A stretch of DNA of 64,000 nucleotides from Microtetraspora niveoalba (lineage in GTDB: Bacteria > Actinomycetota > Actinomycetes > Streptosporangiales > Streptosporangiaceae), in NCBI RefSeq assembly GCF_001570405.1, contig NZ_BBYM01000019.1:64323-128322 (forward strand), given 5' to 3'. A program made the translations under genes and the position numbers. The notes beneath the pieces were generated by a model. That model was not told the origin of the DNA, made no database searches, and saw only the letters and a program-made list of their open reading frames with translations. Within the stretch, counting starts at the first letter, position 1; each line of letters opens with the position of its first letter. Shown in pieces: positions 1 through 64,000 of this stretch.

Positions 1-1011
1 GCCGTCGCCGCCTGCCTGAGCCGGCACACCGAAGGCGCGCCTCCCGAGACGCCGCGGCGGTGGCGCCGCCGCCTGGTCACGGATCTGTGGCGCTCCGGGG
101 CGTTCGTGGAGGCGGCCGTACTGCGCTGCGCCGACGGGGACGAGACGTGGCGGCCGCGCCCGCCCCTCGCGGTGGCGGTCGCCGCCAGGGACACCGGACA
201 CAGCGCGGAGGCGCTGGTCAACGCGGTCCTGGACCCCGGGCTCGGCCACGACGAGCCGGCCGCCCTGCTCGCGGTCGCGGTCGCGGAGACCCTGGTCCGC
301 GGTTCCTCCGACGGGCGCGACGCCGTGGAGCTGCTGGCCCCGTCGGTGTCGGGTCCGTGGGCGAAGCTCGGCGACCTGGCGGCGGACTATCACGCGCGGA
401 CGTTCGGCACCGAGGCCGCCGACCTGCTGAACGCCATCGCGGGCGAGCGCCGCCGGCGGCACGGGCTCGTCGCGGCGTGGGAGGCCGTGGACCTGGCGCT
501 GGAGCAGTCCCGTCCGGTGCCGGTGGACATCGACGGCGCGAAGCGCACGCACGCCGCGCTGTTCAAGGACAGCGGGATCTTCGGCATGCTGGGCGACGCG
601 GCGGCCCGGCGGGACGTGGCCGGGCTGCGGAACCTCGTCGCGACCTCCTTCCCCGGCGGGCACGACCCCGAGGAGCTGGTGGGCGGGCTGGTCGACGAGA
701 AGTGGCGCGAGGTCTCACAACGTTCCGATCTGCTCATGGGCATGTACCGGGGCAAGTACCTGGGCCGGCTGGCGAAGGTCGTGTCGTCCGTCCGGCGTCT
801 GACCGGCCTCGCCGCCGAGGAGCACCGGCTGCGCCACCGGCCCGCGCTGCTCGACGCCGCCCGCGCGCTCGCCGACGGCTTCCACGCGATGCGGGCGGAC
901 CTGGCCGCTGAGGCTGATCGGCTCGACCCCACGGCCGGGCCGGTCGTGGCCGCGGTCCTCGTGGACCTGGACCGGCTGTTCGCGGGCACCGAGCAGGAGG
1001 AGCATCAGTGA
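1..1011 (+). CDS. Unknown helical protein, 5'-truncated by the window edge
   Basis: The reading frame is open from base 1 to the TGA at 1009-1011, so the true start lies left of the window; the first internal ATG is at 106. At least 336 residues are visible. They are rich in Ala, Leu, Arg and Asp and look almost entirely alpha-helical, with no signal peptide, membrane segment or motif I recognise. The stop overlaps the next gene's GTG start (GTGA, 1008-1011), so the two are probably translated together and act together. The partner is a GHKL-ATPase protein, so this may be a sensor, adaptor or scaffold for it. That role is inferred from position only. Coding is certain from frame and codon bias; the function is unknown. 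Confidence 0.75.
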   Translation, partial: AVAACLSRHTEGAPPETPRRWRRRLVTDLWRSGAFVEAAVLRCADGDETWRPRPPLAVAVAARDTGHSAEALVNAVLDPGLGHDEPAALLAVAVAETLVRGSSDGRDAVELLAPSVSGPWAKLGDLAADYHARTFGTEAADLLNAIAGERRRRHGLVAAWEAVDLALEQSRPVPVDIDGAKRTHAALFKDSGIFGMLGDAAARRDVAGLRNLVATSFPGGHDPEELVGGLVDEKWREVSQRSDLLMGMYRGKYLGRLAKVVSSVRRLTGLAAEEHRLRHRPALLDAARALADGFHAMRADLAAEADRLDPTAGPVVAAVLVDLDRLFAGTEQEEHQ

Positions 1012-3512
1012 TCGACGACGTGGTGCGGGACTGGCCGGGCCTGTGGCGCCATCCCGACCTGGCCGCGGCCCTGACGCGGGACGAGGACCGGCCCGACCTG
1101 GCCGGGTTGCTCCTTCGCGGCCTGGCCGACCCGCTCACCGTCGAGGAGAGCGCCGGACGCCTGATCGCGGGCGGCGAGTTCGCGACCGCGGAGGAGCTGC
1201 ACCAGAGGGCGCGGCTCGCCGCGTCGGCCGCCAAGGAGATCGCCGACCGGCTGGACCGGGCCCGCGCCTCGGCGGCGGTCCGGATCGACCATGACGTCGC
1301 GGCGCTGAGGCGCAGGGCGGCGGGCGCGGGCGTCCCGCTGGAGGCGGACGTGCGCGGCCTGACCGAGGCGGCGTGGCGGCGGCTCGGGGACGCCGAGGCC
1401 ATGCTCGGCGAGCTGGACGCGACCGTGCGCGCGCTGGAGGAGGAGGCGACGCGGGAGCTGCGCCGGTCCCTCGCGGCGCGAGCCGCCGGCCTCGACCAGC
1501 GGGACCGCGCGGTCCGGGCGTGGATGGAGTCGTCCGAGGCGTGCGTCCAGGCCAGGGAGTTCGAGACGGCGCGGGCGCTCATCGGCGACGGCCCCCTCCA
1601 CCGTCACGCGGACACGGAGCCGCGGCTGGTGCCCCGGCTCAGGGAGGCCTGGCCGTACGACGAGGACGACCTCGAAACGATCATGTCGTGGTACTTCGAC
1701 CCGGCCGCGCCGTGCCCTCCGGGGTTCGCCGTCTGGCGTCCGGCGGAGGACGACGCGGCGGCGTGGGCGCTGCTCGGCGCCCTGCGCGACGCGGCGCGGG
1801 ACGTGAACCGGGACAGCGCGGGCGCGCTGCTCGGCGCCCTGCACGAGCTCCTCGGCACCGACCACCCCTGGCTGGAGCTGGACGACGCCGGACACGGGGT
1901 CATGACCAGGATCAGCCTTCCGGACAACCCGCGCCTGCCGTGCCTGTCCTTCCTCGGCAGGCGCGGGCTGGCCACCTGGGTCTCGAACCCGCGCCGCCCC
2001 CACGGCCCGCCGCCGTGCGACGACGGCCCGCTGCTGTGGATCTCCCCGTCCGTACGCGGGCACCACGTGATCGCTGACCGGGCGTCGACGCGCGGCGTCG
2101 CCATGCTCGACGCCGCCTTCCTCCTGCGGCTCGCCGCACCGCTCGACGGGCGGCGGGTGGAGCCGCCGGTGCGGCTGGTCAACCTGCTGCGCGCGGTCTG
2201 CGCCCGCCTGTCCCCCGACCAGGTCATGAACTGGCGCGAGGCGGCCCGGCACTCGCGGCGGCACCACCTCTCCTGGCTGCTCCACCTGCTCGGCGTCTCG
2301 GCGGACGGCGTGACGGTGGACGCGGTGCGCTACGAGACGGGCGGCAGCCCCGCCGTCCTGCGCGGGTTGCTGAACGAGGCGCTGCCGGAGCCCCGGCACG
2401 ATCGGCCGCGCGCGATGACGCTGGACCTGGCCCTGCTCAACGAGCTGCGCGAACGCGACGCGTGGCGGACCGCCGCGGCCGCGGAACTGCTCGCCCCGCA
2501 CGCCGGCGACCGCGTCGCGATGGCCCTGCTGTGGACCGCGGCCGACTTCGACGACGACGAGTTCACGCTCGGCGACCTGTGCCAGGGCCTCAGGTCGATC
2601 ACCGAGGCCGAGGTGGCGGAGGTCGTCGCCGAGTCGGAGCTGCCCGGCGCCGCCGAGTCCCTCGTACGGGCGGGGCTGTTCGAGAGGGCGCCGGGCGGGC
2701 GCCTCCGGCTCCCGCAGAACGGGATCCGCAGGCTGCTCGCCGAGAGGCGGCCCGGCCACGTGCCGCGCGATCAGGCGGTGCTCGCCGCGAGGGACGTCTA
2801 CGAGGACTACCGTGACACCGCCGCGCGCCGCATCGCCGGTGTCGGGGACCGGATCGTCCGCATGATCGGGCACAAGATGAACGGCAGGCGCGCGGTGCTC
2901 AGGAGCGCGCTGGAAGACGGCCGCGCCGAGCAGGCGCTGAGCGTGGTCGACTCGCTGCCGTCCATCCACGAGCTGTACGCCAGGGCGACGGCCCCGGAGC
3001 GGCCGTGCCGGCTGACCGAGATCCTGAGGAACCCGCTGAGCGTGGCACAGGGCGACAGCGAGGGCATGCTCCGGTGCGAGCTCACCGGCGGTGACGGGAT
3101 GTTCGTCCACGCGAACCCCTGGCTGCTCGGCGAGTGCTTCTTCAACCTGTTCGACAACGCCCGGCTGGCCGTACGGGAGACGGGGCGCGAGTTCGGCACG
3201 ATCAGGGTGACGGTCGCCGTCCGGGCGGACGCCCCGGACCTGTGCGTGATCGATGTCGAGGACTCCGGCGTCGGGCTCTCAGCGGAGGACCAGGAGCGGC
3301 TGGCGCGCGGGGACCGGTTCAGCACCCACGGCGGCAGCGGAGTCGGGTTCCGCACCGCCCGGTCGTGGTTCCGCGCCTTCCGCGGGCGGCTGGAGATCGC
3401 GGGCAGGTCCGCCGCCCTGGGCGGCGCCCACCTGCGGGTGACGCTTCCGCTGACCGCTCCCCCGTCCGCTCCCCCGTCCGCCGCCTCGGCCGCTCCCCCG
3501 TCCGGGACGTGA
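1008..3512 (+). CDS. Large cytosolic histidine-kinase-like protein with C-terminal GHKL ATPase
   Basis: An 834-residue protein starting at GTG 1008, overlapping the previous stop by 4 bp. The last ~145 residues are a GHKL ATPase: an N-box with Asn713 and Asn717 (NLFDNA), a G1 box Asp752-Ser-Gly-Val-Gly756, and a G2 box GGSGVG at 775-780. Just upstream, His622 in IGHKMN lies in a helical hairpin placed like a DHp phosphoacceptor; this assignment is tentative. The first ~550 residues lack transmembrane, PAS or GAF features. Residues ~60-170 look coiled-coil, and residues ~520-600 resemble a winged helix. A receiver protein is encoded convergently at 3553-4824, making it a natural phosphorelay partner. 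The ATPase assignment is firm; kinase activity and input signal are inferred. The C-terminal tail is a Pro/Ala/Ser repeat. Confidence 0.8.
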   Translation: MIDDVVRDWPGLWRHPDLAAALTRDEDRPDLAGLLLRGLADPLTVEESAGRLIAGGEFATAEELHQRARLAASAAKEIADRLDRARASAAVRIDHDVAALRRRAAGAGVPLEADVRGLTEAAWRRLGDAEAMLGELDATVRALEEEATRELRRSLAARAAGLDQRDRAVRAWMESSEACVQAREFETARALIGDGPLHRHADTEPRLVPRLREAWPYDEDDLETIMSWYFDPAAPCPPGFAVWRPAEDDAAAWALLGALRDAARDVNRDSAGALLGALHELLGTDHPWLELDDAGHGVMTRISLPDNPRLPCLSFLGRRGLATWVSNPRRPHGPPPCDDGPLLWISPSVRGHHVIADRASTRGVAMLDAAFLLRLAAPLDGRRVEPPVRLVNLLRAVCARLSPDQVMNWREAARHSRRHHLSWLLHLLGVSADGVTVDAVRYETGGSPAVLRGLLNEALPEPRHDRPRAMTLDLALLNELRERDAWRTAAAAELLAPHAGDRVAMALLWTAADFDDDEFTLGDLCQGLRSITEAEVAEVVAESELPGAAESLVRAGLFERAPGGRLRLPQNGIRRLLAERRPGHVPRDQAVLAARDVYEDYRDTAARRIAGVGDRIVRMIGHKMNGRRAVLRSALEDGRAEQALSVVDSLPSIHELYARATAPERPCRLTEILRNPLSVAQGDSEGMLRCELTGGDGMFVHANPWLLGECFFNLFDNARLAVRETGREFGTIRVTVAVRADAPDLCVIDVEDSGVGLSAEDQERLARGDRFSTHGGSGVGFRTARSWFRAFRGRLEIAGRSAALGGAHLRVTLPLTAPPSAPPSAASAAPPSGT

Positions 3513-3552
3513 CCCGCCCGGCGTCCCGGGCGCGGCGGCGCGGCGGCCGGGC

Positions 3553-4824
3553 TCAGGGGTGCATCCGCCACTCGTGCCGGAACCGTCTCACGAGGCGCTC
3601 GGCGACGTCGAAGGCGCCGTAGCGGACCTCGTGGTCGGCCTCCTGGTACTTCGCCCCCGCCCCGGCCAGCCGCCCGGCCCCGACACTGCCGTCCGGCAGG
3701 CTCTCCCGGCGCCTGCGGACCTCCCGCCACGCCGACGCCAGGAAGACCTCCAGGCGCTTGCGCCGTGCGGTCTCGTCCTCGTCCGTCAGCAGCCTGGCGG
3801 CCTCGCGAACGCCCTCGTGCCAGGCCGGGTTGGTCTTGGGCACGATGTCGACCAGGCGGTACTCCTCCATCGTGGCCTGCTGGCGACGGTGGCTGACGTC
3901 GGTCGCGTTCGCGGTGACCAGCGCGGCCGGGACGTCGGTGAAGTCGCGCAGGTGCGCGGCGATGACGTACCCCCTCCGGTCGTTCAGGGTGCCGGTCAGG
4001 TGGAGGTCGATCAGCGCGCCGTCGAACGTGTGCAGCCGGGGGTCGTCGATCATCCGCTCCCACTGCTCCAGCACGTCCTCCCCGGTGAGCAGGGTGCAGT
4101 CGTAGTACGGCCTGAGCAACCTGTGGATGTCCCGGCCGACCTCCACGTCGTCGTCCACGATCAACAGGCGCTTGCGGCCTCCCGGCCTGATCCGGTCGAC
4201 GATCGGGTCGTGCGGGAAGCAGGCCGTGAAGGCGCCCAGCCGGTCGAGGGCCGCGCGCGCGGCCGGGTCCATCGCGAGGACGTGCCGGACGAGGGTGTCC
4301 CGCGCCTCGATGAGGGGGCGCCACCAGTGCGCGGCGACGCCGGGGTGGATCTCGCGCGGATCCGCCCGCCACAGGCCCATCAGTTCGTCGATCCGCCCGG
4401 GCCCCGTGTCCCGGAGCCCTTGCACGCCCTCCACGAACCGGATCGCGTCCACCCGGCAGCGGGCGGGATCGAGCCGGTAGCAGAGCCGGCCGCCGCTTCT
4501 CAGCGACTCGACCGGCACCCCGAACTTCGTCTTGAGATCGCTGGCGTGCTTCTCGACCGTCTGCTCCTTGATGCCCTTGCCCTGTTTGAGGCTCTCCCAG
4601 AGGTCGCGGCGGGGAACGGGGCGGCCCGCGAGGGCGAGGAGGAGCAGGACGGCGGCGGGCCGGCCGGCGAGCGCGACCACCTCTCCGCCGACGCGAACGT
4701 TGATCTCACCGAGTACGGCGATTTCGACCGATGGGACCTGATCCACATTCCCACAGTAAAACAGGCCGGGAATATCCGCTGAAATGGCGGTGAAATCGAC
4801 CGGGAGCCCCGAGCTGCGATTCAT
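3553..4824 (-). CDS. SARP-type winged-helix regulator with C-terminal receiver domain
   Basis: A 423-residue protein. Residues ~32-120 form an OmpR/SARP-like winged helix (LGEINVRV near the start, then RRDLWESL and EKHASDLKTKFG). A helical stretch to ~200 resembles a short BTAD-like linker. Residues ~217-345 are a receiver with acidic Asp224-226, phosphoacceptor Asp273 (ALIDLHL), Thr304 and Lys330, so the phosphorylation site is intact. This order (DNA-binding first, receiver last) is the reverse of classical response regulators. The ATG at 4824 is preferred over GTG 4746 because codons 1-9 are recognisably conserved in the decayed copy near 12504. It converges with the GHKL protein and diverges from the TIR/NDT-S1 gene, which it may regulate. 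Domain calls are firm; targets are inferred. Confidence 0.82.
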   Translation of the reverse strand: MNRSSGLPVDFTAISADIPGLFYCGNVDQVPSVEIAVLGEINVRVGGEVVALAGRPAAVLLLLALAGRPVPRRDLWESLKQGKGIKEQTVEKHASDLKTKFGVPVESLRSGGRLCYRLDPARCRVDAIRFVEGVQGLRDTGPGRIDELMGLWRADPREIHPGVAAHWWRPLIEARDTLVRHVLAMDPAARAALDRLGAFTACFPHDPIVDRIRPGGRKRLLIVDDDVEVGRDIHRLLRPYYDCTLLTGEDVLEQWERMIDDPRLHTFDGALIDLHLTGTLNDRRGYVIAAHLRDFTDVPAALVTANATDVSHRRQQATMEEYRLVDIVPKTNPAWHEGVREAARLLTDEDETARRKRLEVFLASAWREVRRRRESLPDGSVGAGRLAGAGAKYQEADHEVRYGAFDVAERLVRRFRHEWRMHP

Positions 4825-4924
4825 CCCGCTTTCAGGACACGTCCGCTGCTATTTCAGCCCGCCGGAGCCACCATCTGCGTATGGGCCTGTCAGGAGGCCG
4901 CAACCAGGAAAGAGGGCAAAGCAC
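4825..4924 (+). promoter_or_regulatory. Divergent promoter/operator region between the receiver gene and the TIR/NDT-S1 gene
   Basis: This 100-bp gap between divergent starts must hold both promoters. Around it lie GCTGAAAT at 4778-4785 and its inverted copy ATTTCAGC at 4851-4858, a possible operator pair overlapping the 5' end of the receiver gene. The block 4801-4856 recurs at about 82% identity at 12481-12536. An AGGAAAGAGG ribosome site sits just before the ATG at 4925. I see no canonical -35/-10 pair with confidence. Confidence 0.45.
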
Positions 4925-6214
4925 ATGAACGAGAAGGGGCTCACGAGGGACCGGGAAATGGTCCAGGGGAACGTCTTCGTCGCCATGCCGTACGGCGTGA
5001 AGGCGTGCCACGGGGATCCGGCCTTCAACTTCGACGACTTCTACCGCGACGTCTACAGCGAGATCATCACCGAGATCGGCCTGACGCCGGTCCGGGCGGA
5101 CTCGATCTACGGCGCGGGCACGGTCGACGAGAGCATCTGGCGCGGCATGCAGGAGGCCGAGATCGTCCTCGTCGACTTCTCCACCCGGTGCGCGAACGTG
5201 ATGCTGGAGTACGGCCAGTGCCGGATGCTCAACAAGAAGATGGTCTACCTCACGCAGGACGAGGCCGACATCCCCAGCAACGTCCGCGGCCTGCGGTACA
5301 TCCGCTACGACGACGACTGGCGCAGCATCACGAAGATGCGCACGGAGCTGCGGAACCAGCTCCTCGCGCTGCGCAGGGAGCCGAACGTCGAGATGAAGCT
5401 GGTCCCGATGCCGACCGGCGGCACCGTGCCGGCCCCGGCCACCGTGCTCAACGTGACCGAGGACCTGGTCGTCGTGACCACCGAGGGCGGGCGGCTCGGC
5501 GTGCTCGCCGCCACGGACGTGGACTACGCGCGGATCCTCCCCGACATGCGGCGCAGGTTCTCGGTCGGCGAGCGCCTCAGCGGCGCCTTCGCCACCGACG
5601 CCGAGGGCGGCCAGCGCTACACCCTGCTGGCCGGCAGGCAGAACCCGTGGCCCGCGCTGACCAGGGACTACGCCCCCGGGCGGGTCTTCACCGGCCAGGT
5701 GTGCAACGTCGTCCCCGGGGTGGGCGCCTTCGTGCGGGTCGCGCACGGCGTGAACGGGAGGGTCCCCGCGTACTTCCTCGCCGACCTGCCGGCCGTCGGG
5801 GTCGGCACGGAGATGGAGGTCATGGTCGACCGGATCGACGCCGAGAGGCGCAACATCCTGCTCGCGCCGGTCGGGGCGGGGCGGCACCGCCCCGCGGGCA
5901 GGCCGTCCGCCTCCCCGGAGCGCCGGGACACGGTGAGCGGGCCGCGGGTCGGCGAGCGCCTGGACGGCGAGGTCACCAAGGCCGAGCCGGAGAACGGCCG
6001 CTCCGGCGGCTACGTCCTCCTGAAGGTGCCCGGCCGCGAGCGCCCGGTGATGCTCCACTGCAGCCGGATGTCCGCCGAGCTCCGCGCCGACCTCAACCGG
6101 AACGAGATCGAGATCGGCGAGCTGATCTACGTCGAGGTGGTCGGGGTCGACCCGGTCCGCGACCGCGTGACCGTCCGCGACATCCCCGAGGAGGCCGCGG
6201 CCGACGCCGCCTGA
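4925..6214 (+). CDS. TIR/nucleoside-deoxyribosyltransferase-like domain fused to S1-type OB repeats
   Basis: A 429-residue protein starting at ATG 4925 (AGGAAAGAGG upstream); an earlier in-frame ATG at 4784 lies inside the neighbour's coding region and lacks a good ribosome site. Residues ~16-160 are a Rossmannoid domain opening with VFVAMPYG, followed by ESIWRGMQEAEIVLVDFS and Asn91-x3-Glu95-Tyr-Gly97. This is the pattern of the nucleoside 2-deoxyribosyltransferase/TIR-like superfamily, where the Glu is usually catalytic on a glycosidic bond. Three OB/S1-like units follow: about 168-242, 250-317 (FTGQVCNVVPGVGAFVRV) and 341-420. S1 domains bind RNA, so an RNA-recruited or ribosome-associated NAD/nucleotide hydrolase is possible. 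No membrane segment is present. Family placement is fairly secure; activity is inferred. Confidence 0.78.
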   Translation: MNEKGLTRDREMVQGNVFVAMPYGVKACHGDPAFNFDDFYRDVYSEIITEIGLTPVRADSIYGAGTVDESIWRGMQEAEIVLVDFSTRCANVMLEYGQCRMLNKKMVYLTQDEADIPSNVRGLRYIRYDDDWRSITKMRTELRNQLLALRREPNVEMKLVPMPTGGTVPAPATVLNVTEDLVVVTTEGGRLGVLAATDVDYARILPDMRRRFSVGERLSGAFATDAEGGQRYTLLAGRQNPWPALTRDYAPGRVFTGQVCNVVPGVGAFVRVAHGVNGRVPAYFLADLPAVGVGTEMEVMVDRIDAERRNILLAPVGAGRHRPAGRPSASPERRDTVSGPRVGERLDGEVTKAEPENGRSGGYVLLKVPGRERPVMLHCSRMSAELRADLNRNEIEIGELIYVEVVGVDPVRDRVTVRDIPEEAAADAA

Positions 6215-6230
6215 TCAACCTCCGCCGTCG

Positions 6231-7232
6231 TCAGATTCCCGCGTTGTGGCAGGCGAGGTGGTGGCCGTCGCCGACCTCGCGCAGCAGCGGCTCCTCCTCG
6301 GCGCAGCGCGCGGTGGCCAGCGGACAGCGGGTGCGGAACCGGCACCCGCTGGGCGGGTTCAGCGGCGACGGCAGCTCGACGGTCCCGTCCCCGGCGACGC
6401 CGGGCGCGGGCCGGTCGGCGGTCCCCGCGCCGAGGTCGGCCTCGGGCACCGAGGCGAGCAGCAGCCGCGTGTACGGATGCAGGGCCGAGGCGGCGAGCCC
6501 GGCCGACGGCGTGACCTCGCACACCTTGCCGAGGTACATCACCATGATCCGGTCGCTGATGTTCTTCACCACGGCGAGGTCGTGCGCGATGAAGACCATG
6601 CTCAGGCCGTAGCGCGTCTTGGTCTCCTCCAGCAGGTTGAGGATCTGGGCCTGCACGGAGACGTCGAGGCTGGAGACGGGCTCGTCGCAGATCAGCACCC
6701 GGGGGTCGAGCATGAGCGCGCGGGCGATGCAGATCCGCTGGCACTGCCCGCCGGACAACTCGTGCGGCCGCCGGTCCCACACGACGGCCGGGTCGAGCCC
6801 GACCGACGCGATCATCGACTCGACCTGGTCCCGGCTCGGCCGGGTGCCCCAGATCGACAGGCCCTCGGCGACGAGGTCCTTGACCCTGCGGCGCGGGTTC
6901 AGCGAGGAGACCGGGTCCTGCAGGATCATCTGCATCTTCCTGCGCCGGGTGCGCAACGCCCTCGGCGGCAGTCCGGTCAGCTCGGTCCCGTCCAGCAGCA
7001 CGGAGCCCGACGTGGGCGGCGGGAGCTGCATCACGGCGCGTCCGGCGCTGGACTTGCCGCACCCGGACTCGCCCAGGATGCCCAGGGTCTCGCCGTCGAG
7101 CAGGTCGAAGCTCACCCCGGAGACCGCGTGCACCGTCTGCCCGCGCCCGGCCGGGAACCGTACGACGAGGTCGTCGACGACCAGGACGCGGTCCTGGCCG
7201 GAGCGCATGTGGGCGGTGCCGGTGCCGGCCAT
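6231..7232 (-). CDS. Oligopeptide/dipeptide ABC transporter ATPase (OppF/DppF type)
   Basis: A 333-residue cytoplasmic ATPase energising the importer. It has Walker A GESGCGKSS, a Q-loop at ILQDPVSSLNPR (the DPxxSLNPR signature typical of Opp/Dpp ATPases), the ABC signature LSGGQ, Walker B VLICDEPVSSLD and H-loop IAHDLA. The C-terminal Cys-bearing tail (CRFRTRCPLA) is the oligopeptide-transporter extension that often binds an iron-sulfur cluster. The start ATG at 7232 shares one base with the previous stop (TGATG), so it is translationally coupled to the sister ATPase. It is the last gene of a five-gene operon on the minus strand. Confidence 0.92.
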   Translation of the reverse strand: MAGTGTAHMRSGQDRVLVVDDLVVRFPAGRGQTVHAVSGVSFDLLDGETLGILGESGCGKSSAGRAVMQLPPPTSGSVLLDGTELTGLPPRALRTRRRKMQMILQDPVSSLNPRRRVKDLVAEGLSIWGTRPSRDQVESMIASVGLDPAVVWDRRPHELSGGQCQRICIARALMLDPRVLICDEPVSSLDVSVQAQILNLLEETKTRYGLSMVFIAHDLAVVKNISDRIMVMYLGKVCEVTPSAGLAASALHPYTRLLLASVPEADLGAGTADRPAPGVAGDGTVELPSPLNPPSGCRFRTRCPLATARCAEEEPLLREVGDGHHLACHNAGI

Positions 7233-8383
7233 CAGGAGCCTCCTGCGGTGACGGGACGGACGGGATGGTGGCAGGCGAAAACGCGGGCCCCCTCGCCGCC
7301 GGGCTCGGAGCCGGACACGCGCGCGGCCTCCCGGCCGTTCCCTGGGCCGTTCTCCGGTCCGCCCCCCGGGCCGGGCTCTGGGCCGAGCACCGGTGACGCC
7401 TGCCGGCAGTCCTCCCGCGCGTACCGGCAGCGCGGCGCGAAGCGGCACCCGGGCGGGGGCGCGACCATGTCCGGCGGCGCGCCGCCGATCGCCTCCAGCC
7501 GCGAGTGCGGCGGGTGGTGCAGGCGCGGGACCGACGCCAGCAGCGCCTCCGTGTACGGATGACGCGGGGCGGCGAACAGGGCGTCCGCCGCGGCGAGCTC
7601 CACGATCCGTCCGGCGTACATCACGGCGACCCGGTCGGCGCGCCCGGCGACGACCTGGAGGTTGTGGCTGACCAGGATGATCGCCATGCCGAGCTCGTCC
7701 TGGAGCCGCCCGAGCAGGTCGAGGATCTGCTTCTGCACGGTCACGTCGAGCGCGGTGGTCGGCTCGTCGGCGATGAGCAGCTTGGGGGAGTTGGCGAGCG
7801 CCATGGCGATGACCACGCGCTGCCGCATCCCGCCGGACAGCTCGTGCGGGTACTGGTCGAGCCGGCGCGCGGGCTCGGGGATGCCCACCAGGCGCAGCAG
7901 TTCCTCGGCGCGGGCGCGGGCGGCGGCCCGGGAGAGCCCGCCGTGCCCGCGCAGGCTCTCGGTCAGGTGGAGGCCGATCTTCTTGACCGGGTTGAGCGCG
8001 GTCATCGGGTCCTGGAAGACCATGCCGACGCCGGTCCCCCACAACTCGCGCCGCGCGGCGGCGGTGAGGGCGTGGACGTCGGCGCCGTCCACGAGCACCC
8101 GGCCGGAGACCGTCATGGTGGAGCCGGTGGTGTAGAGGCCCATGATCGTACGGCCGAGCACGGACTTGCCCGATCCGGACTCGCCGACGATGCCGAGGGT
8201 CTCCCCCGCGTCGAGCGTGAGGGAGACGCCGTCCACCGCCTTCATGTCCCCGCGCGGGGTGTGGATCTCGGTGCGCAGGTCGTCGACGACCAGCAGCGGG
8301 GCCCGTCCGGCGTCCGGAGCGCGGTGGCCCGAGGTGTGGTGGCCCGAGGTGTGGTGGCCCGAGGTGTGGTGGCGCTGACTCAT
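7232..8383 (-). CDS. Oligopeptide/dipeptide ABC transporter ATPase (OppD/DppD type) with His-rich N-terminus
   Basis: A 383-residue ATPase with Walker A GESGSGKSV, signature LSGGMRQR, Walker B LLIADEPTTALD and H-loop VSHNL. The C-terminal oligopeptide domain carries CRFAPRCRYA. It pairs with the downstream ATPase to form the heterodimeric motor. Oddities: the N-terminus before the ATPase core contains a tandem His-Thr-Ser-Gly-His repeat encoded by three perfect 15-bp units, and there is a Gly/Pro-rich linker near the C-terminus. The His repeat could bind metal or be neutral expansion. The stop overlaps the next ATG (TGATG). Confidence 0.92.
   Translation of the reverse strand: MSQRHHTSGHHTSGHHTSGHRAPDAGRAPLLVVDDLRTEIHTPRGDMKAVDGVSLTLDAGETLGIVGESGSGKSVLGRTIMGLYTTGSTMTVSGRVLVDGADVHALTAAARRELWGTGVGMVFQDPMTALNPVKKIGLHLTESLRGHGGLSRAAARARAEELLRLVGIPEPARRLDQYPHELSGGMRQRVVIAMALANSPKLLIADEPTTALDVTVQKQILDLLGRLQDELGMAIILVSHNLQVVAGRADRVAVMYAGRIVELAAADALFAAPRHPYTEALLASVPRLHHPPHSRLEAIGGAPPDMVAPPPGCRFAPRCRYAREDCRQASPVLGPEPGPGGGPENGPGNGREAARVSGSEPGGEGARVFACHHPVRPVTAGGS
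8323..8367. repeat. Three perfect 15-bp tandem repeats within the OppD-type gene
   Basis: The unit GGTGGCCCGAGGTGT is present three times head to tail (8323, 8338, 8353) and encodes the repeated His-Thr-Ser-Gly-His on the minus strand. The unit length is a multiple of three, so copy-number change keeps the frame. Confidence 0.95.
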
Positions 8384-8390
8384 GGCACTC

Positions 8391-9467
8391 CTAGAGCTTC
8401 GCCTGACGGGGATCCCACCGCTTCCTCGCCTTCTCCCCGATCAGGTTGAACGCGAAGACGGTCAGGAAGAGCGTGACGCCGGGAACGAGCACGATGTGCG
8501 GATAGTCCTGGAAGGCGTTGCCCTCGCCTTCGGCGATCATGTTCCCCCAGGACGGGTCCGGCGGCTGGATGCCGAGGCCGAGGAAGCTCAGCGACGCCTC
8601 GGCCACGATCAGCACCGACACGATGACCATGCCGTACGACGCGAGGGGCAGCAGCACGTTGGGCAGCAACTCCCGGCCCATGACCCGCCACCGCGAGGCG
8701 CCCATCGCCTTGGCCGCGAGCACGAACTCCCGCTGGGCGAAGGTCAGCGTGCTCGCCCGGGCCATCCGGATCATGCTGGGCAGGGCGAGCAGCGACAGGG
8801 CGATCGCGATGTTGCGCAGGTTCGGCTCCAGCACGGTGCCGAGCGCGATCAGCAGGATCAGCGGCGGGACGGCGAGCAGCGAGTTGGTGAACACGCCGGT
8901 GACGGTGTCGGTGAGCCGCCGGAAATATCCGGCCAGGATGCCGATCCCGCCGCCGACCACCATGCCGATGGCGACCGCGCCGATCGAGACCAGCAGCGAG
9001 GCGCGGGCGCCGTGGATGATGCGCGCCAGCAGGTCGAGCCCGAAGTTGTTGGTCCCGAGGGGGTGCTCGGAGAACAGCGAGGGCGGCGCCATCGCGGGCG
9101 CGTCGATCGTCTTCGCGATGTCGCGGTACTCGCCGAGGGGCAGGACCGGCGCCAGGATCGCGGCCAGCACCACGACGACCAGCCACGCCAGGCAGAGCCA
9201 GAACATGAGGTCGAAGGAGCCGCCGAAGACGCCCCGGCCGAGCCGCGCGAGTCCCGCGTACGCGAGGGCGAGGCCGGCGGCGAACGCCAGGAAGACCACC
9301 CAGCCGGGGGCGGGGAGCACGGCCGGCGCGAGGGCGGCCAGGGCGATGCCCGGGACGGCGAGGCCGAGCCCCGGCAGTGAGAGGTGCCGGGTCGCGGGCC
9401 GGCGCGCGTCCCCGGCGGGGCGCGGGCCGCTCCCCGCCGGGTCTGGAAGCTCAACGATGTCAGACAT
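8391..9467 (-). CDS. Oligopeptide/dipeptide ABC transporter permease (OppC/DppC type)
   Basis: A 358-residue inner-membrane permease. After a short cytosolic N-terminus it has hydrophobic segments near residues 30-90 and then the binding-protein-dependent transport domain. The EAA loop region reads EFVLAAKAMGASRWRVMGRELLPNVL, shown here as part of a longer conserved stretch, and LGTNNFGLDLLARIIHGAR is the DppC-specific LGTDxxGRD-like motif. The start overlaps the upstream permease stop by 8 bp (9460-9467), indicating coupled expression in the operon. Confidence 0.92.
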   Translation of the reverse strand: MSDIVELPDPAGSGPRPAGDARRPATRHLSLPGLGLAVPGIALAALAPAVLPAPGWVVFLAFAAGLALAYAGLARLGRGVFGGSFDLMFWLCLAWLVVVVLAAILAPVLPLGEYRDIAKTIDAPAMAPPSLFSEHPLGTNNFGLDLLARIIHGARASLLVSIGAVAIGMVVGGGIGILAGYFRRLTDTVTGVFTNSLLAVPPLILLIALGTVLEPNLRNIAIALSLLALPSMIRMARASTLTFAQREFVLAAKAMGASRWRVMGRELLPNVLLPLASYGMVIVSVLIVAEASLSFLGLGIQPPDPSWGNMIAEGEGNAFQDYPHIVLVPGVTLFLTVFAFNLIGEKARKRWDPRQAKL

Positions 9468-10413
9468 GCGCCCGCCTGATTCGTGGGTCGAGATAGCCGT
9501 ACGACAGGTCGATCAACGCGTTGGCCAGGACGTAGATGAGCGCGACGACCAGCACGGCGCCCTGCACCATGGGGAAGTCGCCCTTGTCCGCCGACCCGAT
9601 GATCAGCGTGCCCATGCCGGGAAGGGCGAACAGGTACTCCACGATGACCGTGCTGCCGATCAGCCGTCCGAGGCTGATGCCCAGCAGCGTGATCAGGGAG
9701 AAGGACGAGGGCCGCAGCGCGTCGCTGAACAGCACGCGCACCGGGGACATCCCCTTGGCCCTGGCGGCGAGGATGAAGTCCTCCTGCAGCGTGGTGATCA
9801 GGTCGCCGCGCAGGATCCGGGTGAACATCGCGGTCTCGGCCAGCGCGATCGTCAGCGCGGGCAGGAACGCGTGGTGGAGGTTGTCGCCCAGGCTCTCGCC
9901 GAGCCGCACCCACTCGGCCCTGGGGAACCAGCCGAGCTGGTTCGAGAAGACCATGATGATCAGCAGGCCGGCGAGGAAGCTCGGCACCGAGAGGATGCCG
10001 AAGGTGCCCGCGCCGACGATCCGGTCCACCCGGCCGTCGGCGTGGTAGGCCGACCACATCGCCAGCGGGATCGAGACGACGAGGGCCATGGCGAGCCCGA
10101 GGACGGCCACCTCCGCGCTGACCGGGAGGGCCGCGGCGATGCGTTCGGTCACGTCGCTGTTGGGCGGGATGAGCGAGGTGCCCAGGTCGCCGTGGAGCGC
10201 CGACCCGAGCCAGCTTCCATACCTGACCAGGAACGGGTCGTTCAGCCCCATCTCGTCGCGCAGCGCCGCGTATTCCTCGGCCGTGTGCCCCTCGCCGAGC
10301 ACGGTGATCGCGGGGTCGCCGGGGGTCAGGTCCACCAGCGCGAAGGTGCCCACGCTGACGACGAACAGGACCGCCGCGATCTCGGCCAGCCGTTTCAGCA
10401 CGCTCCATGCCAT
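9460..10413 (-). CDS. Oligopeptide/dipeptide ABC transporter permease (OppB/DppB type)
   Basis: A 317-residue permease with six predicted membrane spans. I use ATG 10413 (MAWSVLKRL) because AAAGGAG lies upstream and the N-terminus then matches the family; the frame stays open to 10497 but that extension is Arg-rich and untypical. The DppB signature FALVDLTPGDPA follows the first span, and the EAA loop (ILAARAKGMSPVRVLFSDAL) is present. It follows the substrate-binding protein gene across a ~210-bp gap holding a strong hairpin, so its expression is probably lower than that of the binding protein. Confidence 0.9.
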   Translation of the reverse strand: MAWSVLKRLAEIAAVLFVVSVGTFALVDLTPGDPAITVLGEGHTAEEYAALRDEMGLNDPFLVRYGSWLGSALHGDLGTSLIPPNSDVTERIAAALPVSAEVAVLGLAMALVVSIPLAMWSAYHADGRVDRIVGAGTFGILSVPSFLAGLLIIMVFSNQLGWFPRAEWVRLGESLGDNLHHAFLPALTIALAETAMFTRILRGDLITTLQEDFILAARAKGMSPVRVLFSDALRPSSFSLITLLGISLGRLIGSTVIVEYLFALPGMGTLIIGSADKGDFPMVQGAVLVVALIYVLANALIDLSYGYLDPRIRRAHV

Positions 10414-10590
10414 GCCGGCCGCACTCCTTTCCTCGTCTTTCCTCGCCGCACGCACGTCACGCACACGCGCCGCAGGCCGGGCGCGGACATGGCGCACGCG
10501 CGGGGTTCATGCCGGGAGCCGCGCCCGGCGGGACGGCCCGCGTGTCACGGGGCGGGCCTGGTCGCCGGGCGCGTCGCCTCCCTGTCAGCC

Positions 10591-10625
10591 GACCCGGCCG
10601 GCCGGCCGGGTGAGCCGGCCGGGTC
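10591..10625 (-). terminator. GC hairpin after the substrate-binding protein gene
   Basis: A perfect 12-bp inverted repeat (GACCCGGCCGGC at 10591-10602 and GCCGGCCGGGTC at 10614-10625) overlaps the stop codon of the binding-protein gene. Such hairpins between the binding protein and permease genes usually stabilise the upstream mRNA or cause partial termination. No T-run follows, so full termination is unlikely. Confidence 0.6.
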
Positions 10626-12252
10626 AGCCGGCCGAGGCGATCCAGGCGTCATCGAGAAGGATCATGCTGTTCACGGTGCCCTCGACTCCGTGGACGCTCT
10701 TCTGCCAGGTGAGGAACTCGGGGGTCGGCCCGTAGACGAGGGCGGGGACGTCCTTGTTCCACTGCTCCTGGATCCGGCCCATGACCGCCCGCTGCTCGTC
10801 CTCGGTCTCGGCGACCTGGAACTCGTCGATCAGCGCGTCCATCTCGGGGCCGGTGTGCATGCCGACGCTGAGGTTGCCCTTGCTGTGCAGGGTCGCGAAC
10901 ATCCGCCCGTACGGTCCGGCCTCGCGCCAGCTGATGCCCCACCCGGCGACGTCGTAGTCCTTGTTCACCGACACCTTGGTGATCTGGTCGGCGACGGAGC
11001 GGACCAGGTCCAGCTCGACCTGGAAGCCGACGCTCTCCAGCATCGACTTGATCGCGAGCGCGGTGGCGCGGGCGGAGGGGTCCTGGCGGCCGAGGTAGGT
11101 GACCTTCCCGTCGAAGCCGTCGGCCTTCGCCTGCTTGAGCAGCTCCCTGGCCTTGTCCGGGTCGTACGGCAGGGACGTGGCGGCGGTGTGCCAGCGCGAG
11201 AAGCCCGGGAAGACCTCGGTGCCGGCCACGCCCGCACCGTTGTAGGCACGCTGGTAGATCACCTCGGGCTTGATCGCCTGGAACATGGCCTGGCGTACGC
11301 GGGGGTCGGCTCCCGGGCGGCCCTCGGAGGCGTTGATGACGCCGACGTTGCCCAGCGCGACCATGTTCATGTACCCGGGGAACCCGGCGGCCAGTGCCTT
11401 GTCGATGAGCTGCGGGTCGCGGAAGAAGGCGGCCTGGGCGCCCCCCGACGTGAAGCTGTCCAGCAGCGCGTTCGGGTCGGTCATGTAGATGACCCGGATC
11501 TTGTCCAGGTTCGGCCGGCCGTCCCAGTAGTCCTCGCGGGCGTTGAGCACGGTCTCCTCGTGCGCGGCGTAGCTGCCGAAGGTGAACGCCCCGGCCCCGA
11601 CGGGCTTGAACGCGCCGCCCTCGTCCGACGACCTGGCGACGATCATGCCCGGCCCCGTGGTCAGCATGTACGGGAACGTGGGCCACTTCTTGGCCAGCTT
11701 GAAGACCACGGTCGAGTCGTCCGGGGTCGTGATGGAGGTGACGTTGTCCTTCCAGAGCCGCGCCTCGTCGGCGCCCTTCTCGACGTACCGGTCGAGGCTC
11801 CACTTGACGGCCTCGGCGTCGAGGGCCGTGCCGTCGCTGAACTTGACGCCGTCGCGCAGCGTGAGGGTCCAGGTCTTGTAGCCGTCGCTCGGTTCGAGCC
11901 CCTTGGCGAGCTGCGGCCGCACCTCTCCGCTCGTGGTGTCCCAGCGCATGAGCACGTCGTAGATCGCGGCCATCTCCAGGCCGCCGGTGGAGCCGGCCAC
12001 GATGGTCTGCGCGGGGTCGAGCACGGCGGCCTCGGCGTAGGCGCCGAACGTCAGCGTGCCGCCCTTGACCGGCTCGCCGCCGGAGTCGTCACCGATCATT
12101 CCGACCTGGTACGTGGACGGGGTCGGCGCGGCGCTCCTGCCGGCGGCGGAGTCCTTGCCTCCTCCCGGGGACGACGCGCACGCCGCGGCCAGGGCCGCGA
12201 CGACGAGGAGTCCGACGGCCGGACGCAACCGCGTCTTGGTGCGAGGCTTCAT
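10624..12252 (-). CDS. Lipoprotein substrate-binding protein of oligopeptide ABC transporter (SBP family 5)
   Basis: A 542-residue protein from ATG 12252, with GGAGG 7 bases upstream; an earlier in-frame ATG is not supported by a ribosome site. The signal peptide ends in a lipobox (ALAAAC) followed by a Gly/Ser/Pro-rich linker. The mature part begins with VKGGTLTFGAYAEAAVLDP, a family-5 binding-protein N-terminus, and contains a typical LRDGVKFSDGTALDAEAVKW segment. It captures peptides or similar ligands outside the membrane and feeds the permeases encoded next. It is the first gene of the operon. The real substrate cannot be read; co-regulation with the catabolic operon at 13601 hints at a ligand linked to that pathway. 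Confidence 0.9.
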   Translation of the reverse strand: MKPRTKTRLRPAVGLLVVAALAAACASSPGGGKDSAAGRSAAPTPSTYQVGMIGDDSGGEPVKGGTLTFGAYAEAAVLDPAQTIVAGSTGGLEMAAIYDVLMRWDTTSGEVRPQLAKGLEPSDGYKTWTLTLRDGVKFSDGTALDAEAVKWSLDRYVEKGADEARLWKDNVTSITTPDDSTVVFKLAKKWPTFPYMLTTGPGMIVARSSDEGGAFKPVGAGAFTFGSYAAHEETVLNAREDYWDGRPNLDKIRVIYMTDPNALLDSFTSGGAQAAFFRDPQLIDKALAAGFPGYMNMVALGNVGVINASEGRPGADPRVRQAMFQAIKPEVIYQRAYNGAGVAGTEVFPGFSRWHTAATSLPYDPDKARELLKQAKADGFDGKVTYLGRQDPSARATALAIKSMLESVGFQVELDLVRSVADQITKVSVNKDYDVAGWGISWREAGPYGRMFATLHSKGNLSVGMHTGPEMDALIDEFQVAETEDEQRAVMGRIQEQWNKDVPALVYGPTPEFLTWQKSVHGVEGTVNSMILLDDAWIASAG

Positions 12253-12340
12253 ACGCTTCCTCCAATAAGCCACCCGAAAACGCACATACGGGCGGACAGG
12301 AAGCGAGAGAATCAGGACAGATCATTATTAGTTCCCTCAT

Positions 12341-12418
12341 GTCCCACTGAGCGGGACACGGCACCCACAAGATCACATACCGGCTGGTAATCGACTTAAC
12401 AGCCATCGATTCGGCCCG
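12341..12418 (-). promoter_or_regulatory. Upstream element A of the peptide importer, shared with element B
   Basis: About 90 bp upstream of the binding-protein start lies the imperfect palindrome GTCCCACTGAGCGGGAC (12341-12357). It is followed by GATCACATA (12371-12379), CTGGTAATCGACT (12384-12396) and TCGATTCGGCC (12406-12416). The same words in the same order occur at 13472-13567 before the FadD17-like gene. The palindrome has the size of an IclR-family operator, but the regulator is not identified. AT-rich TAATAAT, read on the minus strand near 12330, may be a -10 element. Confidence 0.55.
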
Positions 12419-12480
12419 CAGGAAAACGACGGATTCCCCATCGCCCGAAGACGATGACCCTCGCCGAGGCTCGGCTGAAC

Positions 12481-12590
12481 CGGGAGTTCCGGGCTGCGAT
12501 TCATCCCGGTTTCAGATCGCGTCCGCCGGCATTTCACCATGGACGACGCGCGGATCCTCCCCGGCGTACGGCGCGGGTGCTCCGCCGGCG
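12481..12590. pseudogene. Decayed fragment of the receiver/TIR-NDT-S1 locus
   Basis: Two blocks match the locus at 3553-6214. Bases 12481-12536 match 4801-4856 in about 46 of 56 positions; this covers the first codons of the receiver gene (minus-strand ATG at 12504, reading MNRSPELPV against MNRSSGLPV) and its upstream region. Directly after, 12539-12590 matches 5519-5570, with about 42 identities in the 50 positions from 12541; this is an internal piece of the S1-type gene (DARILPGVRRG against YARILPDMRRR). About 660 bp between them is missing, so this is a relic with an internal deletion. Confidence 0.75.
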
Positions 12591-12595
12591 TGCTC

Positions 12596-12727
12596 CTACA
12601 GCAGGTTCGCGAGCTCCTCCTGGAAGGGGAAGCCGCCCGGCCGGTAGGAACACCACGGCTCCTCCGCCAGCGCGTCGCCGGTCACGGCGTAGGCGCGGGA
12701 GCGCGAGCCGCCGCAGACGGCGCACAT
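12596..12727 (-). CDS. Small Cys-rich protein, possibly the 3' part of a frameshifted gene
   Basis: A 43-residue frame from ATG 12727 to TAG at 12596. It begins MCAVCGGS, and with the preceding codons gives C-x2-C-x2-C, a zinc- or iron-ribbon-like cluster; the end ([10 protein letters not shown]) looks like a genuine protein C-terminus. The ribosome site for this ATG is weak. A better-coupled start exists at 12788, where ATG overlaps the stop of the previous gene (ATGA), but that frame ([12 protein letters not shown]) is one base out of register with the Cys-rich frame. A frameshift in a C-run near 12733-12736 would join them. It is either a real micro-protein or a broken one. Function unknown. 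Confidence 0.5.
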
Positions 12728-12784
12728 GGCGCAGGGGACGGGCCCGCCGCGGGCTCGCCGTCCGCCCGTCGAAGGTCCGCTCGC

Positions 12785-13279
12785 TCATGGCCGGGGCGGG
12801 GCCAGCAGCGCGCCGGCGGTGACGAAGGCGGCTCCGGCGCCCATGAGCGCCACCCCCAGGCCGACGGCCATCGAGGTGACCTGCCAGGCCTGGTACGCGC
12901 TCATGAGCGAGGCGCGCAGCGTCTCCCCCATGAACGCGGTCTCGCGCAGGGAGGCGAGCATCTCGTCCTCGCCTCCGGCGGCGTGCAGTTGCGCGCTGAC
13001 CTCCGAGTAGGTGCGCCCTCCGGTGGCGCGGAGCACGTTGCCACCGATCATGTCGGCGAACGCGCGCGCCTGCGTGCCGTTCTCCACCCGCCGGCCGGCG
13101 TGCGAGCCGAGCTCCTCGGGCAGGCCCTCGTCCGGAAATGTGATCTTCTGCCGCGTGAGCTCGTCCCGGATCTGGCCCCTGCCCCGCAGACCCCGCGCCG
13201 TCATGAGCGCCCCGCCGGTCACGGTGGCGACACCGACGGCGCCGACCAGCGTCGCCGCCGTTCCACGCAGATCTCTCAC
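12785..13279 (-). CDS. Hypothetical membrane protein with two terminal hydrophobic segments
   Basis: A 164-residue protein from GTG 13279 with a weak AGGG upstream. A hydrophobic segment at residues ~8-28 and a longer one at ~130-160 flank a soluble middle (GQIRDELTRQKITFPDEG and onward) with no catalytic motif I recognise. Similar small actinobacterial proteins are usually left as hypothetical; some are labelled by weak similarity to aromatic-ring dioxygenases, which I see no reason to follow. Its stop overlaps an ATG at 12788, so it was probably translationally coupled to the small Cys-rich product. It sits between the two matching regulatory elements. Confidence 0.7.
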   Translation of the reverse strand: MRDLRGTAATLVGAVGVATVTGGALMTARGLRGRGQIRDELTRQKITFPDEGLPEELGSHAGRRVENGTQARAFADMIGGNVLRATGGRTYSEVSAQLHAAGGEDEMLASLRETAFMGETLRASLMSAYQAWQVTSMAVGLGVALMGAGAAFVTAGALLAPPRP

Positions 13280-13457
13280 CAGTACCCTCGCTTTCAGCCA
13301 GGAGAAACGGGGCCGTCGTACGGTCCCCTTCGAGCCTTCGCCGTCCGGCGGGCGCGGACGAAGGGCCGGTCGTCCCTGATCTCACGGCTGAAAGACCCGA
13401 AAGCGAGATCTCGGGGCGCCGCCGGGCGCCCGCCCCGTCTCGCCTCGCCTCGCCTCG

Positions 13458-13568
13458 CCCACTGAGCGCACATCCCACTGAGCGGGACGCCGGCCACCCG
13501 AGATCACATATGGACTGGTAATCGACTAGTTCGGCTTATTCGGCCTGTTTCGGCCGTCGATTCGGCCG
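13458..13568 (+). promoter_or_regulatory. Upstream element B of the FadD17-like operon, shared with element A
   Basis: Two CCCACTGAGCG words lie 16 bp apart (13458-13468 and 13474-13484); the second sits in the palindrome ATCCCACTGAGCGGGAC (13472-13488). Then come GATCACATA (13502-13510), CTGGTAATCGACT (13515-13527) and TCGATTCGGCC (13557-13567), all as in element A. The distance to the GTG start at 13601 fits an operator/promoter. A short CGCCT tandem run precedes it. Confidence 0.55.
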
Positions 13569-13600
13569 CACGCGCCACGACGATCCGCGAGGAGAGACCA

Positions 13601-15244
13601 GTGCCAGAGGACGTCAGCCGCCCCCTGCTCGCCGACGACCGCCCCGGCCGTCCGGTCACCTTCGCCGAGCTGGTCGCGGCACGCGCGGAGGACGACCGGC
13701 CCGGCCTGCGATTCGAGGACCGGAGCTGGACCTGGCGGGAGGTCGTCGCGGAGGCCCGGCTGCGCGCCGGGCTCGCCCGCGACCTGCGGCGGCCCGGCCC
13801 CTTCCACGTCGGCCTGTTCCTGGAGAACACTCCCGAGCACCTGTTCTGGCTGCTCGGCGCCGCCCTGGCCGGGGCGACCGTGATCGGGGTCAACCCGACC
13901 CGCCGCGGCCCGGAGCTGGCCGGCGACATCGACTTCACCGACTGCCAGATCCTCGTCACCGAGACCGGACGGCACGGCCTGCTCGACGGGCTCACGCTGA
14001 ACTGCGGCGATCGTGTGCTGATCACCGACTCCGGCGGGTACGCGAAGACCCTCGCCGGCGTCACGCCCGCGGCCCTCGACGAGGGCGAGGTCACGCCGGA
14101 GACGTACTTCTCGCTGATCTTCACCTCGGGGACCACGTCGGCGCCCAAGGCGGTGATCTGCAGCCAGGGCAGACTCGGCCGGATCGCCCTCCAGCAGCGG
14201 CAGCGCCGGGGCCTCGGCCCGGACGACGTGTTCTACGTCGTGATGCCGATGTTCCACTCGAACGCCATCATGGCGGGCATCGCGCCCGCCGTCGCCTCGG
14301 GCGGCTGCGTGGCGCTGCGGCGCAGGTTCTCCGCGTCCGCGTTCCTGCCCGACGTCCGCAAGTACGGCGTGACCTTCTTCAACTACGTCGGCAAGCCGCT
14401 CAACTACGTCCTCGCCGTCCCCGAGAAGCCCGACGACGCGGACAACCCGCTGCGCATCGCGTTCGGCAACGAGGCCGCCGACCGCGACATCGAGGAGTTC
14501 GCCCGCCGGTTCGGCTGCACCGTCATCGACTCGTACGGGTCGAGTGAGGGCGAGGTGCGGCTGAACCGTGTTCCCGGGACCCCGGCCGGCTCGCTGGGAG
14601 TGTCGGAGGCGGGCACGATCGTCGTCGATCCGGAGACGCTGCGGGAGTGCCCGCGCGCGGAGTTCGACGAGTCCGGCGCCCTCCTCAACGCCGACCGGGC
14701 CATCGGCGAGATCGTCAACACCGTCGGCGCCGCCGCGTTCGAGGGCTACTACAAGAACCCCGAGGCCACGGCGGCGCGGATCCGGAACGGCTGGGTGTGG
14801 TCGGGCGACCTCGCCTACCGCGACGCCGAGGGTTTCTGGTACTTCGCGGGCCGCAACAGCGACTGGCTCCGCGTGGACGGGGAGAACTTCGCCGCCGCCC
14901 CCGTGGAGCGGCTGCTCGCCCGCTTCGAGGCGTTCGCCGACGTCGCCGTCTACGCCGTGCCCGACCCCGTCGTGGGCGACCAGGTGATGGCGGCGGTCGT
15001 GCTCGCGGACGGCCACGACTTCGACCCGGAACGCTTCGCCGGCTTCCTCGGCCGCCAGCCGGACCTCGGCACCAAGTGGGTGCCCCGGTACGTCCGGATC
15101 ACCGGCGAGCTGCCCCGCACCGCCACCAGCAAGGTCGTCAAGCGGCCGCTGCGCGACGAGGCGTGGCACACCGCCGACCCCGTGTTCGTACGGCGGGGCG
15201 CCGCCCTGGACTACCGGCCGCTCACCTCGGAGACGGCTCCCTGA
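13601..15244 (+). CDS. Acyl-CoA synthetase of the FadD17 type (AMP-forming)
   Basis: A 547-residue adenylate-forming ligase starting at GTG 13601 with GGAGAG upstream. It activates a carboxylic acid (probably a fatty acid or steroid side-chain/ring acid) to its CoA ester using ATP. Seen motifs are the P-loop IFTSGTTSAPKAV (~residues 172-184), YGSSEG near 310, the hinge SGDLAYRDAEGFWYFAGR near 405, and a C-terminal Lys in TATSKVVKRPL. The whole chain resembles mycobacterial FadD17 (FHSNAI, RFSAS, NYVGKPL in the middle). It opens an operon with an LLM oxidoreductase, a SnoaL-like protein and an SDR, so a degradative role on lipid-like compounds is likely. The exact substrate is unknown. Confidence 0.85.
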   Translation: MPEDVSRPLLADDRPGRPVTFAELVAARAEDDRPGLRFEDRSWTWREVVAEARLRAGLARDLRRPGPFHVGLFLENTPEHLFWLLGAALAGATVIGVNPTRRGPELAGDIDFTDCQILVTETGRHGLLDGLTLNCGDRVLITDSGGYAKTLAGVTPAALDEGEVTPETYFSLIFTSGTTSAPKAVICSQGRLGRIALQQRQRRGLGPDDVFYVVMPMFHSNAIMAGIAPAVASGGCVALRRRFSASAFLPDVRKYGVTFFNYVGKPLNYVLAVPEKPDDADNPLRIAFGNEAADRDIEEFARRFGCTVIDSYGSSEGEVRLNRVPGTPAGSLGVSEAGTIVVDPETLRECPRAEFDESGALLNADRAIGEIVNTVGAAAFEGYYKNPEATAARIRNGWVWSGDLAYRDAEGFWYFAGRNSDWLRVDGENFAAAPVERLLARFEAFADVAVYAVPDPVVGDQVMAAVVLADGHDFDPERFAGFLGRQPDLGTKWVPRYVRITGELPRTATSKVVKRPLRDEAWHTADPVFVRRGAALDYRPLTSETAP

Positions 15245-15303
15245 TCACGCCGCGACCGACCTCCCGCCCCGGCGCGGCCGTCCTCGTGCGACGCGGCCGT
15301 CCT

Positions 15304-15359
15304 GGCTCGGCACGGTCAGCTCGGCACGGTCAGCTCGGCACGGTCAGCTCGGCACGGCC
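15304..15359. repeat. Four tandem 14-bp repeats between the ligase and LLM genes
   Basis: The unit AGCTCGGCACGGTC is repeated four times (15304, 15318, 15332, 15346) with end variation, inside the 244-bp gap 15245-15488. A second small repeat (CGATCAGCCCCGG) follows near 15400-15425. The gap contains no gene; the repeats look like neutral slippage or spacer DNA rather than a CRISPR, because there are no unique spacers. Confidence 0.9.
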
Positions 15360-15488
15360 GTCTCAGCTGGGCATGGTCGTCCTCACGCGGCCCGGTGATC
15401 AGCCCCGGCGATCAGCCCCGGCGGCCGGCCCCTCGGGCACTGTCCCGATAGGCGGGAAAGATCCCTTCTTGTGATGATCGGAGGTTTT

Positions 15489-16388
15489 ATGGTGAGCGAC
15501 ATGAAGTACGCCGTCATCGCCCCCGTGGCCGCGAACACCACCGCCGACCCCGAGTGGATCAGCGGATACGCCCAGCACGCCGAAGCCTGCGGATTCGAGT
15601 CCATCGTGGCCGTCGAGCACGCGGTAGTGATGACCGGGTACTCCAGCGTCTACCCGTACGACAGGTCCGGGAAGATGGAGCTTGCCGACGACTGCGACAT
15701 CCCGGACCCGCTGGACCTGCTGGCCTTCCTGGCCGCCCGCACCAGCAGGATCGGGCTCGCCACCGGCGTCCTGGTGCTCCCCAACCACCACCCCGTCGTG
15801 CTGGCCAAGCGCCTCGCCACCATCGACGCCCTCTCCGGCGGCCGGCTGCGCCTGTGCGTGGGCATGGGCTGGATGCGCGAGGAGATCGAGGCGTGCGGCG
15901 CCCCCTTCGAGGCCCGCGGCCGGCGCGCCGACGAGCAGATCGACGTGATGCGCAAGCTCTGGGCCGGCGCCTCGCCCGAGGGCGTCGAGCACCACGGGGA
16001 GTTCTTCGACTTCCGCGGCGCGATGAGCTACCCGAAGCCGGTCCGCCCGGACGGCGTGCCGATCCACATCGGCGGGCACAGCGTGGCCGCCGCCCGGAGG
16101 GCGGGCAGGCGCGGCGACGGCCTCCAGCCCCTCGGCGTGGCCGGCGACGACCTGCGCCGCCTCGTGGGCGTCATGCGCGAGGAGGCCGAGAAGAACGGCC
16201 GTGACCCGGACGCCCTGGAACTCAGCCTCGGGCACCTGGTCGGCCGGATCACGCCGGAGCGGGCCGAGTCCCTCGCCGCGCTCGGCGCCGACCGCGTCGT
16301 GCTCGCCGCCACTCCGACCCAGGACCTCTCCCAGGCCAAGGACGAGCTGTCGGCCTGCGCCGACCGGCTCGGGCTGGTGCCCGCGTGA
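15489..16388 (+). CDS. LLM-class F420-dependent oxidoreductase
   Basis: A 299-residue luciferase-like TIM-barrel protein. The start is ATG 15489 with GGAGG 6 bases upstream; the frame is open slightly earlier but without a better ribosome site. The region TGVLVLPNHHPVVLAKRLA followed by LSGGRLRLCVGMGWMREE is the characteristic core of the LLM family that uses F420 or FMN. Such enzymes reduce or oxidise lipid, steroid or aromatic intermediates. Its stop overlaps the next start (GTGA at 16385-16388). The cofactor choice is inferred from family membership in actinobacteria. Confidence 0.87.
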   Translation: MVSDMKYAVIAPVAANTTADPEWISGYAQHAEACGFESIVAVEHAVVMTGYSSVYPYDRSGKMELADDCDIPDPLDLLAFLAARTSRIGLATGVLVLPNHHPVVLAKRLATIDALSGGRLRLCVGMGWMREEIEACGAPFEARGRRADEQIDVMRKLWAGASPEGVEHHGEFFDFRGAMSYPKPVRPDGVPIHIGGHSVAAARRAGRRGDGLQPLGVAGDDLRRLVGVMREEAEKNGRDPDALELSLGHLVGRITPERAESLAALGADRVVLAATPTQDLSQAKDELSACADRLGLVPA

Positions 16389-16873
16389 CCCTCGGCACCG
16401 GCGACCGCGTCGAGCTCGCCGACCTGGTGTCCCGATACGCGCTGTACACCGACCGCCGCGACCTGGACGGCCTGGCACGCCTGTTCACCGAGGACGGCGT
16501 GCTCGTCCTCCCGGACGCGCCGCGCGAGCTCGGCCCGGTGCGCGCCCACACCGGGCGTGCCGAGATCCGGGGCACCATGGCGAAGCTGGCCGCCTTTCCC
16601 GTCACCTTCCACGCCCTGACCGGGCACGTCTTCGACGCCGGCCCCGATCCGCGTACGGCCACGGGAAGCGTCGCCTGCGTCGCCCACCACCTGTCGGAGC
16701 GGCCCTCCGGCGAGGTGTCCGACCTGGTGTGGCACCTGCGCTACACGGACTCCTACCTGCGGGACGACGAGGCCGGCTGGCGTTTCCGCCGCCGCGAGCT
16801 CGGGATCGAATGGATCGAGACACGGCCCGTACGCCGGTGGCGCGGCGACGCGGAGCGAGGAGGAGAACGATGA
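16385..16873 (+). CDS. SnoaL-like (NTF2-fold) protein
   Basis: A 162-residue protein with GTG start overlapping the previous stop. The opening pattern (ELADLVSRYALYTDRRDLDGLARLFTEDG) is the classical SnoaL/NTF2 start; the longer stretch is conserved in actinobacterial polyketide and steroid enzymes. The cone-shaped fold usually binds a small hydrophobic substrate and catalyses isomerisation, dehydration or hydroxylation. The C-terminal part (SYLRDDEAGWRFRRRELGIEW) is typical. It overlaps the downstream SDR start by 4 bp (ATGA), so the three enzymes are co-translated. Confidence 0.85.
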   Translation: MTLGTGDRVELADLVSRYALYTDRRDLDGLARLFTEDGVLVLPDAPRELGPVRAHTGRAEIRGTMAKLAAFPVTFHALTGHVFDAGPDPRTATGSVACVAHHLSERPSGEVSDLVWHLRYTDSYLRDDEAGWRFRRRELGIEWIETRPVRRWRGDAERGGER

Positions 16874-17724
16874 CCGACGCGTCGGCACCCGCCGCCGGAG
16901 CCGGGTCCGGGGCGCACGCCCGCGTATGCGTGGTGACCGGCGGCGCGCTCGGGATCGGAGGCGCGATCAGCCGCCGCCTCGCCGCGGCCGGCGACCTCGT
17001 GGTGCTCAACGACGTCGACGCGGCGGCCGCCGAACGTACCGGGGCCGAGATCGAGGCAGCCGGCGGCCGCTGCGTCACCGTGATCGGCGACGCGGCGCAC
17101 GACGAGACCGTGGAGCGGGTCGCCGTGACCGCCCTCGACGTCGGCGGAGGCCGCGTCGACGTACTGGTGAACAACGTCGGGGACTTCCGCCCGGCGTCCA
17201 AGACCTTCCTGCACAGCAAGCCCGAGCAGTGGCAGCGCCTGTACGAGCTGAACCTCCTGCACGTGTTCAAGATGACCTACGCCCTGCTTCCGGCGATGAT
17301 CGAGCGGCGTTCCGGCGTGGTGGTCAACAACTCCACCGTCGAGGCGTTCCGCGGCATCCCCGGGCACGCCGTCTACTCGGCGTACAACGCGGGCGTGTCG
17401 GCGTTCACGAAGAGCCTGGCCGTCGAGGTCGGCCAGTACGGCATCCGAGTGAACGCGATCGCGCCCGACCTGGCCGACACGGAGCAGACACCGGCGGCCG
17501 CCATGCTGCGCGGGCGCGATCCGGAACTGCTGCGCACGTGGATCCCGCTCGGCCGGTTCGGCGAGCCCGACGACTACGCGGCCGTCGTGGCGTTCCTCGC
17601 CTCGGACGACGCGCGCTTCGTCACCGGCCACACCGTCCCGGTGGACGGCGGCACCCTCGCCGCCTCCGGCTGGTACGGCAGAGCCGACCGGAAAGGCTGG
17701 ACGAACATGCCCAACGAACCCTGA
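16870..17724 (+). CDS. Short-chain dehydrogenase/reductase
   Basis: A 284-residue SDR from ATG 16870 (AGGAGGA upstream, ATGA overlap). It has the dinucleotide motif TGGALGIGGAIS, the NNVG motif, the catalytic Ser in VVNNSTVEA, and YSAYNAGVSAFTKS with the Tyr-x3-Lys position changed: the pattern reads Y-x-x-x-N rather than Y-x-x-x-K if the usual Tyr is taken. The preceding Tyr has no Lys at +4 either. The family C-terminus VTGHTVPVDGG is present. NAD(P) binding is clear; the missing Lys could lower or change activity and deserves checking. It ends the catabolic operon. Confidence 0.85.
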   Translation: MTDASAPAAGAGSGAHARVCVVTGGALGIGGAISRRLAAAGDLVVLNDVDAAAAERTGAEIEAAGGRCVTVIGDAAHDETVERVAVTALDVGGGRVDVLVNNVGDFRPASKTFLHSKPEQWQRLYELNLLHVFKMTYALLPAMIERRSGVVVNNSTVEAFRGIPGHAVYSAYNAGVSAFTKSLAVEVGQYGIRVNAIAPDLADTEQTPAAAMLRGRDPELLRTWIPLGRFGEPDDYAAVVAFLASDDARFVTGHTVPVDGGTLAASGWYGRADRKGWTNMPNEP

Positions 17725-17919
17725 CACGGCGGCCCGTCCCCCACGAAGGCCGAACGGGACGGGGGCCTGTCCAACACGAGGACCGGCCGTGCGGGACGGA
17801 CTTGGCCTGAGCGGGGGACGGGTTCGGCCGGCGCACACCCTGCCGGTCACCTGGCCTGTCACCTGGCCGATCCCCGGCGCTCACCCCCGACCGCCGCCCC
17901 ACCGGCGGGGTCCTCAGGC

Positions 17920-18402
17920 TCACGTGACGGGCACGATCCTCGCCTCGACGAGGGAGCCGCCGTCGATCCGGAGAACGCCCAGAGTTCCGTGCGGCTGGCG
18001 GCGGCGGTCCGTCGGCGACCCCGGATTGAAGATGCGCACCCCTTGATCCGTCTCGTCGAGCGGGATGTGGGAGTGGCCGAAGACCACCAGGTGCGCCGCC
18101 GGGAACCGGCGGCGCATCCTCCCGATCCGCCCGCGCGCCGGACCGCTGTCATGGATCATCCCGGTCCGCACGCCGCCCAGATCCAGCTCCAGGGTCTCCG
18201 GAGCGACCAACTCGGGGACGTCGTTGTTGCCCTTGACGACGTGGACGGGGGCGTACGCCTCCAGTTCGCCGATCACCGAAGGCACGCACACGTCCCCGGC
18301 GTGCAGGATCACGTCGGCGTCGCGAAGCTCCTCCGCCACCCGAGGAGGGCACGCCTTCCACCGGCGCGGCGCGTGGGTGTCCGCCAGGACGACGACCTTC
18401 AT
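17920..18402 (-). CDS. YfcE/MJ0936-family metallophosphoesterase
   Basis: A 160-residue phosphodiesterase. ATG 18402 is chosen for the GGAGG 6 bases upstream and because the protein then starts at the metal-binding strand. Metal ligands are visible: ADTH near residue 8, HAGDV near 36, KGNND near 59, and VFGHSH near 114. This is a complete two-metal calcineurin-like site. Members hydrolyse phosphodiesters or nucleotides; the substrate is unknown. It converges on the SDR gene across ~195 bp without a clear terminator. Confidence 0.87.
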   Translation of the reverse strand: MKVVVLADTHAPRRWKACPPRVAEELRDADVILHAGDVCVPSVIGELEAYAPVHVVKGNNDVPELVAPETLELDLGGVRTGMIHDSGPARGRIGRMRRRFPAAHLVVFGHSHIPLDETDQGVRIFNPGSPTDRRRQPHGTLGVLRIDGGSLVEARIVPVT

Positions 18403-18549
18403 CACCACCTCCGACACGACCCGGCTCGCGGCCCTTCGGCGCGACCGCCGCCGGAAGGATGCCCGCTCTCCCCCTCGACGTCCATTCCACCGCCTTTCCT
18501 CGGACACCCGCACGCCGCCGGCGCCCGTGAGGGTCCCATGATGCCCCGC

Positions 18550-18780
18550 TGAGCTGACCGACCCCCACCAGGTCCGCCGGCCGGTCCAGGTCGCGATCAT
18601 CCCCACCCGCGTCCGGCACGCCCTCCGCGCCGGCCCGGGCGCGCGGGCGGCGCCGGCCTCACCGAGGCCGCGCACGGCGCCAGCTTCGCCGACAGCTCCC
18701 ACCTGACCCGCGTCACCCGGGAGATGTTCGGCCTGCCCCCCTCCCACCTGCTCGCCGCCCTGCCCTCCACCACGCCCTGA
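18550..18780 (+). pseudogene. Remnant of an AraC-family regulator C-terminus
   Basis: The frame ending at TGA 18778-18780 reads GLTEAAHGASFADSSHLTRV and then TREMFGLPPSHLL, the second helix-turn-helix of an AraC regulator. No start or N-terminal domain is present; upstream, the plausible continuation (RRPVQVAIIPTRVRHALRA) lies in another frame, so the piece is truncated and frameshifted. Confidence 0.6.
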
Positions 18781-18789
18781 GCGCGGCCA

Positions 18790-19110
18790 GGCGGCCCCCA
18801 CGGCGAGGTCAGCGGGCCTGTTCACCCTCGTCTGGGACCACCTGCTCGGCACCTTCTCCTACGACCCCACCCGCCGCTTCACCTCTGAACAACTCGGCAT
18901 GGCCGCCAAACCGGACTACCCCACCGCCTACCGGCCCAGCTCGCCGACCCCTTCCGGGCCTCCGGCGCCTGCCAGGCCCCGCCCCAGGCCCACCCTTCTC
19001 ACGCCCTGCGGGCAGCGCAGGAGGCCGGCTCCCCCTAATTCGTGCTCGACGGCACCCTCGTGCGGGCGCGAAGCCGCGAACCCACCAGAAGATCCGAACT
19101 CCGTACAGGC
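18790..19110 (+). pseudogene. Probable transposase fragment (IS5/DDE_Tnp_4-like), decayed
   Basis: Around 18990-19080 a broken frame reads HALRAAQEAGSP, an in-frame stop, then FVLDGTLVRA. This matches the AALxRAxxAGxxxVxLDGTLIR block before the first catalytic Asp of actinobacterial IS5-type transposases. There are no intact ends or inverted repeats. The rest of the 827-bp gap 18403-19229 has no supported gene. Confidence 0.4.
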
Positions 19111-19229
19111 CTGGGCGAGAGCACGTAGATCCACAGCCCCGGAGGGCCGCGCGGCGGCGTTGCGAATCTCGGCCGCTCCCAGACCTGGCTAGGCTGACCG
19201 GAACATCTACGCGGGGAGGAGGGGGAGCC

Positions 19230-19703
19230 GTGCGCCGTCGCTCGTCGCTCCTCGCCGTGCCCGCGAGATGGCTGATCTGCCTGATCTTCCCGCTCCTGGT
19301 CAGCGGCGTCCCGGCCGCGGGCGTGCTGGGCGCGCTGCCCCAGACCGCCGTCCTGGCGTCGTCCGCGCCCTCCGTTCTCGCGGCCGCGGCACCGGACGCC
19401 GCCGCCTCCGCTGTCACGGCCCCCTCCGAATGGGAGGCCGCGAGCGGCGACCACGTCCTGCCCTCCCCTCGACCGGGCGATCACGATCCGGTCTCGCACG
19501 ACCTCTCCGGGCGTCCGCAGAAGGCGGTCATCGGAGCGAACCGCGCCGTCACAGGCGCGGGCCAGACGGTGGTGCTCGCCGACCGGCGCCGCCCCACGAC
19601 GCCGCCCGAGCGCGGCGCGGCCGCGGCGCCGCAGGACGGCGGAGCCGATCCGCTCGCCGCGCCGGGCGTCTCGCCCGGCCGCGCGCCACCCTTCACAGAC
19701 TGA
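19230..19703 (+). CDS. Hypothetical secreted or membrane-anchored protein
   Basis: A 157-residue protein from GTG 19230, with GGGGGAG upstream. It has a basic N-terminus (MRRRSSLL) and hydrophobic segments at residues ~10-45, consistent with a signal peptide. The rest is Ala/Pro/Asp-rich, without Cys and without recognisable motifs, so probably disordered. Codon third positions are strongly G/C, supporting coding. It is not obviously linked to neighbours. The low-complexity composition leaves some chance that it is not a real gene. Confidence 0.5.
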   Translation: MRRRSSLLAVPARWLICLIFPLLVSGVPAAGVLGALPQTAVLASSAPSVLAAAAPDAAASAVTAPSEWEAASGDHVLPSPRPGDHDPVSHDLSGRPQKAVIGANRAVTGAGQTVVLADRRRPTTPPERGAAAAPQDGGADPLAAPGVSPGRAPPFTD

Positions 19704-19723
19704 GAGCGACGTCCACCCGCTCT

Positions 19724-19924
19724 CGATCCCGGTATGCCCTCGCGCGCCGTTGCCGCGCGAAGCTCTTCGATCGGTGAACGCCGACGCGCCGGCTCCCGCG
19801 CTCTCCGAAGCGCCGGTCTCCGTCACGCCGGCTCGTCATGCGCCGTTCACGGCCCGCCGCACGCGGCCGGCCGTACGCGGAACCCGGCAGGGCGTCTCCC
19901 GATCCCGGTATGCCTTCCCGCGCC
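19724..19924. repeat. Pair of ~25-bp direct repeats upstream of secDF
   Basis: CGATCCCGGTATGCC followed by a CGCGCC-containing tail occurs at 19724-19748 and again at 19900-19924, 176 bp apart. Both copies contain an ATG opening a similar short frame (MPSRAVAAR and MPSRAFAAR); the second is in frame with secDF. The gap 19704-19963 holds no other supported gene. Confidence 0.7.
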
Positions 19925-19963
19925 TTCGCGGCGCGTCATCCCACTCCGTCTGTGGAGGCTCTC

Positions 19964-22234
19964 ATGTCGCGTGCCCCTGTGGTACGCGCGCTGGCGGCGC
20001 TCGCCGTCATCGCGACATCACTCGTCCTCGCCCTCACCATGTCGCCGCGTCTCGGTCTGGACCTGCGCGGCGGCACCCAGCTCGTCTTCGAAACCAGGGA
20101 CTCCCCCACGACCAAGGCCGACGCCGAGGCCACCGACCGCACGCTCGAGGTGCTCCGCCGCCGTACGGACGCGCTCGGCGTCGCCGAACCCACGCTCGCC
20201 CGTTCCGGCGAGCGCCGCATCATCGTCGAGCTGCCCGGCGTGCTCGACCCGCGCAAGGCCGCCGAGACCATCGGCACGACCGCGCAGCTCACCTTCCACC
20301 AGGTGCTCGACTATCCCGAGGAGTCGACCAAGCCGAAGAAGGACGAGCTGATCCTGCCCGACGAGGACGGCAACAAGCTGCTCCTCGGCCCGGCCGGGCT
20401 GACCGGCGAGGCGGTCAGTGACGCCAAGGCCGGGATCGATCCCGAACGCGCCAGCGGATGGTTCGTCTCGCTCGACTTCCGGGACAACCGCCCCTGGGAG
20501 AAGCTGACCGGCGACGCCGCCTGCGCGCCGTCGGGCGACCCCAAACGGCGGATCGCCATCGTCCTCGACAACGAGGTCATCTCCTCGCCCCAGGTGAACG
20601 ACACCGTACGCTGCAACGTCGGCATCACCGGCGGCAAGACCGAGATCAGCGGATCCTTCACCACCGAGGAGGCGCAGAACCTCGCCATGCTGGTCAAGGG
20701 CGGAGCCCTGCCGGTGCCGGTGGAGATCGTCGAACAGCGGACGGTCGGCCCGACCCTCGGTGCCGCCGCCATCGAGGCGAGCGCCAAGGCCGCGGTCATC
20801 GGTGTGCTGCTCACGGCGATCTTCCTCACCCTCGCGTACCGGCTGGTCGGGTTCCTCGCCACGATCGCGCTGGGCTGCTACGCGCTGATCTCGTACGCGG
20901 CCCTGGTCGCCGTCGGCGCGACGCTCACCCTGCCCGGCCTCGCCGGGTTCGTGCTCGCCATCGGCATGGCCGTGGACGCCAACGTGCTGGTCTTCGAACG
21001 TGCCCGGGAGGAGTACACGGCGGCGTCGGCCAAGGGGCTGCGCCCGGCGCTGCTGAAGGGATTCCACCACGCGTGGAGTGCGATCGCCGACTCCAACATC
21101 ACCACCCTGCTGGCGGCCGGGCTGCTGTTCTTCCTCGCCTCCGGCCCCGTACGCGGGTTCGGCGTGACGCTCTCCCTCGGTGTACTGGCGTCGCTCGTGT
21201 CCGCGATGCTGATCACTCGGGTGCTCGCCCAGTGGGCGGTCGGGCGGCGTGCGGTCAACTCGCGGCCCCGGCTTTCCGGGCTCGGCTCGGTGGGCGCGCT
21301 CCGGACCTGGCTGACCAGGAAGAACCCCGACCTGATGCGGCGCAGCCGGCTGTGGCTCGGCATCGGCGCCACGGTGACCGTCCTCGCGCTGACCGGGCTG
21401 TTCGTCCGCGGGCTCGACTTCGGGGTGGAGTTCACCGGCGGCCGGATCGCCGACTACTCCACGTCGGCTCCGGTGAACGTGGACACCGCCCGGCAGGCCG
21501 TGTCCGACGCCGGCTTCCCGAACGCGGTCGTCCAGCGGTCGGACGACGGCATCACCGTCAGGACCGGCCAGATCACCGGGGACGAGGCGGCGAAGATCGA
21601 GTCGGCGCTGGCGAGCGTGACCGGCGAGGTCACCAAGCTGCGTGACGAGCTGGTCGGGCCCAGCCTCGGCGACGAGCTGCGGCGCAACGCCCTCATCGCG
21701 CTCGGCGTGGCCCTCGCCGCGCAGCTCGCGTACCTGGCGTTCCGTTTCCGCTGGTCGTTCGGCACCGCCGCGGTGCTCGCGCTGGCGGTGGACGTGTCGA
21801 TCGTGGTCGGCGCGTTCGCCTGGATGGGCAAGCCGATCGACGGCGTGTTCCTGGCCTCGGTGCTCACGATCATCGGATACTCCGTGAACGACAAGGTCGT
21901 GGTCTTCGACCGGGTGCGGGAGATGTGGGGTGCGTCCCCCAAGACCCCCTTCTCGCGGATCGCCGGGACCGCCGTCGTCCAGACCGTGCCGCGTACGGTG
22001 AACACCGGCCTCGGCGCGCTGTTCATCCTGGCCGCGCTCGCGCTGCTCGGCGGGGACTCGCTCACCGACTTCGCGGTGGCGTTGCTGCTCGGCGTCGTGG
22101 TGGGCACGCTCTCGTCGGCGTTCGTCGCCGCCCCGCTCGCCGTCGAGTTCGAGCGGCGCAGCTCCGCGCCTCCGCCGCAGCCGGTGAAGAAGCGCACCTC
22201 GGCCTCGCGCCAGGGGTCGGGGGCGGTGGTCTGA
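19964..22234 (+). CDS. secDF: SecDF fusion, protein-export membrane protein
   Basis: A 756-residue fusion of SecD and SecF from ATG 19964 (GGAGG upstream). The SecD half shows LGLDLRGGTQLVFE after the first span, the P1 periplasmic domain, then five spans with VDANVLVFERAREE. The SecF half shows GLDFGVEFTGGR and the matching IIGYSVNDKVVVFDRVRE. Twelve spans are expected. It uses the proton motive force to help release secreted proteins on the outer face of the membrane. The usual actinobacterial secD and secF are separate genes next to yajC; this stand-alone fusion is probably an additional copy, as known in Streptomyces. The C-terminal tail is basic and short. Confidence 0.92.
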   Translation: MSRAPVVRALAALAVIATSLVLALTMSPRLGLDLRGGTQLVFETRDSPTTKADAEATDRTLEVLRRRTDALGVAEPTLARSGERRIIVELPGVLDPRKAAETIGTTAQLTFHQVLDYPEESTKPKKDELILPDEDGNKLLLGPAGLTGEAVSDAKAGIDPERASGWFVSLDFRDNRPWEKLTGDAACAPSGDPKRRIAIVLDNEVISSPQVNDTVRCNVGITGGKTEISGSFTTEEAQNLAMLVKGGALPVPVEIVEQRTVGPTLGAAAIEASAKAAVIGVLLTAIFLTLAYRLVGFLATIALGCYALISYAALVAVGATLTLPGLAGFVLAIGMAVDANVLVFERAREEYTAASAKGLRPALLKGFHHAWSAIADSNITTLLAAGLLFFLASGPVRGFGVTLSLGVLASLVSAMLITRVLAQWAVGRRAVNSRPRLSGLGSVGALRTWLTRKNPDLMRRSRLWLGIGATVTVLALTGLFVRGLDFGVEFTGGRIADYSTSAPVNVDTARQAVSDAGFPNAVVQRSDDGITVRTGQITGDEAAKIESALASVTGEVTKLRDELVGPSLGDELRRNALIALGVALAAQLAYLAFRFRWSFGTAAVLALAVDVSIVVGAFAWMGKPIDGVFLASVLTIIGYSVNDKVVVFDRVREMWGASPKTPFSRIAGTAVVQTVPRTVNTGLGALFILAALALLGGDSLTDFAVALLLGVVVGTLSSAFVAAPLAVEFERRSSAPPPQPVKKRTSASRQGSGAVV

Positions 22235-22253
22235 GCCACGAGGCCGGACGCCT

Positions 22254-22295
22254 CGTACGCCCGGGGATCCCGTACGGGCGTTCCCCGGGCGTACG
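22254..22295 (+). terminator. Hairpin terminator after secDF
   Basis: A perfect 14-bp stem: CGTACGCCCGGGGA (22254-22267) and TCCCCGGGCGTACG (22282-22295), with a 14-base loop that can itself fold. It begins 20 bp after the secDF stop. There is no T-run, as is common in actinobacteria. Confidence 0.75.
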
Positions 22296-22397
22296 GGAGG
22301 AACGGCCCCCGATCGGGTGATCCACCCGCGCCCGCGCCCGCTTCCGCTGGAGCGGGCGCGGCCCGATCGGCGAGACTGGGGCGGGGAGGAGGACACG

Positions 22398-23360
22398 ATG
22401 GCTGATCCGGACACCGGCGGCGTGACGGCCGAGTTCGTGACGAAGCGTCCCGCGCCGCCGTTGCGGCGGTTCGTCACCGCGTACATCGGCTACCGCGAGG
22501 CGGGCGGCCCACCGGGCCGGCACCGGGGGCTCCCCTCGCCGTACCTCACGATGATCCTCACGCTTGACGATCCGCTGGTCGTGGCCGTGCACCCCGACCC
22601 GCACACCCCGCCGGGCACGTACGACACCCTGGTGGGCGGCCTGCACACCGCGCCGGCGGTCATCACTCACGACGGCCGCCAGTCCGGCGTCCAGCTCGCC
22701 CTCACGCCGCTGGGCGCGAGGGCGCTGCTGGGCCTGCCCGCCGGGGAGCTGGCGGACGCCGATCTCGACGGTGCGGAGGTCCTCGGCTCCGCGGCGGACG
22801 AGCTGCGCGAGCGGCTCCTGGAGGCGGCCGGATGGCCCGCGCGCTTCGGGGCGCTCGACACGGCGCTCACGTCGCTGCTCGGCTCGGCCTCCGGCACGGG
22901 ACCGGCCTCGGCCGGGAGTCCGGGCGGCCGCCGCCCGCTCGGCGGAGGGCCGGGAACGCGGCGCGGCGCGGAGGCGGCCATGCCCGCGGAGGTCGCGTGG
23001 GCGTGGCGGCGGCTGCTGGACACCCGGGGCGGGGTCGGCGTGTCCGATCTGGCCCGCGAGATCGGCTGGAGCACCCGATACCTGGGACGGCGCTTCCGCG
23101 AGGAGATCGGCCTGGGCCCGAAGGAGGCGGCCCGGGTGGTGCGCTTCGACCGGGCTCGCCGCACACTGCGGCGCCTGGCCGACGAGGGCGCCGCGCCCAC
23201 CCTCGCCGCCCTCGCGGCCGATTGCGGCTACTACGACCAGGCCCATCTCGCCCGCGAGTTCGGGGCGCTCGCCGGATGTCCCCCGAGCCGCTGGCTCGCC
23301 GAGGAGTCCGGGAACCTCACGGCCGGCTCCCCGCCCCCGGCCTCCGATCGACCCGCCTGA
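22398..23360 (+). CDS. AraC-family transcriptional regulator
   Basis: A 320-residue protein from ATG 22398 (GGAGGA upstream). The N-terminal half resembles the DUF6597/AraC-sensor type (YIGYREAGGPPGRHRGLPSP). The C-terminal ~100 residues contain both AraC helix-turn-helix units: VSDLAREIGWSTRYLGRRF and then LAALAADCGYYDQAHLARE, followed by GCPPSRWL. It probably controls nearby genes or a stress response. A Gly/Pro linker separates the domains. No autoregulatory site is obvious. Confidence 0.87.
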   Translation: MADPDTGGVTAEFVTKRPAPPLRRFVTAYIGYREAGGPPGRHRGLPSPYLTMILTLDDPLVVAVHPDPHTPPGTYDTLVGGLHTAPAVITHDGRQSGVQLALTPLGARALLGLPAGELADADLDGAEVLGSAADELRERLLEAAGWPARFGALDTALTSLLGSASGTGPASAGSPGGRRPLGGGPGTRRGAEAAMPAEVAWAWRRLLDTRGGVGVSDLAREIGWSTRYLGRRFREEIGLGPKEAARVVRFDRARRTLRRLADEGAAPTLAALAADCGYYDQAHLAREFGALAGCPPSRWLAEESGNLTAGSPPPASDRPA

Positions 23361-23398
23361 CGATTGATCGACCGGGGCGGGCGCTCTAGGTTCTGAGC

Positions 23399-23797
23399 GT
23401 GATTTCCGTGGAGCGGGCTTCGTCGCGATCGCGCCGTTTGGCGCCGGGGATACATATGGGCTGGGCGTTCGCCGTCGCCCTCGCGTCGTGGATCCTGGGA
23501 TTCTTCGCGTTGTTCCTGGTCACCGGATTGATCGAGCTCAGGGAGTGCGGGCTCGACCCATATACGGAGTACGAGAGTGGGAAATGCGCTTCGGTGAGCG
23601 CGTGGGCATCCGTGACCGCATACGGCTGGCTGGCCACGCCGCTCGTCTGGGTGGTCGTGATGGTGTTCCTGGGGCTGGCCCGGGATCGGTGGGCTCGCGC
23701 CCGACGGGTCGCCGGTTGGTGCGTTCCCGCCCTTCCGGTCTGCGTCCTGCTGGCGCAGGTCCTCGTCTACCTGCTCTACGGCCCGCTGCCCGCGTGA
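23399..23797 (+). CDS. Small membrane protein, three predicted spans
   Basis: A 132-residue protein from GTG 23399, or internal ATG 23456 (MGWAFAVALASW). Hydrophobic segments are at about 21-45, 70-92 and 106-128; between the first two lies a short outside loop with two Cys (ECGLDPYTEYESGKC) that could form a disulfide. There is no known family motif. It follows the AraC gene by 38 bp but has its own context; function unknown. Confidence 0.6.
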   Translation: MISVERASSRSRRLAPGIHMGWAFAVALASWILGFFALFLVTGLIELRECGLDPYTEYESGKCASVSAWASVTAYGWLATPLVWVVVMVFLGLARDRWARARRVAGWCVPALPVCVLLAQVLVYLLYGPLPA

Positions 23798-23933
23798 CCG
23801 CGGCACCAGGCCCGCCGAGGCCGTGCCCGACGCCCGCTTCCCCGAACTCTCCCGACGCGGAGCCCGGCGGCGACCGGCGGAGGAGTTCCGAAACGTACAA
23901 GCCCGGGGCCGGGGGTGGCAGCAGACTGGCGGT

Positions 23934-24344
23934 ATGACGGACAACACACCACCACCCCAGGTCTGGCCCACGCTGCGCGCCCGTGACGCGCGCGGCCTGA
24001 TCCGCTTCCTCGTCGACGCGTTCGGCTTCGAGGAGACCGCCGTGTACGGCGAGGGCGAGCGGGTCGATCACGCCCAGTTGTCGTGGCCGCTCGGCGGCGG
24101 CCTCATGCTGGGCTCGGTCCGGGACACGCCGGACGACAAGTGGGCGCTGGAGCCCGGCACCTTCGGCGCGTACGTCGTCACCGACGAGCCGGACACGCTC
24201 TGCGCCCGGGCGACGGCGGCGGGCGCGCAGGTGATCCAGGAGCCGCACGACACGGACTACGGCTCGCGCGACTTCGCGGTCCGCGACCCGGAGGGCAACC
24301 TCTGGTCGTTCGGCACGTATCGCGGAGAGCCGCGCAAGGGCTGA
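23934..24344 (+). CDS. VOC-family (glyoxalase/bleomycin-resistance fold) protein
   Basis: A 136-residue single-chain VOC protein with the paired beta-alpha-beta units: ARDARGLIRFLVDAFGFEE in the first and DYGSRDFAVRDPEGNLWSFG in the second. The latter is the conserved strand carrying the metal-binding Glu/His positions in catalytic members. Similar proteins are glyoxalases, dioxygenases, or bleomycin-type antibiotic-binding proteins; the substrate cannot be told. The start ATG 23934 lacks a strong ribosome site. Monocistronic. Confidence 0.85.
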   Translation: MTDNTPPPQVWPTLRARDARGLIRFLVDAFGFEETAVYGEGERVDHAQLSWPLGGGLMLGSVRDTPDDKWALEPGTFGAYVVTDEPDTLCARATAAGAQVIQEPHDTDYGSRDFAVRDPEGNLWSFGTYRGEPRKG

Positions 24345-24390
24345 GCCTGGAGGAACGCGGCCGTGGCGGGCCTCACCGGCCGAGGCCCGC

Positions 24391-24444
24391 CGCGAATCCC
24401 GGGGCCACGAATCCCGGGGCGCGAATCCCGGGGCCACGAATCCC
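24391..24444. repeat. Tandem CGAATCCCGGGG repeats
   Basis: Four copies of (CGCG or CCACG)AATCCCGGGG, the last truncated, form about two 29-bp units in the 291-bp gap 24345-24635. The gap has no gene I can support; it must hold the promoter of the HAD-like gene. Confidence 0.9.
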
Positions 24445-24635
24445 AAGGTCCGGGGACCTCTCAGGAAACGTCCCGCGGTGTTCCGGCCCGACCGCGGGCC
24501 TGTGGCGGCTCTCGGCGCGTCTCGCGGACGCGCGTCACTTGGCCTCAATTCTCCCAGCGGTGACATATGTCCCCAGAGTGAGTCGTTTGAGTAGCGTGTA
24601 CTGATCAGGCAGTACCGCCCGCTCTGGAGGAGCTC

Positions 24636-25142
24636 GTGACGACATCGGCCCGTCCCCTGGTGCTGCTCGACGTGGACGGGGTGCTCAACCCGTTCCACCG
24701 CCCCTCCTCCCGGTTCGCCAGGCACGAGTGCGTCGTCGACGGTCACACGTACCAGGTGCTGCTCAACGGACGGCACGGCACGGAACTGCGCGGCCTGACC
24801 GAGGACACCGGCGCGGAGCTGGTCTGGGCCACCACGTGGGAGGAGAACGCGAACGAGGAGATCGGCCCGCGTCTCGGCCTGCCCCGGCTCCCCGTGATCA
24901 AGGTGACCGCCGGGGCGCCCGCGGCGGACGGCACGCTCTTCAAGACGGGCCCGGTGGCCGAGTACGTCCGGGGCCGGCCCTTCGTGTGGTTCGACGACGA
25001 GCTCACGTCCGCCGACTGGGAGTACCTGACCGGCCACCCGGACGTCGGCGACTTCCTCCTGATCGAGGTCGATCCCCGGAGCGGGCTGTCCGGATGCGAC
25101 ATCGACCGCGCCCGCGACTGGCTGGCCGCTCCCCGCGCCTGA
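24636..25142 (+). CDS. HAD-superfamily-like hydrolase, uncharacterised
   Basis: A 168-residue protein from GTG 24636 with TGGAGGAG upstream. The first motif LLDVDGVLNPF (~residues 9-19) has the HAD Asp-x-Asp; motif II may be WATTWEENAN, and the FVWFDDELTSADWEYL block carries the acidic metal site. No cap domain is visible. This set matches small actinobacterial proteins called HAD-domain or secreted proteins; it probably hydrolyses a small phosphate. Substrate unknown. Confidence 0.8.
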   Translation: MTTSARPLVLLDVDGVLNPFHRPSSRFARHECVVDGHTYQVLLNGRHGTELRGLTEDTGAELVWATTWEENANEEIGPRLGLPRLPVIKVTAGAPAADGTLFKTGPVAEYVRGRPFVWFDDELTSADWEYLTGHPDVGDFLLIEVDPRSGLSGCDIDRARDWLAAPRA

Positions 25143-25224
25143 GCCACCCCACCGATCCCGAACGACGGACACGGGCGCCGGCCGCGCACCGGACGTCCGG
25201 CTCGCCCGGCGGGACGTGCGCCGC

Positions 25225-26001
25225 TCAGATCGCCGAGTTCTCCAGCCAGCGGGCGAGCAGCCTCTCGTCGCCGAAGACCTCGAACCGGCCGCCGTCCGGC
25301 CGCAGCCGCCCGTACACGAGGAGCAGCAGGTCGCCCGCGGTTCCCCGCACCGCGACCGTGCCCTTGCCGTGCCCGCGCGCCCATGTGAACCCGTCGGGCC
25401 CGAGCATGATCATCCACTCGCCGTCGGCGTCCGTGGCGTGCAGGTGCAGCGTCTCGCCGTCGCCGCACAGCTTCGCGGTGCGCTCCGCCGCCCAGTCGGC
25501 GTACGGGAGGTTGCCGAGGAACTCGTCCACGCCGTCGATCGCGGTCGCGGCGTCGATCGCCGGCGCACGGCCCAGCGCCAGCTCGACGTCGGCGAGGTGG
25601 ACCAGCAGCTCGTGCAGCATCCGCCGGGACCAGAAGCGGGCGTGGTGGTCGCCGCCCCAGGACCAGACCGGCGTCTCGGGCGCGGTCGCACGCAGCGTGG
25701 CGAGGAGCCGTCCGGTCCCGGCCGCGAGCCACGCCGCCGGGTCGTCCCCCTCGCCCAGCCGGTCCATCGGCACGTCGCGCGACCCGACCCGCTCCGGGGC
25801 ACGGGTGCGCACCAGGTGCTCCGCCCAGCGCTGGGTGATCCCGACGTGTTTCACCAGCTTGGCGATCGACCATCCCGGACAGGTGGGCACCGGCGCCGCC
25901 GGATCGGCCTCCGCCACCAAGGCGCGCAGCCGTGCCGCGCCGTCCTCGACCGCCGCGCAGTATTCCTCGTGGGTCCGGTCGCCGTGGATCAGCTCAGTCA
26001 T
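25225..26001 (-). CDS. Maleylpyruvate isomerase-family (DinB-like, mycothiol-dependent) protein
   Basis: A 258-residue protein from ATG 26001. The N-terminal half is a four-helix DinB-like bundle (TCPGWSIAKLVKHVGITQRWAEH), with His residues (HVG, and RMLHELLVHLADVE) that fit the metal site of mycothiol-dependent isomerases and transferases. The C-terminal half is an SCP2-like fold typical of this subfamily. It probably uses mycothiol, the actinobacterial thiol, on a small electrophile. Substrate unknown; no operon partner, the next gene being 51 bp upstream on the same strand. Confidence 0.85.
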   Translation of the reverse strand: MTELIHGDRTHEEYCAAVEDGAARLRALVAEADPAAPVPTCPGWSIAKLVKHVGITQRWAEHLVRTRAPERVGSRDVPMDRLGEGDDPAAWLAAGTGRLLATLRATAPETPVWSWGGDHHARFWSRRMLHELLVHLADVELALGRAPAIDAATAIDGVDEFLGNLPYADWAAERTAKLCGDGETLHLHATDADGEWMIMLGPDGFTWARGHGKGTVAVRGTAGDLLLLVYGRLRPDGGRFEVFGDERLLARWLENSAI

Positions 26002-26052
26002 GTCGCCGACCGTACCTCTCCCACTCCGCGAGCGGTACGGCCCTCCACCGGC

Positions 26053-26934
26053 TCAGCCGGTGATCACGGCGACGACGACCGTGCCGGGCGCGAGCTCCCG
26101 CGCCAGGGTGAAGATCCCGTACATCATCTTGGCGACGTAGACCAGGTCGAGCCGGAGTCCGTGCCGCGCGGCGAAACCGTCCGCGAACTCGCGGAGCTCG
26201 GGCGTGGAACGCGCGTAGCCGCCGAAATGGAAACCGCACTCGACCCGCCAGTCGCCGGTGACCCGCCCGAGCGCCTCGCGCTGGAGCCGCGCGACCTCGT
26301 CGTCCAGGAACTCGCCGCCCTTCAGCGCGGAGAAGCCGATCGCCCGCCGCCCGGGCGGGAGCCCCGCGGCGAGACCGGCGAGGGTCCCTCCGGTGCCGAC
26401 CGGGCAGCAGACCAGGTCGTAGCGCCCGCCGAGCTGGGCGTCCAGCTCCGGCGCGATCTCGGCGCATCCGCGCACGGCGGCCGCGTTGCTGCCGCCCTCG
26501 GGCAGGAGCCGGAAGTCGCCGAACTCGGCGCGCAGGGCGTCGATCACCTCGGGGGTGTGCTTGCGCCGGTACGCCGACCGGTCCAGATAGGCCAGGCGCA
26601 TCCCCCGCTCCACCGCGTACGCCAGGGAGGGGTTGAGGGGCAGGTGCTCCTCGCCGCGGATCACGCCGATGGTCTCGAACCCGCAGGCCGCGCCCGCCGC
26701 CGCCACGGCCCTGATGTGGTTCGAGTACGCCCCGCCGAATGTGAGCACACGACCGGGCGCGAGGTTGTACTTGAGCTTGCGCCACTTGTTGCCGGGGATC
26801 TCGGGGTGGATGAGGTCGTCGCGTTTGAGCAGCAGCCGGACCCCTCCGAGGCGCTCGTCGCGCACTTCCTCGACCGGCGAGGGGATCCGCGCCGCGATGC
26901 CCGCCGGCGTCCGCGGAACTGCCGCTGCTTCCAT
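26053..26934 (-). CDS. PLP-dependent D-cysteine desulfhydrase / ACC-deaminase-family enzyme
   Basis: A 293-residue beta-family PLP enzyme. The PLP Lys is in HPEIPGNKWRKLKYNL; nearby is the substrate-binding segment FGGAYSNHIRAVA, and GTGGTLAGLAAGL binds the phosphate. The family includes D-cysteine desulfhydrase and 1-aminocyclopropane-1-carboxylate deaminase. I cannot read which; both release ammonia and a keto acid. ATG 26934 is chosen because it gives the family's usual N-terminus; the ribosome site is weak. It diverges from galK with only 72 bp between the starts. Confidence 0.85.
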   Translation of the reverse strand: MEAAAVPRTPAGIAARIPSPVEEVRDERLGGVRLLLKRDDLIHPEIPGNKWRKLKYNLAPGRVLTFGGAYSNHIRAVAAAGAACGFETIGVIRGEEHLPLNPSLAYAVERGMRLAYLDRSAYRRKHTPEVIDALRAEFGDFRLLPEGGSNAAAVRGCAEIAPELDAQLGGRYDLVCCPVGTGGTLAGLAAGLPPGRRAIGFSALKGGEFLDDEVARLQREALGRVTGDWRVECGFHFGGYARSTPELREFADGFAARHGLRLDLVYVAKMMYGIFTLARELAPGTVVVAVITG

Positions 26935-27006
26935 ATGGTCAAGGCTGGCACAGGGACGGGAAGTCGCTAACCTACGTGAAGGCCGCTTGTTGAGGAGTGT
27001 TGGATT

Positions 27007-28128
27007 ATGAGGGTTGTTGAGGCTTTCCGTGCGGCGTACGGCGACGATCCCGCGGGCGTCTGGCACGCGCCGGGCCGGGTCAACCTGATCGGCGAGCACA
27101 CGGACTACAACGACGGCCTCGTTCTGCCCTTCGCCGTCCCGTGGGGTGTGACCGCCGCCGTCAGCCCCCGCCCGGACGGCGTCGTACGGCTCGCGTCGCT
27201 CCAGGCCCCCGGAGAGGAGCAGACGGTCGAGGACATCGACCGGGCGCACGGGTGGGCGCGCTACCCGGCGGGCGTGGTGTGGGCGTTGCGCGACGCGGGC
27301 CACCGGGTCGGCGGCGCGGACATCCTGGTCGACGGAGACGTTCCCAGAGGCGCCGGGCTCTCCTCCAGCGCCGCGCTCGAGGTCGCCGTCGCGATCGCCC
27401 TCGACGAGCTGCACGGCCTGTCCCTGCCGAGGATCGAGCTGGCGAAGATCGCGCAGCGGGCCGAGAACGCGTTCGTCGGCATGCCGTGCGGGATCATGGA
27501 CCAGGCGGCCTCGGCGCTCGGCGAGGAAGGCCGCGCGCTGTTCCTCGACTGCCGCTCCCTGGGCAGCCGGGCCGTGCCGCTCGACCTGGCGGCGCACGGC
27601 CTGCGGCTCCTGATCATCAACACGCGGGTCCACCACGAGCTGGCCGACGGGCAGTACGCGAAGCGCCGCCAGGACTGCGAGAACGCCGCCAAGCGGCTCG
27701 GCGTGCCCGCGCTCAGGGACGTCACCGACCTCGCCGGCGCGCTCGCCCGGCTGAGCGGCGACGAGCGGCGGCGCACCCAGCACGTGGTCACCGAGAACCA
27801 CCGGGTCGAGGCGCTCGTCGGCCTGCTGCGCGCGGGCGCCGTACGCGAGATCGGCGCGCTCCTGAACGCCTCGCACCTGTCCCTGCGCGACCAGTTCGAG
27901 GTGTCGTGCCCCGAGCTGGACACGGCCGTCGAGGCGGCGGTCAGGGGTCGCGCGCGGGGGGCCAGGATGACCGGAGGCGGCTTCGGCGGCTCCGCCATCG
28001 CCCTCGTCCCCGAGGAGCACCTCCCGTCCGTCCGGGACGAGGTGCTGCGGGCCTACGAGGCGCGCGGCTGGGCCGCTCCCGACCTCCTGGAGGCGACTCC
28101 CGCCGCGGGCGCCCGCCGCCTCCGCTGA
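27007..28128 (+). CDS. galK: Galactokinase
   Basis: A 373-residue GHMP kinase from ATG 27007, with GAGGAG about 10 bp upstream. It phosphorylates galactose at C1 with ATP in the Leloir pathway. The galactokinase signature GRVNLIGEHTDYNDGLVLPF is near residue 25, the ATP loop GAGLSSSAALEVAVA near 117, and the third motif MTGGGFGGSAIAL near 322. The length is normal. galT and galE are not adjacent, so the remaining pathway genes must lie elsewhere. Confidence 0.93.
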   Translation: MRVVEAFRAAYGDDPAGVWHAPGRVNLIGEHTDYNDGLVLPFAVPWGVTAAVSPRPDGVVRLASLQAPGEEQTVEDIDRAHGWARYPAGVVWALRDAGHRVGGADILVDGDVPRGAGLSSSAALEVAVAIALDELHGLSLPRIELAKIAQRAENAFVGMPCGIMDQAASALGEEGRALFLDCRSLGSRAVPLDLAAHGLRLLIINTRVHHELADGQYAKRRQDCENAAKRLGVPALRDVTDLAGALARLSGDERRRTQHVVTENHRVEALVGLLRAGAVREIGALLNASHLSLRDQFEVSCPELDTAVEAAVRGRARGARMTGGGFGGSAIALVPEEHLPSVRDEVLRAYEARGWAAPDLLEATPAAGARRLR

Positions 28129-28149
28129 CGGGAGCCGCCGGATCGGCCG

Positions 28150-28172
28150 ACCGGGCGGCTTCGCCGCCCGGT
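28150..28172. terminator. Bidirectional hairpin between galK and the enoyl-CoA hydratase gene
   Basis: ACCGGGCGGC (28150-28159) and GCCGCCCGGT (28163-28172) form a 10-bp stem with a TTC loop between two convergent genes. Such TTCG-type loops are very stable. Confidence 0.75.
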
Positions 28173-28198
28173 GCCCGCGAACCGCGGCCGCGAGGTGC

Positions 28199-29104
28199 TC
28201 ACAGGGGCCGGAAGGCCGGCGGGCGGCGCTCCAGGAAGCTCGCCACGCCCTCGGCGAAGTCGGGCCGGCCGAACGACTCCCTCATCAGCCGGACCGCCCG
28301 GTCCCTCGACTCGTCGAGGGACCGCTCCCAGTCGTCCCACACCTGCCGCTTGATGGTCGCCATCGACGCGGGCGAGCTGTGCGTCGCCAGCTCCTCCGCG
28401 TACGCGAGGGCCTCGTCGAGCAGCCGCTCGCCCGGTACGGCACGGCACGCCAGACGCAGCGCGTACGCCTCGGAGCCGGTGAACGTGCGCCCGGACAGGA
28501 GCAGGTCCATGGCCGCCGCCTGCCCGGCGATCCTGGGCAGGATCCAGGCCAGTCCGTACTCGGCGATGAGGCCGCGCCGGGAGAACGCGGTGGTCCACTT
28601 GGCGTCCTCGGCGGTGAACACGAGATCGCAGACGAGGGCGTAGACCATGCCGAGCCCGGCGCAGGCGCCGTTCACCGCGGCGATGACCGGTTTGCGAAGG
28701 GTGATGGGAAAGGTGGTGGGCCGGGGGTCGAGTACGACGTCGATCCCGCCGGTCCGGTCTCCCGGGGCGCCGCCTTCGCCGGCGTGATCCTCGTCACCGT
28801 CTCGCGTACGCCGGCCCGGGGATCCAGCGGAGTGATCTTCGTCACGGCCCCCCGGCGATCCGGCCCCCTGGACCGCGGCGAGCGCCTGGAAGTCGGCCCC
28901 GGAGCAGAATCCCTTTCCCGCGCCGGTGACCACGACGACCCGGACGGACGGGTCGCGGTCGGCCTCTTCGAGGAGGTCGAAATATCGCCGTCCCAGCTCG
29001 GGGGTCCACGCGTTCAACCGCTCCGGCCGGTTGAACGTCAGGATCCGCACGGCGCCTCGGCTCTCGGACAACACCAGGTCGTGGTTCTCGGACGGCACCC
29101 GCAT
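28199..29104 (-). CDS. Enoyl-CoA hydratase/isomerase family protein with a repetitive insertion
   Basis: A 301-residue crotonase-fold protein from ATG 29104. The oxyanion-hole motifs are FCSGADF (~residue 66) and the downstream NGACAGLGM (~135). The catalytic region further on (LIAEYGLAWILPRIAG) fits an enoyl-CoA hydratase, so it probably acts in fatty-acid or branched-chain acyl-CoA oxidation. Between the first motif and the conserved LRKPVIAAVNG an extra ~35 residues are inserted, with SAGSPG-like and DEDH pieces repeated (residues ~77-115). The insertion lies in the mobile loop covering the active site, so it may be tolerated. No operon partner. Confidence 0.87.
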   Translation of the reverse strand: MRVPSENHDLVLSESRGAVRILTFNRPERLNAWTPELGRRYFDLLEEADRDPSVRVVVVTGAGKGFCSGADFQALAAVQGAGSPGGRDEDHSAGSPGRRTRDGDEDHAGEGGAPGDRTGGIDVVLDPRPTTFPITLRKPVIAAVNGACAGLGMVYALVCDLVFTAEDAKWTTAFSRRGLIAEYGLAWILPRIAGQAAAMDLLLSGRTFTGSEAYALRLACRAVPGERLLDEALAYAEELATHSSPASMATIKRQVWDDWERSLDESRDRAVRLMRESFGRPDFAEGVASFLERRPPAFRPL

Positions 29105-29193
29105 GTCGGCCTCCCTGTGCGCAGAACTATGTTCTACACCAGTCCGGGCGTGTCGATCGACCCCCGGAAACCCGGAAACCCCGGAAACGCGAC

Positions 29194-29225
29194 GAGGCCG
29201 GGTGACCTCTCGGTCACCCGGCCTC
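29194..29225 (-). terminator. Terminator hairpin downstream of tRNA-Asn
   Basis: GAGGCCGGGTGACC (29194-29207) and GGTCACCCGGCCTC (29212-29225) pair perfectly over 14 bp with a four-base loop. It starts 8 bp past the tRNA 3' end on the minus strand. Confidence 0.85.
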
Positions 29226-29233
29226 GGAGCCGG

Positions 29234-29309
29234 TGGCTCCCGCGATAGGACTCGAACCTATAACCTGCCGGTTAACAGCCGGCTGCTCTGCCGATTGAGC
29301 TACACGGGA
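29234..29309 (-). tRNA. tRNA-Asn (anticodon GTT), CCA encoded
   Basis: Read on the minus strand the acceptor stem TCCCGTG pairs with CGCGGGA. The D-loop region is TAGCTCAATCGGCAGAGC; the anticodon arm CCGGCTGTTAACCGG shows anticodon GTT; the T-arm contains GGTTCGAGTCC. The 3' end is G followed by CCA. The length is 76 nt with CCA. No adjacent integrase or attachment duplicate was seen. Confidence 0.95.
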
Positions 29310-29461
29310 TCGTGCTTGCCCCGCCTTCCGGCCTTTCGGCTTTCCTTGCGGCGCGGAACTAGATTAGCGCACTCCGAGGGGTTCGTGTCACATCGCTTGC
29401 GCTTGGATAGAGCGTGGCCCCCAGGGTAGGAGGCCGGAGACATTGAGTGGGGAGGTGGAAG

Positions 29462-29776
29462 ATGCGCTACAAGGTGATGTTCGCCGCCGGACTGGCCATC
29501 GGTTACGTCCTTGGCACTCGGGCCGGGCGGGAGCGGTACGAGGAGATCAAGCGCCTGGCACAGCGGGTGTCCGACAGCCCGACGATCCAGGAGGCGGCGG
29601 GCCTGGTGGGCGCCCAGGCGGCCCGTGTCGCCGGCAAGGCCAAGGGCGTGATGGGCGACAAGTTCGGCGGGAAGGTCCCGTTCATGCGCAAGCCCGAGCA
29701 GGGGCACGAGGCCAAGCCGTGGACGGCTGAGCGGGTGCCGAGCGGAGCCGGCTGGCCCGACCCCGGGACGACCTGA
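29462..29776 (+). CDS. YtxH-like small protein
   Basis: A 104-residue protein. ATG 29462 is used because GGAGG lies just upstream and the hydrophobic start MRYKVMFAAGLAIGYVLGTR then opens the chain. This is the YtxH/gas-vesicle-like pattern: one membrane-inserted helix with GxxxGxxxG spacing, then a basic amphipathic tail (AGRERYEEIKRLAQRV). Family members are membrane-associated and often stress-related; the exact function is unknown. Confidence 0.8.
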   Translation: MRYKVMFAAGLAIGYVLGTRAGRERYEEIKRLAQRVSDSPTIQEAAGLVGAQAARVAGKAKGVMGDKFGGKVPFMRKPEQGHEAKPWTAERVPSGAGWPDPGTT

Positions 29777-29828
29777 CCCCCGCTACCGGCCACGTGTCGC
29801 GCCGCCGGACTCCCCGGCCGTCGGCGCC

Positions 29829-30368
29829 TCAGACACCGAGGCTGCGGCGCACCTCTTCGAGCGCCTGCTCGGCGAGTGCGCGCAGTCCCGGGTCGCCGGG
29901 ATCGAGACCGGGATCGAAGACGAACTCCCACCGCGGCTGTTCGGTCCCGGGAACGCGCCGCGCGACCAGCCGTACGCCTCCGCGCGCGTCGAGCGCGACG
30001 TGCCTGCTGGCCACGATCGTCGAGGTGACCCGCTCACGGATCGTCTCCGGCAGCAGGCCGGGCTCGGGAAGCGCCGCCTTGTGGGTCTCGCCGTCCGTCA
30101 TCACGACGGTGAGGCCGTCCTCGTCCCACGTCGCCTTGTCCACCAGATGCCAGGGCAGCCTGCGCCCGCCGGGCAGGTGCAGGGCCAGCGTGGTCGCCAC
30201 CGCGTACCCCCCGGCCTCCCCCGCGTCCGCGTCGGCCGTACGCGCGTGGCTCAGCAGTCGCTCGCCCGGTTCGAGCGCCAGGGCCGTACGGACCTCGGAG
30301 GGCAGACGACCGCCGAAGAGGGCCCCGGTGAGACCGGAGAACGCGCGGGAGAACGAGGATCCAGCCAA
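29829..30368 (-). CDS. Hypothetical PH-like/DUF-type protein
   Basis: About 179 residues, in frame to TTG 30368 (reading LAGSSFSRAFSGLTGALF); no in-frame ATG or GTG lies between the previous stop and this point, so the start is uncertain and the ribosome site is poor. Residues ~28-130 have a beta-rich pattern (GERLLSHARTAD, YAVATTLALHLPGGRR, PWHLVDKATWDEDGLTVV) like the bacterial PH-type fold found in actinobacterial hypothetical proteins; the C-terminus is helical. No catalytic residues recognised. It lies 41 bp after the GH63-type gene and may be co-transcribed. Confidence 0.7.
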   Translation of the reverse strand: MAGSSFSRAFSGLTGALFGGRLPSEVRTALALEPGERLLSHARTADADAGEAGGYAVATTLALHLPGGRRLPWHLVDKATWDEDGLTVVMTDGETHKAALPEPGLLPETIRERVTSTIVASRHVALDARGGVRLVARRVPGTEQPRWEFVFDPGLDPGDPGLRALAEQALEEVRRSLGV

Positions 30369-30409
30369 GGGGCACCGCCAGGGAACACGACGATCGGTAC
30401 AGCCGCAGG

Positions 30410-31654
30410 CTATCTCCCGAGCAGATCGAGGGTGAGCGCGGCCGACCAGGAGAAGTCGCGGCACCCGTGCCCGGTCCCGTCGAAGGGGTCGAAGCACTCC
30501 CGGAACCCGCCCTGCCGGACCAGCCGCAACGTGCTCGCGACGAGCAGCTCGCTCAGCCGGTCCAGCCCGTGTACGGCCGCCGCCCGGGCGAGCAGCCAGT
30601 TCGTGCTGATCCACGAGGGGCCGCGCCAGTACTGGCCGCGTTCGAACTCCGGGGCCCTGATGTCGCAGCTCGGGACGGGATATCCGGCCGCCCCCATGAA
30701 CCTGGTCGACTCCAGGAGCGCGGTGAGCGTCTCGACGACGTGCCGGGGCAGCCCCGGGTCGAGCAGGGGACCGAAACCCCCGATGGTGCAGACCGGGACG
30801 AGCCGCCCGGCGCGGACGTCCCGGGCGTAGAAGGCGCCGTCCCACAGCCGGTCGAGCAGCGCCGCCCTGATCCGCGCGGCGGCCTCCTGGAAGGGCGCGG
30901 GGTCGGCGCCGACGGCCTCGGACGCGAGGCGCGCCATGGCGTCGCATGAGAGCAGCCAGACGCCGTTGAAGAGCGGGTCCTCGACCGCGAACGGGTGCTC
31001 GTCCCGGTAGTAGGACGCCGCGTACCCGTGCTCGCGGCAACGCACCGCGAGCCGGAAGTACCGGTCGTGGTAGCCGTCCCCGCGCCTGTCCGCCTCCGGG
31101 TCCGCGAGCGGCGCGTCCCAGGCGGGGCTGTCGTCCATGCCGGACTCCCAGGGGTGGACGATCGCGGCCAGCCCGGCGCCTCCGGCGTCCCTGGTCTCCA
31201 GATAGGCGTGCTGGGCGACGAGGGACGGCCAGGCCCGCCGTACGAACCGGGTGGCGAGATCGCGGTCGGCGGCGTGCCTCCAGACCCACCAGGCGGCGTA
31301 CGCGTGCAGGGGCGGCTGGGTGAGGCCGGAGGTGGGCGTGCCGCGCGGGGCCTCCGGCACGTCCTCCGAGCGCCACATGGACGGCCCGGGGAAGTACCCG
31401 TTCGGGTGGTGGAACACGATGTGCGGGACCATCCCGGTACGCCACTGGCCGGAGAGCAGCGACAGCAGTTCCTGCCCGGCCCGCGCCGTGTCGTGCCGGG
31501 CGAGCCCGATCGCCACGAACGCCGAGTCCAGGCTCCACTGGTGGGGATAGATGCCGGGGGCGGGCACGGTGGAGACGCCGGTCCAGTTCGCGTCGAGGAC
31601 CGCGAGGGCGGCCCGCCCGAGCGCGGCGTCGTCGACAGCGGGACGCCCGTCCAT
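30410..31654 (-). CDS. GH63-type glycoside hydrolase (MGH1-like/glucosylglycerate hydrolase class)
   Basis: A 414-residue (alpha/alpha)6-barrel enzyme without signal peptide, so cytosolic. Visible are YPHQWSLDSAFVAIGLARHD near the start, HPWESGMDDSPAWD near residue 168, QYWRGPSWISTNW near 338, and FRECFDPFDGTGHG near 384. These match the family containing mannosylglycerate and glucosylglycerate hydrolases of actinobacteria, with a catalytic Asp in SGMDDSP and a Glu in the FRECFDPF region. It probably hydrolyses a compatible solute or related short glycoside. Substrate inferred from family. Confidence 0.82.
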   Translation of the reverse strand: MDGRPAVDDAALGRAALAVLDANWTGVSTVPAPGIYPHQWSLDSAFVAIGLARHDTARAGQELLSLLSGQWRTGMVPHIVFHHPNGYFPGPSMWRSEDVPEAPRGTPTSGLTQPPLHAYAAWWVWRHAADRDLATRFVRRAWPSLVAQHAYLETRDAGGAGLAAIVHPWESGMDDSPAWDAPLADPEADRRGDGYHDRYFRLAVRCREHGYAASYYRDEHPFAVEDPLFNGVWLLSCDAMARLASEAVGADPAPFQEAAARIRAALLDRLWDGAFYARDVRAGRLVPVCTIGGFGPLLDPGLPRHVVETLTALLESTRFMGAAGYPVPSCDIRAPEFERGQYWRGPSWISTNWLLARAAAVHGLDRLSELLVASTLRLVRQGGFRECFDPFDGTGHGCRDFSWSAALTLDLLGR

Positions 31655-31906
31655 CGGTCCAGATTAATCCCACAAAGGCCAGAAATCACCGAATATGCCG
31701 GCCCAGATCTGCCCAACCGACCCGGCTGTCACCTGAGCCGTGAGCAAAGCGTACGCATCGGAACCGGTCACCGCCGTCGACCGCGCGAACCCGGCGCACC
31801 GCGCGGCGAGATCACCGGCGTGGACCAGGGCGTGCGCGGCCGCGGCGAGGGAAACGCTCGCCGCCCCGGGACACCGGGCCGTCGGCCCCGCCTTCCCACT
31901 GGAAGC

Positions 31907-31938
31907 GCGCAGGGCCCCGGCGAGCCGGGACCCTGCGC
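31907..31938 (-). terminator. Hairpin terminator downstream of the sigma factor gene
   Basis: GCGCAGGGCCCCGG (31907-31920) pairs with CCGGGACCCTGCGC (31925-31938), with one mismatch that is G-U in RNA, and a four-base loop. It lies about 50 bp past the sigma gene stop on the minus strand, within the otherwise gene-free 31655-31988. Confidence 0.75.
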
Positions 31939-31988
31939 GGAGTGTGTACGGACACCTGCCGGAGGCCGGGACGGCCCGTATGGCGGAG

Positions 31989-33137
31989 CTACTCGAGGTA
32001 GTCGCGGAGCATCTGGGCCCGGGTCGGGTGGCGCAGCTTGGCCAGCGTCTTGGACTCGATCTGCCGGATGCGCTCGCGGGTCACTCCGAACTCGCGGCCG
32101 ACCTCCTCCAGCGTGCGGGGGTGGCCGTCCGACAGCCCGAACCTGAGCTGGATGATCCGCTGCTCGCGCTCGGACAGGGTGGCGAGAATGTCGTCGAGCT
32201 GGTCCTGCAACATGATGAACGCGGCGGCCTCGATCGGCACCACCGCGTCCGCGTCCTCGATGAAGTCTCCGAGGTCGGAGTCCTCCTCGCCGATGGGCGA
32301 CTGGAGCGACACCGGCTCCTGCGCGATCCGCTGGATCTCCACCACGCGGTCGATGGGCAGGTCCAACTCGGCGGCGATCTCCTCGGGGGCCGGCTCGCGG
32401 CCGAGGTCCTGGTGGAGCTGGCGCTGCACCCGGACGAGTTTGTTGATCGTCTCGACCATGTGGACGGGAATTCTGATCGTCCGGGCCTGGTCCGCGATCG
32501 CTCTGGTGATCGCCTGACGAATCCACCACGTGGCATAGGTCGAGAACTTGTATCCCTTGGTGTAATCGAATTTCTCGACCGCGCGGATCAGTCCGAGATT
32601 TCCCTCCTGGATAAGATCGAGAAAGAGCATTCCCCGGCCGACATAACGCTTGGCGATCGAGACCACGAGCCGCAGATTCGCCTCGATCAGCCGCTGCTTG
32701 GCGCGCACGCCCTCCCACACCAGGTCCTCGAGCTCACGGCGGCCCAGCGGGACGGCCTGGCCGCACAGCTTGTCCTCCGCGAACAGGCCGGCCTCGATCG
32801 CCTTGGCGAGCTCCACCTCCTCCTCGGCGGTCAGCAATGGAACACGGCCGATCTCCCGCAGGTAGATGCGGACGAGATCGCTGGTCGGAGCCCGCCGGCC
32901 GGCGTCGTCGTCGTCCGGTCTGCTCGGCTCGTCGTCACCCTGGGGCTCGAGGACCTCGACCCCGTTCTCCGCGAGCATCCGCACGACACGCTCAAGCGCG
33001 TCGGACGGAAGCTCGGACCTGTCGAGCGCGGCGGCCACGTCGTCCACCGTGACGCTGCCGCGTTCCCTTCCCTTCGCGACGAGGTCCGCCACCTGGTCTA
33101 CCGATGGCGGCCCACTTGGTAGCACCGATGCACCCAC
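31989..33137 (-). CDS. RpoD/HrdB-type RNA polymerase sigma-70 factor
   Basis: A 382-residue group 1/2 sigma factor from GTG 33137. A region-1.1-like N-terminus ([20 protein letters not shown]) is followed by an acidic linker, region 1.2 ([16 protein letters not shown]), the intact region 2 block with [18 protein letters not shown] and [11 protein letters not shown], region 3, and region 4 ending [17 protein letters not shown] and LRDYLE. Promoter specificity should be close to the housekeeping -35/-10 type. It sits directly upstream of, and on the same strand as, the primase gene (transcribed after it), recalling the dnaG-rpoD arrangement of other bacteria. Whether this is the principal sigma or a close paralog cannot be decided here. 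Confidence 0.9.
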
Positions 33138-33270
33138 GCATCACAGTCTGCGGCATGAACACAACAAAGCGGCAGGCCTATTTTTGTCACCCAAGGTAAG
33201 GCAGAAGTCAATACCCGATCGCAATCAAAATAGGCGTTTGCCGGTTGTCAGGAACGGAAAGGAAAGTAAT

Positions 33271-35364
33271 TCATGCCCCGGCGGCGCGCTCGCGCAACAC
33301 CCGCCGCTGCTGTTCCAGCGCCACCAGCTCGCCGAAGAGGCGGTTGTACTCCTGCTGCTCCTCCACGGGGTTGAGCCGCTGGAGCCGTGCCTTGATCTGC
33401 GTGACCGACCGGCCCACCGCCGTCTCCAGCAGCCGGGCGAGCACCGCCGCGGCGTACCGCTCCTCGCCGCCCGCCTCGACGCGCGGCTCCTCGACGGCGA
33501 ACCGGGTGAGCGCCGGGCGCAGCTCGTCGCCCGCCGCCCCGAGCAGGCGTTCGACCCACTCCTGGCCGCCCGGGCCGCCCGAGGCGGTGCCGCCCACCGC
33601 CACGATCACCCCGTACAGCGCGGCGTGCTCGGGCCGGATGAACGCCTCACCGCCGAGGGCGTCGAACTCGGGGCCGAGCAGGGCGGGCCGCTGGACGGCG
33701 AGCTTCAGGGCCTCCGCCTCCAGCATGGCGACCGGATCGGCCTGCTCGCGCCCCTGGCCGGGCCCGCCGTGCTGCCGCTCGGGACCGGGTGCGCCGTACT
33801 GCCGGCCCTGGTCCGGCCCGCCGTACCCACGGCCCTGCTGCCTGCCGTACGGGCCGCCCCGGCCTGGAGGGAACCCCTGCCGGTCGTGCCCGGACTGCCC
33901 GCGCTGACCGGACTGACCGTACTGACCGGACTGCCCGCGCTGCCCGGGGTGGCCGGGGTGGCCGTGTTGTCCGGACTGCCCGTGCTGCCCCGGCTGGCCG
34001 CCCTGACCGCCCTGTCCGCCCTGGCCGATGGCCTGCTGGACACGCTGGATCACGAACCCCTCGTCCATGAAGCCCAGCCACCGGTCCAGGTCCACGACGT
34101 ACGTCTTGCGCAGCCCGGGGTCCTTGATCGAGGCCACCACGGGGGCGACCGCGTCGAGGGCGCCGAGCCGTCCCTCGTTGGTGGTCAGGTCGAAGCGGGA
34201 GATCACGCTCCGGATGGCGAAGGCGAACAGCGGCTCCCGGCTCGCGATGAGGTCGCGGACGGCGGCGTCCCCCTGCTTCACCCGCAGGTCGCACGGGTCG
34301 AGCCCGTCGGGCTGGACGGCGACGAACGTCTGGGTGACGAACTTCTGCTCGTCCTGGAACGCCCGGAGGGCGGCCTTCTGCCCGGCGGAGTCGCCGTCGA
34401 ACGTGAAGATCACCTCGCCGCGGAACTCGGCCTGGTCGAGCAGCAGCCGCCGCAGGACCTTGATGTGCTCCTCGCCGAAGGACGTGCCGCAGGTCGCCAC
34501 CGCCGTGGGCACCCCGGCCAGGTGGCAGGCCATGACATCCGTGTAGCCCTCGACGATGACCGCCTGGGAGCGGCGCGCGATCTCCCGCTTGGCCAGGTCC
34601 ACGCCGTACAGCACGGAGCTCTTGTGGTAGATCGGGCTCTCGGGGGTGTTGAGGTACTTCGGGCCGTCGTCGGAGTCGAGCAGCTTGCGGGCGCCGAAGC
34701 CGATGACGTCGCCCGTGATGTCCCTGATCGGCCAGACCAGCCGGCCCCTGAACCGGTCGATCGGCCCCCGGCGGCCCTCCCTGGACAGCCCGCCCTTGAT
34801 CAGCTCCTGGGAGGTGAACCCCCGGGCCATCAGGTGCCGGGACAGCGCCTCCCACCCGGCCGGGGCGTACCCGACGCCGAACCGCTCGGCGTCCACCCGC
34901 TCGAAGCCGCGCTCGGACAGGAACCGCCGGCCGGGCGCCGCGTCGGGCGTGGCGAGCTGCTCCGCGTAGAACTCGGCGGCGGCGCGGTGCGCCTCGATCA
35001 GCCTGACCCGCTCGCCCTGCTCGCGCCCGGGGACGTAGCCGCCCTGCTCGTACCGGAGCTGGATCCCGGCGCGCTGCGCGAGACGCTCGACGGCCTCGGA
35101 GAACGAGAGGTTCTCGATCTTCCGGACGAACGTGATGACGTCGCCGCCCTCGGCGCAGCCGAAGCAGTAGTAGTAGCCCCGGGCCGGCGTCACGTTGAAC
35201 GACGGGGACTTCTCGTCATGGAAGGGGCACAACCCCTTCAGGTTGCCGCCGCCGGCGTTCCGGAGCTGGATGTGCTCCCCCACCACGTCGGCGATCGGCG
35301 AGCGCTCCCGCACGAGCGCGATGTCCTCGTCGCTGATCCGCCCTGCACCGCTACGCCCTGCCAC
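33271..35364 (-). CDS. dnaG: DNA primase with an unusual Gly/Gln-rich linker
   Basis: A 697-residue primase from GTG 35364, chosen because the N-terminus (RISDEDIALVRERSPIADVV) then matches the family; the frame is open much further but that part is not homologous. The zinc-binding domain has Cys46, His49, Cys67, Cys70. The TOPRIM core carries VIVEGYTDVMACHLAG (~262), and the metal Asp pair is in FTFDGDSAGQKAALRAF. It makes RNA primers at replication forks. Unusual: residues ~444-543 are a low-complexity Gly-Gln-His-Pro repeat (GQHGQSGQHGHPGHPGQRG) separating the catalytic core from the helicase-binding C-terminal domain. Transcribed with the sigma gene downstream. Confidence 0.93.
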   Translation of the reverse strand: MAGRSGAGRISDEDIALVRERSPIADVVGEHIQLRNAGGGNLKGLCPFHDEKSPSFNVTPARGYYYCFGCAEGGDVITFVRKIENLSFSEAVERLAQRAGIQLRYEQGGYVPGREQGERVRLIEAHRAAAEFYAEQLATPDAAPGRRFLSERGFERVDAERFGVGYAPAGWEALSRHLMARGFTSQELIKGGLSREGRRGPIDRFRGRLVWPIRDITGDVIGFGARKLLDSDDGPKYLNTPESPIYHKSSVLYGVDLAKREIARRSQAVIVEGYTDVMACHLAGVPTAVATCGTSFGEEHIKVLRRLLLDQAEFRGEVIFTFDGDSAGQKAALRAFQDEQKFVTQTFVAVQPDGLDPCDLRVKQGDAAVRDLIASREPLFAFAIRSVISRFDLTTNEGRLGALDAVAPVVASIKDPGLRKTYVVDLDRWLGFMDEGFVIQRVQQAIGQGGQGGQGGQPGQHGQSGQHGHPGHPGQRGQSGQYGQSGQRGQSGHDRQGFPPGRGGPYGRQQGRGYGGPDQGRQYGAPGPERQHGGPGQGREQADPVAMLEAEALKLAVQRPALLGPEFDALGGEAFIRPEHAALYGVIVAVGGTASGGPGGQEWVERLLGAAGDELRPALTRFAVEEPRVEAGGEERYAAAVLARLLETAVGRSVTQIKARLQRLNPVEEQQEYNRLFGELVALEQQRRVLRERAAGA
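33735..34035. repeat. Degenerate tandem repeats coding the DnaG linker
   Basis: Imperfect 6-9 bp units such as GACTGCCCG/GACTGACCG are repeated in frame across about 300 bp and encode the Gly-Gln-Ser/His-Gly linker. The frame is maintained throughout. Confidence 0.8.
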
Positions 35365-35503
35365 GCTCGCGAGTTTAGGCCCTGGAACCGACGCCTTGGG
35401 CGGGGCCTGCCCGGGACCGAATCCAGGTAACGGGTCGTGACCGAAATCCGCGTCGGTTACAAAGGAACGGTCGGATCTCGCTAACGTCGAGCGGGTGGAG
35501 ATC

Positions 35504-36409
35504 ATGCGATCGGGCAGACTGGCCGCCGCGGCGGCCGCGGCCGTGGCCGTCGCCGGGCTGACCGCCGCGTGCGGGGCGCCGGCCGGGGTGGCCGGGGTGA
35601 GCACGCTTCCGCCGGTGCCCCGCACCGAGGAACCGCCCACCACCTCGCCGGACGGCGCCGTCGCCGCCACCTCCGGAGGGTCCGTCGTCGGTGACGGCGA
35701 CCACATGCGCTCCGTCGCCCCGCCCCCCGCCCCCGATCCCGTACGGCTCCCGCCGCCCAAGGTGTCGGAGTACACCTACGCGTTCCCGGTGAAGGGGTGC
35801 CGCGTGTCGTACGCGCGGCAGCTCCTCGTGCTGCCCAAGAGCACGATCTGGGCCGGAAAGGGCTGCGCGTTCGTCTCGCCGGTGGACGGCGTGGTCCGCG
35901 AGGTCAACGTGCAGAACAGGTGGGTCCCGTCCACCGACCGGGGCCAGGACCGCGAGGGCAGGTTCGTCACGGTCCTCGGCGAGGACGGCGTGCTCTACCT
36001 GGGCGGCCATCTCGACTCGGTCGAGCCGCAGGTGCGGCCGGGCGCCAAGGTGAAGGCGGGCCAGCGGCTCGGCAGCCTCGGCAACTCCGGCAACGCCCGC
36101 GACACGGCCAGCAACCTCTACTTCGCGATCTCCTGGCCGGTCCCACAGGAGTACTGGTGGATCCGGCGCGGCATGATCGAGCCCTGGGACTACCTCGACG
36201 CCTGGTACGACGGCAACCGGACCCTCTCCCCGAAGAAGGCCGTGTTCGCGATGCGGAAGCGGGTCGGCAGGCTCCCCTCCTGCGACCGGCTGTGCACCTC
36301 GAAGCAACCGCCCGCGGCGAAGGGCGGCGGCGCCGACAAGGGCGGCAAGACGCGCACCAGTGTCAGGCAGGAGCCCGACGAGGAGGCCACCGTCGTCACG
36401 CCCGGCTAG
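35504..36409 (+). CDS. Lipoprotein with a degenerate M23 (LytM-like) peptidase domain
   Basis: A 301-residue protein; ATG 35504 has GGTGGAG 5 bases upstream (GTG 35495 is an alternative). The signal peptide ends with lipobox LTAAC, followed by a Pro/Ser/Thr linker. Residues ~95-230 have the M23 beta-sheet pattern: FVSPVDGVVREV, GHLDSVEPQVRPGAKVKAGQ, LGSLGNSGNARD. The metal ligands are mostly missing: no H-x3-D motif, and the usual H-x-H reads NLYFAI. Only the His of GHL remains. It is probably a non-catalytic LytM factor that activates another hydrolase or binds peptidoglycan. Its stop overlaps the convergent gene's stop (CTAG, 36406-36409). Confidence 0.8.
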   Translation: MRSGRLAAAAAAAVAVAGLTAACGAPAGVAGVSTLPPVPRTEEPPTTSPDGAVAATSGGSVVGDGDHMRSVAPPPAPDPVRLPPPKVSEYTYAFPVKGCRVSYARQLLVLPKSTIWAGKGCAFVSPVDGVVREVNVQNRWVPSTDRGQDREGRFVTVLGEDGVLYLGGHLDSVEPQVRPGAKVKAGQRLGSLGNSGNARDTASNLYFAISWPVPQEYWWIRRGMIEPWDYLDAWYDGNRTLSPKKAVFAMRKRVGRLPSCDRLCTSKQPPAAKGGGADKGGKTRTSVRQEPDEEATVVTPG

Positions 36410-37638
36410 GCGGGACCGGGCAGGAGGTCGCCGAGCGGGACACCGGGGTCGGTGAGCCGGGCCGGGTCGACGGCGGTCCCGGCCCGCCCCGCCCGTACGA
36501 GCGCCTGGATGTCGTCGGTCACGTCCCAGACGTTGACGTTCATCCCGGCGAGCACCCGGTTCTCGCGCAGCCAGAAGGCGACGAACTCCAGGCTCTCCAC
36601 CGGCCCCCGGTAGACCACCCGGTCGTGGCCGGTGATGTCGCCGGAGAACTCCATCCCCAGCTCGTACTGGTCGGTGAAGAAGTACGGCACCCGGTCGTAG
36701 ACGACGTCCCGGCCGAGCATGGCGCGGGCGGCCGCCGGGCCGCCGTTCAGCGCGTTGGCCCAGTGCTCGACCCGGATGGGCCGGCCGAGCAGGGGGTTCA
36801 TCGCCTCGGCCACGTCGCCCGCCGCGTAGATGTCGGGGTGCGAGGTGCGCAGCGATGCGTCCACGACGATGCCGTCGGCCACCTCGAGCCCGGCGCCGCG
36901 GGCCAGCTCGACGTTCGGGGCGGCGCCGATGCCGACGACCACGTCGTCGGCGGGCAGCGAGCGGCCGTCCGAGGTGATCACGTGACGGACGTGTCCCGCG
37001 CCCTCCAGCCGGGCGACGGAGACGCCGAGCAGCACCTCCACGCCGTGCCGCCGGTGGAGCTCGGCGAAGATCTCCCCGACGGCCGGGCCGAAGGTCCGGT
37101 GCAGCGGCGTCGGCTCGGGCTCGACGATCGTCACCGCGCATCCCGCCTGGCGGGCCGCCGCCGCGGTCTCCAGCCCGATCCAGCCGCCGCCGATCACGAC
37201 GACGTTCCCCTGATGGGCGAAGGCGGCGCGCAGCGCCTGGCTGTCGGCGAGCGTGCGCAGGTAGTGGACGCCCTCCAGGTCCGCGCCGTCCACCGGCAGC
37301 GGGCGCGGCGTCGCCCCGGTCGCGATCAGCAGCTTGTCGTACGGCTGCCGCTCGCCGGAGTCGAGGTGGACCGTGTGCGCCTCGGGGTCGACCGCGGTGG
37401 CGGCGACGCCCAGCAGCAGCCGCACGTCGTGCTCGGCGTACCAACCGGGCTCGTGCACGTAGACCTTCGCCACCTCGGTGCTTCCCTGGAGGTAGCCCTT
37501 GGAGAGCGGCGGCCGCTCGTAGGGGCGCTCCTGTTCGGCCCCGATCAGCACGATCTCGCCGGTGAAGCCCTCCTCACGGAGCGTCTGCGCCGCCTTCGCC
37601 CCCGCCAGGCCCGCCCCCACTATCGCGTACGTCGACAT
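36406..37638 (-). CDS. NAD(P)/FAD-dependent ferredoxin-type reductase
   Basis: A 410-residue flavoprotein from ATG 37638 (GAGAGG upstream). Two Rossmann motifs are visible: YAIVGAGLAGAKAAQTL for FAD and VVVIGGGWIGLETAAAARQ for NAD(P)H. The region SHPDIYAAGDVAE contacts the flavin, and there is a C-terminal reductase domain (FFTDQYELGMEF, MNVNVWD). This is the oxygenase-coupled NADH-ferredoxin reductase family, which passes electrons to a ferredoxin for a cytochrome P450 or dioxygenase. No ferredoxin or P450 gene is adjacent, so the partner is unknown. Confidence 0.9.
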   Translation of the reverse strand: MSTYAIVGAGLAGAKAAQTLREEGFTGEIVLIGAEQERPYERPPLSKGYLQGSTEVAKVYVHEPGWYAEHDVRLLLGVAATAVDPEAHTVHLDSGERQPYDKLLIATGATPRPLPVDGADLEGVHYLRTLADSQALRAAFAHQGNVVVIGGGWIGLETAAAARQAGCAVTIVEPEPTPLHRTFGPAVGEIFAELHRRHGVEVLLGVSVARLEGAGHVRHVITSDGRSLPADDVVVGIGAAPNVELARGAGLEVADGIVVDASLRTSHPDIYAAGDVAEAMNPLLGRPIRVEHWANALNGGPAAARAMLGRDVVYDRVPYFFTDQYELGMEFSGDITGHDRVVYRGPVESLEFVAFWLRENRVLAGMNVNVWDVTDDIQALVRAGRAGTAVDPARLTDPGVPLGDLLPGPA

Positions 37639-37767
37639 CTGCACCTCTCACTCCCGGCTTTCGCGCAGTATCCGCCCGTGTTGCGCCCGCGTCGACCGGA
37701 ACGCGCCGGACGGGTACCAGGTGCCCGGGAAAGGCGGCGGGATTCCTCGCCCGGCCGCCGGGCGCCG

Positions 37768-39042
37768 TCAGGCGAGGCGGCGGCGCCAGGCGACCGCGGA
37801 GACGTCGGTCAGCGACGCGATCTGGTCGACGACGGCCCGCAGCCGCCCGGCGTCGTCGGCGGCGTTCTCGAAGGCGGGGCGCAGCGCGGGTTCGAGGGTC
37901 GCGGGCGCGCCCGCCCAGATCAGCGCGGCCAGCTCGGCGATCAGCTCCCGCTGCCGCGCCTGGGCGGCGTGGTGCGCCTCGCGCGACATCACGTAGTGCG
38001 CGGTGACGCCCTTGAGCAGTGCGCACTCCAGGCGGGTGGTCCGGGGGACGACGAGGTCCGCCGAGTGCCGCCCGGCCGGGGGTTCCGCCCGGTACGCGTA
38101 CGCCTCGCGGGTGGCGTCCTGGGCGGACCGGCAGAAGCGGCCGATGAGCGAGCTGGTGAGGCGCTTGAGCGCGGCGAGGTCGTCGAGCCCGCCGACGAAC
38201 GGCCCGGCGAAGCCGACGGGCCAGACCGGGTCGGCGACCAGCCGCGCGAACGTCTCGGCCAGCTCGGCGAGGTCGGCGTCGGGGGCGTACCACCGCCGGG
38301 TCAGGCGGCAGACCTCCAGGCGCTCCTCGGGGTCGCGCAGCGCCTCGGGGGTGACGTGGCCGCAGTGCAGCGCGTCCTCCAGGTCGTGCACGGAGTAGGC
38401 GACGTCGTCGGCCCAGTCCATGATCTGCGCCTCGAAACTGACCCGGTAGTCGGGGCTCCCCTCCCTCACCCAGGCGAAGATCGCCGCGTCCTCGGGATAG
38501 ACGCAGTACGGCCCGCCGTCGCGGGCGTGGGGGACGCCGGGGACGCGGCAGGCGCCGCTCGTCCAGGGGTACTTGCAGACCGCGTCGAGGGCGGCCCTGG
38601 TGAGGTTGAGCCCGGCGCTGCGGCCGTCCTCGGTGAGGACCTTGGCCTCCAGGCGGGTGAGCAGCCGCAGGTTCTGCGCGTTGCCCTGGAAGCCGCCGCA
38701 CGGGGCCGCCACCTCGTCCAGCGCGGCCTCGCCGTTGTGGCCGAACGGCGGGTGCCCGAGGTCGTGGGCGAGGCAGGCGGTCTCGACGAGGTCGGGGTCC
38801 CGGCCGAGGAGCTTGCCCATCTCCCTGCCGATCTGCGCGCATTCGAGAGAGTGGGTGAGCCGGGTCCGGTTGCTGTGCATGCTGTGGTCGGCGGGCGTGA
38901 CCACCTGGGTCTTGGCGGCGAGCCGCCGGAGGGACGCGCTGTGCATGACCCGGGCGCGGTCGCGCTCGAAGGCGCCGCGTTCGGGATCGCCCGGAGGTTC
39001 GGGCACCCATCTCGCCTGATCATGCTCGTCGTAGCGGATCAT
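37768..39042 (-). CDS. dgt: Deoxyguanosinetriphosphate triphosphohydrolase-like protein
   Basis: A 424-residue HD-domain enzyme from ATG 39042. It cleaves dNTPs to nucleosides and triphosphate, tuning the precursor pool. Key metal ligands are seen in NRTRLTHSLE, LAHDLGHPPFGHNGE (HD plus second His) and QIMDWADDVAYSVHDLED. The length is typical of type-2 dGTPases. Clustering with the primase gene is common in actinobacteria. The ribosome binding site lies inside a perfect hairpin (39046-39077). Confidence 0.92.
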   Translation of the reverse strand: MIRYDEHDQARWVPEPPGDPERGAFERDRARVMHSASLRRLAAKTQVVTPADHSMHSNRTRLTHSLECAQIGREMGKLLGRDPDLVETACLAHDLGHPPFGHNGEAALDEVAAPCGGFQGNAQNLRLLTRLEAKVLTEDGRSAGLNLTRAALDAVCKYPWTSGACRVPGVPHARDGGPYCVYPEDAAIFAWVREGSPDYRVSFEAQIMDWADDVAYSVHDLEDALHCGHVTPEALRDPEERLEVCRLTRRWYAPDADLAELAETFARLVADPVWPVGFAGPFVGGLDDLAALKRLTSSLIGRFCRSAQDATREAYAYRAEPPAGRHSADLVVPRTTRLECALLKGVTAHYVMSREAHHAAQARQRELIAELAALIWAGAPATLEPALRPAFENAADDAGRLRAVVDQIASLTDVSAVAWRRRLA

Positions 39043-39045
39043 CGG

Positions 39046-39077
39046 TCCTCCTTCCCCGACGTGTCGGGGAAGGAGGA
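39046..39077 (-). promoter_or_regulatory. Perfect hairpin covering the ribosome binding site of the dGTPase gene
   Basis: TCCTCCTTCCCCGAC (39046-39060) and GTCGGGGAAGGAGGA (39063-39077) form a 15-bp perfect stem around two bases. In the minus-strand transcript the distal arm contains the AAGGAGG ribosome site 6-7 bases before the ATG. It may serve as terminator for hutI and block or control dgt translation on read-through. Confidence 0.7.
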
Positions 39078-39123
39078 CAGTACCCTTTCGGACCTCATCT
39101 CACGACAAACACCCGCGAAACTC

Positions 39124-40293
39124 TCAATGACCGGCGGTCCAGTCGAGGGCCCGGGCGATCGGGACCCCGGGCCGGTAGGCGAGGTGCACGTGGCCGGGTG
39201 CGTCCAGGACCGTGAGGTCGGCCCGCCGGCCGGGGGCGAGGACGCCGACGTCGTCGCGGCGCAACGCCCGCGCGCCGCCCGCGGTCGCCGCCCACAGGGC
39301 CTCGGCCGGGGTCATCCGCATCTCGCGCACCGCGAGGGCGACGACCAGGGGCATCGACGAGGTGAAGCACGAGCCGGGATTGCAGTCGGTCGCGAGCGCG
39401 ACCGTCACCCCGGCGTCGAGCAGCCGCCGCGCGTCGGGGTAGGGCGAGCGCGTCGAGAACTCCACGCCGGGCAGCAGCGTCGCCACCGTGCCGCCCCCGG
39501 CCAGGGCGTCCACGTCACCGCCGGTGAGATGCGTGCAGTGGTCGACGCTCGCCGCGCCCATCTCGACGGCGAGCGCCACGCCCGGCCCGGCGGAGAGCTG
39601 GTTGCCGTGCACGCGCAGCCCGAGACCCGCCGCCCGCCCGGCCGCCAGCACCTCGCGGGCCTCGTCCCCGTCGAAGGCGTGCCCGCCGGCGGGCTCGCAG
39701 AAGACGTCGATCCAGCGGGCGTGCGGGGCGCAGGCGGCGAGCATCTCCCCCGTCACGAGCCGTACGTACGCGTCGCGGTCGGCCCCCGGGGGCACGACGT
39801 GCGCGCCGAGGAAGGTCGTCTCACAGGTGACCTCGCGCGCCAGCCGCAGCGCGCGCTCCTCGTCCGCGACGGTCAGGCCGTAACCGCTCTTGATCTCGAC
39901 GGTGGTGGTCCCCTGGGCGCGCATCTCGGCGATCCGGGCGCGCAGCAGCGTGCGCAGGTCGTCCTCGTCCGCCGCGCGGGTGGCGGCGACCGTGGTGGCG
40001 ATCCCGCCCCCGTCGTACGGCACGCCCTCCATGCGGGCGGCGAACTCGGCGGCGCGGTCCCCGGCGAAGACGAGGTGGGCGTGGGAGTCGACGAAGCCGG
40101 GGATCACCGCCCGGCCCCCGAGGTCCCGCCGGCGGTCGGCCGGGGGCGCCTCGGCGGCGGGGCCGATCCAGGCGACGTGTGCTCCGTCCACGACCACCGC
40201 GGCGTCGTGGAGCACGCCAAGGGGCGAGCCGTCCCCGGTGGACGGGTCGTTGGTGACGAGCTCGGCGATTCCGGTGAGCAGCGTCGTGGTCAC
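39124..40293 (-). CDS. hutI: Imidazolonepropionase
   Basis: A 389-residue amidohydrolase from GTG 40293 with GGAGG 6 bases upstream, overlapping the previous stop by 4 bp (GTGA). It opens the imidazolone ring to give N-formimidoyl-L-glutamate. Metal ligands: [16 protein letters not shown] (~residue 66), HVVPP near 173, HGNQLSAG near 240, and [11 protein letters not shown] near 315. The terminal gene of the hut operon; the 80-bp gap to dgt has a strong hairpin. Confidence 0.93.
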
Positions 40294-41624
40294 GCGTCCT
40301 CCCACAGCGGGTCGATCGCCGCGGCCAGCAGGGCGGCCACGTCGCCGAGGACGTGCCGTCCGCCGGTGACGACCGTGCGGCCGTCCACGACGACGGTGTC
40401 GATGTCGGCGGCGGTGGCGGCGAGGAGCACCTGCTCCGGCGCGACGCCCGCCGTGCGCGGGGTGTCGAGGCGGACCGCGACGAGGTCGGCGCGGGCGCCC
40501 GGCTCCAGCCGCCCGGCGTCCGGCCAGCCGAGGCTGCCGTGCGCGGTGGCCGCGGCCAGCAGCTCCCGTGGCTGGAAGCGTCCCCGCCGCAGGCTGCGCA
40601 GCCGCTCGTGCGTCTCCAGGGCGCGCGCCTCTTCGAGCAGGTCGATGACCGCGTGCTGGTCGGAGCCAAGGGAAAGCGGCGCTCCCGCGTCCCACAGGGC
40701 GCGGGCCGGGCCGATCCCGTCCGCGAGGTCCCGCTCGGTCGTCGGGCAGAAGCACGCCGTCGTCCGCGTGCGGCCGAGGACGGCGACGTCCTGTTCGGTC
40801 AGGTGCGTGGCGTGTACGACGCTGGTCGCCGGTCCCAGCACGCCCTCCTCCTCCAGCAGGCGGGTTGGGGTGACGCCGTAGAAGGCCGCGCACGCCTCGT
40901 TCTCCGCCGGCTGCTCCGACAGGTGGACGTGCAGCGGCCGTCCCGCCGCCGCGGCCGCCACCGTCGCGAGCGCCGCGCGCGGCACCGCGCGCACCGAGTG
41001 CGCCGCCACCCCGGCGCGCATGCCCTCGGAGGGCCGGAGCTCCGCCACCCGCGCGGCCCAGCGCTCCGCGTCGCCGTCGCCGTACCGGAGCTGGGCGCCG
41101 TCGAGGGGCGCGTGGCCCGAGCCGGTGAGGCCGCCCGCGAGATAGCAGGTGTCCAGGAGGGTCAGCCGGATCCCCGCGTCGTCGGCCGCCTGCCGCAGCG
41201 CCTCGGCCATCGCGTTCGGATCGTCGTACGGCGTGCCGTCCGGCGTGTGGTGCAGGTAGTGGAACTCCCCGACGCAGGTCACCCCGGCGAGCGCCATCTC
41301 GGCGTACGTCGCCCGGGCGAGGGCGAGGTAGCGGTCGGGGTCGAGCCTCCGGGCCACGGCGTACATGCGCTCGCGCCACGTCCAGAAGGTGCCGCCGCCG
41401 TCGTGGGTGCGGCCGCGCAGAGCGCGGTGGAACGCGTGGCTGTGCGCGTCGGCGAGGCCGGGGAGCACGACGCCGGGCAGCCGGACGGCCGCGCCGGGCT
41501 CGGTGCCGGGCGTGACGGAGGTGAGGCGGCCGTCCTCGGCGGTGAAGGTCACGTCCCTGGCCGGACCGCCGGGCAGCAGGGCGTGGGCGGCGTGCCACCG
41601 CGCCGGACCGGCGGCGCGGCTCAT
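40290..41624 (-). CDS. hutF: Formimidoylglutamate deiminase
   Basis: A 444-residue amidohydrolase from ATG 41624 (ATGA overlap with the upstream gene). It converts formimidoylglutamate to N-formylglutamate plus ammonia, the HutF branch of histidine breakdown. Metal-site motifs are [33 protein letters not shown] and [10 protein letters not shown]. The HAFHRALRG sequence is specific to this family. N-formylglutamate then needs a deformylase, for which the adjacent M20 enzyme is the candidate. Confidence 0.93.
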
Positions 41625-42856
41625 CGGGTCTCTCCCGAGAGCGCGGCCTGCCGGACCACCCCGGCGTGGCCGGCGAGGTCCGCGATCGCCAGGGCGAGCG
41701 CGTCCACGCCGGCGTGGCAGTCGGCCCGCTCGGCGTGCTCGGCCGGGGAGTGCGAGACGCCGGTGGGGTTGCGCACGAACAGCATCGCCGCGGGGATCCC
41801 GGCGGCGGCGAGGATCCCGGCGTCGTGGCCCGCGCCGGTGCCGAGCACGGGCGCGTCCCCCAGCAGGGCCGCGAGGCGGTCGCGCAGCGGCGCGGAGAAG
41901 GCCGTCTCCGCGGTGAAGGACTCCTCGACCGCGACCGTCCCTCCCCGGACGGCGACCGCCTCGGCCACGGCCCGCACGTCCGGCTCGTGCGGCCCGCGCG
42001 CGTCCAGCCAGGCCCGTACGGCCGACGGGACGGCGTTGACGCCGTTCGGCTCGACCAGCACCTTGCCGACGGTGGCCACGCAGCCGCGGGCCGCCGCCGC
42101 CTCCCTGGCGGCGGTGATGACGGCCGCGAGCGCGAGCATCGGGTCGCGCCGGTCCTCCAACCGGGTGGTGCCCGCGTGGTTCGCCTCTCCCATCAGGTCC
42201 AGGCGCCACCGGCCGTGCGGCCAGATGGACGAGCCGACGGCGACCGGGCGGCCGACGTCGGCGAGGGCGCGCCCCTGCTCGACGTGCAGTTCCACGAACG
42301 CGCCGATCCGCCGCAGCGCCTCGGGGTCGGGGCCGAGGTGCGCCGGGTCGTGGCCCGCCCGCGCCATGGCCTCGGCGAGGCTCGTCCCGCCGGCGTCGCG
42401 CAGGCCACGGGCGCGGTCCGCGCCCAGTGCGCCCGTGATGATCCGCGAGCCGCCGCAGGCCACCCCGAACCGGGCGCCCTCCTCGTCCGCGAAGTTCACC
42501 ACGCCGACCGGCCGGGACGGGACGAACCCCCGGGCACGCAGCGCGTCGAGCGCGGCGAAGGCAGAGACGACGCCCAGCGGCCCGTCGTACGCGCCGCCGT
42601 CCGGCACCGAGTCGAGGTGCGAGCCCATGACGACGCCGGGCCGTCCGGCCGACGCGGCGGCGTCGGGGTCGCCCCACCAGGCCCACTGGTTGCCGGCGCG
42701 GTCGAGGGTGAGGGAGAGGCCGCGCGCCGCCGCCTCTCCGGCGAACCACTCGCGCAGCGTCGCGTCCTCACGGGTCCAGGCGAAGCGCCGGTAGCCGCCG
42801 GAGCGGGGGTCCCGCCCGACCGGCTCGATCGCCGCCCACAGCGCGTCGAAGGTCAT
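41621..42856 (-). CDS. M20-family amidohydrolase (allantoate amidohydrolase/N-carbamoyl amino-acid hydrolase type)
   Basis: A 411-residue zinc hydrolase from ATG 42856, only 4 bp after hutU. Metal ligands: [19 protein letters not shown] (His and Asp), ADEEGARFG (Glu pair), [12 protein letters not shown], and the distal H of GVSHSPAEH. Family members hydrolyse N-carbamoyl or N-formyl groups of amino acids. In this hut operon a HutG-type N-formylglutamate deformylase is otherwise missing, so this gene probably hydrolyses N-formyl-L-glutamate. That role is inferred from context; allantoate hydrolysis is possible but no purine genes are nearby. Confidence 0.85.
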
Positions 42857-42860
42857 CGGG

Positions 42861-44516
42861 TCAGCTCTCCCGCATCGGGATCCGCACGCCGCGCTCGGCG
42901 GCGACCCGGTCGGCGAGGTCGTAGCCCGCGTCGACGTGCCGGACGACGCCCATGCCCGGGTCGTTGGTCAGCACACGCTCGATCTTGGCGCGGGCCAGGT
43001 CGGTGCCGTCGGCGACGGTGACCTGCCCGGCGTGGATCGAGCGGCCGATGCCGACGCCGCCGCCGTGGTGGATCGACACCCAGCTCGCGCCGGACGCGGT
43101 GTTGACCAGGGCGTTGAGCAGCGGCCAGTCCGCGATCGCGTCGGAGCCGTCCGCCATCGCCTCGGTCTCCCGGTACGGCGAGGCCACGCTGCCGCAGTCG
43201 AGGTGGTCGCGGCCGATGACGACGGGGGCCGACAGCTCGCCGGAGGCGACCATCTCGTTGAACCGCTCGCCCGCCCGGTCGCGCTCGCCGTACCCGAGCC
43301 AGCAGATGCGGGCCGGCAGGCCCTGGAAGGCGACCCGCTCGCCGGCCGCGTCGATCCACCGGTGGAGGTGCTCGTTCTCGGGGAAGAGCTCCTTCACCGC
43401 CCGGTCGGTGGCGTGGATGTCGCGGGGGTCGCCGGAGAGCGCGGCCCACCGGAACGGGCCCTTGCCCTCGCAGAACAGCGGCCGGATGTAGGCGGGCACG
43501 AACCCCGGGAAGTCGAAGGCGCGGGCGTACCCGCCGAGGCGGGCCTCGTCGCGGATGGAGTTGCCGTAGTCGAAGACCTCGGCGCCCGCGTCCATGAATC
43601 CGACCATCGCCTCGACGTGCCGGGCCATGGACGCCCGAGCCTGCTCGGTGAACTCCTCCGGCGCGGCCGCGGCGCGCTCGCGCCACTCCGCCACGTCCAC
43701 TCCCTCCGGCAGGTACGAGAGGGGGTCGTGCGCGCTCGTCTGGTCGGTGACCACGTCCACCTCGACGCCGCGGCGGAGCAGTTCGGGCAGCACGGTCGCG
43801 CAGTTACCGGCGAGGCCGACCGACAGCGCGCGCCGCTCCTTGCGCGCCGCGAGGCAGCGGGCGACGGCGTCGTCGAGGGAGTCGGCGACCTCGTCGAGGT
43901 AGCGGTGCTCGACCCGGCGGTGCAGCCGTCCGGCGTCCACGTCCACGACGAGGCAGACGCCTCCGTTGAGGGTCACCGCCAGCGGCTGGGCGCCGCCCAT
44001 CCCGCCGCACCCGCCGGTGACGGTGAGCGTGCCCGCCAGGGTGCCGCCGAACCTCTTGGCGGCGACCGCGGCGAACGTCTCGTACGTCCCCTGGAGGATG
44101 CCCTGGGTGCCGATGTAGATCCACGATCCGGCGGTCATCTGGCCGTACATGGTCAGCCCGAGCTGCTCCAGCCTGCGGAACTCCGGCCAGGTGGCCCAGT
44201 CGCCGACGAGGTTGGAGTTCGCGATCAGGACGCGGGGCGCCCACTCGTGGGTGCGCATCACGGCGACCGGCCTGCCGGACTGCACCAGCATCGTCTCGTC
44301 GTCCTTGAGCGTGGTCAGCGTGCGGACCATCGCGTCGTAGGACCGCCAGTCGCGGGCGGCGCGGCCGGTGCCTCCGTAGACGACCAGGTCGTCGGGACGC
44401 TCGGCCACCTCCGGGTCGAGGTTGTTCATCAGCATCCGCAGCGGGGCCTCGGTCTGCCAGGACCCTGCGGTGAGCGTGGTGCCGCGCGGAGCGCGGACGG
44501 GACGGGCGCCTTCCAT
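42861..44516 (-). CDS. hutU: Urocanate hydratase
   Basis: A 551-residue NAD-dependent enzyme from ATG 44516. It hydrates urocanate to imidazolone propionate. Characteristic stretches are [54 protein letters not shown] (NAD-binding) and [15 protein letters not shown] at the C-terminus. The length matches family norms. It follows ubiD and precedes the M20 hydrolase in the operon. Confidence 0.95.
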
Positions 44517-44563
44517 GGCGGTGTTCCTTTCCTAGCTGGGGAGCTCGGTCGCGGCTCCCGCCG

Positions 44564-46012
44564 TCACTCCGCGGCGGCGGTCGTCACCCGGGCGAAGGAG
44601 CGGATCCCGGCCAGCGTCGCGGGGTCCACGTACTCGGCCAGGTCGACGGCGTCGAAGCCGGGCGGCGGGAGGTCGGCGCGCTCGGGGAAGGCCGCGCGCA
44701 CCGGCCGGGTGGCGTCGAAGCCGAGCTTCGCGGTGACGACGTCGGGCCGGTCGGCGGAGCCGATCCGGGTGGCGCTGGGGTCCATCTTGATCCCCTTCGC
44801 GTGGTCGAGCCGGATGAGATCCCGGTCGGCCTGGAAGCGCACGTTGAGCGCCCACAGGACCTCGCGGTCGTCGAAGACGTCCACGTCGGGGTCGACGGCG
44901 ATGACGTGCTTGAGGAAGTGGTCGCGGGCGAAGGCGGCGAGGATCGCCTGCCGTCCGTCGGCCTCGTGCCGCTTCTCCAGCGCGATGTACGCGCTGAGCG
45001 ACCCGCCGTGGAAGGGGATGCGCACCGCGCTCACGGTCGGGACCGAGGCCCGGACCGCCTCCAGCAGCCGCGCCTCCCTGCCGGGGAACAGCCACAGGCA
45101 GCGGTGTTCGGCGTGGGTGGGGTGCAGGTCGTTGAAGATCGCGTCCGCGCGCCGGGTGACCGCCGTGATGGTGCAGCGGGGTGCCCGGGCCGCTCCGTAG
45201 TAGTAGGTGAACTCGCCGAACGGGCCCTCGCCCACGAGGTCGCGCGTGTGGATGACGCCTTCGAGGACGATCTCCGCGTACGCGGGCACCTCCAGGTCCA
45301 CGCCGACGCCGGGGACGACGTCGAGCGGGCGGCCGAGCAGCGCTCCGGTCACCTCGTGGGAGTCCACGTCGGTGCCGTGCTTGAGCTGGGAGGCGATGGC
45401 GTACGCCGGGTGGTGGCCGATGACGATCGCGATGGGCAGGTCACGGCCCGCCTCGGCCGCGGCGTGGATCGCCCGGCCCAGGTCGTGGTCGGGCGCGGCG
45501 TTGACGGTGATGTGGTTCCGGTCGAGCACCATCATCCGGTACATGCCGGTGTTGAGCTTCCCCGTCGCCGCGTCGCGCACGAGGGTGACGCCGGAGGTGA
45601 TGTAGCGGCCCGCGTCGTCCCGCGAGTGGACGCCGAAGGGCAGCGCGGACAGGTCCACCTCCTCCCCCCGCTCCACCACCTCGTGGACCGGCGCCCGGTC
45701 GGCGCGCCGTACCGGGAGGGGGTGGCGCACGCGGTCGAGGACGTGGGCGACGGCCGCGCCGGCGTCCACGCCGAGGGCGAGCGCGATGCGCCGCCGCGTG
45801 CCGTAGAGGCCGGCGACCACCGGCATCGGGCTGCCCTTCACGCGTTCGAAGCGGACGGCGGGGGCGCCGTGCGGCTCCAGCGCCTTGACGACGGCGGACA
45901 GCTCGTACGCCGGATCGACCTCGCCGGAGACGGTGACGAGCGCGTCCGGGTCGGCGGCGGCCAGGTCGCGCAGGAAGCTCCGCAGGTCCGCCGGGGCGGT
46001 CGCGGCGCTCAC
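44564..46012 (-). CDS. UbiD-family prenyl-FMN-dependent decarboxylase
   Basis: A 482-residue protein from GTG 46012, overlapping the stop of hutH by 4 bp. Family features: SLxxFLxxL-type start, MYRMMVLDRNHITVN, EVTGALLGRPLDVV, EGPFGEFTYYY (Glu of the catalytic set), HPTHAEHRCLW, and a C-terminal KRHEADGRQAILAAF-like region. UbiD enzymes reversibly decarboxylate unsaturated or aromatic acids using the cofactor made by UbiX, also encoded in this operon. Urocanate, an acrylic acid like cinnamate, would be a logical substrate; other heteroaromatic acids are possible. Such a gene is not part of the standard hut pathway. Confidence 0.87.
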   Translation of the reverse strand: MSAATAPADLRSFLRDLAAADPDALVTVSGEVDPAYELSAVVKALEPHGAPAVRFERVKGSPMPVVAGLYGTRRRIALALGVDAGAAVAHVLDRVRHPLPVRRADRAPVHEVVERGEEVDLSALPFGVHSRDDAGRYITSGVTLVRDAATGKLNTGMYRMMVLDRNHITVNAAPDHDLGRAIHAAAEAGRDLPIAIVIGHHPAYAIASQLKHGTDVDSHEVTGALLGRPLDVVPGVGVDLEVPAYAEIVLEGVIHTRDLVGEGPFGEFTYYYGAARAPRCTITAVTRRADAIFNDLHPTHAEHRCLWLFPGREARLLEAVRASVPTVSAVRIPFHGGSLSAYIALEKRHEADGRQAILAAFARDHFLKHVIAVDPDVDVFDDREVLWALNVRFQADRDLIRLDHAKGIKMDPSATRIGSADRPDVVTAKLGFDATRPVRAAFPERADLPPPGFDAVDLAEYVDPATLAGIRSFARVTTAAAE

Positions 46013-47550
46013 CGGCCCTCCTCCGTCTCGGCGTACCGGACGTCGCCGTGCGGGAGGAAGGCCCCGCCGAGGACCAGGCTCTGCACCGCCTCCATCTCGG
46101 GGGCCAGCACGCGGTCCGCGTCGAGATAGGGCGCCTCGGCGCGCACGAGGTCGTAGACGGGCCGGGTCCCGGGCGCGGTCCGGCCCTCGGCCCGCAGGTC
46201 CACCCCCTGGGCGGCGCACAGGAGCTCGACGGCGACCACGTACGCCGCGTTGACCGCCATCCGGTGGACGCGGCGGGAGGCGTGCGTCGCCATGCTGACG
46301 TGGTCCTCCTGCCCGGCGGAGGTCGGGATGCTGTCCACGCTGTTCGGCGCGGCCAGCGCCCGGTTCTCGGCGACGAGCGCCGCGGAGGTCACCTGGGCGA
46401 GCTGGTACCCGCAGTTGAGCCCGGCGTCCTTGACGAGGAACGGCGGCAGCCCGCTCATGCCCGTGTCGTTGAGCATCGCGGTACGGCGCTCGGAGAGGGA
46501 GCCGACCTCGCACAGCGCGAGCGCGATGATGTCGGCGGCGTAGGCGACCGGCTGGCCGTGGAAGTTCCCGCCCGACAGGATCTCGGCCTCGTCGGGGAAG
46601 ATCAGCGGGTTGTCCGAGACCGAGTTGGCCTCGCGGAGCAGGATGTCCGCGGCGAACTGCAGGAGATCGAACGCGGCGCCCATCACCTGGGGCTGGCAGC
46701 GCATGCAGTACGGATCCTGGAGGCGGCGGCCGGGGAACTCCTCGGCGAGGATGGGGCTGTCCTCGACCAGCCGGCTGAGCGCGGCGGCCACCCGGATCTG
46801 GCCGTGCTGGCGCCGGATCCGCTGGATGCGCGGGTCGAGCGCGGCGGGGCGGCCGGCGACGGCCTCCAGGCTCAGCGCCCCGGCGGCGACTCCGGCGTTG
46901 AACACGGCCTCGGCGGCGAAGAGGGCGCGCAGCGCGAGGGCGGTGGACGCCTGGGTCCCGTTGATCAGGGCCACGCCCTCCTTGGGGCCGAGCACGAGGG
47001 GGCTCACCCCGGCGATCTCCAGCCCGCTGAGGGCGTCCGTCTCCTCGCCGCGCACGCGGACCCGGCCCTGGCCGGTGAGCACGGCGGCCATGTGCGACAG
47101 CGGGGCGAGGTCGCCGGAGGCGCCCACCGAGCCCTGGGACGGCACGACGGGCAGCACGTCGGCGTTCAGCAGGGCCTGGAGCGCCAGCACCACGTCCCTC
47201 CGCACGCCGGAGTGGCCCTGCACGAGGCAGGCGAGCTTCACCAGCAGCATCGCCCGCACGACGTCGTCGGGCAGCGGCTCGCCGACGCCGGTCATGTGCG
47301 ACACGATCAGCCGCCGCTGCAGCTCCAGCAGGTCGTCCGGCGAGATCCTGCGGTCGGCCAGCTTGCCGAAGCCGGTGTTCACGCCGTAGATGGTGTCGCC
47401 GCGGGCGATGGCGGCGTCGATCACCTCGCGGCCGCGGTCCACCCGCGCCAGCACCTCGTCCGCCAGCCGGACCTGGACGGGCCCCTCGAACGGCCGGCGG
47501 AGCATGTCGAGGTCGACTCCCCGCGCCGAGATGTGCAAGGTCGTGCTCAT
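46009..47550 (-). CDS. hutH: Histidine ammonia-lyase
   Basis: A 513-residue enzyme from ATG 47550. The Ala144-Ser145-Gly146 triad (GSVGASGDLAPLSH) forms the MIO prosthetic group. The Ser-His pair at residues 84-85 (IVSHMTGVGEPL) matches histidine rather than phenylalanine or tyrosine ammonia-lyases. Further family stretches are VALINGTQASTALAL and AGQEDHVSM near 410. It removes ammonia from histidine to give urocanate. The surrounding HutU, HutI and HutF confirm the substrate. The gene sits between ubiX and ubiD. Confidence 0.94.
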   Translation of the reverse strand: MSTTLHISARGVDLDMLRRPFEGPVQVRLADEVLARVDRGREVIDAAIARGDTIYGVNTGFGKLADRRISPDDLLELQRRLIVSHMTGVGEPLPDDVVRAMLLVKLACLVQGHSGVRRDVVLALQALLNADVLPVVPSQGSVGASGDLAPLSHMAAVLTGQGRVRVRGEETDALSGLEIAGVSPLVLGPKEGVALINGTQASTALALRALFAAEAVFNAGVAAGALSLEAVAGRPAALDPRIQRIRRQHGQIRVAAALSRLVEDSPILAEEFPGRRLQDPYCMRCQPQVMGAAFDLLQFAADILLREANSVSDNPLIFPDEAEILSGGNFHGQPVAYAADIIALALCEVGSLSERRTAMLNDTGMSGLPPFLVKDAGLNCGYQLAQVTSAALVAENRALAAPNSVDSIPTSAGQEDHVSMATHASRRVHRMAVNAAYVVAVELLCAAQGVDLRAEGRTAPGTRPVYDLVRAEAPYLDADRVLAPEMEAVQSLVLGGAFLPHGDVRYAETEEGR

Positions 47551-47577
47551 GGTGAGTCCTTTCGTCAGTACGGCGTG

Positions 47578-48234
47578 TCAGTACGGCGGGGCCGGGGTCG
47601 GCACGGCGGCCTCGGCGCGGGCTCCGGAACCTGATTCGGCGGCCCGGTCAGGTGGGGCGCCCTCCCAGCGGTGGACCAGCCCGGACTCGATGCCGAAGAG
47701 GTCGAGGACGCGGCCGACGGTCTCGTCGACGATGTCGTCCAAGGTGGACGGCATCGTGTAGAAGCTCGGCGTCGGCAGCGCGATGATGCCGCCCATCTCG
47801 GTGACCGTCGCCATGTTGCGGATGTGGGTGAGCGTCAGCGGGGTCTCCCGCAGCAGGAGGACCAGGCGGCGGCGCTCCTTCAGCGCCACGTCGGCGGCGC
47901 GGGTGAGCAGCGTGGTGGTGACGCCGGTGGCGATCTCGGCGAGCGTGCGCACCGAGCACGGCGCGATGAGCATCCCCATGTTCTGGAAGGAGCCGCTGGA
48001 CACCGGCGCGGCCACGTTGTTGATCGCGTGCGCGTGGTCGGCCAGCCCGCGCACCTCGCGCACGGTCATCGGGGTCTCCATGGCGATGGTCAGCGCCGCC
48101 GCCTTGGACACGACCAGGTGGGTCTCCACGTTCTGCCGGGCCAGCACCTGGAGCGCGCGGATGCCGTAGACGGCCCCGCTCGCCCCGGACATCCCGACGA
48201 CCAGCCTGCGGGGCGGCCCGTCCTGCGCGCTCAT
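47578..48234 (-). CDS. ubiX: UbiX-family flavin prenyltransferase
   Basis: A 218-residue flavoprotein from ATG 48234 (ATGA overlap with the aldehyde dehydrogenase stop). It prenylates reduced FMN to make the UbiD cofactor. Motifs: VGMSGASGAVYGI (FMN phosphate site) near residue 12, SSGSFQNMGMLIAPCS near 79, and LLRETPLTLTHIRNM near 126, which includes the conserved Arg/Glu pair. The C-terminal ~25 residues are a Pro/Ala tail. The UbiD partner lies one gene away, so a functional decarboxylase system is likely. Confidence 0.92.
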   Translation of the reverse strand: MSAQDGPPRRLVVGMSGASGAVYGIRALQVLARQNVETHLVVSKAAALTIAMETPMTVREVRGLADHAHAINNVAAPVSSGSFQNMGMLIAPCSVRTLAEIATGVTTTLLTRAADVALKERRRLVLLLRETPLTLTHIRNMATVTEMGGIIALPTPSFYTMPSTLDDIVDETVGRVLDLFGIESGLVHRWEGAPPDRAAESGSGARAEAAVPTPAPPY

Positions 48235-49739
48235 CGCCGTCCCTCCCCCGCGACGGCGGAGGGGCGGGGGACGCGCACGTTGACGGCCTTGGTCTCGTAG
48301 TAGCTCAGCAGCTCGTCGAGGCACTCCTCCCGGCCGACGCCGCTGTTCTTCACCCCGCCGAAGGGCGCGCCCAGGAAGTGGCGATTGGCGTCGTTGACCC
48401 AGACGTAGCCCGCCTCGACGTCGTGCGCGGCGCGCAGGGCGAGGTCGATGTCGCGGCACCACACCGCCGCGCTCAGCCCCAGATCGACGTCGTTGGCGAG
48501 CCGGACCATCTCGTCGTAGTCGGACCACTCCATCGCGGCGACCACCGGGCCGAAGATCTCCTCGGTGGCGATGCGCATCCGCGGGGTCACCCCGGCGAAG
48601 AGGGTCGGCTCCAGGTAGTAGCCCCCCTCCGGCACGCCGTCCGGCACGCCGCCGCCGGTGACCAGCGCGGCCCCCTCCTCGTGACCGGAGGCGACGTACG
48701 CGCGGACCCGCGCCAGGTGCTCCCTGGAGACGAGCGGGCCCATGTCGGCGGACTCGTCGTACGCGACCCCGACCCGGATCCGCCGCAGCCGCTCCGCGAG
48801 CCGGGCCACGAACGCGTCGTGGATCGACGCGTGCAGCAGCAGCCGGGACGTGGACTGGCACGACTGCCCCTGGCTGATCGTGAGGCTCATCCCGGCCACG
48901 GCGGCGTCCACGGCCGCGTCGAGATCGACGTCGGGGAAGACGACCATGGCGTTCTTGCCGCCGAGCTCGGTGGTGAGGTGCTTGATCCGGCCGCGCGCGC
49001 CGAGGCGGGACTGGATCGCGAGCGCGGACGGCAGGCTGCCGGTGAAGGCGATCCGCTTGACCGCCGGGTGCGTCACCAGCGCGTCACCGGCGCCGGCCCC
49101 GCCCGCCACGATGTTGACCACACCCGGCGGGAGGACCCCCTCCAGGATCCGGCCGAGCGCCAGCGTGGCGAGCGGGGTCTGCGGCGCCGCCTTGACGACC
49201 ACGGTGTTCCCGGCCAGCAGCGGGAAGATCATGCCCCCGAGCGCGAACAGCGTCGGGTGGTTGAAGGCGATGATCTTCCCGACCACTCCGTAGGGCGTGC
49301 GCAGCGTGTACGACAGCGCGTCGTCGGCCGGCGTGGTGGCCCGGCCGGCCAGCGCGAAGGCGTACGACGGCCACCGCTTGAGGTAGCGCAGCGCGAGCGC
49401 GACGTCCCTGCGGGTGGAGGGCAGCGGGTTCCCGCTGTCGGCGGAGTCGAGGAGCGCGAGCGCCTCCCCGTGCTCGCGCAGCCGGGCCGCCACGCCTTCG
49501 AGCGCGTCGGCGCGCGCCTCCAGACCGGCGGCCGACCAGGCGGGCTGGGCCAGGCGCGCCGCCTCGACGGCGGCGTCCACCTCGGCCGCGGACGCCACGG
49601 GCGCCTCGGCGAGGACCTCCCCCGTCGAGGGGTCGTACGAGGGCGCGGCGTCGGCCGAGGCGGCCCATTCCCCCGCCACGAACGATCTGGGCCGCGCGTC
49701 GGGCCAGAAGCGGGTGAGCGCCTCCGCGGCACCGGACAT
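48231..49739 (-). CDS. NAD-dependent aldehyde dehydrogenase
   Basis: A 502-residue ALDH-superfamily protein from ATG 49739. NAD site FTGSLPSALAIQSRLG; catalytic Glu in LTTELGGKNAMVVFPD; catalytic Cys in SQGQSCQSTSRLLLH; the C-terminal FGGVKNSGVGREECLDELLSYYETKAV tail is typical. The substrate is not readable; close relatives include betaine, aromatic and semialdehyde dehydrogenases. In context it could oxidise an imidazole-containing aldehyde or the aldehyde released by the upstream oxidase. Its stop overlaps ubiX. Confidence 0.88.
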   Translation of the reverse strand: MSGAAEALTRFWPDARPRSFVAGEWAASADAAPSYDPSTGEVLAEAPVASAAEVDAAVEAARLAQPAWSAAGLEARADALEGVAARLREHGEALALLDSADSGNPLPSTRRDVALALRYLKRWPSYAFALAGRATTPADDALSYTLRTPYGVVGKIIAFNHPTLFALGGMIFPLLAGNTVVVKAAPQTPLATLALGRILEGVLPPGVVNIVAGGAGAGDALVTHPAVKRIAFTGSLPSALAIQSRLGARGRIKHLTTELGGKNAMVVFPDVDLDAAVDAAVAGMSLTISQGQSCQSTSRLLLHASIHDAFVARLAERLRRIRVGVAYDESADMGPLVSREHLARVRAYVASGHEEGAALVTGGGVPDGVPEGGYYLEPTLFAGVTPRMRIATEEIFGPVVAAMEWSDYDEMVRLANDVDLGLSAAVWCRDIDLALRAAHDVEAGYVWVNDANRHFLGAPFGGVKNSGVGREECLDELLSYYETKAVNVRVPRPSAVAGEGRR

Positions 49740-49764
49740 GCCGGGCTCCTTCCTGGGGGTCGTG

Positions 49765-51099
49765 TCAGCCGTTGACCGTGGTCACGAGGCCGCGGTCGGG
49801 GCTGCGCAGACGTGAGTAGGCGGACAGGTGGATCTCGCGGCCGGTGTGCGTCCCGGTGACGGCCAGCGGCTCCGCGTCGACGTCGCGGCCGGACTCGACC
49901 GCGTCGATGAGCGTCGCCATCAACTCGCCCACGAGCGGCGCGGTCTTGAACTGGTTTCCGCTGGTCCCGATGGCGACGTAGAAGCCGTCCAGGTCCGTGC
50001 GGTCGTAGATCGGCGCCCAGTCGTCGGTGATGTCGTACAGGCCGGCCACCCCGGAGGGGCGCGAGGGGATGCGCAGGGTGGGCAGGCGCTGGGCGAGCCG
50101 CAGCACGTGCCGGTCCCAGACGTCCAGGCTGACGGCGGGGTCGTGGGCGTCGGGGTCGGCGACCTCGACGGTCGGGTCGCACGCGGCGCCGTTGCCCCCG
50201 ACGAGGATCCCGTTGCCCCGCTCGGGCCGGAAGTTGATGCCGAGGTCGCCGTCGACCACGTGCAGCCCCCGGGCCAGGTAGTCGATCTCGGGAGGCGCGG
50301 TGACCTGGTGGAGCTCCTGCCGGATCGCCCGGGTGCGGACCCGCATGCCCTCCTCGACTCCGGCCATCCGGTTGAGCCGGGAGGAGTGGGGGCCGGCCGC
50401 GTTGACGACGACCGGGCAGTCGACACGCGTCCCGTCGGCCAGGGTCACCCCGAGCACGCGGCCGCCCGCGCGGCGGATCTCGACGACCGTGGCCCGAAGG
50501 GCGCATTCGGCGCCTTCGAGGCGCGCCGCGGCCATGAGGTTCTGCGCGGCCAGCGCGGGGTCGCCGACGAATCCGGACGACGGCGTGTACAGAGCCCCGG
50601 GGATGACGCCCTCCGGCTCCCGTCCGAAATCCTCGTCGTCCGGCAGGCGCGGCGGCCCGAAGGCGTGCAGGTCGAAGTAGGGCAGGTGCTCGGCGAGGCG
50701 CTCGGCGTCCCAGCGCTCGTGCGGCTCGCCGAGACCGGCCAGCGTCTCCTCCGCGCGGGCGCCGTACCCGGAGCCGTCGTCGAAGATGATCGAGCCGCAC
50801 CGATGGAACTCGGCGAGCCGCTCTTCCGGCGGCAGCCGCACGAAGTCGGCCCACCCCTCCCAGTACGGCAGCGCCTCGGCGGCGAGGACGACCGCGTCCC
50901 GCGACGTGGCGTGGACCCGCAGGATCCCGGCCGAGGCGCTGGTCGATCCGTGGCCGGGCATGCCCTCGCGATCGACGTTGAGCGTCCGCCAGCCGGCGCG
51001 CGTGAGCGCGAGGGCGACGGACGCGCCGATGACGCCGGCGCCGACGATCACCGCGTCGTACGTCCGCCGCGGCGAGATCGCGTCGTTTGCCAGGACCAT
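49765..51099 (-). CDS. FAD-dependent oxidoreductase (DAO/glycine-sarcosine oxidase family)
   Basis: A 444-residue flavoprotein from ATG 51099 (GAGGAG upstream). The N-terminal dinucleotide fold reads DAVIVGAGVIGASVALAL; a middle segment VNAAGPHSSRL binds the flavin, and GLYDITDDWAPIYD with IGTSGNQFKTAPLVGEL near the C-terminus is the DAO-family end. Members oxidise amino acids, N-methyl amino acids or amines, releasing an imine or aldehyde. As the first gene of the operon it may take histidine derivatives (D-histidine, N-methyl or N-acyl forms) into the pathway. This is inferred. Confidence 0.87.
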   Translation of the reverse strand: MVLANDAISPRRTYDAVIVGAGVIGASVALALTRAGWRTLNVDREGMPGHGSTSASAGILRVHATSRDAVVLAAEALPYWEGWADFVRLPPEERLAEFHRCGSIIFDDGSGYGARAEETLAGLGEPHERWDAERLAEHLPYFDLHAFGPPRLPDDEDFGREPEGVIPGALYTPSSGFVGDPALAAQNLMAAARLEGAECALRATVVEIRRAGGRVLGVTLADGTRVDCPVVVNAAGPHSSRLNRMAGVEEGMRVRTRAIRQELHQVTAPPEIDYLARGLHVVDGDLGINFRPERGNGILVGGNGAACDPTVEVADPDAHDPAVSLDVWDRHVLRLAQRLPTLRIPSRPSGVAGLYDITDDWAPIYDRTDLDGFYVAIGTSGNQFKTAPLVGELMATLIDAVESGRDVDAEPLAVTGTHTGREIHLSAYSRLRSPDRGLVTTVNG

Positions 51100-51408
51100 G
51101 CGGGCTCCTCGTGATCGTGCCGTCCCGTCCGGATGAGGAAACGGCGACAACCTTCCGTCAGGCAGCAGAGTATGCCACCAGACGGTAGTCACTCCGCAAG
51201 AGATCCCGGCCCGGAGAATCACGACATACGAGCAATGAGGCGAGGTAGAGCCGTCGCGACAGCACATAACTGCTGAACATCACGGCAACCGCTGCACAGT
51301 TGTTAGTTCCGCTATGGGGTAGACACCCCCTCGGCGTGGTGGCAGTATCACGCCCCAAGTGGTGCGTCGCGCCACCTCGTGCCTGCACCCCTCACCACGA
51401 GGAGAACC
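51100..51408. promoter_or_regulatory. Divergent regulatory region between the hut-type operon and the amino-acid transporter
   Basis: This 309-bp gap separates the minus-strand catabolic operon from the plus-strand transporter and must carry both promoters. Candidate operator: GGGGT-AGAC-ACCCC at 51316-51329. Another short symmetric element (GGCA, 8 bases, TGCC) lies at about 51163-51178. Base composition is markedly more AT-rich than in neighbouring genes. No riboswitch fold was recognised. The IclR protein encoded at 54282 is the likely regulator. Confidence 0.5.
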
Positions 51409-52374
51409 ATGACCGTGCGACTCAAACCCCTTCGGCCCCGTACCGCCGCGCTCATGGCGGCGAGCCTGGTCTCCGCGGTCGCGCTGGCCGGCTGCGGATC
51501 GGGCGGCGACCCGGCCGCCGACGACGTCACGTCCCCCGCCGCGGGCGGCCCGGCCGCGAGCGCCGCCGGGAACGAGATCCCGGCCCAGGAGCAGGACCCC
51601 GCCGTCGCCGCGCTGGTGCCCAAGGAGTTCCGGGACAAGGGCACCGTGACGATCGCCAGCGACGCCAGCTACCCCCCGATGGAGTTCATGGCCGCGGACG
51701 GCCAGACGGTCGTCGGCCTCGACCCCGACCTGGGCAAGGCCCTCGGCGAGGTGATGGGCCTCAAGGTCTCGATCGTCAACTCGCAGTTCGACGCCATCAT
51801 CCCCGGCCTCAGCGCGGGCAAGTTCGACATCGGGATGTCCGGCTTCAACGACACCGAGGAACGGCGCAAGATCCTCGACTTCGTCGACTACTACAAGGGC
51901 GGGTCATCGTTCTTCGGGAAGTCCGGCGGCGCCGTGGTCAAGACACTGGACGACCTGTGCGGGCACCGCGTCGCCGTCCAGAAGGGCACCGTCCAGCAGG
52001 ACGACGTGACCGCGCAGGAAGCGAAGTGCAAGAGCGCCGGCCAGAAGAGCATCGAGCTGCAGGTCTATCCCGACCAGGCGGCGGCGAACCTGGCCCTGGT
52101 CAGCGGCCGGGCCGACGTCAGCATCGCCGACACGCCCATCGCGGCCTACCAGGTCGCCCAGTCGGGCGGCCAGTTCGCGCTGACCGGCGACGAGTACGGC
52201 GTGGTGATGCACGGCATCGCGGCGCCCAAGGGCAGCGGCCTGGTCAAGCCGCTCACGGCCGCTCTCGACGCGCTCATGAAGAACGGCGCCTACCAGAAGA
52301 TCCTCGACAAGTGGGGCATCGGACACACCAAGCTCGACGCGCCTCTGGTCAACGGCGTCGAGCCCCAGCAGTGA
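51409..52374 (+). CDS. Polar amino-acid ABC transporter substrate-binding lipoprotein
   Basis: A 321-residue family-3 binding protein from ATG 51409 (GGAG upstream). The signal peptide ends in lipobox ALAGC. The mature region has GTVTIASDASYPPMEF, VGLDPDLGKALGEVMG, FDIGMSGFNDTEERRKILDFVDYY, and the hinge segment VAVQKGTVQ. This is the type binding histidine, lysine or glutamine. Divergence from the hut operon suggests histidine or a histidine derivative. First gene of a three-gene transporter operon. Confidence 0.92.
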   Translation: MTVRLKPLRPRTAALMAASLVSAVALAGCGSGGDPAADDVTSPAAGGPAASAAGNEIPAQEQDPAVAALVPKEFRDKGTVTIASDASYPPMEFMAADGQTVVGLDPDLGKALGEVMGLKVSIVNSQFDAIIPGLSAGKFDIGMSGFNDTEERRKILDFVDYYKGGSSFFGKSGGAVVKTLDDLCGHRVAVQKGTVQQDDVTAQEAKCKSAGQKSIELQVYPDQAAANLALVSGRADVSIADTPIAAYQVAQSGGQFALTGDEYGVVMHGIAAPKGSGLVKPLTAALDALMKNGAYQKILDKWGIGHTKLDAPLVNGVEPQQ

Positions 52375-52390
52375 TCGGCGGGGGCCCTCC

Positions 52391-53332
52391 ATGCGGCAGG
52401 TACAGCACATGACCCAGGTCACAGACACCCCGTCCGTCGAGTCGATGCCGACCGTACGCCGCCGGCGGCCGGGCCGCTGGGTCGCCGCCGCGGTCGTCTG
52501 CGTGCTGCTCGCGATGCTGGTCAACACGTTCGTCACGAACGAGCGGTTCCAGTGGGACGTCGTCTTCGACTGGTTCACCTCGGACCGGATCCTCGCCGGG
52601 CTCGGCCGCACCATCCAGCTCACCGTGATCTCGATGCTGATCGGCATCGTGCTGGGGCTGGCGCTGGCCGTCATGCGGCTGTCGGGCAACCCGCTGCTCT
52701 CCGGAGTCGCCTGGGCCTACATCTGGCTGTTCCGCGGGACGCCGGTCTTCGTGCAGCTCCTGTTCTGGGGGTTCATCTCCGCCCTGTATCCCCGGCTGTC
52801 CCTCGGCGTGCCGTTCGGCCCCGAGTTCACCAGCTTCTCCGCCAACGCGCTGATCAGCCCGTTCGTGGCCGCGATCCTGGGTCTCGGGCTGAACGAGGCC
52901 GCGTACATGGCGGAGATCGCCAGGGCGGGCATCCTGTCGGTCGACCGTGGCCAGGGCGAGGCGGCGCAGGCGCTCGGCATGACCCGCGGCCTGGCCCTCA
53001 GGAGGATCGTGCTGCCGCAGGCCATGCGCGTCATCGTCCCGCCCACCGGCAACCAGGCCATCGGCATGCTCAAGACCACGTCGCTGGTGGCGGTCCTGGC
53101 CTACCCGGAGCTGCTCTACTCCGCGCAGCTCATCTACTCCGCCAACTACCAGACCATTCCCCTGCTGATCACCGCGTCGCTGTGGTACCTGCTGATCACG
53201 TCGGTGCTCAGCGTCGGCCAGTTCTTCGTGGAACGGCACTTCGCCCGAGGAGCCGTCATGTCCGCGGGCACCCCCGGCCGACGGGGACCCCTGCGCCGGT
53301 TGGCCGCCCGGCTGCCCGGACGCCGCCCCTGA
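52391..53332 (+). CDS. Polar amino-acid ABC transporter permease (HisMQ type)
   Basis: A 313-residue inner-membrane permease; start ATG 52391, with 52409 as an alternative (MTQVTDTP). After a ~35-residue cytosolic N-terminus, one span is followed by the family motif [16 protein letters not shown]. The EAA region is [21 protein letters not shown], given here in part as [16 protein letters not shown], and the end of the domain is [17 protein letters not shown]. The tail is basic. There is one permease only, so the membrane part is a homodimer. Confidence 0.92.
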
Positions 53333-53384
53333 CCGCCGGTCCCCCGGCGACGCCCTCTCCCTGGAACACAGGAAGGACCCGTTG

Positions 53385-54149
53385 ATGGCCCAGCCGATGG
53401 TCAAGGCCGTGCAGGTGCACAAGTCGTTCGGCCGAGTGAAAGTCCTGAGCGGCATCGACCTCGAGGTCGCCCCGCGCGAGGTGCTCTGCGTCGTGGGGCC
53501 GTCAGGATCAGGAAAATCCACCTTCCTGCGATGCATCAATCATCTGGAGAAGATTGACGCCGGACAACTGTTCGTGGACGGCGAACTCGTCGGCTACGCG
53601 CGCCGCGGCGGCAAAATGCACGAACTCGGGGAACGCGCGGTCGCGGAACAGCGGAAGAACATCGGAATGGTCTTCCAGCGTTTCAATCTCTTTCCGCATA
53701 TGACCGCTCTGGAGAATGTCATGGAAGCGCCGGTCCGGGTACGGAGGGAGACCCGGGCGACGGCGCGCGAGCGCGCCGTGAAGCTCCTCGACCAGGTCGG
53801 GCTGGCCGACCGGCGGGACATGTACCCCGCCCAGCTCTCCGGAGGCCAGCAGCAGCGCGTCGCGATCGCGCGGGCGCTGGCGATGAAGCCCAAGCTGATG
53901 CTCTTCGACGAGCCGACCTCCGCGCTCGACCCCGAACTCGTCGGCGAGGTGCTCGACGTCATGCGCTCGCTCGCCGCGGACGGCATGACCATGGTCGTCG
54001 TGACCCACGAGATGGGCTTCGCCCGCGAGGTCGGCGACGCCGTGGCCTTCATGGACGGCGGTGTCGTCGTGGAGTCGGGCCACCCGCGCGACGTGCTGGT
54101 CAACCCGCGGCACGCGCGGACGGCGGCGTTCCTCTCCAAGGTGCTCTGA
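53385..54149 (+). CDS. Polar amino-acid ABC transporter ATPase (HisP/GlnQ type)
   Basis: A 254-residue ATPase from ATG 53385 (AGGAAGG upstream; the TTG just before is possible). Walker [11 protein letters not shown]-loop [17 protein letters not shown]; signature [16 protein letters not shown]; Walker [16 protein letters not shown]-loop [11 protein letters not shown]. It powers the amino-acid importer. Codon use in its first ~110 codons is visibly less GC-biased (several AAA, ATT and TTT codons) than in neighbours. Confidence 0.93.
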
Positions 54150-54281
54150 CCACCCCGTCGCGCACCGGAGTGGTGCCGCCGGTCGAGGCGATCCGGCCCC
54201 GCTCGCTCATCGTTCGCGCCGCGGTGCCGGCGTGGCGCCGCCGTCTGGCGGGCCTCGCCGGCCGGTGGGTGAAACCGCAGG

Positions 54282-54965
54282 TCAGCGGATGAATCCGGGG
54301 AAGCCGAGCTCGGCGGACAGCGCCTGGGCGTGCTCGGCGACCGCCTTGGCGTAGGACACCAGGTCCTCCTCGCCGATCCGGAACGACGGCCCGATGATGC
54401 TCAGGGCAGCCACGACGCCGCCGGTCGAGTCGTAGACCGGGGCGGCGGCCGCCGCGGCCTCCGGCTCGACCGCGGTACGCCGGGACACGGCGTACCCTCC
54501 CTCGGACAGCCGCCCGTTCAGCGCCGCGCCCACGGCCGTGCCGACCGTGGGGATGGCCCGGCCCGCCCAGGTGGCGTGCCGGATCGCGCGGGGGCTCTCG
54601 ACCTGCCGCAGGTAGAGCGCGTGACTGTCCCCCTCGGCGACGGCGAGATAGGCCGTCTCCCCGGTGAAGTCGGCCAGGTCGCGCAGGTGCGGCTCGGCGA
54701 TCTTGTAGACCGGCAGGTGCCCGAGCGCGATGGCGCCCGCCTGGAGCATCCGGGGACCGGGATGGTAGAGCCCGGACGAGTCCCGCCAGGCGAAGCCGGA
54801 CAGCTCCAGCGCCTTGAGCAGGCGGGCGGTCGTGCTCAGGGCGAGCTCCGCCTCGCGTGCGGCGGCGGTGAGAGTGAGCCCGCTGGACGAGGTGGCGACG
54901 ATGTGCGCCAACCGGAGCGCGCGTTCCACCGTGCGTATCGCGGTCGGCTCGGAACTTTCGGACAT
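54282..54965 (-). CDS. IclR-family transcriptional regulator
   Basis: A 227-residue regulator from ATG 54965; the frame is open earlier but this ATG gives the usual N-terminus. A winged helix covers residues ~9-70 (AIRTVERALRLAHIVATSSSGLTL, in part), followed by the IclR effector domain with SPRAIRHATWAGRAIPTVGTAVGAAL and DSTGGVVAALSIIGPS. It converges on the transporter genes and probably controls them and the hut-type operon in response to a pathway intermediate such as urocanate. The effector is inferred. Confidence 0.88.
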   Translation of the reverse strand: MSESSEPTAIRTVERALRLAHIVATSSSGLTLTAAAREAELALSTTARLLKALELSGFAWRDSSGLYHPGPRMLQAGAIALGHLPVYKIAEPHLRDLADFTGETAYLAVAEGDSHALYLRQVESPRAIRHATWAGRAIPTVGTAVGAALNGRLSEGGYAVSRRTAVEPEAAAAAAPVYDSTGGVVAALSIIGPSFRIGEEDLVSYAKAVAEHAQALSAELGFPGFIR

Positions 54966-55630
54966 GCGCCCCCGTCTCCGCGAGAGATTCGTGGCCTGAC
55001 ACCGGTGCGCGTTTCCGAGTCGCAATTCCGATCTGCGACCTGCGCCACACCCGATCGCGGACTAAACCCGCGATTATTGAATCGTACCGCAGAATATCAT
55101 CGGTAAGCGTCATTCTCTCTCGATCCGGTCGTCCGCATAACGCGCACCCGGACCTCGATTTCATCCCCGCCTTCGGCCGGCCACGCTTAGTTCGCAAAAG
55201 AACCGCCTCTCGAAGCCGAACAGGCACGGCCCGTACGCGGTCGCACCCGCCGCGGGCGTGCCACGGCGTCCGCGCCACCCCTCCGCCACATCGGCGAACC
55301 CGCCGCTGTCAACCACCCGGTGAACCCGCGCTTCCGCCCCGCCCGAACGGCGCCGCGGAGCCGGCCCCGCCCCGCCTCGTCGCCGTTCCCGCAGTTCACC
55401 GCGACCCCGGGGATCGCGAGGCCGCGCACGGGAGCCCCGGCTCCGACCGGAAGGGAGCAGGGCGCGCGACGTGGATCCACACTGTCCGGAAGGTGACATC
55501 ACCCTGGATTCCCGACTCTCAATGTCGCCATATTCCGCCCTATCGCGACTTTCGAAAGCTTGCCGAAGGCCAAGCTTGAGGTAACTCTGAGTAATCAATC
55601 AGTAACCCTCTAGCGCTGGAGGCCTCCAGG
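54966..55630. other. Long intergenic region before the subtilase gene
   Basis: 665 bp between two genes whose 5' ends both face it. Open frames here (such as 55161-55598 on the minus strand) are Arg-rich shadows with no homology signals. The last ~80 bp are relatively AT-rich (around 55560-55610, with two GTAAC words, in GAGGTAACT and CAGTAACCC) and are the likely subtilase promoter; the AT-rich patch at 55060-55100 may serve the IclR gene. Nothing else is supported. Confidence 0.5.
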
Positions 55631-57466
55631 ATGAGAACCGTCCCCCTGCTCCTGCGGCTGACCGCCGTGGGAGCGGCGTCGGCCACGCTGCTCGCCGGAA
55701 CCTGTACCGGTGCCGCGGCTGTCGCGGCCCGGCCACCGGCCCCCTCTGACACGATCCGCGGCACCGACGCCCCCAACGGCATCCCCGGCCAGTACATCGT
55801 GGTGCTGAAGAACACCGGCGCCAACCGGCGGCGCGGCGCGAAGGTCGTCGCGACCGACCTCGCCTCCCGGCACCGCGGCGAGATCCGCCACGTGTTCAAC
55901 AAGGTCATGATGGGCTTCGCCATCAAGATGACCCAGGCGGACGCCGAGCGGCTGGCCGCCGACGGCTCCGTCGACTACGTCGAACAGGACCAGCGGGTCA
56001 CGGCCAACGACACCCAGCGCAACCCCACCTGGGGCCTGGACCGCATCGACCAGCAGGCGCTCCCCCTCAGCTCCAGCTACACCTACCCGACCACCGCGTC
56101 CGGCGTCACCGCGTACGTCATCGACACCGGCATCCTGACCACGCACAGTGACTTCGGCGGCCGAGCGAGGAGCGGGTACGACTTCGTCGACAACGACACC
56201 GACGCGACCGACTGCCACGGCCACGGCACCCACGTCGCCGGCACCATCGGCGGCACGGCGTACGGCGTGGCCAAGGGTGTGAAGCTCGTCGGCGTCCGCG
56301 TGCTCGACTGCTCGGGCAACGGCGCCGTCTCCGGCGTGATCGCGGGCGTCGACTGGGTCACGGCCAACGCGGTCAAGCCGGCGGTGGCCAACATGAGCCT
56401 CGGCGGCGGCACGAGCAGCGCCCTCGACAGCGCGGTGGCCCGCTCCATCGCGTCCGGCGTCACCTACGGCGTCGCCGCCGGCAACGACGGCACGGATGCC
56501 TGCTCCTCCTCACCGGCCCGGGTCCCGGAGGCCGTCACCGTGGGAGCGACGGCGAGCAACGACGGACGGCCGTCGTGGTCCAACTACGGGAGCTGCCTGG
56601 ACGTCTTCGCGCCCGGCGACTCCATCACCTCCGACTGGTACACGGGCCCCTCGGCGACGAACACGATCAGCGGCACGTCGATGGCCACCCCGCACGTCGT
56701 CGGCACGGCGGCGCTGATCCTCGGCCTCACCCCCGGCGCGACTCCCGCGCAGGTGGCCACGGCGATCGTCTCCCAGGCGACCTCGGGCAAGGTGACCAAC
56801 CCGGGGGCCGGCTCGCCGAACCGGCTGCTCTACACCGGCGGGCTCGGCGGCGCCACTCCGAGCCCGTCGCCCTCGGCGACCCCGACCCCGACGCCCACGC
56901 CCACGCCCACCCCGCCGCCGGGCGGCGCCACGGTCTTCTCCGACGACTTCGAGACGCTCACCGGCTGGATGACCAACCCCGGTCTCACCGACACCGCCAC
57001 CTTCGGCACGTGGATGCGGGCCCGCCCGGAGGCCACCAGCGCGAACGGCGTCGCCACCCAGCTCGGCACCCCGGCCAGCGGACGCTACGACCTGGTCACC
57101 GGGCCGTTCGCCGGGGCCGAGGCGGGCTCCTGGGACATCGACAACGGGGTGACCACGATCCAGTCGCCGCCCATCAGGCTGCCCGCGTCCGGGAAGCTCA
57201 CCCTGTCCCTGAACTGGTACCTCGCGCACCTCGACAACGCGTCGAGCGCGGACTACTTCCGGGTGCGCGTGGTCGGCTCCACCACGACCACGGTGCTGCG
57301 CCAGGCGGGCGCGCCGAAGGTCCGGGCCGCCGCCTGGGCCAAGGCCGCCGCCGACATCTCCTCCCACGCCGGTCAGACCGTACGGATCGTGATCGACGCC
57401 GCCGACGCGGCCGAGCCGAGCCTGGTCGAGGCCGCCGTCGACGACGTGCTGATCACGCGGTCGTGA
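55631..57466 (+). CDS. Secreted subtilisin-family serine protease (S8) with propeptide
   Basis: A 611-residue secreted protease from ATG 55631. Signal peptide ~1-33; I9-type propeptide ~50-125 (GQYIVVLKNTG); catalytic domain ~130-400 with Asp165 (VIDTGI), His198 (GHGTHVAG) and Ser350 (GTSMATPHV), all intact. Cys pairs in DCHGHG/DCSGNG, and in DACSSS with SCLD, suggest the aqualysin/proteinase-K-like subgroup. A Thr-Pro repeat linker (~406-430) leads to a ~160-residue beta-rich C-terminal domain that probably binds a surface or substrate. It degrades external protein. Not linked to an operon. Confidence 0.93.
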   Translation: MRTVPLLLRLTAVGAASATLLAGTCTGAAAVAARPPAPSDTIRGTDAPNGIPGQYIVVLKNTGANRRRGAKVVATDLASRHRGEIRHVFNKVMMGFAIKMTQADAERLAADGSVDYVEQDQRVTANDTQRNPTWGLDRIDQQALPLSSSYTYPTTASGVTAYVIDTGILTTHSDFGGRARSGYDFVDNDTDATDCHGHGTHVAGTIGGTAYGVAKGVKLVGVRVLDCSGNGAVSGVIAGVDWVTANAVKPAVANMSLGGGTSSALDSAVARSIASGVTYGVAAGNDGTDACSSSPARVPEAVTVGATASNDGRPSWSNYGSCLDVFAPGDSITSDWYTGPSATNTISGTSMATPHVVGTAALILGLTPGATPAQVATAIVSQATSGKVTNPGAGSPNRLLYTGGLGGATPSPSPSATPTPTPTPTPTPPPGGATVFSDDFETLTGWMTNPGLTDTATFGTWMRARPEATSANGVATQLGTPASGRYDLVTGPFAGAEAGSWDIDNGVTTIQSPPIRLPASGKLTLSLNWYLAHLDNASSADYFRVRVVGSTTTTVLRQAGAPKVRAAAWAKAAADISSHAGQTVRIVIDAADAAEPSLVEAAVDDVLITRS

Positions 57467-57514
57467 CGGTCCCCTCCGGCTGAAAGACGCACCGGGAGAC
57501 GGTCCGTGGAGACA

Positions 57515-57550
57515 ACGGCCGGTGCGGCTCGCGCGAGCCGCACCGGCCGT
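57515..57550. terminator. Perfect 18-bp-arm palindrome between convergent genes
   Basis: ACGGCCGGTGCGGCTCGC (57515-57532) and its exact inverse (57533-57550) lie between the subtilase and ppdK stops. It would fold into a stable stem on either strand and should stop transcription from both sides. Confidence 0.85.
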
Positions 57551-57600
57551 CTCCGTCTCCGTCTCCCGCGCCGGGCCGATCCGGCCGGGCACGCCTCGGA

Positions 57601-60237
57601 TCAGCGGGTGTCGGAGCCGTCGGAGGCGAGCGCCGCGCGTCCGGCCTCCAGACGGGCCACCGCGACCCGGAACGGCGAGCACGAGACGTAGTCGAGGCCG
57701 ATCTCGTGGCAGAAGTGCACCGACGCCGGGTCGCCTCCGTGTTCGCCGCAGATGCCGATCTTGAGGTCGGGGCGGGTGCGCCGCCCCTCCTCGACCGCGA
57801 TCCGCATCAGCCGGCCGACGCCGTCCCTGTCGATCGACTCGAACGGCGAGACGCCGAAGATGCCGAGGTCGAGATACTTGCCGAAGAAGGCGCTCTCCAC
57901 GTCGTCACGGGAGAAGGCCCACGTCATCTGGGTGAGGTCGTTGGTGCCGAAGGAGAAGAACTGCGCCGCCTCGGCGATCTGCCCGGCGGTCAGCGCCGCG
58001 CGCGGCACCTCGATCATCGTGCCGATCATGGCGTCCACGCCCGCGTCGGCGAGGATGCGCAGCGCCTCCTCGCGTACGCTCTCCAGCTCCTGCACCGCGC
58101 CCACCAGCGGGATCATGATCTCGGCCCGGGGGTTCGCGCTCTCCTTGGCCGCCTCGGCGATCGCCCGCACCTGCATCGCGAACAGACCGGGGATGACCAG
58201 GCCGAGCCGTACGCCGCGCAGGCCGAGCATGGGGTTCTGCTCGTGCAGCCGCTTGACGGCGTCGAGCAGCCTGCGGTCCTTGTCGTCGGCCGCGTCACCG
58301 GCGAGTGCCACCTTGACGGACAGTTCGGTGTAGTCGGGCAGGAACTCGTGCAGCGGCGGGTCGATGAGCCGGATGGTGACCGGCAGGCCGTCCATCGCGG
58401 CGAAGATCCCGGCGAAGTCGGCCTTCTGCAGCGGTTCGAGCGCGTCCAGGGCCGCCTGCCGCTCCTCGTCGGTGGAGGCGAGGATCAGGTCCTCGACCAG
58501 CTTGCGCCGGTCGCCGAGGAACATGTGCTCGGTACGGCACAGCCCGATGCCCTGGGCGCCGAACGCGCGGGCCCGGGCGGCGTCCTCCGGCGTGTCGGCG
58601 TTCGCCCGTACGGCGAGGCGGCGTACGGAGTCGGCGTGCCGCATGATCCGGTCCACGGCGACGACCAGCTCGTCCTCGACCGGGCCGCCCTCGAAGTACT
58701 CCATGACGGGCGAGGCCACCACCGGCACCTCGCCGAGGTAGACGGCGCCCGTGCTGCCGTCGATCGAGATCACGTCGCCCTCGGCGACGACGACCCCGCC
58801 CGGAGCGGTGAACCGGCCGGCGCGGGTGTCCACGACCAGCTCCTCCGCGCCGCACACGCAGGTCTTGCCCATGCCCCGGGCGACCACCGCGGCGTGCGAG
58901 GTCTTGCCGCCGCGCGACGTGAGCACACCCTGGGCGGCGATCATGCCGGCGAGGTCGTCGGGGTTGGTCTCCCTCCGGACGAGGATGACGGCCTCGCCCC
59001 GGCCCGCCAGCTCGACGGCCTTGGCCGAGGTGAAGACGGCCTTGCCGACGGCGGCGCCGGGAGAGGCGTTCATGCCCGTGGTCAGCCGCGTGTTGCCGTT
59101 GTCGGCGGAGAAGCGGGGGAACATGAGCTGCGCGAGCTGGCCGCCGGAGACGCGGGTGACGGCCTCGTCCATGTCGATCAGGCCCTCGTCCACGAGCTGG
59201 GTGGCGATGCAGAAGGCCGCGCCCGCGGTCCGCTTGCCGACCCGGGTCTGCAGCATCCACAACTTGCCGCGCTCGATCGTGAACTCGATGTCGCACAGGT
59301 CGCGGTAGTGGTTCTCCAGCGTGCTCATGATGTCGAGCAGCTCGCGGTAGGAGGCGGGATCGATCCGCTCCAGCTCCTGCAGCGGCACGGTGTTGCGGAT
59401 GCCGGCCACCACGTCCTCGCCCTGCGCGTTCTGCAGGTAGTCGCCGTACACGCCCTGCTGGCCGGAGCCGGGGTCGCGGGTGAAGGCGACGCCGGTGCCG
59501 GAGTCCATGCCGATGTTGCCGAAGACCATGGCGACGACGTTGACGGCCGTGCCGAGGTCGGCGGGGATGCGCTCCTGCCGCCGGTAGAGGACGGCACGCG
59601 GCGCGTTCCACGACTCGAAGACGGCCCTGATCGCCAGCTCCATCTGCTCACGCGGGTCGGAGGGGAACTCGCGGCCCTTCTCCTCGCGGACGATGCCCTT
59701 GTACGTCTCGACGAGACGCTGAAGGTCGGCCGCGTCGAGGTCGGTGTCCTGGCGGTCGCCCTTCAGCTCGTCGAGCGCGGCCTCGAACAACTCGCCCTCG
59801 ATGCCGAGGACGGTCTTGCCGAACATCTGGATCAGCCGGCGGTAGGAGTCCCAGGCGAAGCGCTCGTTGCCCGCCTGCTTGGCCAGCCCGAGCACCGAGG
59901 CGTCGTTGAGGCCGATGTTCAGGACGGTCTCCATCATGCCGGGCATGGAGAACTTGGCCCCCGACCGGACGCTGACGAGCAGCGGATCGGCGGCGTCGCC
60001 GAGGCGCTTGCCCATCGTCGTCTCCAGCGCCTCAAGGTGGGCGGCGATCTCGGCGGCGAGACCGCCGGGCACGTCACCCTCGGCGAGGTAGTGCCGGCAG
60101 GCCTCGGTGGTGATCGTGAAGCCCGGGGGGACCGGAAGACCGAGATTGGTCATTTCCGCAAGATTGGCGCCCTTTCCACCGAGCAGATCCTTGAGATCCT
60201 TGTTGCCCTCGGTGAAGTCATAAACAAACTTGCGCAC
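57601..60237 (-). CDS. ppdK: Pyruvate, phosphate dikinase
   Basis: An 878-residue enzyme. GTG 60237 is chosen because GAAGGAG lies 5-6 bases upstream and the protein then starts RKFVYDFTEGNKDLKDLLGG, matching the family; a GTG 18 bp earlier is less likely. It interconverts pyruvate, ATP and phosphate with PEP, AMP and PPi. ATP-grasp N-terminus (LGGKGANLAEM), phosphohistidine site GGKTSHAAVVARGMG near residue 448, and a C-terminal PEP/pyruvate barrel with GLCRTEHMF and GEHGGDP are present. It has no adjacent operon partner. An AT-rich upstream region and a DasR-like box lie before it. Confidence 0.94.
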   Translation of the reverse strand: MRKFVYDFTEGNKDLKDLLGGKGANLAEMTNLGLPVPPGFTITTEACRHYLAEGDVPGGLAAEIAAHLEALETTMGKRLGDAADPLLVSVRSGAKFSMPGMMETVLNIGLNDASVLGLAKQAGNERFAWDSYRRLIQMFGKTVLGIEGELFEAALDELKGDRQDTDLDAADLQRLVETYKGIVREEKGREFPSDPREQMELAIRAVFESWNAPRAVLYRRQERIPADLGTAVNVVAMVFGNIGMDSGTGVAFTRDPGSGQQGVYGDYLQNAQGEDVVAGIRNTVPLQELERIDPASYRELLDIMSTLENHYRDLCDIEFTIERGKLWMLQTRVGKRTAGAAFCIATQLVDEGLIDMDEAVTRVSGGQLAQLMFPRFSADNGNTRLTTGMNASPGAAVGKAVFTSAKAVELAGRGEAVILVRRETNPDDLAGMIAAQGVLTSRGGKTSHAAVVARGMGKTCVCGAEELVVDTRAGRFTAPGGVVVAEGDVISIDGSTGAVYLGEVPVVASPVMEYFEGGPVEDELVVAVDRIMRHADSVRRLAVRANADTPEDAARARAFGAQGIGLCRTEHMFLGDRRKLVEDLILASTDEERQAALDALEPLQKADFAGIFAAMDGLPVTIRLIDPPLHEFLPDYTELSVKVALAGDAADDKDRRLLDAVKRLHEQNPMLGLRGVRLGLVIPGLFAMQVRAIAEAAKESANPRAEIMIPLVGAVQELESVREEALRILADAGVDAMIGTMIEVPRAALTAGQIAEAAQFFSFGTNDLTQMTWAFSRDDVESAFFGKYLDLGIFGVSPFESIDRDGVGRLMRIAVEEGRRTRPDLKIGICGEHGGDPASVHFCHEIGLDYVSCSPFRVAVARLEAGRAALASDGSDTR

Positions 60238-60470
60238 GCGAGCTCCTTCGGCCACTTCAATTACACGGGTCCGTCCGCATTCGCACTGTACCGACCAACA
60301 ACCCGACGAAACATCACCAGTCGAGAGATATCGTGTTTACCCAGGTAGAGGGGCATACGGAGGTCTAATCCACTCCATCCAAGATTAAAAACGAACGATT
60401 TTCTCGGATCATCAAAGAGTGGTATAAACCAATTCCATCCGACATTGGAGATCGTTCATCTCGCGTTAAT

Positions 60471-60482
60471 TGGTGTAGACCA
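60471..60482. promoter_or_regulatory. DasR-type (dre-like) operator candidate
   Basis: TGGTGTAGACCA matches the GntR/DasR responsive-element core TGGTCTAGACCA in 11 of 12 positions. It lies in the AT-rich divergent gap 60238-60619 between ppdK and the Tap-like gene, about 140 bp before the latter. The gap has no other gene. Confidence 0.4.
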
Positions 60483-60619
60483 TTACGCTTTCCGGCGGCG
60501 TACGGCTTTCATGGAGGACACGGCGCCGAACACGGCCGGCCGGTAACGGGAACACCGGGGCGCGGCCGCCTAGGATTGACCCAACCCTCCGAAGCCGACC
60601 TGTCGCGGAGGGTGTTCGC

Positions 60620-62119
60620 ATGTCACCAAAGTTCTGGCATATCGCCATCTCGGGGATCGTGGCACTCGCCGCGACGGGCTGCGGCCCGGGCCGGACCGAG
60701 ATATCGCCCACCCGGGTGGACGGAGTCTCCACCCTCGACCCGTCCCCGCAGTCCCTGAGCTGGGGGGCGTGCGAAGGTGTGCCCTCCTCGGCCGGCTTCC
60801 AGTGCGCGACGTTGAAGGTCCCGCTCGACTACGCGAAACCGGGCGGCGAGAGCATCGGCCTCGCCCTCGTCCGCCGCCCCGCCAGCGACAGGAACAACCG
60901 CATCGGCTCGCTGGTCTTCAACTTCGGCGGGCCCGGCGGCTCCGGCGTCTCCACCCTGCTGGACGCCGCGGGCGCCTTCTCCACGCTCAACAGGCGGTAC
61001 GACCTGGTCAGCTTCGACCCGCGCGGCGTGGACCGCAGCAGCGGGATCAGGTGCCTGAACAGCGCCGAGCTGGAGCGGTACCTCGCCAGCGAGCCGAGCG
61101 CCGACACCGCGGAGGAGACCCACCTGCTCAAGGGGTTCGCCAAGGCGTGCGAACAGAACGCCGGGCACATCCTGCCGTACGTCGGCACCCTCAACGCGGC
61201 CCGCGACCTGGAGGCCATGCGCGCCGCGCTCGGCGACCGGCACCTGAACTACCTCGGCTTCTCCTACGGCACCCACCTGGGCGCCCTCTACGCGACCCTG
61301 TTCCCCAAGCAGTCGGGCCGCATGGTGCTCGACTCCGCGCTCGATCCCTCCGTCGGCATGATGGAAACGGCCCGCACCCAGATCAGGGGCTTCCAGAAGG
61401 CGTACGAGAACTACCTGGCCGCCTGCGTGAAGCAGCCGAAGGGGTGCCCGCTCGGCAAGACCACGTCGGCGGCGAACACGGCCGTGCTCAAGCTCATCGA
61501 CCGGCTGGAGGCGCACCCCGCCGAGGCGGGCGGCCGCCCGGTCACCGCCACCGTGGCCAGGACCGCCGTCGCGCAGGCGCTGTACAGCCAGATGGCCTGG
61601 CCGCTGCTCACCGAGGCGCTGCACCAGGCCATCACGAAGAACGACATGAGCGGCCTGCAGGCCCTCGCCGACCAGTACGGCGGACGGCAGCCTGACGGGT
61701 CGTACTCGACGCTGCAGATGTCGCTGCCCTCCATCCTGTGCGCGGACACCACCGCCCGGCCGAGCATCGAGGAGGCCGAGAAGGTGGCCCGCGACCTCAA
61801 GCCGGATTCGCCCATCTTCGCCATCACCGCGGCCAGTTCGGGCATCTGCAGCGTGTGGCCGGTGCCCGGCGAGGCCACCAACAAGCACATCGACGCGTCC
61901 GGGGCCAACCCGATCGTGGTCGTCGGCGTGACCCACGACCCGGCCACGCCGTACCAGTGGGCGCCGGCGCTGACCGCCCAGCTCCGCAGCGCCGTGCTGC
62001 TCACGCTGAAGGGCGAGGGCCACGGAGCCTACGGGCAGAACAACCCGTGCATCGACAACGCGGTCAACTCCTACCTGCTGGAGGGGAAGGTCCCGGCCAA
62101 GGGGCTCGTCTGCTCCTGA
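60620..62119 (+). CDS. Tap/SlpD-like alpha/beta-hydrolase, tripeptidyl aminopeptidase lipoprotein
   Basis: A 499-residue protein from ATG 60620 with GGAGG upstream. Signal peptide with lipobox ALAATGC. The hydrolase core starts GSLVFNFGGPGGSGVSTLL (oxyanion region) and has nucleophile Ser in LGFSYGTHLGALYA; the acid is probably the Asp in VGVTHDPATPYQWA and the His in KGEGHGAYG. Cys pairs near the C-terminus (CIDNAVNSYLLEGK, then VCS) are typical of Streptomyces mycelium-associated tripeptidyl/prolyl aminopeptidases. It trims peptides outside the membrane, perhaps feeding peptide importers. Confidence 0.9.
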   Translation: MSPKFWHIAISGIVALAATGCGPGRTEISPTRVDGVSTLDPSPQSLSWGACEGVPSSAGFQCATLKVPLDYAKPGGESIGLALVRRPASDRNNRIGSLVFNFGGPGGSGVSTLLDAAGAFSTLNRRYDLVSFDPRGVDRSSGIRCLNSAELERYLASEPSADTAEETHLLKGFAKACEQNAGHILPYVGTLNAARDLEAMRAALGDRHLNYLGFSYGTHLGALYATLFPKQSGRMVLDSALDPSVGMMETARTQIRGFQKAYENYLAACVKQPKGCPLGKTTSAANTAVLKLIDRLEAHPAEAGGRPVTATVARTAVAQALYSQMAWPLLTEALHQAITKNDMSGLQALADQYGGRQPDGSYSTLQMSLPSILCADTTARPSIEEAEKVARDLKPDSPIFAITAASSGICSVWPVPGEATNKHIDASGANPIVVVGVTHDPATPYQWAPALTAQLRSAVLLTLKGEGHGAYGQNNPCIDNAVNSYLLEGKVPAKGLVCS

Positions 62120-62131
62120 CCGGGCGCACAT

Positions 62132-62170
62132 GGAAAAGCACCCGCCGGATGATCCGGCGGGTGCTTTTCC
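62132..62170. terminator. Strong bidirectional terminator between the Tap-like gene and glyS
   Basis: GGAAAAGCACCCGCCGGAT (62132-62150) and ATCCGGCGGGTGCTTTTCC (62152-62170) form a 19-bp arm pair with a one-base centre; the A-run and T-run at the ends give intrinsic-terminator character in both directions. Confidence 0.92.
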
Positions 62171-62218
62171 GTGTCCCTGCGCCGAGCCGCCCCGGGGCGG
62201 CCGGTGGCGCCTCGGGCC

Positions 62219-63604
<1,386 letters not shown>

Positions 63605-63752
63605 AGGTGAGAACTCCATCCGGCTGGGTGTCGGGTTGGGATCGTGCGCGCACGCGCTGGGCAGCGCCGGCGTCTCGCCGGCGCTCGGGCGGAGTCGCGC
63701 CCGCTACCTGCTCGATCTCATCCAAGCTTAGGGGACCCGCGGGCCCCCTCGC

Positions 63753-64000
63753 TCATTCCTCGCCCCCGCCCGCCGCCGGGGCGCCGTCGACCGGCTCGAA
63801 CGCGCTGGGCTCGTTGATCATCAGAGTCATCAGCGGGTACATGGCCATCCGGGCGGCGCCCAGCGCCCTGCGGTAGAAACCGGCGCCCTCCCACTCGCTC
63901 ACCAGGGCCCACAGGTCCGGCTCGTCCACCGACCTGCCGATCTGCCCGCGCACATAACCTGGCTGGGCGGCGAACAGGTCGAGGATGTCACGGGCCTGCG
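63753..64000 (-). CDS. Antibiotic-biosynthesis-monooxygenase-like (dimeric alpha/beta barrel) protein, 5' end outside the window
   Basis: The frame is open to the right edge and ends at TGA 63753. About 82 residues are visible, starting QARDILDLFAAQPGYVRGQI, followed by DLWALVSEWEGAGFYRRALG and MAMYPLMTLMINEPSAFEPV. This is the ABM/ferredoxin-like fold of small oxygenase or haem-handling proteins. The C-terminal tail is Gly/Ala-rich. The start and the N-terminal strand are missing here. Its position upstream of glyS, with a ~150-bp gap, suggests a separate gene. Confidence 0.7.
   Translation of the reverse strand, partial: QARDILDLFAAQPGYVRGQIGRSVDEPDLWALVSEWEGAGFYRRALGAARMAMYPLMTLMINEPSAFEPVDGAPAAGGGEE

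Follow-up and report, generated by a model that had tools for sequence, protein, structure and literature searches.

Sequence comparison points to a type I Mokosh locus of the long-MkoB form with a putative His-Asp relay and a proposed TIR-S1 effector in Microtetraspora niveoalba

We analyzed a 64-kb stretch of the Microtetraspora niveoalba genome (GCF_001570405.1, contig NZ_BBYM01000019.1, positions 64323–128322; hereafter, the window), and we conclude that the genes at its start belong to a long-MkoB form of type I Mokosh with an add-on consisting of a kinase-type protein (protein B), a response regulator, and a TIR/NDT-like protein with an S1 domain (TIR-S1). We consider it fairly probable that this form of Mokosh uses a His-Asp relay, with the kinase borne by B, to switch on a second effector. 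A preliminary description of the same DNA had presented the genes as an undescribed module. That wording was too strong, because the genes are the tail of a Mokosh locus, and hence of an extended form of a named system; the two upstream genes are those of Mokosh itself, and what stands of the earlier claim is the add-on of B, regulator and TIR-S1, the features of which are real.

In the account that we favor, the helical part of B would join or contact MkoB, and the trigger would be an encounter of the MkoA/MkoB complex with foreign RNA or DNA. The histidine-kinase end of B would then autophosphorylate on His622 and pass the phosphate to Asp273 of the regulator. The phosphorylated regulator would bind 11-bp direct repeats in the divergent intergenic region and switch on TIR-S1, a probably NAD- or nucleotide-cleaving and possibly cell-killing second effector, which its S1/OB part may hold to RNA or ribosomes. 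The relay would be a plug-in that provides helicase-nuclease immunity with a back-up effector under transcriptional control. Some relatives have a short hydrophobic ORF in the slot of TIR-S1, and in another the receiver is joined to NERD and a protein kinase.

Phage defense is usually described as post-translational, relying on second messengers, proteolysis or conformational switches. We give even chances to the broader proposal that Mokosh, through a histidine kinase of its own and a His-Asp relay, turns on the transcription of exchangeable effectors (TIR-S1, small membrane proteins, NERD-kinase), such that two-component signaling serves as the wiring of innate immunity, not as a means of environmental sensing. 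If this is true, a defense complex with its own kinase, receiver and operator joins immunity to two-component signaling; Mokosh gains a third subunit, and the phospho-receiver and the TIR-S1 promoter become read-outs of immune activation. Moreover, the combination of a B protein carrying the His, a receiver and a divergent slot would be a search rule for new effectors. The wiring of a relay to a second effector would be new for a Mokosh-type system: among the matches listed in open-licence PubMed Central, nothing joins Mokosh to a receiver or a kinase, and in the excerpts of PMC12421847 and PMC13340146 that mention both “mokosh” and “histidine kinase”, the two terms appear only in unrelated places. 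A parallel is offered by the Schlafen RNases found beside BREX, in which, according to an excerpt of PMC12839542, the RNase shares one protein with a minimal histidine kinase and a wHTH. As in our locus, a histidine-kinase domain is attached to a defense system; by contrast, the BREX-associated kinase is fused to the RNase (same excerpt), whereas the kinase of the window lies in a Mokosh-linked protein and has a separate receiver.

The edge of the window bisects the locus, with MkoA and the N-terminal part of MkoB lying upstream on the same contig, and a run of 484 Ns stands directly 5' of the window start. The gene order is mkoA, mkoB and B, followed by the convergent regulator gene and then by the divergent TIR-S1 gene. 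MkoA matched the PADLOC profile PDLC03920 over residues 69–1230 of its 1250 aa (826.6 bits, E = 1.1e-248), and its helicase part matched AAA_11 and AAA_12 (SF1). The kinase-like part gave a weak Pkinase match below the cut-off (E = 0.01). Active kinases are marked by HRD and DFG motifs; MkoA has HRNL and RFE at these positions, and its kinase domain is therefore probably inactive. The start of mkoB overlaps the stop of mkoA by 4 bases, and MkoB matched PDLC03922 (534.1 bits, E = 1.9e-160) and contains two PLDc_2 stretches. The locus thus has both hallmarks of type I Mokosh, an SF1 helicase protein with a kinase-like domain and a separate, adjacent PLD nuclease protein, in the same gene order and with near-full-length PADLOC matches. 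Mokosh is described in an excerpt of PMC11291487 as degrading viral transcripts.

The N-terminal part of MkoB (797 aa; L005:11456-13838) lies upstream of the window, across the 484-N run, and the C-terminal part occupies positions 1..1011 of the window (+ strand). The preliminary description had taken the latter for a separate helical protein. Comparison with relatives rules this out and identifies the first gene of the window as the C-terminal third of MkoB: in L042, L045, L046 and L047, both parts are in a single ORF of 1102–1130 aa. The matches to the two parts are separated by 3–9 nt in L042, L043, L045 and L046, so the true gap in the mkoB of the window should be close to zero. MkoB of the long type comprises a wHTH (a label assigned by eye), a PLD nuclease and a long helical tail, and is ~1100 aa long, as compared with 460–587 aa in the four short-type loci compared (L054–L057). 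Unlike these short-type loci, which have two genes with a short MkoB, the locus of the window has an MkoB of the longer size, B, a receiver-containing regulator, and TIR-S1. Based on the size of MkoB and the presence of a third linked gene, we regard the locus as a Mokosh variant.

Protein B (positions 1008..3512, + strand; 834 aa) consists of a helical N-terminal part and a C-terminal region of histidine-kinase type. Consistent with the earlier report of a GHKL protein with N, G1 and G2 boxes and a candidate phospho-His622, we observed a Pfam HATPase_c match at residues 707–816 (47.2 bits versus a cut-off of 26.4, E = 3.5e-12), with His622 in the motif GHKMN, the N box at 713, G1 at 751 and G2 at 775. 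The top matches in a PDB profile search were sensor histidine kinases (including ZraS, FixL, CckA and KdpD), and neither Hsp90 nor MutL was found for B among the matches listed (60 of 64). An Hsp90/MutL-like GHKL identity for B was ruled out, since the PDB matches listed are histidine kinases. Pfam recognized no HisKA/DHp family and no sensor domain in B, and a structure model of the protein had a mean pLDDT of 42.1, too poor for use. The start of the B gene overlaps the stop of mkoB by 4 bases (GTGA), and mkoB and B form one ORF in L043 (1967 codons without a stop) and L044 (1618 codons). The overlap of the genes and these two natural MkoB-B fusions suggest that the helical part of B makes physical contact with MkoB.

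We searched for protein B in genome samples of the class and of the family. In the class sample, B was found in 1 of 296 genomes (E ≤ 1e-15), that of the window itself; in the family sample, it was found in 10 of 297 genomes (E ≤ 1e-10). B stands beside MkoA in nine of these ten (that of the window included), and the tenth match (G563, locus L050) is to an unrelated kinase. This protein search misses distant copies, returning none in G174, G231 or G243, whose loci carry B. Long-type MkoA was found in 13 of 341 family genomes (E ≤ 1e-150). MkoA was matched in 24 of the 296 class-sample genomes (E ≤ 1e-60), with eight matches nearly full length: the locus of the window, L051–L053, and the four short-type loci L054–L057. 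The short-type loci had no match to B, the receiver or TIR-S1, apart from one S1-like stretch, which lies within MkoB in L057. A scan of genome contigs with the MkoA alignment, which picks up generic helicase motifs, left 80 loci. The front part of MkoB was matched in six of these, and one of the six, L058 of Streptacidiphilus sp. ASG 303, was the only locus of the 80 to combine the MkoB tail, B, the regulator and a full-length long MkoA. No B was found in plasmid searches, where the TIR-like matches came from 15 records and were all distant, and one scan of viral sequences gave a single distant TIR-like match.

We next compared the loci with long-type Mokosh with one another. Seventeen were available (those of the 13 family genomes, L051–L053 from the class sample, and L058 from the contig scan); L140, whose contig ends after MkoB, was left out, and the unrelated match L050 was dropped from the resulting table of 16 loci. 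Protein B was found in all 16 loci, with an identity of 26–73% to the B of the window, and HATPase_c was matched in 14 of the 16 B proteins. An aligned His in B and a neighboring receiver gene were found together in ten loci, and both were absent from the other six (Fisher p = 1.2e-4, uncorrected for kinship). The receiver search, by tblastn and HMM, covered the fetched stretches, about 5–8 kb beyond B. In all ten receiver loci, a His of the phospho-acceptor type stands ahead of the N, G1 and G2 boxes, as expected of a histidine kinase, and these loci span two actinomycete families, that of the window and the Streptomycetaceae (L058).

The six loci without a receiver fall in three places on the MkoA tree. 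In L044 and L048, B is cut short, and no receiver was detected by tblastn or HMM within ~5–8 kb beyond it; the truncated B adjoins a type I R-M gene and FHA/PP2C/RodA-like genes (the latter recognized by eye). Each of these two placements may represent one deletion of the 3' end, and the joint loss is therefore weaker evidence than the count suggests. In L051–L053 and L139, the ATPase is kept, and neither the aligned His nor a receiver was found within ~5–8 kb beyond B. L051 was scored as being without the aligned His, its own His lying 4 columns off; its nearest relative, L052, has Gln there. The retention of the ATPase in this clade of B proteins, together with the AAA/NACHT-type gene with WD40 repeats that adjoins mkoA in L051 and L052, would fit a role for the GHKL end of B as a conformational ATPase with a structural His, switching the MkoA/MkoB complex in a chaperone- or STAND-like manner. 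We consider such a role quite unlikely, as the group to which the window belongs has the His in 10/10 loci, with a receiver always present, and the best PDB profile matches are to sensor histidine kinases.

The regulator gene (positions 3553..4746, − strand) is convergent to B and encodes a SARP-like wHTH-receiver response regulator. Its ORF reaches back to ATG 4824; the corresponding start in L042 is preceded by a stop at a distance of three codons, and translation therefore probably starts at GTG 4746. Residues D225, D273, T304 and K330 are invariant in all ten aligned rows, providing the acidic pocket, phospho-Asp, Thr/Ser and Lys of a response regulator and bearing out the earlier reading of a convergent winged-helix protein with an intact receiver (Asp273). 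The Pfam Response_reg score was 16 bits, below the cut-off of 30.2 bits. For an N-terminal wHTH of the OmpR type, as expected of a SARP, the profile matches were weak and indirect (residues 31–121), and no BTAD domain was matched at E ≤ 1. The locus resembles two-component systems in the His, N, G1 and G2 motifs of the kinase, in the Asp, Thr and Lys of the receiver, and in the placement of the regulator beside the kinase and divergent from its presumed target. Unlike in the usual two-component systems, the kinase sits in a helicase-nuclease immune operon, and the receiver is the C-terminus of a SARP-like wHTH protein.

The intergenic region between the regulator and TIR-S1 contains the direct repeats CGCTGAA/CGGTGAA with an operator-like spacing of 11 bp (positions 4776..4797, + strand) and, on the effector side, oppositely oriented TTTCAG half-sites with a spacing of 22 bp (positions 4830..4857, − strand). 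We counted the recurrence of 7-mers at lags of 8 to 40 in nine intergenic stretches that run from a wHTH-receiver gene to the divergent gene; the stretches were cut by hand, and the test followed the sighting of the repeats. Lag 11 gave 54 positions across the nine regions, and other lags gave 0–24, the next being lag 22 (24) and lag 33 (14). Dinucleotide shuffles gave a mean of 4.7 at lag 11, with 0 of 500 reaching 54, and the lag-11 density was 25.8 per kb, as against 3.6 per kb for 46 other intergenic stretches taken as controls. L138 contributes 23 of the 54 matches. Taken singly, the count for the region of the window (five lag-11 matches) was reached by 1 of 300 shuffles; the corresponding numbers were 0 for L043, L049 and L138, and 7 for L141. 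The regions of L058 (21 shuffles), L042 (53), L045 (52) and L047 (300) were not significant alone. A putative operator of direct repeats with the 11-bp spacing of SARP sites is thus present in the nine-region set as a whole and in five regions individually.

The repeat core CTGAA occurs in the regions of the window, L042, L049, L141 and L058, and all of these except L058 also have TTCAG towards the effector; in L042 and L049, TTCAG recurs at 11-bp spacing, and a third copy follows after another 22 or 24 bp. The heptamers vary by locus, with L043, L045, L047 and L138 using other words. Upstream of mkoA in 10 loci, lag 11 was not raised (seven matches, with other lags of 9 to 23 giving 1–42), and the absence of a lag-11 excess there rules out that these repeats also control the Mokosh core. 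There were likewise no lag-11 repeats ahead of the gene for the NERD-kinase-receiver protein of L046, a protein without a wHTH. An 11-bp repeat does precede TIR-S1 in L143 even though the regulator there is not SARP-like, which counts against specificity. The classical SARP site, as given in an excerpt of PMC5930380, is 11 bp, a heptamer plus a 4-nt spacer, and the operator-like direct repeats of our locus share this spacing with SARPs of the AfsR/PimR type (same excerpt). Unlike a SARP, the regulator of the window has a receiver and no BTAD match, and it would act on a putative immune effector instead of an antibiotic cluster. The label “SARP” used in the preliminary description draws on the operator repeats and the weak, indirect wHTH matches.

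The TIR-S1 ORF is open from ATG 4784; relatives align from ATG 4925, which appears to be the likelier start, placing the gene of this putative effector at positions 4925..6214 (+ strand). An N-terminal TIR/NDT-like domain followed by three OB/S1 repeats had been described previously. We found Asn91 and Glu95 (numbered from ATG 4925) in the TIR/NDT-like N-terminus and one firm S1 match (residues 250–313, E = 9.9e-10); the triple repeat was not borne out, as a second S1 stretch appeared only at a lax E ≤ 1 and the C-terminal OB match was weak (E = 0.056). A structure model had a mean pLDDT of 45.6, too poor for use. The family search for TIR-S1 was swamped by ribosomal S1, with 330 of 341 genomes matching among the matches listed and five candidates scored per genome. 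The rows that we kept were eight near-full-profile matches, together with G480, whose copy is broken, and G324, which has a fragment. Among the eight, the PADLOC TIR effector was matched in five at E ≤ 0.01 (E = 2.7e-5 for the protein of the window); at E ≤ 0.1, Pfam NDT was matched in three and CAP12-TIR in one, with best E-values of 0.033 and 0.046. The TIR/NDT assignment of TIR-S1 is weak and lies below the Pfam cut-offs. Glu95 is kept in seven of the eight proteins, with Lys in that of L144. The weak profile matches and the conserved Asn/Glu are consistent with a likeness to TIR effectors (CBASS TIR, CAP12/Pycsar TIR) and NDT-like domains. Unlike those TIR effectors, the protein of the window is fused to S1/OB and, in our reading, would be controlled transcriptionally and not by a cyclic nucleotide.

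Among the matches listed in the 341 family genomes, four of the eight near-full-length TIR-S1 genes occur with long-type Mokosh (in the genome of the window, G511, G365 and G517), and the other four (L143–L146) stand at loci without it, in genomes outside the long-type MkoA list. In L143, L144 and L146, a HATPase_c protein above the Pfam cut-off adjoins TIR-S1, and beside TIR-S1 there is also a receiver protein, below the cut-off (E = 0.001, 0.0059 and 0.054, respectively). In L145, we noticed no kinase/regulator pair among the listed genes, and the HMM search gave no receiver. The preliminary description had named two findings that would speak against its module, genes without linkage or a known family that covers them, and each was partly found: TIR-S1 is apart from this kinase in four of eight cases among the matches listed, and Mokosh covers the two upstream genes. 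Its proposal that the kinase phosphorylates a regulator that controls TIR-S1 gains support at the level of sequence from the distribution of His and receiver (10 loci versus 6), from the 11-bp repeats, and from the kinase/regulator pairs beside three of the four TIR-S1 genes away from Mokosh. Those four copies, the broken TIR-S1 of L042, and the retention of MkoA, MkoB and the N-terminal part of B without the kinase end or a receiver in L044 and L048 could alternatively indicate that the two-component system and TIR-S1 are merely neighbors hitch-hiking in a defense island, with B serving only as a third Mokosh subunit. This explanation is unlikely in our view: the kinase end is an integral part of B, the gene for B overlaps mkoB or forms one ORF with it, and the match between His and receiver (10/10 versus 0/6) holds across B proteins of 26–73% identity and across two actinomycete families.

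TIR-S1 is divergent from the regulator in the locus of the window and in L043, L045 and L047. L042 has a copy that has lost its middle part and is probably inactive for this reason. Instead of TIR-S1, a short hydrophobic ORF occupies the divergent slot of the remaining four wHTH-receiver loci; it has 88 aa in L049, 98 aa in L058, 59 aa in L138, and 130–151 aa, depending on the start, in L141. The short ORFs of L049 and L058 are alike (E about 1e-4 to 1e-3); the ORFs of L138 and L141 resemble neither each other nor that pair. The gene after TIR-S1 encodes 8xMP in L045 and L146, as identified by Pfam, and in L047, where the product has 73% identity to that of L045; no 8xMP match was found in the locus of the window, L042 or L043. 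The presence of 8xMP after TIR-S1 both with Mokosh (L045 and L047) and without it (L146), and of short hydrophobic ORFs in the divergent slot of four loci, raises the possibility that TIR-S1 is not itself the killer but produces a nucleotide signal, to which a membrane protein would respond by opening. We regard this as rather unlikely: three TIR-S1 loci, including that of the window, are without an 8xMP match, and in the loci that we looked at, the short ORFs occur where TIR-S1 is missing and, in L138 and L141, are unlike one another and unlike those of L049 and L058. The receiver protein of L046 carries NERD and a protein kinase where the others have a wHTH, and NERD is listed for type I Mokosh in a review table excerpted from PMC10952713.

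The mkoB gene, which encodes the wHTH and PLD protein of the Mokosh type I core, is interrupted immediately 5' of window position 1 by a run of 484 Ns (L005:13839-14322 in the fetched stretch of the same contig). Comparison with homologues showed that almost no mkoB sequence is missing at this run, and hence its length is not real; the run is a scaffold gap or a mask. On the 3' side of the module, window 6231-12285 holds ABC peptide-type transporter genes, recognized by eye (two ATPases, two permeases and a binding protein).

TIR-S1, the proposed effector, was found with a histidine kinase/receiver pair at loci without Mokosh (L143:7173-12046; L144:10426-14873; and L146:7611-12121, with an 8xMP membrane protein); the adjoining histidine kinases are, by eye, of the membrane type. 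The TIR-S1 frame at L042:15576-16145, a long-type Mokosh locus, has lost about residues 57-312 internally, and at L148:8467-10809 a TIR-S1-like N-terminal domain is fused to TPR-S and a metallophosphoesterase. A C-terminal S1-like stretch was detected in a short-type MkoB (L057:11656-13437, minus strand; E 3e-7 against the TIR-S1 profile).

At long-type locus L046, a fusion of receiver, NERD nuclease and protein kinase domains (L046:14544-17279, minus strand) adjoins Mokosh, occupying the place of the SARP-like regulator. Two long-type loci without a receiver gene carry an AAA/NACHT-type (STAND-like) NTPase gene with WD40 repeats immediately 5' of, and overlapping, the helicase gene mkoA (L051:17010-19991, minus strand; L052:2-3400, plus strand).
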